Positions 1 to 45,573 of a stretch of DNA of 45,573 bases are shown one piece after another. The translations under genes were made by a program, and so were the position numbers. The DNA is from Nanohaloarchaea archaeon B1-Br10_U2g19 (GTDB lineage: Archaea; Nanohalarchaeota; Nanosalinia; Nanosalinales; Nanosalinaceae), in NCBI GenBank assembly GCA_001563905.1, contig LKMO01000004.1, positions 1 through 45,573 of the forward strand, read 5' to 3'. Position 1 is the stretch's first letter. Every line of letters starts with the position of its first letter. Under the pieces are notes generated by a model, which was given only the letters and a program-made list of their open reading frames with translations, was not told the origin of the DNA and searched no databases.

Positions 1-5
1 AAGGT

Positions 6-515
6 ATGCCAACATTAAAACAGTACGGCGTACTAGCAGTAGGACTGTTTACATCGATGGGTTTCTTCCTAGGAGGTATCTCAAGCTTTTCAGGAATGGT
101 TGATACACAGCCGGCGCAGGGACCTGACGATGTAAATGTGGAGCTACCGGAGTCCAACTTCAATCCGGAAGGATTCCAGCGGTCACCCGAAGAGATGTTC
201 TACACTGCTTTTGAACATGATGTAGTGTTTCTGAACGGGATTTACGAGACAGAAGAGGACCAACAAGCTTTAGAAGAGACTTTGGAGCCTTTACCGGAAC
301 AGTTCGAAAACCGGGTCTATGTAGGACTGGAGAACAGTTCAGACTCACAGCTCGATACAGCCTACGGAGTAACAGACTATCCAACCGTTATAGTTGTCGG
401 AGGCAACCAAGAAGCAATGCCACAACCAATAACACAGATAACAACTGATAGAATGGTCCAGGAGATCTGTAACTCGTTCAACACGTTAGACGGTGCCGCA
501 CAGCAGTGCCTCTAA
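6..515 (+). CDS. Membrane-anchored thioredoxin-fold-like protein lacking CXXC
   Basis: N-terminal hydrophobic segment (VLAVGLFTSMGFFLGGI); C-terminal YGVTDYPTVIVVGG resembles the thioredoxin cis-Pro region; no CXXC. Confidence 0.55.
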   Translation: MPTLKQYGVLAVGLFTSMGFFLGGISSFSGMVDTQPAQGPDDVNVELPESNFNPEGFQRSPEEMFYTAFEHDVVFLNGIYETEEDQQALEETLEPLPEQFENRVYVGLENSSDSQLDTAYGVTDYPTVIVVGGNQEAMPQPITQITTDRMVQEICNSFNTLDGAAQQCL

Positions 516-566
516 AAAATTAGTTCTTTTTTTATTTACCTTTTAACCAAAACTAGAATATAGGTT

Positions 567-1364
567 ATGACGGAGAATCTTAGACTCAAGACCTGGGTTG
601 AAAACAAACTGGACAGTGGTGTAGACCCGGAACGAGTCAGAGAAAGCTTGAACAACACCGGTAGAGATCCAGAGATAGTTGATAGAGTTCTAAAAGAAAG
701 AAACGAGCCTGCCAAGAACCCGGAGCAGGAATCCGAACCGGAGTCGGAACCTGAATCTAAACAGGAGTCTGAAATACATACTGAGTCTTCTAAAAAACAT
801 TCTGAACATGAAAAGAAGGAAGATAAAGGAATAGATCTGACGCCAGAAAAAGAAGAAGAGAAAGAAGAAGTCCAAGAAAAGACAACCAGAGAAGAAAGCA
901 GTAAGTCCAAGCCTGAGAAGATAGAAGAAGTAGTTCTGAAACGAGAGAAAAAACTTGAACAAAGCCTGAACAAAGCACATATGCCAGTTAAACCGGTTCT
1001 AGTACTTCTTGTAATCGGTTTAGTTGGCGGAGGCTACACAGTACTTGGAAACACTGATATAGACGAACACTTAGGAAATCCTTTGTCCACAACAGACTGG
1101 GACGAACCCCGTGAAGACTGCGATTTAGACTCCGGCTTCCTGATAACCGAGGCTGAACAGACAGAAAACAGTGTAGAAGCAGAAGTAAGAGTAACCAGCA
1201 GTCCGGAAGACGTAGTACTTGAAGTGTTCGAAGGAGAAACAAGAACAGGCTACACACTTGAAAGCTTTGAAGGAGCCGAAACACTTGAAGTAGATGCAAC
1301 AGGAGACAGACTAGTTTTCCGGCCACAAGGCTGTGAAAACCGTTACGACGACCAAGACCTCTAA
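567..1364 (+). CDS. Single-TM protein with N-terminal helical domain and Glu/Lys/Ser-rich linker
   Basis: 265-aa ORF; helical N-terminus (WVENKLDSGVDPERVRESL), low-complexity charged linker, TM PVKPVLVLLVIGLVGGGYTVL, small C-terminal domain. Confidence 0.7.
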   Translation: MTENLRLKTWVENKLDSGVDPERVRESLNNTGRDPEIVDRVLKERNEPAKNPEQESEPESEPESKQESEIHTESSKKHSEHEKKEDKGIDLTPEKEEEKEEVQEKTTREESSKSKPEKIEEVVLKREKKLEQSLNKAHMPVKPVLVLLVIGLVGGGYTVLGNTDIDEHLGNPLSTTDWDEPREDCDLDSGFLITEAEQTENSVEAEVRVTSSPEDVVLEVFEGETRTGYTLESFEGAETLEVDATGDRLVFRPQGCENRYDDQDL

Positions 1365-1365
1365 T

Positions 1366-2277
1366 TTACTCTAAAAGATCTAGCCGTATAACCAGTTTTT
1401 TCAAAAGCTTGATAGCCAGGACTAGAGGCACAGCAAGCACCAAACCAATTATAATATAGGTTACGGCCACGATAAACCATGAAACAAGAGTTATAGGTAA
1501 GGCAACTAAACTAGCAGTTTTATCTGCTAAGCTATCAACACTATTTCTTACTTCCTGTCTAACATCTCCTCTAAAGTCTTCAGGAGTTAACTCTACATCT
1601 TTCTCCTGTTCAAAACTTATTTCAACTTTTGAAAACTGTTCACGATCCTCTAACTCTCCAAGCCTATAACCAAGATTGTTTAGCTCGGAGGCAATACCTG
1701 TTTTCTCAGAAGTAATCTCTGAAACAAGTCTAACCTGTTCAGAACTCATATCGGAGCCGGTAACGTTCTCCAACATCTCATCATAAGTATCTAAAGCATC
1801 TAAAAGAATTTTTACCTCGTTACTTTCGCGTTCGGCATCAACAGTCTCATAGTTTAGACGTGTCGACTCAACTTCATATTCGTCTTCAAGCCATTCTACA
1901 AAGCTTTCAAACTCGCTGCTCTCAACCTCTACAGCCATGTTATAACGGATATACCTGTCGGTTTCAGAACGTTCCTCGTTAACAACACTGCCGTTAAACA
2001 GTCCGAGCTCGCTCTTTAAAGTAGAAATTTCTTCTGAAGCGTTCTCTAACTCAATATCTACAGAGCCTGTACGGATCTCAAAACTATCTGAATCAGTTAG
2101 ATCTTCTTCAAACATTTCTGCAGCCTGTCTATCTTCTGCGCCGAACTCTGCGCCGTAATCACCTAGCTGCTGACTTGAGATAAAAAGCCCGGCTAAAACT
2201 AATACGGCTACTAAACCGAAGCCTGTTAGTAAAGGTTTTTCAGTTAAGACTGCCGGAACGTTGTCTCTAAAGCTCAC
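1366..2277 (-). CDS. DUF4349-like membrane protein
   Basis: N-terminal TM, coiled-coil ectodomain, C-terminal TM (LPITLVSWFIVAVTYIIIGLVLAVPLVLAIKLL); DUF4349-like layout. Confidence 0.65.
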   Translation of the reverse strand: MSFRDNVPAVLTEKPLLTGFGLVAVLVLAGLFISSQQLGDYGAEFGAEDRQAAEMFEEDLTDSDSFEIRTGSVDIELENASEEISTLKSELGLFNGSVVNEERSETDRYIRYNMAVEVESSEFESFVEWLEDEYEVESTRLNYETVDAERESNEVKILLDALDTYDEMLENVTGSDMSSEQVRLVSEITSEKTGIASELNNLGYRLGELEDREQFSKVEISFEQEKDVELTPEDFRGDVRQEVRNSVDSLADKTASLVALPITLVSWFIVAVTYIIIGLVLAVPLVLAIKLLKKLVIRLDLLE

Positions 2278-2325
2278 AGAAAAACATACTTCAACCAGTA
2301 TATAAACCGTTTGGCTTTTTGTTCG

Positions 2326-5085
2326 TTAGATATCGAATGCTTTAGCGAACTCGTCACCGCCCTGAACGTTTGAGGAGTACTTTTCCAAGTTCTCTGCTGC
2401 ACTATAGTCTTCATGGAACGAAGCCGATACAGCACCTTCCTCGCCGATAAGTGTTACAGAGGCCTGGAAGTCTTTCGCTAGCTTACGTGAAACCTGTATC
2501 AGTAAACCAATGTTCTGGGTAGGAACCTCTTCTTCGACTATACGGTCTTCTATCTGTCCACGTACATGTTTTTCTATATCGTTTTCAAGTCCTTCCAACT
2601 GTTTCTCACGTTTCTTACGTGTTTCGAAGATACTTTCGGCTTTCTCAACAACAGTTTCGCCTTCAACCCGCGCCACATCGATATCCTCGCCGAGATAATC
2701 AGACAGCTTTCTAATCTTATGATGTAAAACGTCTAAGTCTTCTAGGAACTTGTCTAAAGTATTCTCTAAATGATCAGGTTCGACTGAGAAAATAGCTGTA
2801 AGCTTTCTCTCAGCTATTCTATGGTTGTCCGGACTCTCCGCATTTAACCGGTCTGAAACCGTTTCTACACGTTCACGTATACTTTCAACGTACTCGTATG
2901 CTGGTTCTCCGGCTTTATACTCTAGACGGATTACTCCGTCCTGAACCTTTGTTGAACCGGTTACTACAAACTCTTCAACCTCTTCGGTTGACTGGACATG
3001 TGTTCCTCCACACGCCTCGATATCAAAGTCCTCTATACTAACAATTCTAATACTGTTTCCGGGTGGTGCGCCTCCCTGGTAGATCCTGAAGCCGTGTTTT
3101 TCCTGTGCTTCACTTTTCGAAACTACTTCTTTAGAGACTTCAAGGTTCTCAAGTATCTTCTTCCTAACCTTTTCCTCGATATCGTCAAGCTCGTCCCGTG
3201 TAATATTATCGTAATGTGTAACGTCTAGGCGGGCTTTCTCAGGCTCTTTGTTCGATCCGGCCTGCCAGATATGGTTTCCGAACTTCTGTTTTACAGCTCC
3301 GTTAACTAGGTGGGTTGCGGTATGGTGCTGCATTAAACGGTAACGTCTAACACCGTCCAGCTCTATACTGACCTTCTCTCCTTCACTCAAGGAGTGTTCG
3401 GGTACGTGGTGTAGGACTATGTTGTCCTGTTTCTGGGTCTCTACGACTTCGAAGCCGTCGATGAAACCGGTGTCGTAGCTTTGGCCTCCGCCTTCCGGAT
3501 AAAACACGGTTCTATCCAAGGCAATCCAGTCGTCTAAAACCTTTACCACTGTAGCACTGGTTTCGAAAAGATCTTCGTCCTTGTAGTAAAGTAGTTCTGT
3601 CTCCGGAACATCTTCCAGCTCAAACTTTTCCTCTACTTGTTGAACTGTTTCATCTTCTTCTGCGACCTGCGCATAGAAGTCCTCAGGAACAGTGAAGCCG
3701 TGTTCTTCCATCATTTCAGGGCTTACACCGTGGCTTTCATACAGTTCAACCATTTGATTCAGTGAAGGCTGGCTATCAAGTTTTTCTAGTTTGTTTAAAG
3801 CGTTTTGACGTGCTTTCTCATACTTTTCAGCCTCTACATTCAGTATTTTTTTAACTTCCGGCAGTTTCTGTTTCAGTTCTGGGAACATAGGCTCTAACTC
3901 TTCTGCATGCCACTCTGCAACATCTTCTAAGTCTAAGTCCCAGTTGTAACGTTCTAAAAAGTCTTTACTCCTCCGGTAAACCAGTCTAAGGTTGTGGCCT
4001 CCACCCGTGTTTGAAGGGATTTTGCCGTCGGCTAAAGCAAACAACAGTGCTCTTGTATGTTCAGCAACACTGTAAAGTGCTGCAGCCGGTTTAATCTCAT
4101 CTTTCAACTCGTCAACATCGACACCGATTTCTTCAGCGATTTCACGCCATTTCTCATCAATATCATCAACCTCATCAACGTTTAATTCGCTTGAGTAAGG
4201 TAGAAACTTCTCCCAGACTTCCTGGTCAACATCTACACCGATCTCCTTCTTCATGTTCTCAAGGACGTAAGGCATCACACATTCATAGCTTGTCTCGGTT
4301 CCCTGGCTGATCCAAGCCACTCTTTCCTGACCCATACCCATATCCAAGACTTTCAGGTCAAGCTCTTCATAGCCTTCCGGTGTCTGCTCGTAAAACATGT
4401 ATACCTGGTTCCATAACTCAAGTCCGTCAACGAAAAACTCCATACATGCTCCAAGGTTTCCGCCTCCACCCCATGAATCCTCGTGGAGAATAAGCTTCTC
4501 CTTAGGAATACCTAGAACGTCTACAGCGAACTCGAACATATCTCTGAAGTAACGGTCCTGGTCGTACTCGTCTCCTTCACGGAAACAGGTCTGACCCACG
4601 TGATTGTGTAGTACGTAATGTCTCCCGGTTATACCGGTATTATCAACATCGTTAAAACGCAAAGACGGTTGTGGAACAATAAGCTCTGGTGCTGGAGGCT
4701 CTTCCTCGCCTGAAACAACGTAAGGCTGGAAGTTGTAGATTGAACCTCCTACAAACTCTACATCATCCCTCCAACGAGCCACAACAGGATAACGGTCAAT
4801 AGCTTCGTAGCCCCGAGAAGTCATATGATCTCTAAACGTCTCCCAGGCCTCAATATAGGAGAACTCTTCCTCAGTTGGAGAGTTATTAATGAAGGTGTAG
4901 CCGTCACCACACTCCGGTTCACCACAGACAGTTCTCTCGTTAAAGCTCCAGTAGTACATCCCACAGTTCTCACACTGTCCACGGGAGAAACCTTTCTCTC
5001 TAAGTACGTCTGTAGCAAAAAACTTTTCCGGTTTGCTTGAGGCTTCTTCCTTAATCTGTTTTTTCAGTTCTCCCAAGGAGCTCAT
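2326..5085 (-). CDS. alaS: Alanyl-tRNA synthetase, archaeal type
   Basis: 919 aa; catalytic core, editing domain HHTATHLVN and CGGTHV motif. Confidence 0.97.
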   Translation of the reverse strand: MSSLGELKKQIKEEASSKPEKFFATDVLREKGFSRGQCENCGMYYWSFNERTVCGEPECGDGYTFINNSPTEEEFSYIEAWETFRDHMTSRGYEAIDRYPVVARWRDDVEFVGGSIYNFQPYVVSGEEEPPAPELIVPQPSLRFNDVDNTGITGRHYVLHNHVGQTCFREGDEYDQDRYFRDMFEFAVDVLGIPKEKLILHEDSWGGGGNLGACMEFFVDGLELWNQVYMFYEQTPEGYEELDLKVLDMGMGQERVAWISQGTETSYECVMPYVLENMKKEIGVDVDQEVWEKFLPYSSELNVDEVDDIDEKWREIAEEIGVDVDELKDEIKPAAALYSVAEHTRALLFALADGKIPSNTGGGHNLRLVYRRSKDFLERYNWDLDLEDVAEWHAEELEPMFPELKQKLPEVKKILNVEAEKYEKARQNALNKLEKLDSQPSLNQMVELYESHGVSPEMMEEHGFTVPEDFYAQVAEEDETVQQVEEKFELEDVPETELLYYKDEDLFETSATVVKVLDDWIALDRTVFYPEGGGQSYDTGFIDGFEVVETQKQDNIVLHHVPEHSLSEGEKVSIELDGVRRYRLMQHHTATHLVNGAVKQKFGNHIWQAGSNKEPEKARLDVTHYDNITRDELDDIEEKVRKKILENLEVSKEVVSKSEAQEKHGFRIYQGGAPPGNSIRIVSIEDFDIEACGGTHVQSTEEVEEFVVTGSTKVQDGVIRLEYKAGEPAYEYVESIRERVETVSDRLNAESPDNHRIAERKLTAIFSVEPDHLENTLDKFLEDLDVLHHKIRKLSDYLGEDIDVARVEGETVVEKAESIFETRKKREKQLEGLENDIEKHVRGQIEDRIVEEEVPTQNIGLLIQVSRKLAKDFQASVTLIGEEGAVSASFHEDYSAAENLEKYSSNVQGGDEFAKAFDI

Positions 5086-5193
5086 ACAAAAACTTGTTTT
5101 TCGGAGAATTTTTTTATCACATACGCTTTAATCCGGTTTATAATTATAGGACTCTTAGAATCAAAGTAAAAAGGTAAGAGAAAAAGTATTTTT

Positions 5194-6174
5194 TTACTGG
5201 TCTTTCAGTTTCTCGCTTGCATCCTTCACCTTGTCTGCTATATCAAGATCAAGTCCTTCTTCAGGCTCTTCGAAGTCCTGACTGTCGATAGGTGTGATAC
5301 CTCCGACCTCGGATAAAACGGTTGTCAAGTCTTTTTCAGTGTCTACAATATATTTTGAGCCGTTACGCAGCGAGTTCTGAACTGTTTCCAGTTTCTTGTG
5401 TTCTTGTGCTTCACCTTTGAAGTGTTGACGTAAAGCAGTGTTAACCAGTTGTATTTCGTTTGCTTCTGCTGTAGCTCTTAACTCTATAGCTTTTGCATCT
5501 CCTTCAGCCTCTAAGACTGCGGCTTTCTTCATTCCTTCTGCTTCTTCAATCGCCGCCTTCTTGTTTCCACGGGCTTCGATCTCTGTAGCTTTAGCATCGT
5601 CTTGTGCCGCATCTTTACGGTTCTCTGCCTTAAGTATTTCGTTCATTGATTCCTGTACATCGCTTGGAGGAGTAATCTCTTTCATCTCTACACGTACAAC
5701 ATCGATTCCCCAGGCATCAGTATCTTCCTCAAGCTCGTTGTGAAGAGTCTTGTTAATCTTCTGTCTCTCACTGTTTACCTCTTCGAACTGTTTTGTACCG
5801 ATAACGTTTCTTGCCGTGGTCTGAGCTAGACGTGTAATCTGTTTTTCGTAGTCGTCAACGTTGTAAAAACTTTTTTTGACGTCTTCTTCATTAGGTCTTA
5901 CCTGGTAATAAACATCCAGGTCGACGTTGGCGTTCAGGTTTTCTCTTGTTATCATGTCGCTTGGCTGAACGTTCTTCATCTGTTCTGTAACGTTTCTTTT
6001 GTACATTCTGTCCATCCACGGCACTAGGAAATGTATACCTGGTTCACAGTACTTATGGTACTCTCCGAACCGTTCAACTACTGCTCTCTGGTCAGGTCTA
6101 ACGATTTTGAATGTTGAAAACATTATTACTGCGGCGGCTAAAGTACCGACGACAAGAAGGATAGTAAGCTCCAT
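5194..6174 (-). CDS. SPFH/band 7 (stomatin-like) protein
   Basis: N-terminal TM, FKIVRPDQRAVVERFGEYHKYCEPGIHFLVPWMDR, Ala/Glu-rich coiled coil. Confidence 0.93.
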   Translation of the reverse strand: MELTILLVVGTLAAAVIMFSTFKIVRPDQRAVVERFGEYHKYCEPGIHFLVPWMDRMYKRNVTEQMKNVQPSDMITRENLNANVDLDVYYQVRPNEEDVKKSFYNVDDYEKQITRLAQTTARNVIGTKQFEEVNSERQKINKTLHNELEEDTDAWGIDVVRVEMKEITPPSDVQESMNEILKAENRKDAAQDDAKATEIEARGNKKAAIEEAEGMKKAAVLEAEGDAKAIELRATAEANEIQLVNTALRQHFKGEAQEHKKLETVQNSLRNGSKYIVDTEKDLTTVLSEVGGITPIDSQDFEEPEEGLDLDIADKVKDASEKLKDQ

Positions 6175-6264
6175 AGAACAGTGTTTACATTTTCAGTAAT
6201 TTAACTCTTTGACCTTCTTAAAAATAAAAAGAAAAATAGGGTTTGAAAAATAACTTTTTTCGTT

Positions 6265-7017
6265 TTAAAGCCTCTGATTGAACTCTACAAGCGTAGTGTA
6301 GAGAACGACTGTTGTTGCAGCGCTTAAGACCGCGATCAGCGGTGAAACAACTACTGATGCTTCTGGTGTAACTGCTGCTACAGCTGAAACCGGTAGTACA
6401 AGCAAGTAAAGAAGTACTACAGGTACAAGCGAGATAAACATTCTAAGCTTCTCTCCACTTGATCTTTGAACGCTATTGTCTAAAGCTTCAAACAGTCTTG
6501 AATCGTTTACAGCAATCTCTGGCAGAGCTGTAATCAATGCCAGTACTGCGTAGGCAACAAATACTAGAGAACCAATCCCTAGTAACGCACCTAGTAAACC
6601 GACTACTACTGTTAAAGCAGTAGATCCTAGTGTAACTCCTACTCCTGCACCGCCTACAGTTAGTAAGGCGATAAGTGAAGCAGGTATAAGTGCAACTACA
6701 ACAAATACTGTAGTCACAATGTTAGCTCCAACAAGTCTTAGGAAAGGCCAGATAATATTGTCTGTAAACTGTTGTTTCTCGAGTTCTCCTGTATCTAAAG
6801 CACGGAATGAACCTATCATCAACAGTATTCCTGCGACTGCTGCTGCAAGTGATACTACTGCTCCTATAGCGGCTGCTGGTCCTCCAACTTCGAAGGAGTA
6901 ACTTGATCCTATATTAAGTAGCTGGAGTACGAAGAATGCTGCTATAAGCTTCAGTCCTATATCAGAGGTGACCTTATCGAAAACTGATCGGACAAGGTCT
7001 CCTGCGTCTAAAGCCAT
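6265..7017 (-). CDS. Multi-pass membrane protein, unknown function
   Basis: 250 aa, several hydrophobic segments. Confidence 0.75.
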   Translation of the reverse strand: MALDAGDLVRSVFDKVTSDIGLKLIAAFFVLQLLNIGSSYSFEVGGPAAAIGAVVSLAAAVAGILLMIGSFRALDTGELEKQQFTDNIIWPFLRLVGANIVTTVFVVVALIPASLIALLTVGGAGVGVTLGSTALTVVVGLLGALLGIGSLVFVAYAVLALITALPEIAVNDSRLFEALDNSVQRSSGEKLRMFISLVPVVLLYLLVLPVSAVAAVTPEASVVVSPLIAVLSAATTVVLYTTLVEFNQRL

Positions 7018-7069
7018 AAAACACTCTTTGTAACGAGTACTTAAAAATAGTTTAGGGGGTCGACAGCTG

Positions 7070-7112
7070 AAAACAGGTTTTATCGGCTGATTTAACTTGA
7101 TAAAACTGTTTT
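7070..7112. repeat. Imperfect inverted repeat AAAACAGGTTTTATC / GATAAAACTGTTTT
   Basis: 14-15 nt arms, one unpaired G, 14-nt spacer, in a 240-bp ORF-free gap. Confidence 0.6.
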
Positions 7113-7257
7113 GATGGGTTAGTATGTTTTCAATGCGCTTGTAAGGGTTATAGAGAAGTGTTTAATTAGGTATTAGTTCTTTGAAGCATGTTATATCTGG
7201 AGAAAATGTGGAAGTCGGATAATAAAAAGAGAAAAGATATGTAAGAGTAGGAAGTTT

Positions 7258-7566
7258 TTAGAATAAATCGCCTAATCCTTCTGCTGCTTCGTCTTCGTCA
7301 GCGTCGTCTTCTTCGTCTTCTTCATCTTCTTCTTCATCTTCAGCTTCTTCGCTTCCTGAGTCTGCTGCTGGTGCTGCTGCGCCGCCTGTTGCGACTGCTG
7401 TTTCCATTGCTTCTTCGATGTCTACGTCTTCTAGTGCTGCGACGAGTGCTTTGATTTCTGAGTCTTCGACGTCTAGATTTGCTGCGTCGACGATGCTTTG
7501 TAGGTTTTCTTCGTTAACTTCTTTTCCTGCTTCGTGTAGTGTTAGTGCTGCGTATACTAGTTCCAT
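7258..7566 (-). CDS. rpl12: Large ribosomal subunit protein P1/L12
   Basis: MELVYAALTLHEAGKEVNEENLQSIVDAANL; acidic hinge and GLGDLF terminus. Confidence 0.95.
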   Translation of the reverse strand: MELVYAALTLHEAGKEVNEENLQSIVDAANLDVEDSEIKALVAALEDVDIEEAMETAVATGGAAAPAADSGSEEAEDEEEDEEDEEDDADEDEAAEGLGDLF

Positions 7567-7604
7567 GTTGGTTTAACCTCAATGTATGTGAGTTTCTGTA
7601 CAAA

Positions 7605-7616
7605 CCTTAAATAAAG
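7605..7616 (-). promoter_or_regulatory. Putative TATA box for rpl12
   Basis: Minus strand CTTTATTTAAGG about 40-50 nt upstream of the rpl12 ATG. Confidence 0.5.
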
Positions 7617-7638
7617 TAGTTACATAACTGAGTACAAA

Positions 7639-8310
7639 TCAGTCTAGTTGGTCCAGAACCTCTACAACAACATACATGCCCCAGACAGTAAGAACAGTAT
7701 ACAAACCGTTCTCAACCAGAAATCTTGTCAGAGGATCGGCAACAAGTAAAACAACAAAACTGATGAAGAAGCCTGTTAGAACCAGTAGTCCCAGAAATCT
7801 TAGAGCTACAGGCTTCAACTCTTCCCGGTTCCTTCTAACCTTAGGCACAATCCAGTCCTTGTTTCTAGACGTGTTATCCTTCAGCCTATGAAACTGGTGA
7901 GTACCCGCTAAAACAGGGAGAACTACGAGTAAGTAGGCCAGAAGATCTGAAACATCAAAATACAAAGTAACAAAAAGATAGATCAAGACTGCTGAACCGA
8001 AAGCAAGAGAGCTGTAAAAAGTTTTCTTAGGTCCTTCATAACTTAGAGCGTCCAAAAATGTTGTATCTGATCTGTACTGTCTTACGATAGCTCCGCATGT
8101 AGCTAAGATAAGCGTACCGCCTGTTAAGAACAGTAGTCCTGCCAAGACGTTGTCTCCAACTACAAGGCTTTCCGGTCCGCCTCCAACCAAGTTGTACCAG
8201 CCGAGATCGTAGAGCAGCCAGCCAACAAATGTTAAGGCTATAGCGGCTATACTGGCGGCCTTAAATCTTTCAGTACCTTTCTTGATAACGGTTTTTGTAT
8301 CTAGACTCAT
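7639..8310 (-). CDS. Multi-pass membrane protein, unknown function
   Basis: 223 aa, multiple TM segments. Confidence 0.75.
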   Translation of the reverse strand: MSLDTKTVIKKGTERFKAASIAAIALTFVGWLLYDLGWYNLVGGGPESLVVGDNVLAGLLFLTGGTLILATCGAIVRQYRSDTTFLDALSYEGPKKTFYSSLAFGSAVLIYLFVTLYFDVSDLLAYLLVVLPVLAGTHQFHRLKDNTSRNKDWIVPKVRRNREELKPVALRFLGLLVLTGFFISFVVLLVADPLTRFLVENGLYTVLTVWGMYVVVEVLDQLD

Positions 8311-8387
8311 AGAACTTTCTAGATATCTGTATTTTATTAGATGTTATGGTTAAAAACCAAGAGCTCATAAAACATAAATGAGTACAA

Positions 8388-9101
8388 ATGAGTCTAGGGT
8401 TCTCGGAACTACCGGAAGAAACCAGAGTAAAACTCTCAGAAAAAGGAGAAAAAGAGCTCTGGCACCGCATAAACGAGTTCGGAGGAATCAAAAACTTCTC
8501 AGAAGCCTTCCAATACCCTAGCTCCAAACTATACAACTGGAAAAACAAAAACTCGTACATACCAATAGAAATAATACGAAAAGTCTTCGGAACCGAAGCC
8601 GCAGACGAAGTAAAAGCCTACAAAGGAAAAGGAAGAAGCAAACCCGTAAAAAACCCTGTAATACCATTGCCAGAAAACCAGGAACTTCTAACAAGAATAA
8701 ACAGCTCAGTAAACCTTTCCCACGGAACACCGATCTACCAAGTAAACGACCGAGGCCTCATACAAAGATTTGAACAGCTCCTAAACTTCTATGGAGACGT
8801 ACCGTACAAAATCTACAACAGAGACTCTGTATACGAACTAAGATACCCTAAATACCTTCATCAGATACTCCAAAAAATGAGCTACCAAGAAGACTTCGAA
8901 ACACTGGTAGATGAGACTGCAGTAATAGAAAACGGTAGGATAAAACTGGAAAACCGTGAAATAAAAATCGAAGAGTTTGAAGGAAAACTTTACTCCCGTA
9001 AAAAAGCTTTGAAACTAGCATTAGAGAAAGAAGACGAGACCAAAGTAAGACAGTTAATCATGGAAGAGGCTGAAAAAGTACGTCAGACCTTCAACCAGTA
9101 A
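8388..9101 (+). CDS. HTH protein with possible degenerate LAGLIDADG-like domain
   Basis: IKNFSEAFQYPSSKLYNWKNKNSYIPIEIIRKV (HTH-like), then NDRGLIQRFEQLLNFYGDVPYKIYNRDSVYELRYPKYLHQILQKM resembling the LAGLIDADG-family core without the acidic motif. Confidence 0.6.
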   Translation: MSLGFSELPEETRVKLSEKGEKELWHRINEFGGIKNFSEAFQYPSSKLYNWKNKNSYIPIEIIRKVFGTEAADEVKAYKGKGRSKPVKNPVIPLPENQELLTRINSSVNLSHGTPIYQVNDRGLIQRFEQLLNFYGDVPYKIYNRDSVYELRYPKYLHQILQKMSYQEDFETLVDETAVIENGRIKLENREIKIEEFEGKLYSRKKALKLALEKEDETKVRQLIMEEAEKVRQTFNQ

Positions 9102-9109
9102 AAAAACAG

Positions 9110-9979
9110 TTAACTGAACTCTTCAGAAACCGTATAGCTCTGATCTTCACCGTACTCAGTATAATAAGTCTCTGAAAATAACTCTAGATAACCATCTGAA
9201 GCATCCTCATCTTCAATCTCAGCCACAATATGATAACTATGTTTCACAGGTTCTCTGGTCTCCTGATCAATCCACAAATAACTTTCCAGCTTCTCAATAC
9301 TGTCATCCTCACTAAGATCCTCGGTCTCATCATTTTCAGTATCAGCTAAACTTCCAGAGCCATAAGACTCCAAAACATCTCCAAAACTCTTTCCTAAAGC
9401 TTCTACACCAGGATCCGTAGATAAGACGTATGTATCAGTGCTTCTTACTGTTTCTTGTCCTTCAAGCTCTACAGAATCAGGGTCAGCTAAATCCTCAAGA
9501 CTTCCTACACTAAGATTCAAGGGATAGCTCTCCGAAAAACCTTCCTCTTTAGATGTCAAGTTGTTCTGTTCGCCTTCCAGCGTTTTCAAAACCTGTGTCT
9601 GGTTATGTGTAACATAGTTAATGGTTTCGTAGTCTGAACTTGTAGACATACCTAATACTCCGATATCAAAGGCTCCGCTGTTTTTCAGGTAGGAAACCTC
9701 TTCAGAATAATCAAGGTAGCCTTTCGAATCTATACTTATGGAAAGACCCATCAGAAACGTATCAAAAGCCATCTTGTTTGTGCTTTCAAGCTGATAGGTC
9801 TCTATACTCTCAGCTGTCTGGAAAGAAGACTCAAGTATCTCGCCCGCAGTCTCATCAGTATCAATATCTTCAACGTTTAACTCTATGTTTTCATCAAAAC
9901 CGTCGGCTCCGGAACCGGTTATACAGCCTGATGCTAAAACTATAAGCACTAAAAGACCTGTAAGACCTAAATTATTCAT
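9110..9979 (-). CDS. Secreted lipoprotein, possible LolA/LppX-like fold
   Basis: Signal plus lipobox LVLIVLASGC; repeated acidic beta-type segments. Confidence 0.7.
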   Translation of the reverse strand: MNNLGLTGLLVLIVLASGCITGSGADGFDENIELNVEDIDTDETAGEILESSFQTAESIETYQLESTNKMAFDTFLMGLSISIDSKGYLDYSEEVSYLKNSGAFDIGVLGMSTSSDYETINYVTHNQTQVLKTLEGEQNNLTSKEEGFSESYPLNLSVGSLEDLADPDSVELEGQETVRSTDTYVLSTDPGVEALGKSFGDVLESYGSGSLADTENDETEDLSEDDSIEKLESYLWIDQETREPVKHSYHIVAEIEDEDASDGYLELFSETYYTEYGEDQSYTVSEEFS

Positions 9980-10093
9980 AAAAAACTCGTTTAATCTGGA
10001 ACCTCTTAAAATTGGTAGTTCACGTAAGTCTAGAAACGAACAAATTTTTTCAGTAAAAATAATAAGAAATAAGTAGAAAAAGAGAAGAGAAAG

Positions 10094-11026
10094 TTACTCT
10101 TCGTCTTCTTCTGACTCTTCAGAACTATCTTCCTGTTCCTCAGAATCATCGTCTTCTTCTACAGCTTCAAGATCAAGCTGTGAGTCTACACCGCGAGCGT
10201 TGGATGCTGCATAACCAATCGATTCCTCGATTGTTTCCTTGTTTGGAAGTCCTTCGGAAACTGAAACGTTTTTCGCTTTCCGTGCTGCTTCTCCAACAAT
10301 TGCCGGTGCTGTTGTAGCGTTGACAACTCCTGCATTGACTGCAAGGTTGAATGCTCCGCTTGCTGCTGCTTCAACATCTGCTCTGTACTCATCAGTATCG
10401 ATGTCAAGCTGTCCAGCTGTAAAGATCTCTCCTTCGCTGTAAGCAATCTTCAAGTCTAAACCAATCTCTAAAGGCTCAATACCCATCTGGTTCAGGATCT
10501 CTACATCGTCAGCGTCGATAGTTTCGCCTTCTTCAATGATTACTCCTGGGTTCTGGACATGGATAGTTCCATCGTCTACCTGTACTTGGAGTCCTGCGCC
10601 CTGCAGCTTTCCAAGCATAGGTCCTGGACCGATACCTGTATCTCCGTCAGGTATCTCGATATCGTTAGGAGCTACTTCTCCTCCTTGTGCGGCGGCTGAA
10701 GTCTTGTTTCTCTGAATCAGAGAGTAGAGCTGGAAAGGATCTTTCTCTGAGAAGATGAAGGCTGGCTGTACAGCTTCATTAGGATCAAGAGTTGTGATAT
10801 CCTGTTTCTCAGCGTTCTCTAATGCGATCTGCATTAGATTCTTTCTTTCCATTCTAACGTTTGCAAAGTCTTTCATCTCTTTCTTGATCTCCTGCAGCTG
10901 TTTTGCAGGTAGGCTTTGCATGTCAAGGATTCCTATTACAGGGTTTTCCTCGATCTGGTTCTGAAGCTCTTCAACGATCTGTTCTTTGTCTGCTCGTGTA
11001 AGCTTCTTTGGTACTGGCTGAACCAT
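10094..11026 (-). CDS. rpl10: Large ribosomal subunit protein P0/L10
   Basis: Archaeal L10 with domain insertion (EVAPNDIEIPDGDTGIGPGPMLGKLQGAGL) and acidic tail. Confidence 0.96.
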   Translation of the reverse strand: MVQPVPKKLTRADKEQIVEELQNQIEENPVIGILDMQSLPAKQLQEIKKEMKDFANVRMERKNLMQIALENAEKQDITTLDPNEAVQPAFIFSEKDPFQLYSLIQRNKTSAAAQGGEVAPNDIEIPDGDTGIGPGPMLGKLQGAGLQVQVDDGTIHVQNPGVIIEEGETIDADDVEILNQMGIEPLEIGLDLKIAYSEGEIFTAGQLDIDTDEYRADVEAAASGAFNLAVNAGVVNATTAPAIVGEAARKAKNVSVSEGLPNKETIEESIGYAASNARGVDSQLDLEAVEEDDDSEEQEDSSEESEEDEE

Positions 11027-11652
11027 TAGTTATCCACCTCTACTGGTTTACCCATAGTTGTCTTTACTAGGACAGATTTGATGTTGTTCTGTCCGTTAGG
11101 TAGCTCTCTTTCAACGAATTCGTAGACTGCTGAAGCGTTTCTGCTTACGTTGTCTACGTCTTGTTCTTCGTTACCTACTTTTAGCTGTAGGAGTGGAGCT
11201 TCTTTGAGTCTGAGTGTTACTGTGTTTCTCAGGGACTCGATGTCTTCTGTTGGGTCTTCTCCTGGAGGGACTGGATCCGGCATCATGTTTCTTGGTCCGA
11301 ATACCTGTCCTAGGTGTTGACCGATCTTAGGCATCAGAGGTGCTTCTGCTAGAAGGAATGAGAACTCTTCTGCTAGGTCTTTAGCTAGTGAAGGATCTTC
11401 ATACATCTCTTCTAGTTCATCTTCGCTTACTTCTCTGTCTGCGTTGTCAACTTGGCTTGCTAGTGTGTCTCCGATTACCGCGATCTTTACTTCTTCGTCT
11501 GCTTGGTAAGGAAGCTTCAGATCTTCGTTGATACGGTTGTCTGGATCGGAAAGATCTAGATCTTTGAAGTTGACGATTAGATCGATGCTTTCTGTAAAGT
11601 TTCTGTCTTCGCCGTCGTCGATAGCTTGTTCTACTGCTTGTTCAAAGTTCAT
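11026..11652 (-). CDS. rpl1: Large ribosomal subunit protein L1
   Basis: MPKIGQHLGQVFGPRNMMPDP is characteristic of archaeal L1; gene order. Confidence 0.96.
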   Translation of the reverse strand: MNFEQAVEQAIDDGEDRNFTESIDLIVNFKDLDLSDPDNRINEDLKLPYQADEEVKIAVIGDTLASQVDNADREVSEDELEEMYEDPSLAKDLAEEFSFLLAEAPLMPKIGQHLGQVFGPRNMMPDPVPPGEDPTEDIESLRNTVTLRLKEAPLLQLKVGNEEQDVDNVSRNASAVYEFVERELPNGQNNIKSVLVKTTMGKPVEVDN

Positions 11653-11667
11653 TTTCTGTTTTCACCT

Positions 11668-12165
11668 CTAGATTCCTTCTTCCGCTTGTAGGCGGTCGTC
11701 GAATTTTCCTTCGTCGATTTGTTGTTGTACTTCGTAGGCATCTTCTCCTTCGATAGTTATACCCATGCTCTGAGCTGTACCCATCACTTCTTTTACTGCT
11801 CCTCTTAGATCCATTGCAAGAAGATCTGATTCTTTCATCCTTGCAACTTTACAGACCTGTTCGAAGCTCATGTCCGCAACTTTGTTCTTGTTAGGTTCGC
11901 CGGAACCGCTTGCGATTCCTAGCTCGTCCTTGATCAGTGCGGCCATTGGAGGTTTACCGACTTCTACGGTAAAGTCTCCGGTTTCTTCATCGACTTCTAC
12001 GTCGACAGGTACTTCCATGCCTTCAAAGTCCTTGGTTTTCTCGTTTATTGCTGACACGACCTCTCCTACGTCGGCGGGCAAAGGCCCTAGTTCCGGTCCG
12101 AGAGGAGGTCCTGCGGAGGCTGAGCCTCCTTCTACCAGCGTGTTTATGGTAGTCTTGTCTCCCAT
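11668..12165 (-). CDS. rpl11: Large ribosomal subunit protein L11
   Basis: LVEGGSASAGPPLGPELGPL; QVCKVARMKESDLLAMDLRGAVKEVMGTAQSMG. Confidence 0.97.
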   Translation of the reverse strand: MGDKTTINTLVEGGSASAGPPLGPELGPLPADVGEVVSAINEKTKDFEGMEVPVDVEVDEETGDFTVEVGKPPMAALIKDELGIASGSGEPNKNKVADMSFEQVCKVARMKESDLLAMDLRGAVKEVMGTAQSMGITIEGEDAYEVQQQIDEGKFDDRLQAEEGI

Positions 12166-12201
12166 TGTTGTTTTGTCACCTTTTGTAGTATTGAATTAGT
12201 T

Positions 12202-12636
12202 TTATTGTTGTGCTTTTCTTCTTACCGTGTCCACATCGACTGTTGTCGGAATTGGTACCGCTGCGTCCAGGAGTTCGATTGTTACTTCTCTGTTTGTATC
12301 GTCAATCCTGTTGATCTTTGCTTCTTCTCCTTTGAACGGTCCGCCGACTACTTCTACTTTGTCTCCGACTTCAAGCTTGATCTCTTCCTCTTCTTCGCTT
12401 AGGTATTTCTCGATCTGTTCAACATCTACTTCGTCGTTGATTATTCCTCTGAGATGTCGTACTTCGCTTGAAAGTTCTTCGATAGCTTTTTCGCTTCCTT
12501 CAATGAAGATATATCCTTTCAGGTCTTCTGGATGGAAAACCGCGTTTATATCCAAGTTCTTAGACTTGATCTTAGTGTTAAGTTCTTTGATTGCGGTCTT
12601 TTCTCTTCCACGTGTGGTTCTGGCGGTAAGTATCAT
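12202..12636 (-). CDS. spt5: Transcription elongation factor Spt5 (NusG)
   Basis: NGN domain plus KOW motif VGDKVEVVGGPFKGEEAKI. Confidence 0.95.
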   Translation of the reverse strand: MILTARTTRGREKTAIKELNTKIKSKNLDINAVFHPEDLKGYIFIEGSEKAIEELSSEVRHLRGIINDEVDVEQIEKYLSEEEEEIKLEVGDKVEVVGGPFKGEEAKINRIDDTNREVTIELLDAAVPIPTTVDVDTVRRKAQQ

Positions 12637-12642
12637 CTTGTT

Positions 12643-12849
12643 TTATCCTAGTAGTAGTTGTGGTAATAGATTTGATGCTAGGTAGAAGACGAATCCTATG
12701 AAACCGATTAAGATTATTCCTGCTCCTGTAACTTTTGCAGCCATTGAGAACTCTTCTCTATCCGGCTTGGTAGAGATTTGGAGCACTCTCTTGTACTCGT
12801 TGATTTTAGATTTCAACTCGTTCTTCCATTTTTTTGGTTCAAACTTCAT
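12643..12849 (-). CDS. secE: Preprotein translocase subunit SecE
   Basis: 68 aa, single C-terminal TM, located directly before spt5. Confidence 0.88.
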   Translation of the reverse strand: MKFEPKKWKNELKSKINEYKRVLQISTKPDREEFSMAAKVTGAGIILIGFIGFVFYLASNLLPQLLLG

Positions 12850-12950
12850 GAGTCTTCTACACCTGTAAAGACCCCGATATCGTTAGTTAGAGAACTAGAA
12901 ACTACTGTACTAGTTCCCTCCCATCAGAGATGGTTCGAACGGGGTTATAC
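12850..12950 (-). ncRNA. Structured 5' leader of the secE-spt5-rpl11-rpl1-rpl10 operon, riboswitch-like candidate
   Basis: Minus-strand RNA: P1 ACCCCG/CGGGGU, P2 CCAUC-UCU-GAUGG, P3 AGGGAACUAG/CUAGUUCUCU; alternative hairpin GGGUCUU/AAGACUC encloses AGGUG; TATA box at suitable distance upstream. Confidence 0.6.
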
Positions 12951-12970
12951 TAATTTAGAAAAGCGATACG

Positions 12971-12982
12971 AATTTTTATAAG
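12971..12982 (-). promoter_or_regulatory. Putative TATA box for the secE operon
   Basis: Minus strand CTTATAAAAATT, placing the predicted start near 12950. Confidence 0.6.
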
Positions 12983-13029
12983 AGGTTCTACTTTTGAAGA
13001 CTTTTAGCGTAGAATACTAGTTCTCTTTG

Positions 13030-13614
13030 TTATACTACTTCGCTTCCTGCATAGGAAGTATCCGAAATCTTGTTTGAAAGTATGTTCTGAAGCTCTTTAG
13101 GCTGTTCAACAAATCTTATTTTGAAGCTTTCCTGTTTAGATCCTGCTGTGTTCAAAATTATATTGCCTGTATCGAAAGGTCTCATAGATAGAGGCTGCTC
13201 CAGCTCTATATCGGTTATCTCATCAAACCTAATCATATTCTTAGAATGGTGTATGAACTGGTGCGAGATCTCTATACCGTCAGGACTTATGATGTAGCTA
13301 GTTTTGTCCAGATGTTTGTAGAGAAGTACGAGCCACATTAAGGATCCTCCTACAAACAGTAGACCGAAACCAAACAGGAACATTACTCCGCTAGGAACGC
13401 CCAGCATTTCGTAAAACCCTTGGTTTATCATTAACCAAGTAAGAGCAAATACTGCTATACCATAAGGAATCAAAGCTATCTTCACTTTATCAAACGGAGG
13501 TCCATCACCTCTACGCCGTCTCATCTCTCTTTTCTTACTGTTTCTTCCAGATTGGAGATAATACATTATACCTGACAGTTTGTGAGGCTTCAGTGTTTTT
13601 ACTTCTCTTTCCAT
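13030..13614 (-). CDS. Bacterial PH-like (YdbS/YdbT-like) membrane protein
   Basis: Two TMs then PH-like domain (MRPFDTGNIILNTAGSKQESFKIRFVEQPKELQ). Confidence 0.75.
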   Translation of the reverse strand: MEREVKTLKPHKLSGIMYYLQSGRNSKKREMRRRRGDGPPFDKVKIALIPYGIAVFALTWLMINQGFYEMLGVPSGVMFLFGFGLLFVGGSLMWLVLLYKHLDKTSYIISPDGIEISHQFIHHSKNMIRFDEITDIELEQPLSMRPFDTGNIILNTAGSKQESFKIRFVEQPKELQNILSNKISDTSYAGSEVV

Positions 13615-14072
13615 ATAATGTCCCTAAGCTCGTTGTAATTTTCTTCAGGCTGTTTAATATATCTTATTTTAATTTTGTGGGTATTTGTTCCGGCCGTATT
13701 AATGTTTACATTACCTGTACCGAATGTTCTCTGGTTCAAAGGCTTGTCATAACTTATATCGGTTACACGGTCGTAGGCCACGTTTTTCTGAGTAATACTT
13801 AACCAGCCTTCATAGAACTCTATCTCTTTCTCATAAAACCGGTACTCAGTATTTTTCAGTATGAAGTAGCTCCGTGCCTCCAAAGCTGTGAATCCGGTTA
13901 CAGCTATAATAAATGCGTAGAAAACCACATTTGTGACTAGGTTCTCATTTAGAAGTACAGAACCTGCTATAACTCCGATTACAACTGCGAAAAGCATGTT
14001 TTTTCCGGATTCGTTGATGAAACCGGACTTGAGGTCAGGTTTAACAGTTTTCACATGGTTCCTACTGGCCAT
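13599..14072 (-). CDS. Bacterial PH-like membrane protein, paralog of 13030-13614
   Basis: Two TMs; NQRTFGTGNVNINTAGTNTHKIKIRYIKQPEE; overlaps the next gene. Confidence 0.75.
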   Translation of the reverse strand: MASRNHVKTVKPDLKSGFINESGKNMLFAVVIGVIAGSVLLNENLVTNVVFYAFIIAVTGFTALEARSYFILKNTEYRFYEKEIEFYEGWLSITQKNVAYDRVTDISYDKPLNQRTFGTGNVNINTAGTNTHKIKIRYIKQPEENYNELRDIIWKEK

Positions 14073-14117
14073 AAGTCTGTACTTACATACTGCTAGTTAG
14101 TAAATAATATTCAGGTT

Positions 14118-14375
14118 TTAGAATATTTCAACATCAGCAAACAGTTGCTGTGTCTTTTCAGTACCTAAAATCAGGTAGATAAGCCAGCCAAGAGGTATAA
14201 ACCAGATTATTACGAGGTAGATTATACGTTGTTCGGATGTTAGATCTGCTCTTACAAGCACTCGGTAGGTAGCGTACAGCTTTCCGACGATCTCGATAAA
14301 TCCGTACAGAAGTGCTAGGACGAACATGGTTGAGACAAATCCTACCCCGAGAACAGAGGCAACAACATCGATCAT
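14118..14375 (-). CDS. Small two-TM protein, PLDc_N-like
   Basis: 85 aa; IIYLVIIWFIPLGWLIYLILG resembles phospholipase-D nuclease N-terminal segment. Confidence 0.55.
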   Translation of the reverse strand: MIDVVASVLGVGFVSTMFVLALLYGFIEIVGKLYATYRVLVRADLTSEQRIIYLVIIWFIPLGWLIYLILGTEKTQQLFADVEIF

Positions 14376-14388
14376 ATTTCTCTAATTA

Positions 14389-15132
14389 CTAGTCTAATGT
14401 TAAGTCAGTTTTGGGAACTTCGTCATAAAGTATGTTCAGCAGTTTTTCTGTATCGTCCCGGTATCTTCTGAGATGGAGTTCGGAGCTGTTTTCATACGCC
14501 TTTATTTCGGCACCAGGCACTTCGTGATTAAAGGTTACCTGGTCTTCATAGACGTCAGGAGGGCTACATCCCTCGGGGGTGGCTACAGCATCTGCACTAT
14601 AGGCGTGCTGGAACTCTATATCTTCATCTAGAACAGTTGCAAGTCTTTCTACGTCCTCAATACTTAGATTATTTCCGGCACAGTACTTTACCTCTCTGTT
14701 TGAGCTTATATAGGTTCCATCATTAAGTTTTATGCTGTCAACAATCCGTTCTGGCTCTAAGTCTTCCAAAATATTTTTAGACAAGTACTCTAACTCAAAC
14801 TTTGTGAATTTTTGGTCGTCGAGAGGTCCGAGATTATAGGACTCTTCTGCCTTACGGTTGTATCTCTCTAGAAGCTGGTAGGCGCCTATGCTAAGAGGTT
14901 CTTCTTCTCCAAGCAAGCTGTTCTGTCCTTTCTTGTCAGCTATCTCCTCTATATTCTCGATTTTGTAGTCGGGGTCTGAGAAGAAAAATACTTTAGACTT
15001 TTCGAGGGAGCTGAAAGCTATTTCAAAATGTTTCTTAACACGTTCAGAGATGTACTCGTCGATCTCTTCTTCTAGTTCTGAAGGGTAGTCGTCCTCTAAG
15101 AAAAAACGGTGGAGATCAAGAGAGGAGTACAT
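14389..15132 (-). CDS. Hypothetical protein
   Basis: 247-aa ORF filling the interval, co-directional. Confidence 0.65.
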   Translation of the reverse strand: MYSSLDLHRFFLEDDYPSELEEEIDEYISERVKKHFEIAFSSLEKSKVFFFSDPDYKIENIEEIADKKGQNSLLGEEEPLSIGAYQLLERYNRKAEESYNLGPLDDQKFTKFELEYLSKNILEDLEPERIVDSIKLNDGTYISSNREVKYCAGNNLSIEDVERLATVLDEDIEFQHAYSADAVATPEGCSPPDVYEDQVTFNHEVPGAEIKAYENSSELHLRRYRDDTEKLLNILYDEVPKTDLTLD

Positions 15133-15153
15133 AAGAAAGGATTTACTCCTTCT

Positions 15154-16266
15154 CTAGATAAATTCTACTCCTAGCTCTTTCTCGATCTCTTCTTCGTATT
15201 CGTCGCTGTGAGTCTTTTCCGGTCCGTAGATCTGTGGGCTTTCTACTCCTGTTACGATTATCATTGACTGGAGTGTGTTACCCATGTCTTCTCGGACTTG
15301 TGCTCCCCAGATAACTTTTGCGTTCTGGTCTAGTTTGCCGGATACTGTGTTTACGACTTCTTGTGCTTCGTTGAGGCTTAGTGAGGTTCCTCCTGTTACG
15401 TTTACGAGTGCTCCTCTTCCGCCGTCGATATCTACATCGAGTAGTGGGTTGCTTAATGCTTTCTGTACTGCTTCTGTTGCTCTGGAGTCTGTGTCGCTTT
15501 GACCCATTCCGATCATTGCGATTCCTCCTTCGCCCATGACTGCTCTGATGTCTGCAAAGTCTAGGTTGACTAGTCCTGGTTTTGTAACTAGTTCTGTTAC
15601 GCCTTTAACTGCGTTTACAAGTATTTCGTCTGCGATCTTGAAGGCTGTGTTTAGAGAAACGTCTGGAACGATTTCTAGTAGTTTATCGTTTGGAATAACG
15701 ATTAGTGTGTCTACCACATCTTCCATTCTTTCGAGTCCGTACTCCGCGTTTTCTGCTCTTGCTTGCCCTTCCATTTCAAATGGAAGTGTTACAATTCCTA
15801 CTGTGAGCGCACCTTGTTTTTTGGCTTGTTGAGCGATTACAGGTGCAGATCCTGTACCTGTTCCTCCTCCAAGTCCACAGGTGATGAATACCATGTCTGC
15901 GCCGTCAACTGACTCTTTTACTTTTTGCTGAGACTCTTTTGCAGATTCTTCTCCTACTTTAGGATCCGCTCCTGCTCCAAGCCCTCCTGTAAGCTCTTTT
16001 CCAATTAAAACTTTTTTGTCTGCATTAGCATAGAGAAGATCTTGAGCATCAGTGTTCATTGCGATTGTCTCGCAACCTTCTATACCTACTTCGACAAGTC
16101 TGGAGATAGTATTGTTTCCAGCTCCTCCTGAACCGATTACTTTGATGTCGGCTTTTCTTTTTTGGATTAACTGTTCCAGTTCTTCGTCTATATCGTGGTT
16201 TTTCTGCTTAGATTGCGGTACGCTTCCTGTATCGTTCTGACGTGCTTGTTTAATTTTATCTTCCAT
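15154..16266 (-). CDS. ftsZ: Cell division protein FtsZ
   Basis: [28 protein letters not shown] tubulin signature, [13 protein letters not shown]. Confidence 0.98.
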
Positions 16267-16382
16267 GGACGAGAACCCTTAGTGTTGTTATGTATAAGAG
16301 GTTATCACCAATCTATATAAATTTGGTCTTTCTCTCTCGGGTAAAAATAAGTGTTTGACAGGTGTAAGCCGGTTTAATGGCT

Positions 16383-17042
16383 TTAATCCTGCTCTACAAA
16401 CTCAACTTCGAGATCAGTGTAGTCCTCGATCTCTTGTTTAACCTTTTCCCTAAGCTCTTCAGGTAGTTCGTGAACATGGTCTCCGTGGCTGTGGCTCTTA
16501 GGAATCTTCACAGTACCGTCTTCGAACTCTGCGTCTCCGCCATGTCCTACACGGTAGCTGTAGATATGTTCTGCGATCTCTTCGTCGTCTTCAACCTTTT
16601 CAACAACTTCTACATCGTACTCAAGTGTTTTACCTGCTAGAGGATGGTTGAAGTCTATTCTGACTCTGCCGCTTCCTACAGAGATTACTTTTCCTCTCTG
16701 GTTTCCAATCATTAGTTCTTCTCCAGGCCTTACGTTTACGCCTTGTTTTTTGAACTCTTTCTCAGGATAAGTTTCAACTTTGTCGCTGTCACGGTCACCG
16801 TAACCTTTCTCCGGTTCGACTTCGATAGTTTTTTCGTCTCCGACATCCATGTCTTCAAGCGCTTCTTCAAATCCTTCTATTACGTAGTCCTCTCCTATCA
16901 GGACAGGGATTGGATCGTAGTTTGCGTCTTCTCTTTTGATACCTTTATCTTCAGCAATATCTTCGTATGTAAGATCAAAGATTTCGCCGTCTGTTCTTCC
17001 AATATAATCTACAAGTACTAGATCTCCTTTTTCCATTGTCAC
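16383..17042 (-). CDS. FKBP-type peptidyl-prolyl isomerase, long archaeal SlyD-like
   Basis: KGDLVLVDYIGRTDGEIFDLT, VIEGFEEALEDMDVGDEKTI, FNHPLAGKTLEYDVEVV. Confidence 0.94.
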   Translation of the reverse strand: MTMEKGDLVLVDYIGRTDGEIFDLTYEDIAEDKGIKREDANYDPIPVLIGEDYVIEGFEEALEDMDVGDEKTIEVEPEKGYGDRDSDKVETYPEKEFKKQGVNVRPGEELMIGNQRGKVISVGSGRVRIDFNHPLAGKTLEYDVEVVEKVEDDEEIAEHIYSYRVGHGGDAEFEDGTVKIPKSHSHGDHVHELPEELREKVKQEIEDYTDLEVEFVEQD

Positions 17043-17124
17043 AGAAACTCAAACATCAACGAATAGTTAAAAGCGCTGTGTTTTCTCTTACAGTGATTGT
17101 TAAAAATATTAGTAGACTAAACCC

Positions 17125-17394
17125 GTGTTTATGGACTGGGTTGAACAGCTTCCAGACAGGATTCAGGTATCGCTTAACTCCTTACTAGAACAAGTAGACA
17201 ACCATGAGGACGCCTATATGGATGCGCAGAACGTTTCAGTAGGACAGATCTGGGTTGCAATGGCGTTGATGAATGAAAGAGTTCAGAAACTAGAGGAACT
17301 GGTTTCAGCTCAGAGAAAAGCACTTAACGAGGAAAACGTTGAAGTCGATAAACATTTAGATCAGAGACTTAAGGAAAGCTTGAAACGTTACTAA
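17125..17394 (+). CDS. Small coiled-coil hypothetical protein
   Basis: 89-aa ORF; start could instead be ATG at 17131. Confidence 0.6.
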   Translation: MFMDWVEQLPDRIQVSLNSLLEQVDNHEDAYMDAQNVSVGQIWVAMALMNERVQKLEELVSAQRKALNEENVEVDKHLDQRLKESLKRY

Positions 17395-18041
17395 GCCTCT
17401 TCAAAAAGCTTTACTCCTTTCTCTCTTAGAAACTCTTCATCAGTCTCATCGAAATACTTCTCAAAGACGAATACTTTTCCGCCATAGTTATCTTCGATGT
17501 AGTCATGGATCTGTTCTGCATCAGCTCTAACGTTTTCATCATCGGCTAGACGGTAACGCTCATTTTCTTTATCTAGATAACCTATTTCGCTAAGTATTTC
17601 AAGCTCTTCAGATAGATCTAATGCGGTGTAACGTTCAATTTCTTCAGAATTATAGTCAGGCCTCTTTAAATCGTGTGAAACTGCCTCTCCGTAACTTTTG
17701 AGCGCAGCATAAGCTCTTTCAATACGTGCTAAAGGAGGTTTTTCATCCCAGTCGTTTTCAGAAGGATAGTTGACAAAAACACCTGTGAAATTATGGTCGA
17801 TATCTTGTATGGTATCGTATCTTTCCATTGCTTTTTCTGCAATACTTTCAATCTCTCTAACACCTTTTTCACTAGGTGTTATAGATAATTTTTCTCCAAC
17901 TGAATCTATATCAAGTATATCGCGGTCTCTAAGGTATAGAAGCTCGTTTCTGAAATCTGCGCTCAGTTTATCTTCTAAAACTTCTCTACTGGTGCCGTTA
18001 TCTATACCGTACTCAAGCCTTTCTTTACCGATAAAAGCCAT
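17391..18041 (-). CDS. Hypothetical protein, paralog of 18094-18933
   Basis: NELLYLRDRDILDI shared with neighbour; winged-helix-like segment. Confidence 0.65.
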   Translation of the reverse strand: MAFIGKERLEYGIDNGTSREVLEDKLSADFRNELLYLRDRDILDIDSVGEKLSITPSEKGVREIESIAEKAMERYDTIQDIDHNFTGVFVNYPSENDWDEKPPLARIERAYAALKSYGEAVSHDLKRPDYNSEEIERYTALDLSEELEILSEIGYLDKENERYRLADDENVRADAEQIHDYIEDNYGGKVFVFEKYFDETDEEFLREKGVKLFEEA

Positions 18042-18093
18042 TACTTTGTAGGCTTTTACGGGACAGACTTGGTTTTCGTAAGTAATTTTTTGA

Positions 18094-18933
18094 TCACCCT
18101 CTGTAGATTCTTTGACCGGGATAGGTTTCTGATGCGGGTTCGAGAAACTTGTCTATCTCTGAAAACTCTATTCCGCGTTCTTCTAGGTTTTTTCTGTCTT
18201 CTTCAGAGTAGTTTCTACCGAAGTCGCTGATATTGTCCTCTGAAGTTGAGACGTAGTAGCTGCCGATTTCTCTGAGCTGGTCCTGTTTCTCGGGGTGCGG
18301 ACGGTAAACTATCTTGTTCTCTTCGAAGTTGCTTTCCAGCCAGCCGGTATCTACTAAGGCGTTTAATTCTTGTTCGACAGCTCTTGAGACGCCAAACTCG
18401 TCATCATATGTTTTGCTTTTGTCTATAAACTCTGAAACTTTTTCAGGCGTCGTACGTGTTTTTCCGTCTTCTAATCTCGATCCTATTACTGTTAGGGTTT
18501 CTATGAGCTCCGACTCTGTAATATATCTTCCAACATCATGTGTTATAGGATTGACCGTAGAAGGACCATCAATCCAGTCGGGCTCCTCCAAAGGATACTC
18601 GGGAGTCTCGGACAGACAGTAAGCAAGATTTTTCGGCTTACTCATATTATTGTTCTTTACAGCTACACCGATCTTGTCGTCTTCGTCTCTACGTCTCAGA
18701 TTGATGATTGTGGTGGCGCCTCTATCTCTTAAATAAAGCAGCTCATTACCCAAATTGATATCGGTATCCTCTATTTTACCATCATTCTTCAAAGCAGCGC
18801 CTACACTGTCCTCTAAACTTTCTTTAGATGTTAAAAAACGGTTTTCAGATTCTTTAACGAGCTCAAACTCTTTTGCGCCTAAAGCGGCTAAAGTATATTT
18901 AAGATATTCTGGTCTTATCTCGTTTTCGATCAT
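18094..18933 (-). CDS. Hypothetical protein, paralog of 17391-18041
   Basis: NELLYLRDRGATTI and winged-helix-like segment VEQELNALVDTGWLE. Confidence 0.65.
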   Translation of the reverse strand: MIENEIRPEYLKYTLAALGAKEFELVKESENRFLTSKESLEDSVGAALKNDGKIEDTDINLGNELLYLRDRGATTIINLRRRDEDDKIGVAVKNNNMSKPKNLAYCLSETPEYPLEEPDWIDGPSTVNPITHDVGRYITESELIETLTVIGSRLEDGKTRTTPEKVSEFIDKSKTYDDEFGVSRAVEQELNALVDTGWLESNFEENKIVYRPHPEKQDQLREIGSYYVSTSEDNISDFGRNYSEEDRKNLEERGIEFSEIDKFLEPASETYPGQRIYRG

Positions 18934-21711
18934 TTAATGCATCACGATTGCAGGCTTTCCGGGCTCGGCTCTTGAGGCCTTATCTTCATTTGAGGTGTCT
19001 TCTTTTTCTATATCTATCGATACGTTGAATCTTTCAGACCATCTTCTTCTGTTCAGCTCTAGTGCTTCAGATTCTAGTTCAGAACCTAAAAACTGGTCTT
19101 TGAACTTTCCAGGGTTCTCAACGGCTCTTACAACCATTTTATTCACTTCTTGAGCTTTCGGTTTAAGATCATCGTCTAGAACTCGGCCCATCAGCTCTCC
19201 AACGTCGTTTGTTCCAAGATTACTGATTATCTTATTGAAAGCTTTGTACTTCCATTCTGCAGACTGTATAACCTTAACAGTTTCTGCATCACCTTCGATC
19301 ATTTCTTCAATATCTTGGATATCGCTAGAAACTTTCTGGAAATAGCTGTCTATCTTTTCAGCCTCTTCATCAAGAAGTTTCTCGTCGGTTTCAGGCCAGT
19401 CGGACTCTAATACAAAGTTCTCGTTTCCGAGTCTGTCCCAGAGCTCTTCGCTTAAGTGAGGTGCGTAAGGATTCAGCAGCTTTACAACCGTTTCGACTCC
19501 GCGGCTGAAGACTTTATGGTCAGGACTTTTTTGTCTGTACCAGTAAAGCTTTGTTAGAAGTCTGTCTATCTCACCTATTGCGAGATGGAACTCATAGTTT
19601 TCTGTCTCTTCTGTAACGTTCTCTATTGTCCTCTCTATCTGACTGGAAACTATTCTGTCTTCTAAACTGGAATCTTCGTCGAGAACAGGTTTTTCGTTGG
19701 TGAGTAAATCTTTGTTTTCAGTTACTAGTCTCTCAATTCTTTGAAGCATCTCCTCTGCAGCCTCTACTCCGTCTTCACTCCAGTCAAGCTCTTTCGTAGG
19801 TCCTGCTGCTCTAAGTATGAAAAGCCTTGCCGTGTCCGCGCCATGCTCTTCTACAAGCTTTGTCGGATCTACAACGTTTTTCTTAGACTTACTCATCTTT
19901 CTGACATCTACTTCTAAGTCCTTACCACATTTACTGCACACTTCGTTTTCTTCAACCTCTTCGGGGTATAACCAGCCATGTTCAGGACATTTGTAGGAAG
20001 GATGTCGTACCATTCCCAGTGTCAGAAGTTTTTCAAACGGCTCATCTACATCAATCATTTCTTGATCTCTGAAGAACTTGGTGAAGAATCTTGAGTAAAG
20101 TAAATGCATTACTGCGTGCTCTATACCTCCAATATACTGATCTACGTTCATCCAGTACTCTGCTTCATCAATATCGAAAGGTAGCTCACTGTTTTCAGGA
20201 GATGTGTAACGTAGGAAGTACCAAGAACTGCCGATAAAGGTATCCATCGTATCTGTTTCTCTTTCAGCCTCTCCGCCACATTCCGGACAGTCTACCTTGT
20301 GCCAGGTGTCAGAGGTCTCTATAGGGTTTCCTCGTCCTGTAAACTCTACATCTTCAGGAAGCTTTACCGGTAAGTCTTCTTCGGGCACAGGAACAGATCC
20401 GCAATCTTCGCAGTTGATAATCGGTATAGGTGTTCCCCAGTATCTTTGACGGGAGATAAGCCAGTCACGTAGCTTGTAACTTACTTCTGCGTTTCCTATA
20501 TCTTTCTTCTCAAGCTCTTCGATAGCTTTTTCTATTCCTTCATCCTTGTCTAATCCGTTCAGAAACTCGGAGTTAACGTGTTCTCCATCGTCTGAATACG
20601 CCTCTTCATTAAAGTCGTGGTCTTCTTCAGGCTCTACAACTTTCTTTATTTCTACGCCGTGTTCTTGTGCGAACTCGAAGTCTCTCTGATCGTGAGCAGG
20701 TACAGCCATTATTGCACCGGTTCCGTAGTCCATCAAGACAAACTCTGCTATATAGATAGGGATTTCTTCGCCGGTAAAAGGGTTTTCTGCATGTTTTCCT
20801 GTGAATACTCCTTCTTTATTCTTCTCTTCTCTTTCTTCTGAGTCTCGTTTTTTAGCTTCTCTAATATAGTCTTGGATATCTTCGTCTTCTTCTGCTAGCT
20901 CTTCAGCATAGTCGTGTTCCGGTGCTAAAGCCATGAAAGTTGCACCGAAAATAGTGTCAGGACGGGTTGTAAAAACTTCTAGCTCTCTGTCAGAGTCTTT
21001 TACGTTGAACTGGATTGAAGCTCCGTGACTCTTACCTATCCAGTCGTGCTGCATCTTCCTGACTTTGTCAGGCCATCCTTCTAACTGTTCTAAGTCGGTT
21101 AGAAGCTCGTCAGCATACTCTGTTATCTTAAGGAACCACTGTTCCATATCTTTCTTCTGGACTACGGAGTCGCATCTCCAGCAAAGACCGTCTTCAACCT
21201 GTTCGTCAGCTAGAACGGTTTCGCAGCTAGGACACCAGTTTACTTCGGACTCTCCTTTGTAAGCTAAATCGTTTTCTAACATCTTTAGGAAGTTCCACTG
21301 GTTCCATTTGTAGTACTCAGGATCACATGTAGCGATTTCTCGGTCCCAGTCGTAGGAGAAGCCCATTCTTTTGAGCTGTCCTCTCATGTTCTCTATACAG
21401 TCGTATGTCCAGTCGCGAGGACTTACGTCTCTGTCGATTGCAGCGTTTTCGGCTGGTAGTCCGAAGGCGTCCCAGCCCATAGGATGCATAACGTCGAAGC
21501 CTTGCATCCTTTTCATTCTTGCCGGTGCGTCTCCGAGAGAAAAGTTTCTTACGTGGCCCATGTGCAGGTTTCCGGAGGGATATGGAAACATCTCCAGTAC
21601 GTAGTATTTTTCTGCATCAGTTCTTTCGGTCTTGTGAACTTCTGCGTTTTCCCATTTTTCCTGCCATTTTTTCTCTATCGAGTTTAGCCTATCTGCGAAC
21701 TCCTGAGCCAT
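18934..21711 (-). CDS. leuS: Leucyl-tRNA synthetase
   Basis: FPYPSGNLHMGHVRN, KMSKSKKN, CP1 editing domain. Confidence 0.97.
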   Translation of the reverse strand: MAQEFADRLNSIEKKWQEKWENAEVHKTERTDAEKYYVLEMFPYPSGNLHMGHVRNFSLGDAPARMKRMQGFDVMHPMGWDAFGLPAENAAIDRDVSPRDWTYDCIENMRGQLKRMGFSYDWDREIATCDPEYYKWNQWNFLKMLENDLAYKGESEVNWCPSCETVLADEQVEDGLCWRCDSVVQKKDMEQWFLKITEYADELLTDLEQLEGWPDKVRKMQHDWIGKSHGASIQFNVKDSDRELEVFTTRPDTIFGATFMALAPEHDYAEELAEEDEDIQDYIREAKKRDSEEREEKNKEGVFTGKHAENPFTGEEIPIYIAEFVLMDYGTGAIMAVPAHDQRDFEFAQEHGVEIKKVVEPEEDHDFNEEAYSDDGEHVNSEFLNGLDKDEGIEKAIEELEKKDIGNAEVSYKLRDWLISRQRYWGTPIPIINCEDCGSVPVPEEDLPVKLPEDVEFTGRGNPIETSDTWHKVDCPECGGEAERETDTMDTFIGSSWYFLRYTSPENSELPFDIDEAEYWMNVDQYIGGIEHAVMHLLYSRFFTKFFRDQEMIDVDEPFEKLLTLGMVRHPSYKCPEHGWLYPEEVEENEVCSKCGKDLEVDVRKMSKSKKNVVDPTKLVEEHGADTARLFILRAAGPTKELDWSEDGVEAAEEMLQRIERLVTENKDLLTNEKPVLDEDSSLEDRIVSSQIERTIENVTEETENYEFHLAIGEIDRLLTKLYWYRQKSPDHKVFSRGVETVVKLLNPYAPHLSEELWDRLGNENFVLESDWPETDEKLLDEEAEKIDSYFQKVSSDIQDIEEMIEGDAETVKVIQSAEWKYKAFNKIISNLGTNDVGELMGRVLDDDLKPKAQEVNKMVVRAVENPGKFKDQFLGSELESEALELNRRRWSERFNVSIDIEKEDTSNEDKASRAEPGKPAIVMH

Positions 21712-21828
21712 ACAGTACTATTAAACGGTAAACTTATTTCAATTTGAAGTATCAAACCTGTCTAACAAAAATAGTTTGTTGTTCTCCACTAGGTAATTTA
21801 AAGGAAGGGAATCAAATTCTATGATACG

Positions 21829-22596
21829 ATGACCCGGCTGATATGTGTAAGTAGTGGAAAAGGAGGAACAGGAAAGACAACAACAACCTCCAACCTTGGT
21901 GCAGCACTGACACATTTCGGATCAGATACTATTGTGCTGGACGCAAATCTAACCAATCCGAATCTAGGATTCCATCTAGGTATACCTTTGTATCCTAAGA
22001 CCTTACACGACGTTTTGAAAGGTGATGCGCATATCACGGAAGCAATGTATATCCACAACTCGGGTCTAAGAGTTGTACCGGCCGGACTATCAATCGAAGA
22101 TCTTGTTGATACTTCTCCAGACAATCTTTCTGACGTGCTTTTAGATACTGTAGGAGAACCTGACTTCGTACTAGTTGACTCTGCAGCAGGACTAGGAAAC
22201 GAATCAATAAACGCGATAGAGGCTTCAGATGAAGTACTTGTCGTAACAAACCCTAATCTACCAGCAGTAACTGATGCACTAAAAACAGTTAATATAGCTG
22301 AAGAAGCAGGTACAGATGTACTAGGCGTAGTTCTAAACCGTGTGAACGGACATGAGTCAGAACTAGATGCTGAAGAAGTTGAATCAATGCTTGGATACCA
22401 AGTAATAATGGATGTACCTGAACATAACAAAGTTCAGGAAGCGCTTTCCGTCAAAAAACCTGTTGTTCACCATGAACCAGACCACCACGTCTCAGAACGG
22501 TTCAAAGCTGTAGCAGCAGAAGTAGCAAACATAGAGTACGAACCAGATCTAAGAGAAAAAGGATTCTTCGCAAAATTCATGGAAAAATTCAAATAA
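21829..22596 (+). CDS. minD: MinD-like ParA-family ATPase with C-terminal amphipathic tail
   Basis: Deviant Walker A GKGGTGKTTTTSNLG; tail GFFAKFMEKFK. Confidence 0.92.
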   Translation: MTRLICVSSGKGGTGKTTTTSNLGAALTHFGSDTIVLDANLTNPNLGFHLGIPLYPKTLHDVLKGDAHITEAMYIHNSGLRVVPAGLSIEDLVDTSPDNLSDVLLDTVGEPDFVLVDSAAGLGNESINAIEASDEVLVVTNPNLPAVTDALKTVNIAEEAGTDVLGVVLNRVNGHESELDAEEVESMLGYQVIMDVPEHNKVQEALSVKKPVVHHEPDHHVSERFKAVAAEVANIEYEPDLREKGFFAKFMEKFK

Positions 22597-22673
22597 AAAC
22601 AGTATAAACTTTTCTCCGCCAAATTCGTAGTCTAAGAATTATTTTGAAGCTAGAAGACTACAGATTACTGTTT
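22597..22673 (+). other. Nested inverted repeat between the two minD genes
   Basis: AAACAGTA (22597-22604)/TACTGTTT (22666-22673) enclosing GTAGTCT (22627-22633)/AGACTAC (22655-22661). Confidence 0.5.
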
Positions 22674-22729
22674 ATTATAACCTGGACAAATGATCAAGTT
22701 TTTATTAAGGGTTACGAAAACCTTTACTG

Positions 22730-23491
22730 ATGACTCGTGTAATCTCAGTTGTCTCCGGTAAAGGAGGAGTAGGAAAGACTACAGTAACATCAAATATCGG
22801 TGTAGCGCTTTCCCAGCAAGGTGAAGACGTATTAATTATCGACGGTAACTTTTCCGGAGCAAACATAGCACAGCATTTTGGTATAGGTTTTCAAGATGTA
22901 TCGTTGAACGATGTTCTTGAAGGAGACGCATACATTACACAAGCAGTAGCCAAACATCCTGCAGGAGTATCACTGCTTCCGGCATCGATTCTAGAGTTCA
23001 ATGCAAATGCTGACAGTCTTAAACACTCTCTTATAGAGTTTCTAGGACAGAAAGACTACGTACTAATTGATGCTGCCGCAGGTACAGACGAAGAAGTCCA
23101 GGCAGCAATAGAAGCCTCAGACGAAGTACTACTTGTAGCACATCCAGAGCTTCCAGCCCTAACCAACTGCTTAGGAGCCAAAAAACTGGCGGAACAGCTA
23201 GATAGAGAAGTACTAGGCCTAGTTCTCAACAGTGTAAGAAATGAGAAGTCAGAGGTTGACAGAGAAGATATAAGAGAACTTGTTGAGGCAGAGATAATAG
23301 GAATGGTTCCTGACCATAAACATGTTAGAGAAGGGATCGCACTGAGGAAACCGGTAGTAGATTATAAACCTAACTCTGAAGCATCTACAGCTTTACATGA
23401 TGTTGCTCACAGGGTTAGAGGCGAGGAACCGCCTAAGAGAGGTATAAAAGGTAAGCTACAGTCAAAGATTGAGGAGCTATCGCCTTTCTAA
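22730..23491 (+). CDS. minD: MinD-like ParA-family ATPase
   Basis: GKGGVGKTTVTSNIG, Walker B-like YVLIDAAAG. Confidence 0.92.
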   Translation: MTRVISVVSGKGGVGKTTVTSNIGVALSQQGEDVLIIDGNFSGANIAQHFGIGFQDVSLNDVLEGDAYITQAVAKHPAGVSLLPASILEFNANADSLKHSLIEFLGQKDYVLIDAAAGTDEEVQAAIEASDEVLLVAHPELPALTNCLGAKKLAEQLDREVLGLVLNSVRNEKSEVDREDIRELVEAEIIGMVPDHKHVREGIALRKPVVDYKPNSEASTALHDVAHRVRGEEPPKRGIKGKLQSKIEELSPF

Positions 23492-23530
23492 CAACTTAAA
23501 AAACGAAGACAACTACTTCTTTAACAGCAA

Positions 23531-24052
23531 ATGACTGATTTGAAGCCGTACGAAAAATATCTCTGGAGTACTAAAAGAGAAGACTACGAGAAAAAACAGG
23601 TTCCTGAAGATATAGACTGTGTCTTCTGCGCCTTAGTTGAGGTAGATGAACGGGTAACAAAGCTTACAGTCTTCGAAGACGACTTTCTCACAGTTCAAAT
23701 GAATATCTATCCGTACAGCACCGGACACTTGATGGTTATACCTAAAAGACATGTCAACTCTCTAACCGACTTAACCGATGAAGAGAGAAACAGGCTTTTC
23801 AAAATGGTTTCAAAGGTTGAACAGCTTCAAAGAACGGTGGTTGAACCTGAAGGAGTTGATATAGGAATGAATCTAGGAGAAGCTGCAGGAGAGTCAATAC
23901 TTCACATGCATGTACATTTAGTTCCTATGAGCTATGGCGGCAGAGGATTTATGGAAACCGCTTTAGATACAAAGGTGATGAAGAAGACTCTGGAAGATAT
24001 GTGTGAGGACTACAGAGAACAAACCGAAATACTCGAAGATTACTGGGGTTAA
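23531..24052 (+). CDS. HIT family hydrolase
   Basis: CVFCALVE and histidine triad HMHVHLVP. Confidence 0.94.
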   Translation: MTDLKPYEKYLWSTKREDYEKKQVPEDIDCVFCALVEVDERVTKLTVFEDDFLTVQMNIYPYSTGHLMVIPKRHVNSLTDLTDEERNRLFKMVSKVEQLQRTVVEPEGVDIGMNLGEAAGESILHMHVHLVPMSYGGRGFMETALDTKVMKKTLEDMCEDYREQTEILEDYWG

Positions 24053-24091
24053 CGTACAATAACTTAAACCAACGTATTTTCATTATACCTT

Positions 24092-25423
24092 ATGACAGGT
24101 TTTTTTCATGCCTACGATCTAAGAGGAAAATACCCGGAACAGATAAGCGAAAAAGAAGCAGAGAAAGTAGGTAAGGCTTACGGAACATTTACAGATGCTG
24201 AAAAAGTTTTAGTAGGTAGAGATGGTAGAAAACATGCTGAAAAAATCACTGAATCATTTATAGAAGGCATAACTTCTACAGGTACTGACGTGGTTAATGC
24301 TGGTTTAGCACCTTCTCCAGTAGTATACTTTGGAATGGTTGAAAACAGTATAGAATCTGCTGCAGTAGTAACAGCATCCCATAATCCCTCAGAGTATACA
24401 GGATTCAAGTTCTGTAAAGAAAATGCTTTAGCAATGTCCAGAGAAGGAGGAATGAAGAAAATAGAAGAAATCTATGCTGAAGAAAGATTTGAAACCGGTG
24501 AAGGAAAAACAGAAACCCTGGATTTGAAACAAACCTATATCGAATTTGTAAAAGATAACATCAGCCTAGAAAAAGATCTAGATATTGCAATAAACTTTGG
24601 AAACGGTGTTGCAACAGTTCTAGGCAGAGAACTATTTGAAGAACTAGGATGCAACGTCAAAACAGTCAACGACGAGCTGGACGGAGACTTCCCAAATCAT
24701 TTACCTGCACCAGGAAACGAAGAAGCACAGAAACAGTTAGAGGCTGAAATGACTGATGAAGATCTCGGGATAATCTTCGATGGAGATGGAGACCGTGCAG
24801 GATTCATACTTCCCGGATATGGTTACATATCTGAAGACGAGGTTCTTGCAGTCTTCTCGAAAGAATGTCTAGAAAGCTCTAAAGGAACCGTAATCTACGA
24901 CTTGAGAGCTTCAAAACTTGTGCCGGAAATAATTGAAAAATACGGTGGCAAACCATCAACCGCAAGAGTAGGCCACACGTTTATCTCTGAAGAGATACAT
25001 TCTGATCCGTCTATAGTCTTCGCAGGAGAACTTTCAGGACATTACTACTTCCCTGGCTTCAACGTTCCCTGGGACGACGGTCTATTCTCAGCAGCACTTA
25101 TGTGTCAGATAGTTTCAGAACAGGATCTAGCTGAACTGTTAAACAGTTTTGAAGACTATCCTGTCTCACCGGAGTTAAGGCTGGACTGTCCGCACAGCTC
25201 TAAAAAGCCTGTTATAGACAAGCTTAAGAAAGAGTACAGCGACCATAAGCTGTCAACTGTAGACGGTGTAAAGATCCATTTCGATAAGGGCTGGGCTCTT
25301 ATAAGACCTTCAAACACTGAAGAGAAGATGTCTGTAAGATGTGAGGCGGATACTCAGGAAGACGTTGACAGACTTCTGAAACAGGTGAGGGGTGATGTGG
25401 AGCGGCTGATAGAGAACAGTTAA
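24092..25423 (+). CDS. Phosphomannomutase/phosphoglucomutase
   Basis: VTASHNPSEYTGFKF phosphoserine loop; DGDGDR metal loop; sugar loop GELSGHYYF. Confidence 0.95.
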   Translation: MTGFFHAYDLRGKYPEQISEKEAEKVGKAYGTFTDAEKVLVGRDGRKHAEKITESFIEGITSTGTDVVNAGLAPSPVVYFGMVENSIESAAVVTASHNPSEYTGFKFCKENALAMSREGGMKKIEEIYAEERFETGEGKTETLDLKQTYIEFVKDNISLEKDLDIAINFGNGVATVLGRELFEELGCNVKTVNDELDGDFPNHLPAPGNEEAQKQLEAEMTDEDLGIIFDGDGDRAGFILPGYGYISEDEVLAVFSKECLESSKGTVIYDLRASKLVPEIIEKYGGKPSTARVGHTFISEEIHSDPSIVFAGELSGHYYFPGFNVPWDDGLFSAALMCQIVSEQDLAELLNSFEDYPVSPELRLDCPHSSKKPVIDKLKKEYSDHKLSTVDGVKIHFDKGWALIRPSNTEEKMSVRCEADTQEDVDRLLKQVRGDVERLIENS

Positions 25424-26685
25424 TCTCCATTAATCTCGGATACGAACGCTCCTGAGGATATAATATCTCCCATTCCCACAGTTCTTTCAGGCTTCTGATG
25501 GATTATGGTAGGTATTGCTACAACTTGGTGCTCGTCAAGTCTTGCAATACCGGTTTCGGAGAATGAGTCTAGGTTAAAGAAGTCTTCAAAGTGTTCAAGC
25601 TCTCTTAAACCGTTTAGTTCTTTGTTCTCCATGTTGAAGTCTTCTATATCTGTCAGATCAGGTATAACTCCTGTCTCAGCCTTCTGTATCGCAGATATTT
25701 CGCCGTAAAGCATTGATTTACGTATTTTTTCAGGCTTTCGTGGATAGCTCTTACCTGTTACGGTTATATGGTATCTGTAGGTGTGTAGGTGTAGTCGGGA
25801 TACTTCCAAGTCCTCAACAATTTCTTTGCTGTGGTGGAATGCTTCGCCTAAACTGACGTCTTCTTCCAACTCTTCATCGTAGAGGAGCCTTACCATCTTC
25901 TTGAACTCGGTTTCATCCATGCCGAGACTGTCTACTTCCGGTGCTATATGTTTCAAAATGTTTGAAGCGGTTTCATCGTCCTTGTGAGCGTATTCAAGGT
26001 GTAGTGGTACTTCAATTTTAGCTAGTTGAAGCGCTGCTTTCTTCAGTTTCGCCTCTTTGTTACCTTCCACATTATGAAAACCTGATAATAAAGCACAGTC
26101 TATATTGTCTTGTATAACGCCTAGTTTATCCTCTATACCTTTACGGAAGTACGGGCCAAATCCTTTCAGGTTATCCGAGACTATGAGTCGTCCCGACTTC
26201 TCTTGATCAAACTCAAAAATATGGTTTGTCTTAGTTCTATCAGTGTTCGAACTGTCTCTAACGTTTTTAAGCCGGAACTCTCCTTCTATAACTGGATAAA
26301 GTATTTTATCTTCTAATTTGTCTGCTAGCTCTTGTGAGAGAAAAGGCGTATAGAAAATTATGCCGTTCCCGGTCTTAGCAAGATAGTTGGCCATTATACC
26401 TCCTTGGCCGCCAATAAACTTTTCTCCTTCAAAATCTATATCCATATCTAGCTTGATCTCATGGTTCTCACCCTCTTGTATACAGTAGGCAAGACATGAT
26501 CTCAGATCGGACAGCGAGGACGCCGTATCTTTGAACTTTGGCTCGGCACCTTCCAGATTAATATCGAGTTCAGAAACTTTGTGAACACAGTCTATATTTG
26601 CATTGAAACCTGTTAAAACATCTGTAGAGTTTTCAACAAGCTCTATACTTTCCTTGTATTTTTTTATCCAACTATTATTTTTCAT
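25420..26685 (-). CDS. ADP-dependent phosphofructokinase/glucokinase
   Basis: TGFNANIDCVHKV; VGMGDIISSGAF catalytic GxGD. Confidence 0.9.
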   Translation of the reverse strand: MKNNSWIKKYKESIELVENSTDVLTGFNANIDCVHKVSELDINLEGAEPKFKDTASSLSDLRSCLAYCIQEGENHEIKLDMDIDFEGEKFIGGQGGIMANYLAKTGNGIIFYTPFLSQELADKLEDKILYPVIEGEFRLKNVRDSSNTDRTKTNHIFEFDQEKSGRLIVSDNLKGFGPYFRKGIEDKLGVIQDNIDCALLSGFHNVEGNKEAKLKKAALQLAKIEVPLHLEYAHKDDETASNILKHIAPEVDSLGMDETEFKKMVRLLYDEELEEDVSLGEAFHHSKEIVEDLEVSRLHLHTYRYHITVTGKSYPRKPEKIRKSMLYGEISAIQKAETGVIPDLTDIEDFNMENKELNGLRELEHFEDFFNLDSFSETGIARLDEHQVVAIPTIIHQKPERTVGMGDIISSGAFVSEINGD

Positions 26686-27322
26686 ATCCTTTACACAGCT
26701 CCTTTAAAGCTTCTAAACAGTTTTCGGATTTTACAACTCCTGAAGCAACTAAAACTCCTTTACAGCCTAGCTCTAAGCTGATACGTACATCTTCTGAATC
26801 CTTTATTCCTGCACCGGTTAATGTAGGAACGTCTCCTGACTGTTCTACAGCCTTTTCAATAAGCTCGGGCTTGGCGCTAGAAACAGATACGTCGCCGCCG
26901 ATAAGCTCTGGAGGTTCAAAAGCAATATAGTCTGGTTCGAGCTCTGAAAGCTTTCCACATTCTTCAGGGCTTTGAGCACATACTATAGAGGTTATATCAT
27001 GTTCGCGCGCCTTCTCAACAGCTTTCTCAACTGTATCTGGATCCAGTCTTCTCTCGGAATGGTTGATAAGTGTCCCTGTAGCTCCTGCTTGTTTGATACC
27101 TTCTGCTAGTATACTTCCTGTATGGCTTCCTGGTTCTACAGGATCTAGATGTTGAGAGAATACAGGTGTTTCAAGACCTTTGACACGTAAAATATCTTGA
27201 GGCTGTGGTACTACAACAATCTCGGTATCTGTTTCGTTCATAGCTTTCTCGCAGGCTTCAGCAACTTTTACAGAGTTTTCTCCTGTCGACTGTTTGTAGG
27301 TCTTGAAGTTGATCACTATCAT
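26675..27322 (-). CDS. tpiA: Triosephosphate isomerase, archaeal short form
   Basis: INFKTYKQSTGENSVKVAEACE; NHSERRL; AFEPPELIG. Confidence 0.95.
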   Translation of the reverse strand: MIVINFKTYKQSTGENSVKVAEACEKAMNETDTEIVVVPQPQDILRVKGLETPVFSQHLDPVEPGSHTGSILAEGIKQAGATGTLINHSERRLDPDTVEKAVEKAREHDITSIVCAQSPEECGKLSELEPDYIAFEPPELIGGDVSVSSAKPELIEKAVEQSGDVPTLTGAGIKDSEDVRISLELGCKGVLVASGVVKSENCLEALKELCKGYEK

Positions 27323-27358
27323 TTTTCTTTCTAAAAGAGTTTTACTTTGTCCCTGTAT

Positions 27359-29128
27359 TTATAGCCTCAGCTCAAGATCAGGATTGTTCAAAACAGTTAC
27401 TTCGCCGTCTTCAACTTTAAGATCTAAAGTTTCTCCTCTAACCTTCTTGCCTTTTCTAAACATGTTCAGCTCGGGAGCAGGATCGATCTCTACGTAATCT
27501 TCCTCAACTTTTATACCTAGTAGATAACTGTCTATAGTATGTACAAATAGTCCTGCGCTCCATGCTTGTTCAGAACAGCCTAATAATTCTCCTGTTTCGG
27601 CATTGACAACTTCTGGAAGCGCTCCAGGTTGATCTTTGTCTAGGAACTGTTCAAGTTTTTCTAAGAAACTGATGCCGTGGTTGTAGTTTCCGTAGGAAAG
27701 GTTTGCCATTGCTGCCCAGCACGTGGTCAGTCCCCAGCAGCTTCCGGTGTGGTAGCCTTCTGAGTTGTAGCCTAGATCGGTTGTGGAACGTGTCCGGGCG
27801 CCGTAACGTGAACTAAACTCTCCGTTGATCTTCTGAAGCTGGCTCTCTGCAGTACCTGTTTCTACCTGTTTAAACATTAAAGGTATTACGGTATTAACTG
27901 CGTCAGCACTGTCTCCGAGCTCATCTTTAAGTGTTTCTCCGTCTTTGAACTCTTTAAGACCTTTTTCAAGTTTTTCTACTCTTTTATCATCCATTATCTT
28001 GGCAGCTTCGAGCCACAGGCTTTGGATATCTACTGCAGGTCCTCTTTGAAGGGTATCCATCCAAGTACCGTCTTTCTGATGTTTTACAATATTGTCTTCA
28101 AGCTCTAACCGATCCATAGCTTCTTCTTGAGCTTTTTCAAGCTTTTTGCTTAATTTGTAATGTCTTTGAAGCTTATCTGATGCAATTATGAATAAAGGTT
28201 CTGTATCGGCTCGTTCAACATGTTCCGACGTTCCATCTGTCTTTACTTTACCTGCTAAATCGTTCTCTGCAAATGTTTCAAGAGCATCTTCTGCTAACTC
28301 GAAGTAGCCTGCATCTATAAGTCCTAGAGCGGTCCAGAAACTGTCTCTGGCCCAGTAGTTCTGGAACCAGGGATGGCCTGCAATTATCCCGGTACTCTCT
28401 TTTGAGTAGGCGAGGTTGATCATACTTTCGATACTTGAGTTGAATGTTCTGCTGAACTTCTGTTCAAGCTCTTGGTCGATCTTCTCCAGCTTTTCCGCGT
28501 CTTTCTCGGAGGTTCTGAACTCTAGGCTTATGTTCCGGGTTTCTCCGGAGTCAACCTCTTTTCTGAATGCTACTTCTCCGGGGAGGAAACAGGTCTGTTT
28601 TTCGCCGTCAGGGAAATGTGTTCTAGTATATTTTTTGCCTTGGAACTTCGGGTTGTCATCGCTTTGTATATGGAGTTTTCCCGAACTGTTTGAAACGGTT
28701 AAAGAGTTCTTTTCAGTATTAAAATCGTAGTTTTTAGGTCCCAGGTCTTCTGTACGTTTTCTGATATCTATACCGGTTTCTATAACTGTTTGAACTGCTT
28801 TTTTGTCGCCAGTAGTGTTTTTCAGCTCGATATTAATTTTAAATCCGGGAAAACCTTCTGGTGTTGTAACTTCTTCTTTTATCTCAAGTGTATCGGTTTC
28901 ATGATAGTATGTTATGGTTTCTCCGTACTCTACTCCTTTCAGTGTTGATTCGTTGAGCCATATACCGTTTATTTTTACTGCGTAGTAGTCTAGAAACTTG
29001 TAGGGCGGAGACCAGTATCCGCTCCACTTCGTTTTGAAGCCTGTGTCTAGGTTACGGTTGATGAAGCCGTGAAGATTTGAGATCACTGCGTTTCTCTCTG
29101 AAAGATTTTCGTGAAGAGTGTATTTCAT
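27359..29128 (-). CDS. Glycogen debranching/amylo-alpha-1,6-glucosidase-like ((alpha/alpha)6 barrel)
   Basis: AGHPWFQNYWARDSFWTALGLIDAG; YHTGSCWGLTTCWAAMA; ALPEVVNAETGELLGCSEQAWSAGLF. Confidence 0.85.
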   Translation of the reverse strand: MKYTLHENLSERNAVISNLHGFINRNLDTGFKTKWSGYWSPPYKFLDYYAVKINGIWLNESTLKGVEYGETITYYHETDTLEIKEEVTTPEGFPGFKINIELKNTTGDKKAVQTVIETGIDIRKRTEDLGPKNYDFNTEKNSLTVSNSSGKLHIQSDDNPKFQGKKYTRTHFPDGEKQTCFLPGEVAFRKEVDSGETRNISLEFRTSEKDAEKLEKIDQELEQKFSRTFNSSIESMINLAYSKESTGIIAGHPWFQNYWARDSFWTALGLIDAGYFELAEDALETFAENDLAGKVKTDGTSEHVERADTEPLFIIASDKLQRHYKLSKKLEKAQEEAMDRLELEDNIVKHQKDGTWMDTLQRGPAVDIQSLWLEAAKIMDDKRVEKLEKGLKEFKDGETLKDELGDSADAVNTVIPLMFKQVETGTAESQLQKINGEFSSRYGARTRSTTDLGYNSEGYHTGSCWGLTTCWAAMANLSYGNYNHGISFLEKLEQFLDKDQPGALPEVVNAETGELLGCSEQAWSAGLFVHTIDSYLLGIKVEEDYVEIDPAPELNMFRKGKKVRGETLDLKVEDGEVTVLNNPDLELRL

Positions 29129-29233
29129 AACCAGTATATTACCTCAAATATACTATAAAACACGTATTTTGACTTCTCAGTGGCAAATGCTTGTTGAAGA
29201 AGTTTTTATACAGGCAGAACGCAGACTTCAAAC

Positions 29234-30979
29234 ATGGCTCCAGAAAACTTCATAGAAGTATCTTTCGAGGTAGCAAACAAAGTAGGAGGAATACACCAAG
29301 TCCTCAAATCCAAAGCCGGAGAGATGCAAAAAAAGTACGGAGACAACTATATTACCGTAGGCTTCTACAACGAAGAAAAAGCGACAGAAGAGTTCGCACC
29401 CCGAGAAGACCACAATTTCACACAGATATTCGAAAAACTTGAAGAAAAAGGGATAAAATGCTACTACGGAGTATGGAGCATCCCTGAAGACCCTAAATGT
29501 ATACTAGTTGATGCCACAGAGATGGAGAAGCCTATAGACGAAATAAAGAAAGAGCTCTGGGAGGAATATGGTATAAACTCGATAAACGCAGGTCAAGACT
29601 TTGATGAACCAGTCAAATGGAGCTATGCAGTAGCAGAACTAGTTAAAGAACTAGAAAAGAACATGGAGGGAGAAACAGTTCTACAAGCACATGAATGGCT
29701 TTCCGGACCAGCAATACTCAAATCAGATCTTCCCTCAGTCTTCACAACACACGCAACAGTACTAGGAAGAACACTATCAAGTTCGGATTACGACTTAGTT
29801 GAAGCCGTAGAAAAAGACGATATAAGCCAAAAACTAGCTGAGAAAAAAGAAGTAGAATCCAAACACCAAGTAGAAAAAGCCTCAGCAGAACAAGCAGACG
29901 TATTTACAACAGTAAGCAAAAATACGGGACAAGAAGCGGAAGCAGTTCTAAACGTAAAACCAGATAAGATACTGCCTAACGGCTTTAACGTTGAAGACTT
30001 TCCAAGCCTAGAAGAGCTTTCATACCAACATAAAGAAAAGAAAGAAACCGTAAAAGAGTTCCTAAGAGCATACTTCAAACCCTACTATGATGTAGATCTA
30101 GATAACGATCCTAGAATACTATTCACTTCAGGTAGATACGAATACCACAACAAAGGACTCGACGTATTTATCGAAGCACTCTCCAAAATAAATAAAAGAG
30201 AAGGAGACGACGTTTTCGTATTTATACTGGTTCCGAGCGATATAAAACAACAAAAAATGGAAGTAGTAGAAAACGTATCGCTGTACAAAGAACTAGAGTC
30301 CTATATAGATTCAATAATGCCAGATCTAAAGAAGAAACTTCTCAATGAGATAACTTCTGGACAGGATGCGGAAAAACGTTTGGACCTAGTAGAAAAAGGA
30401 GAGAACGAGCTAAAATCTCTACAAGAAAACTTCAGAGCCAAACAAGGCGATAAACCTCCGGTATCAGCATTCGATCTTAACTACCCGGAAGACGAGATAC
30501 TAACTGCTCTGTACCAAAACGGGATAAGAAACAGAGAAGATGATAGAGTGAAAGTAGTCTTCTATCCTACATACCTATCTGTAGGAGACAGAATGCTGTC
30601 AATGAGCTACAACGACTTTCTAGTGGCTTCAAGCGCCGGGATATTCCCGAGCTACTATGAGCCATGGGGTTACACGCCCGTAGAAACCGCGGCCAACGGA
30701 GCACTCTCAATAACAACCGACATGGCAGGGTTTGGAAAATTCCTGCTGGAAAACACGGAGGAAGAAAATAGAAAAGGGATAAAGATCTTAGAAAGAGAAA
30801 ACAAGACTGAAGAGGAAGCCGCAGAACAGCTTTCAGACGTACTTGAAGAGTTTCTATCATACTCTAAAACAGAGATTACTGAACGAAAGCACAATGCAAG
30901 AAGACTAGCACAGCTCACTTCATGGGAAAAACTCTCTAAAAACTATTTAGAAGCGCATAAAATGGCTATAAGTGATTAA
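29234..30979 (+). CDS. Glycogen synthase, GT3 (eukaryotic-type) family
   Basis: SFEVANKVGGIHQVLKSKA, HEWLSGPA, TTHATVLGR, FTSGRYEYHNKGLDVFIEAL, FPSYYEPWGYTPVETAANG. Confidence 0.92.
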   Translation: MAPENFIEVSFEVANKVGGIHQVLKSKAGEMQKKYGDNYITVGFYNEEKATEEFAPREDHNFTQIFEKLEEKGIKCYYGVWSIPEDPKCILVDATEMEKPIDEIKKELWEEYGINSINAGQDFDEPVKWSYAVAELVKELEKNMEGETVLQAHEWLSGPAILKSDLPSVFTTHATVLGRTLSSSDYDLVEAVEKDDISQKLAEKKEVESKHQVEKASAEQADVFTTVSKNTGQEAEAVLNVKPDKILPNGFNVEDFPSLEELSYQHKEKKETVKEFLRAYFKPYYDVDLDNDPRILFTSGRYEYHNKGLDVFIEALSKINKREGDDVFVFILVPSDIKQQKMEVVENVSLYKELESYIDSIMPDLKKKLLNEITSGQDAEKRLDLVEKGENELKSLQENFRAKQGDKPPVSAFDLNYPEDEILTALYQNGIRNREDDRVKVVFYPTYLSVGDRMLSMSYNDFLVASSAGIFPSYYEPWGYTPVETAANGALSITTDMAGFGKFLLENTEEENRKGIKILERENKTEEEAAEQLSDVLEEFLSYSKTEITERKHNARRLAQLTSWEKLSKNYLEAHKMAISD

Positions 30980-30981
30980 AA

Positions 30982-32157
30982 ATGACAATAAAACTCGAAA
31001 TAGATCATGTAAACGAAAAAAACCGTTCTATACAACAGCTCCCGAAAGAAAAGAAACCAGAGTTCACAGAGTACAAACCGGATATTGATAAAATAGAGAG
31101 AAAAGCAGAGGAGCAAGATTATGAAAACATAATTGTAATAGGTAACGGAGGATCAGTTACAAGTCTCAGAGCATACCTCTACGCATTTATCGACGAAGTA
31201 GATACCGATGTCAGAATTGTAACAACTATGGATCCTGACTACCTAGGAAGACTATCCCGAGAACTAACACCTGAAAATACTCTCGTAATGCCTATAAGCA
31301 AATCAGGAGACACAGTAGGTGTTATAGAATCTCTAATGTACTTCCTAGAAAGAGATTATCCGGCTTTCGCAGTAACATCAGACAACGAAGGCGCATTAAA
31401 ACAGATAGTTGATAGAAAAGATCTTGACTGGATACAGCACCCTGAGATAGGAGGAAGATTCTCAGGTCTTACAGAAACAGCTTTGCTGCCTGCAGCTTTC
31501 GCAGGAATAGATGTCCGAGAGATCAGAGAGGGAGCCAAAGAAATGTACGAGAAGCTATCACCACAAAACCAGTATAACCCTGCACTCAATCTAGCTTCAG
31601 CGCTTTACGACGCAGAACAGAAAGGCTTTAACGAAGTCCTGACACCTTTCTACTCTACACGTCTGTTCGGATTCTACCCTCTCTTTGTACAGCTAATGCA
31701 TGAAACAGTATGTAAAGAAGGGAAAGGACAGACAGTTTACGGCGACTTAGGACCGGAATATCAGCATCATACTAACCAGAGACTTTTCGGAGGAAAACAG
31801 AACGTTATTCCGCTCTTCTTTAGATGTGAAGCTCATGAGAGACATAGAGTAAATATTCCTGAAGATCTTAGCGACGTAAAAATTAGAGGAGAAGATCTAA
31901 GCCATTTAGAAACTCTAACCTACTCAGAATCCTTGAAATCAGAGTATCAAGGAGTTAAAAACGCTTTAGATGAGGAAGAAAAGCCTAATATAACTTTGAA
32001 TATTGGAGACGTATCTCATAAAAACATAGGGAAACTTATGGCTTTCATACAGTACACCGCTGTTTACTCGGCTTGGCTGAGAGACGTAAACCCGTTTAAT
32101 CAGCCTGATGTCGAGAAAAGCAAACAGCTAGGTTTCGAGGAGAGATTCAAAAAGTGA
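30982..32157 (+). CDS. pgi: Glucose-6-phosphate isomerase (SIS type)
   Basis: VIGNGGSVTSLRAYLYAF, ISKSGDTVGVIESLMYF, GGRFSGLTETALLPAAFAG. Confidence 0.9.
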   Translation: MTIKLEIDHVNEKNRSIQQLPKEKKPEFTEYKPDIDKIERKAEEQDYENIIVIGNGGSVTSLRAYLYAFIDEVDTDVRIVTTMDPDYLGRLSRELTPENTLVMPISKSGDTVGVIESLMYFLERDYPAFAVTSDNEGALKQIVDRKDLDWIQHPEIGGRFSGLTETALLPAAFAGIDVREIREGAKEMYEKLSPQNQYNPALNLASALYDAEQKGFNEVLTPFYSTRLFGFYPLFVQLMHETVCKEGKGQTVYGDLGPEYQHHTNQRLFGGKQNVIPLFFRCEAHERHRVNIPEDLSDVKIRGEDLSHLETLTYSESLKSEYQGVKNALDEEEKPNITLNIGDVSHKNIGKLMAFIQYTAVYSAWLRDVNPFNQPDVEKSKQLGFEERFKK

Positions 32158-32759
32158 AAGTAGCGTTTATAACCCGGAGATTTGAGGCAGGAGAAGCAGC
32201 CACAGAACATATCATTAAGTTAGCAGACTACCTAGTTAACAAAGGTCATGAAGCAATAATTGTATCATTTGATGACGGCTCTTACTATGAGGTAGATGAT
32301 AGAGTAGATGTAAAAAGAGTTCATCTGCCGTTTGAAGCCGACAACCTGTATACATGGTCAATGATGCTTAACAACGAGCTCAAAAGAGAGGCCAGACAGC
32401 AGTTCGAAGACAAAGGCTTTGACTTAATACATGTGATTGACTGGACGGCTATACCTGGAGGAGTCACACTTTCCAAACATCTGGAGATACCTCTAGTTAC
32501 AACGTTCCAGTCTACAGAGAATGAAAGAGGCTTTGGTGGCGAACAGTCCGGAGTAATATCGGAGTTAGAGTGGCAAGGAGCCTACGAGTCCGATAAAGTT
32601 TTTGCGACAGGAGAAGACACGAAGAACTCTTTATTATTCGATCTAGATGTTCCTGATGAAAAACTAGAGTTAGTGGACCCTTACAGTGATAACTGGCAGG
32701 AAACAGTTTTAAAGTGCTATAAAGAACTTGTTAAACAAGAGAAAGAGGTTAAAGCCTAA
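32154..32759 (+). CDS. N-terminal-half-only GT4-like glycosyltransferase protein
   Basis: GTG start overlapping the pgi stop; aligns by eye with the N-terminal half of 32763-33908 and ends before the C-terminal Rossmann domain. Confidence 0.8.
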   Translation: MKVAFITRRFEAGEAATEHIIKLADYLVNKGHEAIIVSFDDGSYYEVDDRVDVKRVHLPFEADNLYTWSMMLNNELKREARQQFEDKGFDLIHVIDWTAIPGGVTLSKHLEIPLVTTFQSTENERGFGGEQSGVISELEWQGAYESDKVFATGEDTKNSLLFDLDVPDEKLELVDPYSDNWQETVLKCYKELVKQEKEVKA

Positions 32760-32762
32760 AAA

Positions 32763-33908
32763 ATGAAGCCGTTATTTCTGACCTGGGAGTATCCGCCTTT
32801 CAAAGCAGGAGGTATAGCAGCTCACTGTGAAGACTTAGCTACTACACTGGCTTCACAAGGACATGAGCCTATAGTAATTTCTTACGGTGAGGAAGAAGGC
32901 GTAGAACATAGAGACGGTGTTGAAATACATAGAGTAACTTCTACAGAGTCAGCTAACAACACGCTTTCATGGGCTATGCATCTGGGCCACCAGATGGAGA
33001 AGAAAGCTATAGATATCTACCGTTCCCAAGGCTTCGACCTCGTACACGCTCACGACTGGATGGCGGTGCCTGGAGCAGTAGGTCTGAAGAAGACTCTAGA
33101 TCTGCCGATGGTGTTCACAGTACACTCAACTCAGAAAGGTAGAGACGGTATAGATTCGGCTTATCAGAGAACAATACATAACTTAGAGTGGTACGGTACT
33201 TATGAAGCATCTGAAGTAATCACTGTCGGTAAAGATTTCTCAGAGGAAGTAAAACATTCGTTCAATGTACCGGATGAAAAAGTAAACTATATTCCAAACG
33301 GTGTTGACTTAGAAAAATTCGATGCACACAATCACCGTTTAAACTATAATGATTATGCTTTGGACTGGGAGAAAATCGTGCTTTTTGTAGGACGTATGTA
33401 TCCGCAGAAAGGCCCAGGACATTTGATTAACGCAATGCCTTCTATACTAGAAGATTATCCTGAAGCAAAATTCATAATGGTGGGAAGCGGAGCAACAGAA
33501 CACTATAAGGGAATAGCTAAATCAAGAGTCGGAGACAAAGTACATTTCCCGGGATACGTTTCTGACCAAGAACTTCTATCGCTTATGAAGTCTGCAGAGA
33601 TGACTGTTGCGCCATCAGTCTACGAACCTTTCGGAATAGTTCCTTTGGAAGCTGCAGCATGTGAAACAATGACAGTAGGAAGCTATACAGGAGGAATGAA
33701 AGATACAATAGTCCACGAATATACAGGACTCCACTCATATCCTGAAGACCCTGGGTCAATAGCTTACCAAGTCAACCGAGCTTTAAGCGATCCAGGCTGG
33801 ACCGACTGGATGGGCGATAAAGCACGTAACAGAGTAGAAGACAACTTCCGGTGGGAACAGATAGCTGCATGGACTAATGGAGTCTACACTAATGCTTTAG
33901 ATGAGTAA
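32763..33908 (+). CDS. GT4 family glycosyltransferase
   Basis: WEYPPFKAGGIAAHCEDLA, HAHDWMAVPGA, VGRMYPQKGPGHLI, PSVYEPFGIVPLEAAAC. Confidence 0.95.
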   Translation: MKPLFLTWEYPPFKAGGIAAHCEDLATTLASQGHEPIVISYGEEEGVEHRDGVEIHRVTSTESANNTLSWAMHLGHQMEKKAIDIYRSQGFDLVHAHDWMAVPGAVGLKKTLDLPMVFTVHSTQKGRDGIDSAYQRTIHNLEWYGTYEASEVITVGKDFSEEVKHSFNVPDEKVNYIPNGVDLEKFDAHNHRLNYNDYALDWEKIVLFVGRMYPQKGPGHLINAMPSILEDYPEAKFIMVGSGATEHYKGIAKSRVGDKVHFPGYVSDQELLSLMKSAEMTVAPSVYEPFGIVPLEAAACETMTVGSYTGGMKDTIVHEYTGLHSYPEDPGSIAYQVNRALSDPGWTDWMGDKARNRVEDNFRWEQIAAWTNGVYTNALDE

Positions 33909-34819
33909 AGTACTTCTTCAAGATATTCTTCGGCTTTACGAATTTCTCTATCCGGTATATTACGGACGTTTCTGTTAAGGAAGTCGAGAGCATAAAGATG
34001 TCTTAAAGAGCTCTCCACGGTATAAAACTCTTCTTTATCTCCAAAGTCTTCTCCAAGCGCCTTTTTACTTGTATAACCTTTTTGGAGCATTTCGGCACAG
34101 TAAGTCTTATCTCTGTCAAAGTTTACTTTAGCCTTTACAAAATCGTAGTCAGGATCGCCTATAATAGCTGAACCAAAATCAAGGACGCCTGTTATATTCT
34201 CTCCATCGGAAAGAAGGTTTGAAGGGTCATAATCGTTATGTAAGACTGTTGTATCAGGATTTTCAGGTAAGTTAGACATGTTTTGTTCTATATAGCTCTC
34301 GGCCTCCGAAATAAGAGTTTCGGGAAACGCATCACCTGCCTCCTTGTTAAACAGTCTCTCCTCAAAAAAATCTCCCCAGTTCCTAGATCTTAACGGCTTT
34401 AAGCGAGGTGTAGGACGGATATAGCCGGATTTACGTCTCGGAAATTTGTTGTGTATCTCTGCAAGATATTCTCCTGCCTGATATGAAAGCTCTCTAGCAA
34501 CATCTTCTTCAGGAGTCATATGACTCATATTTTCGCCTTCCAGCAGTTCTGTTATGCTGTAAGGGGTTTTGAATAGTCGGGAGTCTTTCACAGAGGGTGT
34601 TGGTATCTTGTTATCTTCCTCTAACGCCATGTAGGCTGCAGCACCAACTGCCAGATTGTTTCTGTTCTCTTTAGATATCTGGACTATATACTTGTCAGAA
34701 TAGGTTTCAAAAAGAAATGTGTCTGAGATGTCGCCTTCCTCTATCTCACTTAACTCGAAATCTTCAGTATCTGTAGACTTGGTGAAGATATCTCTGGCTA
34801 TTATCTCCGAGGCGTTCAT
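33884..34819 (-). CDS. APH-family small-molecule kinase
   Basis: VLHNDYDPSNLLSDGENITGVLDFGSAIIGDPDYDF. Confidence 0.93.
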   Translation of the reverse strand: MNASEIIARDIFTKSTDTEDFELSEIEEGDISDTFLFETYSDKYIVQISKENRNNLAVGAAAYMALEEDNKIPTPSVKDSRLFKTPYSITELLEGENMSHMTPEEDVARELSYQAGEYLAEIHNKFPRRKSGYIRPTPRLKPLRSRNWGDFFEERLFNKEAGDAFPETLISEAESYIEQNMSNLPENPDTTVLHNDYDPSNLLSDGENITGVLDFGSAIIGDPDYDFVKAKVNFDRDKTYCAEMLQKGYTSKKALGEDFGDKEEFYTVESSLRHLYALDFLNRNVRNIPDREIRKAEEYLEEVLYSSKALV

Positions 34820-34847
34820 GTGTTCACTAGGAGGGAAAGCAATTTTT

Positions 34848-35555
34848 TTAGTTTAACCAGTTGAACGTCTGTTTTCTCATCTTTTTTTCTGCTTCCTCGG
34901 AGAACGAGTGTTTCTCGTCTTTAAGCTTCCATATGGCTATATCATCTAGAATTTTGCCAGCTTCTAAGCTCTGTTCGGGATGTACAGTTGTGTCCGCGGA
35001 TCCGTGGAATAATAGTACAGGTACATCGATTTTTTCAGCTGTTTCCTCAAAGCTGTACTGGTCGAAGTCTTCAAAGAAACTAGAATCAATAGGTTTACCG
35101 CTAATATGTTCGAAAACACCTTTGTTTTTGACTGCGGCACGGTATTTATCCATTATGCTGTTGTATGTTACGGGAGCTTTCAAAACTATTTTTTCAGGGT
35201 TCAAATCCGGAGTAGAGTGTAGAACTGTTTTACCTCCGAAACTGTTGCCGAATAAAACATAGTTCTCTGGTTCAAAAAAGTCTATGACGGCTTTAAGATC
35301 TTCTATTTTCTTAGTCAGGTTCTGGTTGATAAACTCTCCGCTGCTTTCGCCGTTACCTCTGAAGTCGAAACGTACAGCGTTCCAACCGTTTTCTACAGCG
35401 GCTTCACATCTTTCTTCATAACTGCCTTTCTTGTTGGATCCGAAGCCGTGACAGAAGAAAACCCATCTATCCGAACTTGTTTTGTGGTGTACTGCAGATA
35501 TTTCTTGACTGTTTTCAAATTCAATAACGTGTTTTTCAGTCTTTACCATATTCAA
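34848..35555 (-). CDS. Alpha/beta hydrolase
   Basis: FFCHGFGSNKKGSYEERCEAAVENGWNAVRFDFRGNGES; nucleophile elbow FGNSFGG. Confidence 0.93.
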   Translation of the reverse strand: MNMVKTEKHVIEFENSQEISAVHHKTSSDRWVFFCHGFGSNKKGSYEERCEAAVENGWNAVRFDFRGNGESSGEFINQNLTKKIEDLKAVIDFFEPENYVLFGNSFGGKTVLHSTPDLNPEKIVLKAPVTYNSIMDKYRAAVKNKGVFEHISGKPIDSSFFEDFDQYSFEETAEKIDVPVLLFHGSADTTVHPEQSLEAGKILDDIAIWKLKDEKHSFSEEAEKKMRKQTFNWLN

Positions 35556-35623
35556 GAAATCGTTTTCAGATACTTTAAACTCTATCGAAGGTTATTAAAC
35601 AGTTCTGTTGAGTATACAGGGTT

Positions 35624-36247
35624 GTGTCTTTAGAAAAATCAGAATATACACTGACGTTGCCTGAGTCGGGTATCAGCATGGATCTTCTTGATCCTAAATC
35701 AGAAGATATTGATATAAATGATATTGTTCTCGGGCTATCTAATAGCCCGCGCTATACAGGTCAGACTGATCCTACAGTTAACGTAGCACAGCACTCGGTT
35801 TATACTTCTCAGTTAGTTGAAAACGAGGGTTATGGTGCAGAAATTCAGATGTATGCGCTTCTGCATGATGCGGGGGAAGCCTATATAGGAGATATACCGA
35901 GACCTGTCCGCAAACTTATGAACAGTACGGAAGGAACACAGTTCGACAGGATTGAGAACCGTATTCTAGATACTGTATGGGATGCTATAGAGCTAGAGGA
36001 ACCTTCTGAAGAAGAATGGAGCGTTGTTATGGCTGCGGATGATAAAGTTCTCTTGTATGAGCTAGACAGTCTTTTTCACGAACCAGAACGTACTAGGGCG
36101 ATGGAGAGCGTCTATAACGAAGAATGAGATAGAACGCCGGAACAGATAATAAGAGATATAGATAGATATGCTGATTTAGATAAAGGTAGAGAAAGGAGTA
36201 GAGAAATGTTTTTAGATCGTTATAAGGAGTTAAACAATACTATTTAA
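35624..36247 (+). pseudogene. HD-domain phosphohydrolase (YfbR-like) interrupted by in-frame TGA at 36125-36127
   Basis: ORF to 36127 has VAQHSVYTSQL and LLHDAGEAYIGD; same frame continues 39 codons after TGA to TAA at 36245-36247. Readthrough or assembly error cannot be excluded. Confidence 0.65.
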
Positions 36248-37458
36248 CTTTTAAGTCTTTTTTCAACCTGTTTTTGGAAGTCCATTACGTGATCGGTTAT
36301 TACTGCGAAGCCTTGATGCGGATGATCGAAGTATGAAAAGTAGTTGTGTACGTTTCCATCCTCCATGTTCTTGGTTGCTATATGGTGTAAATGGTCGCTT
36401 GTGATAAACTTTCTCCAGACCTCTAAGACTTCAGGATCATCCAGCTGTTTGACTTGGTGTTCTAGTTCTTGGATCTTCTCAAAAAGCATTTTCTGCATAG
36501 GGTTTCCTAGCCAAGCTGAGGCATCCATCTCTTGGTCGGCCCATGAAACAGTATTGTACTCGAACGCATCAAACTTTCCGACAGGATCGTTTTGGGCTAC
36601 TTCTCTGACCTTAGCAAAGGTAAGATTATCGTGTTTTAATGTCTGAGTTGGAAGATCTTCTAGGAACCATAGGATGCCTGTACCTTCCCAGTGATGTTCT
36701 CCAAAGGTTTCATAATCCATGAAAAGGTTTAGCATATCGCCTTGAGCTTGGTTTAGCCACCGAGCATATTTCTCAGCGCTTAAAGGGTATTCGTCCCACC
36801 ATTCTGCAGAGAAACGGTATCCGACGTCGTCTGTAAGCTTCCGGTTTCTTAGTAGTATATTTGTACCGTTCTCTGTTACGAAGTCTGGCTGCGTGTATGC
36901 GTGGTTAGGGCTTCGCCATCCTAGTATTCTGTCAGCACCCTCCGTAAATATTCCTTGGTAGCCTTCCTCAGCGGCTATCTTACCGACTTCGTTGTGGTAG
37001 ATTAGCTCGGTATTGGTCATTACTTGTGGTCTTACTCCGAACGTGTCTTCGATTATGTTTCTGTGTTTCTCTAGCTGCCATCTAAACTCTTTCTTGTCGT
37101 TGAAAAGTCCTGCTAAAGAATGGTAATGCGCCTGTCCTATAAAGTCTACAGAGGAATCAGGGAAACGGTTGAACATATCGATAAGCTCAGGATGGTACTG
37201 TTTGGCCTGGTCGATCCAAGAGCTTGAAACTGAGAAGTTGACCTTAAACTCTCTGTCTTTTCCTTCAAACTTTTTGGCCTCCCGTAACAGTCTCTCTGTG
37301 GCAGGGAAGTAACAGTTCTCAGCCACGTCCTTGAAGAAATGTTCGTTCATATCATCGTCGAAGTACCGGTCATAGAGGTTGGACGCGTCTTCATTGACTC
37401 CGTCCACTCTTAGCCTATGGGGCTGGTGAACTTCGAAAGAGAGAGTTATTGGAAGCAT
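36244..37458 (-). CDS. GH57 family glycoside hydrolase (alpha-amylase-like)
   Basis: LPITLSFEVHQPHRLR, FTEGADRILGW, MDYETFGEHHWEGTGILWFLEDLP; start at Met-15 of the listed ORF, supported by a TTTAAA box about 25 nt upstream. Confidence 0.92.
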   Translation of the reverse strand: MLPITLSFEVHQPHRLRVDGVNEDASNLYDRYFDDDMNEHFFKDVAENCYFPATERLLREAKKFEGKDREFKVNFSVSSSWIDQAKQYHPELIDMFNRFPDSSVDFIGQAHYHSLAGLFNDKKEFRWQLEKHRNIIEDTFGVRPQVMTNTELIYHNEVGKIAAEEGYQGIFTEGADRILGWRSPNHAYTQPDFVTENGTNILLRNRKLTDDVGYRFSAEWWDEYPLSAEKYARWLNQAQGDMLNLFMDYETFGEHHWEGTGILWFLEDLPTQTLKHDNLTFAKVREVAQNDPVGKFDAFEYNTVSWADQEMDASAWLGNPMQKMLFEKIQELEHQVKQLDDPEVLEVWRKFITSDHLHHIATKNMEDGNVHNYFSYFDHPHQGFAVITDHVMDFQKQVEKRLKS

Positions 37459-37529
37459 AGAAAAACTTGTACAAGACTGCTTTAAATCGACCACGGTCAT
37501 TAAAAACTTCTCAAAACCAAAACAAAATA

Positions 37530-37760
37530 GTGGACGTAGAAACCCATAAAACAGGAAAAGGAGTAGAAATAAGAATTAGAACTTCTAAAAAAGTAGCTCT
37601 GGTAGTAAAAACATCTAAAGAGGAACGAATATACTTACCGGATACATCTGGAAATGACAAAACTTATTATGTCGAAAACACTGCAGGACTGCAAAAAACA
37701 GCTGAAGGCTACGCAGTTCTACATCAAGGAGATTTACAGGATCTCAAAGTACTATCATAA
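37530..37760 (+). CDS. Small hypothetical protein
   Basis: Likely GTG start at 37530 within the listed 97-aa ORF; VDVETHKTGKGVEIRIRTSKKVALVVKTSKEERIYL. Confidence 0.6.
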   Translation: MDVETHKTGKGVEIRIRTSKKVALVVKTSKEERIYLPDTSGNDKTYYVENTAGLQKTAEGYAVLHQGDLQDLKVLS

Positions 37761-38833
37761 GTCTTTCTATAAAGCTCTAAAGTCTCTTCAGTCATTTCGC
37801 TCCAACTTCTGAACTCTCTACCTTCTAAAGCATCTTTATCTAGCGCCTCTAAAATACCTTCTTTCACAGAAGAGGACTCTGGATCAATAGATGTTATCAA
37901 GTTACTTGAAATCTCTTCAACACCGTTCTCCGTTGCCACTACAGGGGTGCCTGATTCTAAAGCCTCGGTAATAGTTAAACCAAAAGGCTCGTTCAGGGAA
38001 GGAGATACAAAGACGTCTGCTGCCTTATAGTAGTCTCCAAGCTCCTCACGAGGAATAAAATCGGTGAAAACAACTTTGTCGGAGATACCTAGAATATCTG
38101 TAAACTCTTTCAAAGGTTCAGACATATGACCTTTACCTCCCAAAATCAGGTTAAGATCATCATTCTCTTCTAAAGCTTTCTTAAAACCGTATAAAAGATG
38201 TTCAATACCTTTTTGCTCAGCATGTCGCCCAACATAGAAAACTATGTCTCCATCAATGTTATGACGCTCTCTAACATCTATTCCGCAGGATTTAGGTTTA
38301 GAAAAGCCGTTATAAACAACTTCTGACTCAACACCATACTTCTTCTTTATACTGTTTCTAAGCTTCTTGCTAACTGAAATAAGGAGGTCTGGCTGTGTAG
38401 TCGCCACCTCTTCAAGCTTCTCCAATCGTTTATCAGGATTACGTGTTCTATCAGATGCTAACGAATGAAGGGTTGAAACCCAGAGAGTATCGCTGTACTT
38501 CTTAGACTTGTATCCTGATTCTGCTCCGAACCAGTCGTGGGTATGTATAATGTCAAAATCTTCGGCAAGTTTAGCCACTTTTTGACTCATCTTTTTCGAC
38601 TTATCTATCATATCGCCGTCCCCGGTCTCAACAGGGATTAAATCTTCTCTAATAGGTGCTCGGCTCTCAGGTAAAGCTAAACTAACGTCTACGTCTTCTT
38701 TCTGAAGCTGTTCAAACAAATGGTAGACGTGGATATCAAGCCCTCCGTCTATATTTGGGGGAAAACCCCATCCGACAAGAAGAATTTTGGGCTTCATTCG
38801 AGAAATAGTTACTCCCTCAAGATTATTTATCAT
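37724..38833 (-). CDS. GT4 family glycosyltransferase
   Basis: GWGFPPNIDGGLDIHVYHL, HTHDWFGAESG, YVGRHAEQKGIEHLLYGF, PSLNEPFGLTITEALESGTPVVAT. Confidence 0.94.
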   Translation of the reverse strand: MINNLEGVTISRMKPKILLVGWGFPPNIDGGLDIHVYHLFEQLQKEDVDVSLALPESRAPIREDLIPVETGDGDMIDKSKKMSQKVAKLAEDFDIIHTHDWFGAESGYKSKKYSDTLWVSTLHSLASDRTRNPDKRLEKLEEVATTQPDLLISVSKKLRNSIKKKYGVESEVVYNGFSKPKSCGIDVRERHNIDGDIVFYVGRHAEQKGIEHLLYGFKKALEENDDLNLILGGKGHMSEPLKEFTDILGISDKVVFTDFIPREELGDYYKAADVFVSPSLNEPFGLTITEALESGTPVVATENGVEEISSNLITSIDPESSSVKEGILEALDKDALEGREFRSWSEMTEETLELYRKTYDSTLRSCKSP

Positions 38834-38916
38834 GTCTCTGTCTTTAAATCGTCGGATAAGTGAGAAGGTTTTTGGAGAAGAGGGTGTGTCTTAACGAAAA
38901 ATTTATTAGTATCAAA

Positions 38917-38935
38917 ATACAGTATGTTACTGTAT
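38917..38935. promoter_or_regulatory. Perfect palindrome ATACAGTA-TGT-TACTGTAT (operator candidate)
   Basis: 8-bp arms, 3-nt spacer, between the TATA-like AAAATTTATTAG and the ATG at 38940. Confidence 0.6.
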
Positions 38936-38939
38936 AGTA

Positions 38940-39758
38940 ATGAAAATCTCTAAGAAAGGTTTTAGCAGGAGAGAAGTCCTCAGCTATGTAACAAGCTTAA
39001 AGGGAATGCTGACAATATCTGCGGCATCATATGCCCAAGATTCAGTGAGAAACACAGCCAGTATGGCTATTACAGGACAAAACAGGTATGAAGCTCCTCT
39101 AGAAGACTTTTTTGATGAATCACTGACGGCCAAGGCTATAGAAGATACGCTAAAAGTAGATATTCTCGATATTTCCGAACAAAGCTATGATACTGGGTAT
39201 ATAACAAGAGAAACTGAGAGAGCTATTGAAGAACTGGAAGATGTTAGCGCAGATATTTCTTATACGAAGCCGGAAGGAGAAGAATATCGCCATGCCGAAG
39301 AGATATCTCAAATTACAGAAAACCTAGCTAAGTCGCAGAAAGGTTCAGAAAGCTGTTGTACTGTAGAAAACTGCGGTAGTATAGACTGTCTGAACGAAAA
39401 AGTTGATAGATACTCGGATAACACTGATATAACAGTTCTCTTAGCAGATAACTCTACACGTCATAACGGTTTAGCTGCACCTACAAATCATCCTTTTGCA
39501 CATGTAAATTCCTATATGAGAGATGATGCTGAAGAAGTTACAGACACGACGACTCATGAAATAGCACACCTTCTAGGTCTTCCTCATACAAAATTCATGG
39601 ACTTAGAGAGAAACGGATACTTCGGTGATGTAATGAGTTATACAGATGGAGAGTTCAATATCCCTCAAACTGTTTACGAGGATGTGGTCGAGGATAGTTC
39701 GTTTGGGAGACAGTCTCACGAAAACTTTGAACAGATTAAAGACTGTTTGGAAGACTGA
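38940..39758 (+). CDS. Putative Tat-exported metzincin-type zinc metallopeptidase
   Basis: N-terminal SRREVL; HEIAHLLGLPH (HExxHxxGxxH) and downstream DVMSY Met-turn-like segment. Confidence 0.8.
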   Translation: MKISKKGFSRREVLSYVTSLKGMLTISAASYAQDSVRNTASMAITGQNRYEAPLEDFFDESLTAKAIEDTLKVDILDISEQSYDTGYITRETERAIEELEDVSADISYTKPEGEEYRHAEEISQITENLAKSQKGSESCCTVENCGSIDCLNEKVDRYSDNTDITVLLADNSTRHNGLAAPTNHPFAHVNSYMRDDAEEVTDTTTHEIAHLLGLPHTKFMDLERNGYFGDVMSYTDGEFNIPQTVYEDVVEDSSFGRQSHENFEQIKDCLED

Positions 39759-39797
39759 ACTTCAACTAAAAAATAGATAGAAGGTAGAGGAAAATAA

Positions 39798-40823
39798 CTA
39801 CCTAAGGTTTAATGCTTCATCAGTTTTAGAGATAGATCCTTCCTTATCCTCCATCTCAAACATTGCCCGGATAGCATCAACGTTGTCAGGTACGACAATC
39901 GACTCTTGGTGCACCATGTGGATCCAGTAGAGAGTTCCGTCTTCTACAGTAACGGTTTCTTCCCATACTGCTGCTTCAGGCATATCGCTTCGAGGCCTTT
40001 CCAAGTCTCTCATCATTTCGTGGATTTTGCCGGTTGAGTCGTAGCCGTGTCCTGCTTTCACAAGACTTACTCGTGGCTGATCTCTGAAAGCCTGTTTAAC
40101 ATCTTCTTCATCCACATCCGCTTCTAGTTCAGCGTTAACCATGTGGACGTGGCCGTATGTTACAGGTACCTTTACAGCTAAAGTCTTGATATCTAGATCC
40201 GGTAGAACTGCTTGGACATCAGGTCCATGGTGGCTAGGTACATCTGTTACAGGTACTGTAGAGTTTATAGGACCTCTACTGTCTTGAGGTATATCTCCTC
40301 CACGTCTTACAAGATTAGCTACAACATGATCTATACCGAAGTTCTCGTCTACTGCACTAAGTGTTCTTGAAAGACTTGTTGTGTTACAAGATACAACCTT
40401 GACATAATCTTCTCCTCTCGCATCTTCGTAGTTTGCATCTGCGTTAAAGGCTACAGGCGCAATATCTTTAGGTGCTCCGCCTTGGAAAATCGCTTTAATA
40501 TTGTTAGGTTCGTAAAGATTTTCTTTGTTCTTTGCATCAATTCCTGGAGGAGTACAATCAACAACCACGTCTATCTCGTCTGCAACATCTTCTAGAACAG
40601 CGTTGACATGAAAACCTTGATCTTCTAAATTCTGTTTCCCATCACGGTTTGAAGCGTATAGATCAGTGCCGTGAAGAGGTCCTTCAGGTTTTAGAACAGT
40701 TCTAAGACCGCCGTTCTGTGAGACATCAGAAATACCGTAAAGCTCCATATCTTCCTGTCTTTTGACGGCTTCTGCTACTCTTTTGCCTATTGTTCCTACT
40801 CCGTTTACAACAACTTTTACCAT
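39798..40823 (-). CDS. gap: Glyceraldehyde-3-phosphate dehydrogenase, archaeal type II
   Basis: MVKVVVNGVGTIGKRVAEAV; VVSCNTTSLSR; VRRGGDIPQDSRGPINS. Confidence 0.95.
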   Translation of the reverse strand: MVKVVVNGVGTIGKRVAEAVKRQEDMELYGISDVSQNGGLRTVLKPEGPLHGTDLYASNRDGKQNLEDQGFHVNAVLEDVADEIDVVVDCTPPGIDAKNKENLYEPNNIKAIFQGGAPKDIAPVAFNADANYEDARGEDYVKVVSCNTTSLSRTLSAVDENFGIDHVVANLVRRGGDIPQDSRGPINSTVPVTDVPSHHGPDVQAVLPDLDIKTLAVKVPVTYGHVHMVNAELEADVDEEDVKQAFRDQPRVSLVKAGHGYDSTGKIHEMMRDLERPRSDMPEAAVWEETVTVEDGTLYWIHMVHQESIVVPDNVDAIRAMFEMEDKEGSISKTDEALNLR

Positions 40824-40881
40824 TTTTACAGGAAAAGGTTCAGTAAGCTTGAATAAAAACTTCACGAATGATTTTTAGATA

Positions 40882-41427
40882 CTACTTCGTCTTTCCGTAA
40901 CTTGAGTGTTCTCTCTTCCAGCCAGGTTCAAACTCGTACTGTACACCTGACTTCTTTATCCTGTCTTTATACTCCTCTATCTTTTCTTTCGAACAAGCAG
41001 GAACAAGATAACGCCATTCCTCGTCGGATTTAATCCGTCTACGTACCTCGCTTCCAGAATAAATATCAGGATGGAACATTTCCGGTTTTTTTACTTCTAA
41101 ATCTGTAAACTCTTCTAGAATATCTCTAACGTTTTGGTTTCCTGAAACAACTATCTCTGGTTCAAACTCTTCAAGTTTCTTGGCCCAGAATTCGTCGCTA
41201 TCATCGTCCTCTAAATGAAGAACGTCTGTATCAGAGAAACATGACTTGATAATTTTCTCTCTTTCCTCAGCGGTTAAAGGGTTCTTCTCTGTTCGGGACT
41301 TGTCGGCACTACCAATAACGATAGATAAGTTTTCGTACTCTTCTTTCAACTGTTCTATTGCCTGGTGGTGTCCGTTGTGCAGAGGCTGGAAACGTCCTAA
41401 AAAAACAGTTTTCATTTGACTTTCCAC
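40882..41427 (-). CDS. nadM: Nicotinamide-nucleotide adenylyltransferase, archaeal
   Basis: VFLGRFQPLHNGHHQAIEQL, NPLTAEEREKII, YSGSEVRRRI; Met-5 is an alternative start. Confidence 0.92.
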   Translation of the reverse strand: MESQMKTVFLGRFQPLHNGHHQAIEQLKEEYENLSIVIGSADKSRTEKNPLTAEEREKIIKSCFSDTDVLHLEDDDSDEFWAKKLEEFEPEIVVSGNQNVRDILEEFTDLEVKKPEMFHPDIYSGSEVRRRIKSDEEWRYLVPACSKEKIEEYKDRIKKSGVQYEFEPGWKREHSSYGKTK

Positions 41428-41990
41428 TAAAACAGTTTCTCTCCGAATTTTTTAATATCGGACATCTTTAACTGGGGAACTTTCTCCGGCTCAACTTCAT
41501 CTAACATTGTTTTTGCAAGAGCTTCACTTATTTCGCTGGTACGAGTGTACAATAGTTCGTTGTACCCTTCGATATCGTCTGAAAGACCTTCTAAAATCTG
41601 TTCTTCTTTCTCTCCAAGATCTTGTGAAACAGTTAGATCGGTATCTGCTAGGTTATGCATCCTCATTTTGATATAAGCGAACTTGGCAATTTCTTGCCAG
41701 TAAAAACTGATTTTGTTGTACTCTGCTTTAGACATGAACTCCATATCTAGTAAAGCCATTAGAACTATGTTGTTAATTTCCTCGCTGTAATCCTCTTCAG
41801 GGTTTAAACCGATTAAAGCAGTCTTATCATCTGTAGAAATTAGTGTGGCTTTTTCGTTAAAGATCTGCCAAGATAGATGGATCTCAAAATTGTCTACATC
41901 AACCGAGTAAGTATAGGTTTCTACTGCTTGGTCTATAAGACGTCTAGCCTTCTTCAGTTCGCTTGTTGTAGGTCTGACAGCGTAGGACAT
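41427..41990 (-). CDS. Hypothetical protein
   Basis: Co-directional ORF; start at MSYAVRPTTS avoids overlap with the upstream gene. Confidence 0.65.
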   Translation of the reverse strand: MSYAVRPTTSELKKARRLIDQAVETYTYSVDVDNFEIHLSWQIFNEKATLISTDDKTALIGLNPEEDYSEEINNIVLMALLDMEFMSKAEYNKISFYWQEIAKFAYIKMRMHNLADTDLTVSQDLGEKEEQILEGLSDDIEGYNELLYTRTSEISEALAKTMLDEVEPEKVPQLKMSDIKKFGEKLF

Positions 41991-42033
41991 GTTACAGAAA
42001 ACCGGTTTCCTAGCTTTTATAACACCACTGCGT

Positions 42034-42414
42034 TTAGGGATACACTCTGTATCTATTTTCAATCTTCAAACGACCTAAAGGCTTTTCAAGGTCGTAAACT
42101 TCTTCTAGAAAGTCCATAGAGTTTTCTATTCTCTTCTGAACTTCTTTGTACTCTTCTGCGAAACGTCGGTCCTTGTATAAATGGGTTTCGGAAGGTAGAG
42201 CACGGTTCTCCTTCTGAGAGTCATCTAACTCGTTCCAAAGCTGGAGCAGGCTGTCTAGAGGACGTAGATTGTATCTTATCAGGCTTTTGGTGACAGGACC
42301 GTTATCGCCATCTATAGAGCAGTTTTCTGTATCTTCGTAAAGATGTTTATGAGACTCTATATCGTCCAAAAAGTCTTGTATTTTGTAAAGCTCTTTCCTG
42401 GTTTTTGAGTCCAT
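42034..42414 (-). CDS. Hypothetical helical protein
   Basis: 126-aa co-directional ORF. Confidence 0.6.
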   Translation of the reverse strand: MDSKTRKELYKIQDFLDDIESHKHLYEDTENCSIDGDNGPVTKSLIRYNLRPLDSLLQLWNELDDSQKENRALPSETHLYKDRRFAEEYKEVQKRIENSMDFLEEVYDLEKPLGRLKIENRYRVYP

Positions 42415-42442
42415 AGAATAAGAGAAAGGAAGACAAAATGTT

Positions 42443-42997
42443 TTAGTCTTTCCACTTTATAGAGCAGCCTTGACTTGGTTCCTGTTCGCGCGGTGTGTCT
42501 TTACGTTTCAACATGCTGCTAATTACTTCTTTCATCTCTCTTTCCGTAACCTCTTCTTCAGGACCTGTTTTATCGTTTAAACGTCCTTGGTAATGCAGTC
42601 GGTGTCTCCAGTCAAGTAGGAACGGGTCAGGAGTACATTTGGCACCGTAGGCTTCAGCAACTTTCTGTTCCGGATCGGCTAGATAGTAGAAGTTACTAGA
42701 GTCCAGACTGTTTTCTTCAACAAACTGTTCCATCTTCTCTACTGTGTCGTCTTCGTGAGTCTCTACGTTAGGATTTATTCCGACTACAGCAATACTTGAG
42801 AACTCTTCTGCCAGTTTTCTGATCTCTTCTGTCTGTGTTTTAACGTAAGGACAGTGGTTGCACATGAAAATGACTAGTACACCATCAAAGTTATCTAGGT
42901 CGGTTAGAGAGACTTTTTGACCTTTATAGTCTTCTAGTTCGAAGTTTGGAGCGGTTTCGCCTTGAGATAGTTTTGGGTCTGAACTTTTCAACGCCAT
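42443..42997 (-). CDS. Thioredoxin/AhpC-TSA-like redoxin
   Basis: APNFELEDYKGQKVSLTDL; FMCNHCPYVKTQTEEI (CxxC). Confidence 0.93.
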   Translation of the reverse strand: MALKSSDPKLSQGETAPNFELEDYKGQKVSLTDLDNFDGVLVIFMCNHCPYVKTQTEEIRKLAEEFSSIAVVGINPNVETHEDDTVEKMEQFVEENSLDSSNFYYLADPEQKVAEAYGAKCTPDPFLLDWRHRLHYQGRLNDKTGPEEEVTEREMKEVISSMLKRKDTPREQEPSQGCSIKWKD

Positions 42998-43028
42998 AAT
43001 CTATCTTTTTGTTAGAAGTACTTTTTAT

Positions 43029-43583
43029 TTAGGTGCCGAGTTCTTCGCCACAGTCAGAGCAGTAGTTGGAGGAGTCAGGGTTTTCGGCCTCACAGTTTTC
43101 GCATTTCTCTGTTTTCGGGTCTCGTTGATGTTTGTCGTGTTTAGCTTCTGTTATAGAGTTTTTTATCGATCTGGGATGCTTTACGCCTTTGAACTCTATG
43201 TTTTCTCCTGAGGCAGTATTTACTTTTATTGTACCGACTTTGAGTATTCTCTGTAGTATGTTCTGGTTGACGGAGATATCGGTCACTAAGTCAAAGGTTC
43301 CTTGGTTGAATCTTTTTTTGAAGAACTTGAACTGTCTTACAACTCTTTCGTTAGTTACGAAAAATTTGTGGCCTCTCCTATACAGTTCGGTGGTGGATAG
43401 CAATCCTATAGATAATACAACTATTAGAGCGGTAGTATAATCTAGAAAGTGCCAGGTTAGAACTGTTAGAGGTAGTAGAAGTAGTGCTAAGGAGTACTGT
43501 GTTGTGTAGTGCCAGAGACTTGGTCTGAAAAACTTCTTGACTTCCTCATCTTTTTGCAGACCGTCTTCTGGTTCAATAGCCAT
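43029..43583 (-). CDS. PH-like domain membrane protein with C-terminal zinc ribbon
   Basis: Two TMs, LQRILKVGTIKVNTASGENIEFKGVKHP, CENCEAENPDSSNYCSDCG. Confidence 0.8.
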   Translation of the reverse strand: MAIEPEDGLQKDEEVKKFFRPSLWHYTTQYSLALLLLPLTVLTWHFLDYTTALIVVLSIGLLSTTELYRRGHKFFVTNERVVRQFKFFKKRFNQGTFDLVTDISVNQNILQRILKVGTIKVNTASGENIEFKGVKHPRSIKNSITEAKHDKHQRDPKTEKCENCEAENPDSSNYCSDCGEELGT

Positions 43584-43650
43584 TACTAAGGGTTTCTGGT
43601 AAGTTGTTAATAATTCTTTTTGAAGGCTGGAGGTTGGTTTTACAATTAAG

Positions 43651-43668
43651 CAAGCATATAACTGCTTG
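43651..43668 (+). promoter_or_regulatory. TATA element flanked by inverted repeat CAAGCA-TATAAC-TGCTTG
   Basis: 6-bp perfect arms; TATA centre about 27 nt upstream of the ATG at 43686. Confidence 0.55.
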
Positions 43669-43685
43669 GTAGAGGGTTTTTAGTT

Positions 43686-43769
43686 ATGGAGGAGCTGGTT
43701 TTGGCGTTGGGAATCTTACTGTTTCTGAGTATGTTGGTGCTTTATCTGGATTACTCTGTTGGTTCTTAG
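43686..43769 (+). CDS. 27-aa single-TM microprotein
   Basis: MEELVLALGILLFLSMLVLYLDYSVGS*; promoter-like element at leaderless distance; absent from the supplied ORF list. Confidence 0.5.
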   Translation: MEELVLALGILLFLSMLVLYLDYSVGS

Positions 43770-43820
43770 AGTCTTTGAACCGTTAATTTAAAATCAAAGC
43801 AGGAAGTAATACTTTGTATT

Positions 43821-44603
43821 ATGAAGGATTTTTCTGACTCGCCGATCCTAAGAAACGGAAACTCACTAATACTAGCCTACGACCACGGAACTGAACACGG
43901 GCCTGTAGACTTCGAACCTAACCCTGCAAGCATAGATCCAAGACACGTCTTCGAAGTCGCTAAACACGATGCAGTAACCTGTCTAGCAGTACAAAAAGGT
44001 ATAGCTGAAGCATACTATCCGGAGTACGAGGATGAAGTTAACTTACTTGTAAAACTAAACGGAAACTCCGACTTACATAGACAGGATGACTACTACAGTC
44101 CAAAACAATGCACTGTAAAATATGCGGTAGAAGAGCTCGGAGCCGACGCCATAGGATACACTATGTATGCAGGAAGCGACTATGAAGACCAGATGTGGAA
44201 AGAGTTCCGACAAGTACAAGAAAAGGCTCGTGAATACGATGTACCTGTAGTAATGTGGGCATATCCAAGAGGAAAAGGAATAGAAGGTAACTCAGACTAC
44301 GGAGGATCAACAGACCCTGACGTAATTGCTTACGCAGCAAGACTTGGACTAGAACTTGGAGCAGACATAGTAAAAGTCAAATATCCTGGTTCAAAAGAAG
44401 ATATGGAACACGTTGTCAACGTAACAGGTAAAACAAAAGTAGTTATGAGCGGAGGATCAAAAAGAAGCGATGAAGCATTCCTCAGCGACGTACAGAACAC
44501 AATTGATGCCGGAGCAAACGGCCTAGCTGTAGGACGAAACATCTTCCAGAGAGAAGATCCCGAAGAAGTCTTAAACAAACTAGAAGACGTAATCTTCGAA
44601 TAA
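43821..44603 (+). CDS. Class I fructose-bisphosphate aldolase, archaeal (FbaB/DeoC-like)
   Basis: LILAYDHGTEHGPVDF; VPVVMWAYPRGKG; DIVKVKYPGSKE; KVVMSGGSKRSDE. Confidence 0.94.
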   Translation: MKDFSDSPILRNGNSLILAYDHGTEHGPVDFEPNPASIDPRHVFEVAKHDAVTCLAVQKGIAEAYYPEYEDEVNLLVKLNGNSDLHRQDDYYSPKQCTVKYAVEELGADAIGYTMYAGSDYEDQMWKEFRQVQEKAREYDVPVVMWAYPRGKGIEGNSDYGGSTDPDVIAYAARLGLELGADIVKVKYPGSKEDMEHVVNVTGKTKVVMSGGSKRSDEAFLSDVQNTIDAGANGLAVGRNIFQREDPEEVLNKLEDVIFE

Positions 44604-44610
44604 AAGAAAA

Positions 44611-45468
44611 ATGTCTGAAGAAACCGTAGAAAAAATCTTCGAAGCAGTAGCAGAAACCGCGCCACATATCTATTCAGGACTTCTTCACAGAAGAGAGTAT
44701 GTACAAACCGAAAACCCTAGCGCAGAAGACCAGTTAGAAGCAGATATATGGGCCAACGAACTACTAAAAGAAAAAATAACTGGTATAGACGGAGTAGGAG
44801 AGTACGCCTCAGAAGAAGAACATGACGTAACCGACTGTGGAGAAGGATTATCCGTAGCAGTAGACCCTTTAGACGGATCTTCAAACATACCTACAAACAA
44901 TATCGTGGGAACAATAGTGGGTGTCTACGATGAAGAACTTCCGTGCAAAGGAAGAAACCTGGTCTCAGCTTTCTACGTAGTATTCGGACCTCTGATAAGT
45001 ATGGTTAGAGCTGAAGACGGAGAAGTCAACGAGTATGTAGTTGAAGGAAAGAAAGACAGTGATATAGAGATCCACTTGGCTTCAGAAGATTTGGAGCTAC
45101 CTGAACCGAAGATCTATGGTTTCGGAGGTAACAAGAACTGGACAGAAGACTTCCGTAAACTTGAGAACAAGATTTCAGAACAGTACAAACTTCGGTACGG
45201 AGGAGCCTTAGTTGGAGACTTCAACCAGGTTCTGCATTATGGAGGAGTATTTGCTTATCCTAAACGTACAGATGCAGAGAACGGGAAGTACAGACTGATG
45301 TTTGAAGGGAATCCAATGGCTTACATAGCGGAGATGGCGGGAGGTGCATCGACAGACGGCGAAAGATCTGTTTTAGATGTAGAGGCTGAAGAGCTACATC
45401 AACGTGTTCCTTTCCACGCAGGGAATACGGAGCTGGTTGAAAGTTTAGAAGAAGAGCTTGGAAACTGA
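44611..45468 (+). CDS. fbp: Fructose-1,6-bisphosphatase, class I
   Basis: VDPLDGSSNIPTNNIVGTIVGVY; KYRLMFEGNPMAYIAEMAGG. Confidence 0.94.
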   Translation: MSEETVEKIFEAVAETAPHIYSGLLHRREYVQTENPSAEDQLEADIWANELLKEKITGIDGVGEYASEEEHDVTDCGEGLSVAVDPLDGSSNIPTNNIVGTIVGVYDEELPCKGRNLVSAFYVVFGPLISMVRAEDGEVNEYVVEGKKDSDIEIHLASEDLELPEPKIYGFGGNKNWTEDFRKLENKISEQYKLRYGGALVGDFNQVLHYGGVFAYPKRTDAENGKYRLMFEGNPMAYIAEMAGGASTDGERSVLDVEAEELHQRVPFHAGNTELVESLEEELGN

Positions 45469-45541
45469 AAAGAAACCGGCTTCTTCCAAACATGTTTTTA
45501 TTATTTTTATGTAACAAATAGATGGTAGGGAGGAGTCAAAC

Positions 45542-45573
45542 TTGTCTAAAGATATATACGATATAGCTAACGA
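45542..45573 (+). CDS. Possible 5' end of a truncated CDS (TTG start)
   Basis: GGGAGGAG Shine-Dalgarno-like sequence then TTG TCT AAA GAT ATA TAC, open to the window end. Confidence 0.3.
   Translation, partial: MSKDIYDIAN

Follow-up and report, generated by a model that had tools for sequence, protein, structure and literature searches.

The leader of the secE-spt5-rpl11-rpl1-rpl10 operon of Nanohaloarchaea archaeon B1-Br10_U2g19 is, judged from sequence comparison, very probably an autoregulatory operator for ribosomal protein L1 (uL1), situated at the very start of the mRNA. Its conserved core is the L1 motif of 23S rRNA in circularly permuted form and represents a predicted L1 binding site. 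The supporting observations are a conserved structure, mimicry of rRNA, placement of the same element beside rpl1 in other archaea and an evolved fold that competes with it. The leader lies within a 45,573-nucleotide stretch of DNA (contig LKMO01000004.1, hereafter the window), and the coordinates of its parts are collected in Table 1.

Pfam searches agree with the gene identities initially read from sequence and place rpl1 fourth in the run, with ftsZ and two bPH_2 proteins encoded upstream of the operon. The secE AUG is read at position 12849 of the minus strand. The predicted TATA box is present, and nearly every leader recovered from relatives carries a TATA-like equivalent 26-37 nt 5' of helix A, where the core starts. 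This spacing puts the beginning of the core at, or no more than a few nucleotides from, the presumed mRNA 5' end and supports a predicted transcription start at or just before 12945 on the minus strand. The decamer AGAGAACTAG is found 5' of the TATA box (13017-13026, minus strand) and is the exact reverse complement of the P3 3' arm (12889-12898); the window holds two copies, and as many occur in 7 of 100 shuffles. The two bPH_2 (PF03703) reading frames between ftsZ and the secE operon are neighbours that overlap slightly (13030-14072), and a further putative frame at 43029-43583 resembles them by appearance. At the other end of the operon, about 2.5 kb lies between rpl10 and rpl12 (region 7258-11026) and contains a membrane protein frame, a frame on the opposite strand (8388-9101, plus) and a lipoprotein-like frame; the adjacency of rpl10 and rpl12 is lost.

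Table 1. Features of the secE operon and its leader, listed in the direction of transcription.
Feature	Positions	Strand	Basis
TATA box CTTATAAAAATT, secE operon promoter	12971..12982	minus	sequence reading; equivalents in relatives
Circularly permuted L1 (uL1) binding-site mimic, whole (predicted)	12913..12945	minus	covariance model, covariation, 23S comparison
Helix A 5' strand CCC (H77-like), also within P1	12941..12943	minus	pairs with 12918-12916; covariation across order
L1-site internal-loop strand GUUCGAA (G...A)	12934..12940	minus	first G and last A invariant in model alignment
P2 hairpin CCAUC-UCU-GAUGG (H76-like helix)	12921..12933	minus	compensatory changes
GA dinucleotide opposite G...A strand	12919..12920	minus	every genome has GA or AA; same in 23S
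Helix A 3' strand GGG, shared with P3	12916..12918	minus	covariation
P3 5' arm AGGGAACUAG, competes with helix A	12910..12919	minus	own-versus-swapped test
P3 3' arm CUAGUUCUCU	12889..12898	minus	own-versus-swapped test
P1 3' arm CGGGGU, pairs with 12945-12940 in L1-free three-way junction	12871..12876	minus	own-versus-swapped test
Initially proposed Shine-Dalgarno hairpin GGGUCUU/AAGACUC (12874-12868 with 12856-12850)	12850..12874	minus	present in window, not conserved
Shine-Dalgarno AGGUG of secE	12860..12864	minus	sequence reading
secE	12643..12849	minus	PF00584
spt5	12202..12636	minus	PF03439 + PF00467
rpl11	11668..12165	minus	PF00298 + PF03946
rpl1 (uL1), proposed ligand	11026..11652	minus	PF00687, 141.6 bits; aligned to archaeal L1 structures
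rpl10	10094..11026	minus	PF00466 + PF17777

The secE leader is structured and conserved throughout the window's order. A sequence-only reading of the window had proposed a riboswitch-like leader with a three-way junction, and all sequence elements that it named are found on the minus strand where it placed them. The 86-nt leader folds exactly as this P1/P2/P3 junction (z = -3.1, with 1 of 200 shuffles as good; z = -2.0 when the start codon is added). The genome contains a single copy of the element, and Rfam yielded no gathering match in the window and merely chance-level matches at E <= 5 over 12830-12990. Spt5 loci were obtained from 97 of 99 relatives. The same core is present in 26 of 26 secE leaders, own genome counted, which are all genomes of the order where the secE locus was found; three of them (L014, L018 and L006) were missed by the parser and read by hand. 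Named close relatives are Nanohaloarchaea, such as SG9, M3_22, Nanosalina J07AB43 and Nanosalinarum J07AB56.

The conserved core consists of helix A, a strand G(4-8 nt)A, the P2 hairpin, a GA or AA dinucleotide and the returning strand of helix A. In the window it reads CCC-GUUCGAA-CCAUC-UCU-GAUGG-GA-GGG (12943-12916) and makes up the 5' half of the leader; helix A was absent from the original scheme. Across the order, helix A appears as CCC/GGG, CUC/GAG, GCUC/GAGC, ACUC/GAGU, GCCUC/GAGGC and ACCUC/GAGGU. Over 21 sequences, 93% of cells in the nine base pairs of the core are paired, with a covariation of 0.53 compared to 0.25 in shuffled controls and 36 cells changed on both sides compared to 11.7. 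Sliding the pairing partner lowers covariation to 0.15 or less, and the signal persists after more distant members are added. P2 shows compensatory changes in four of five pairs and 99% paired cells. Helix A comprises only three base pairs in the window, and most of the family carries CCC/GGG without variation, so that the evidence for this helix is drawn largely from the order at large; an own-versus-swapped comparison in the family with genus g11 removed is uninformative (z = 0.1), CCC/GGG being constant there. The first covariance model was built from the 21-sequence alignment, a 25-sequence version having misregistered members with a 6-nt strand. The window's element scores 41.5 bits (E = 2.1e-8) with model R1 and 40.1 bits with R2. 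One leader of the order (L018, genome G011) has a large insertion in the P2 hairpin that adds an extra hairpin, GGUGUAACACACC, and leaves the L1 core intact.

The core matches the L1 site of 23S rRNA. The genome's own 23S gene is absent from the assembly and relatives' 23S sequences were used instead, in which bacterial-type patterns for the L1 site gave no match in first attempts. In these relatives the H76-H77 site reads GGUAG-GA-GAC...GUC-GACCAUGGGACA-CUACC and is the same motif as that of the window leader, whose GUUCGAA strand is the counterpart of GACCAUGGGACA and of GUUAUUA in the Escherichia coli leader. Within a single relative (G021), GACAG-GA-GAC...GUC-GCUAAUGGAACA-CUGUC in the 23S rRNA can be set beside CUC-GCUUAA-CUGC...GCAG-GA-GAG in the leader. 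The AA variant of the GA dinucleotide likewise occurs both in 23S rRNA and in leaders. The G...A strand is 12 nt long in 23S rRNA but 6-7 nt in nearly all leaders, and the order of the strands is swapped. The leaders of the window and its order thus show a circular permutation, with the loop capping the H76-like helix P2 and the H77-like helix left open.

Covariance-model searches place the permuted site directly before rpl1 in other archaea. A model trained on secE leaders alone and run against 99 archaeal genomes returned one strong match upstream of secE in almost all genomes of the order, one per genome, and also matched distant sites directly before rpl1. An extended model identified matches in 49 of 397 genomes (E <= 0.01), one per genome. 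Outside the order, 21 of 29 matches lie before rpl1, seven precede the secE of secE-spt5-rpl11 runs and one, near neither gene, is noise. The rpl1-type sites end 1-8 nt before the start codon, with their 3' strand GGAGGG at Shine-Dalgarno distance; six of the 21 were in the training set of the extended model after initial detection with the secE-only model, and the other 15 are independent. Overall, the L1 leader is found in about 26 families of the 397-genome sample (9 secE-type, 17 rpl1-type). Two weak matches (G080, E = 0.0047; G268, E = 0.0019) were rejected as L1 sites and counted as noise. A separate parser located four further permuted sites before rpl1 (L130, L131, L135, L136) and normal-topology sites inside the rpl1 reading frame (L112-L114). 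Other archaeal families also have normal-topology sites in the leaders that precede rpl1 (L119 in G034, L122 in G067), and therefore both topologies occur in archaea.

Permuted sites that use the rpl1 Shine-Dalgarno GGAGGG as 3' strand a few nucleotides before rpl1 are spread over many other archaeal families (L068-L073, L077-L083, L085, L087, L088, L090, L091, L093, L095-L097). The leaders with secE-type sites in other families (L076, L084, L086, L089, L092, L094, L099, L030, L031) are short, and the UUCU (in one case CUUCU) that stands a few nucleotides 3' of the site could form a miniature P3.

The downstream half of the leader competes with the L1 site. The 5' strand of the site is taken up by P1 and its GA-GGG strand by P3, which means that the L1 site can form only once both helices have opened. 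When each leader's own arms were compared with swapped arms, P3 was supported within the family (z = -5.1) and in the rest of the order (z = -3.4), while P1 was supported within the family (z = -4.1) but not significantly outside it (z = -0.6), kinship being only partly corrected in these values; with one genome per genus the values are -3.1 for P1 and -4.1 for P3. Of these two helices, P3 holds across the order and P1 within the family. Forcing the L1 site in the 26 leaders of the order costs a mean of 10.3 kcal/mol, compared to 3.4 kcal/mol with the downstream sequence shuffled, and the downstream sequence significantly opposes the site in 23 of 26 leaders (kinship again only partly corrected). 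At rpl1-type sites the cost is 2.5 kcal/mol compared to 2.9 kcal/mol in shuffles and is significant in none of 21. Since the forcing cost exceeds that of shuffles in the order and not at rpl1-type sites, the downstream half of the leader is, on these modelled energies, best read as an evolved anti-operator. These comparisons also bear on an alternative in which the L1 site is real, P1 and P3 are incidental pairings and repression is simple occupancy of the 5' end. The absence of a competing fold from rpl1-type sites elsewhere and the restriction of P1 to one family agree with it, but the support for P3 both inside and outside the family and an opposition far beyond that of shuffles make it unlikely, though it is the strongest of the alternatives.

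The mutually exclusive folds originally envisaged are upheld as to their exclusivity but not their pairing partners. The conserved exclusivity sets CCC (12943-12941) paired with GGG (12918-12916) around P2 against P1 and the lower half of P3, rather than P1 against a hairpin that encloses the Shine-Dalgarno sequence. A translational riboswitch of the latter kind, in which a ligand would shift the balance between P1 and the GGGUCUU/AAGACUC hairpin, is improbable. All of its pairings exist in the window, and the fold predicted there for the leader extended into coding sequence contains the hairpin. However, conservation of the hairpin is not borne out: 9 of 200 shuffles do as well in the window but 171 of 200 in a genome of the same genus (L003), and the mean z over 26 genomes is 0.10. 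P1 lacks significance outside the family, as noted, and the conserved core is already explained by L1. We find it equally doubtful that L1 binding activates translation. In the predicted free folds of several relatives (L008, L010, L014, L017, L020, L023-L026) the 5' strand of the L1 site is paired with the Shine-Dalgarno sequence, a pairing that L1 would release; yet feedback activation by a ribosomal protein would be unusual, and rpl1-type sites contain an SD-like GGAGG, implying that L1 acts there as a block. The simple rule that the L1-bound state hides the Shine-Dalgarno sequence was not supported, as its mean openness under constrained folding was 0.34 in the free state and 0.50 with the site forced.

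Among the ligands first suggested (a ribosomal protein of the operon, Spt5 or a metabolite), mimicry of 23S rRNA singles out the ribosomal protein, in the form of L1. A metabolite is not needed, and a metabolite riboswitch was rejected, the conserved positions coinciding with the L1 motif and the associated genes being rpl1 or secE operons alone. Genetic association by itself cannot separate L1 from L10 because rpl10 often follows rpl1, but rRNA mimicry does. L10, L11 or Spt5 is a most improbable ligand: all three are encoded in the operon, and wherever rpl1-proximal sites were read with long flanks, the gene after rpl1 is rpl10, but the site matches the L1 sites of 23S rRNA and of the E. coli leader and stands directly before rpl1, not rpl10 or rpl11, in 21 genomes. 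To our knowledge, it does not resemble L10 or L11 sites.

We return to L1 as the ligand and propose that surplus L1, when no free 23S rRNA is available, would occupy the permuted H76/H77 mimic and reduce operon expression, repression being the presumed direction. The L1 site is transcribed first and could be captured by surplus L1 ahead of the synthesis of the competing arms. If L1 is absent, the RNA would refold with the 5' strand in P1 and GA-GGG in P3, and the L1 site would be taken apart. L1 binding would then have to pay about 10 kcal/mol, such that the operator would yield to rRNA. Freed 3' arms (UUCUCU, CGGGGU) or altered initiation may carry the signal to the start codon. At rpl1-type sites, repression would be direct, with L1 covering the Shine-Dalgarno sequence. 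Overall, we lean towards a two-state, protein-operated switch, composed of the permuted L1 mimic and the P1/P3 anti-operator, that places SecE, a subunit of the Sec translocon, and Spt5, an elongation factor, under ribosomal feedback, and towards a permuted operator that is widespread in small-genome archaea and has the Shine-Dalgarno sequence embedded in it when located before rpl1.

L1 autoregulation and rRNA mimicry are already known, and autoregulation by uL1 through rRNA-mimicking mRNA sites has been reviewed for bacteria and archaea (PMC10931766). Three features are provisionally considered new, no description having been found in the literature examined: the permuted topology, the location ahead of secE-spt5 and the three-way junction that competes with the site. 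Few RNA-level regulators are known in archaea and the L1 leader would add one. Circular permutation represents a natural test of L1 recognition, in which L1 would read only two loop strands flanked by two helices and not the strand order. Through the leader, ribosome assembly would be coupled to the supply of translocon and Spt5. Elsewhere the site just covers the ribosome-binding site of rpl1; in the window's order it appears to have moved to the head of the operon and gained a competing fold, suggesting a traceable route from simple operator to switch.

Comparison with known systems shows which features are shared. Comparative genomics has previously revealed archaeal leaders for S15 (two), eL15 and L4, some of which mimic rRNA like the leader described here, and none of the 20 new leaders of that study has L1 as ligand (Eckert and Weinberg, 2020; PMC7247131). 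The E. coli rplK leader, used as a control, reads GGG-GA-GCCUC-UCA-GAGGC-GUUAUUA-CCC and contains the same element of two helices, in which GA faces a G...A strand that at 7 nt equals that of the window. This site was read by eye, the topology parser having returned nothing for an H76-like stem of only 3 bp. Both leaders lie upstream of an operon containing the L11 and L1 genes (rplK-rplA in E. coli). The E. coli leader stands before rplK with secE-nusG outside, whereas secE-spt5 is inside the window's operon, and its topology is normal and 23S-like, the loop closing the H77 side. The Methanococcus-type site, GTGAAG-GA-GGC...GCC-GCGCAA-CTTCAC (L112-L114), is archaeal and shares the motif, but has normal topology and resides within the rpl1 coding region instead of in a leader before secE; we take this in-frame site to be the published Methanococcus L1 site. 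When judged as an L1 leader, the window's element has the rRNA-like arrangement of a helix, GA opposite a G...A strand and a second helix, and belongs to an mRNA that encodes L1, as do its counterparts directly before rpl1 in 21 other genomes. It departs from the strand topology of 23S rRNA and E. coli, which is usual but not known to be required. Because both loop strands and both helices are kept, we class the leader as a variant that would work like an L1 leader.
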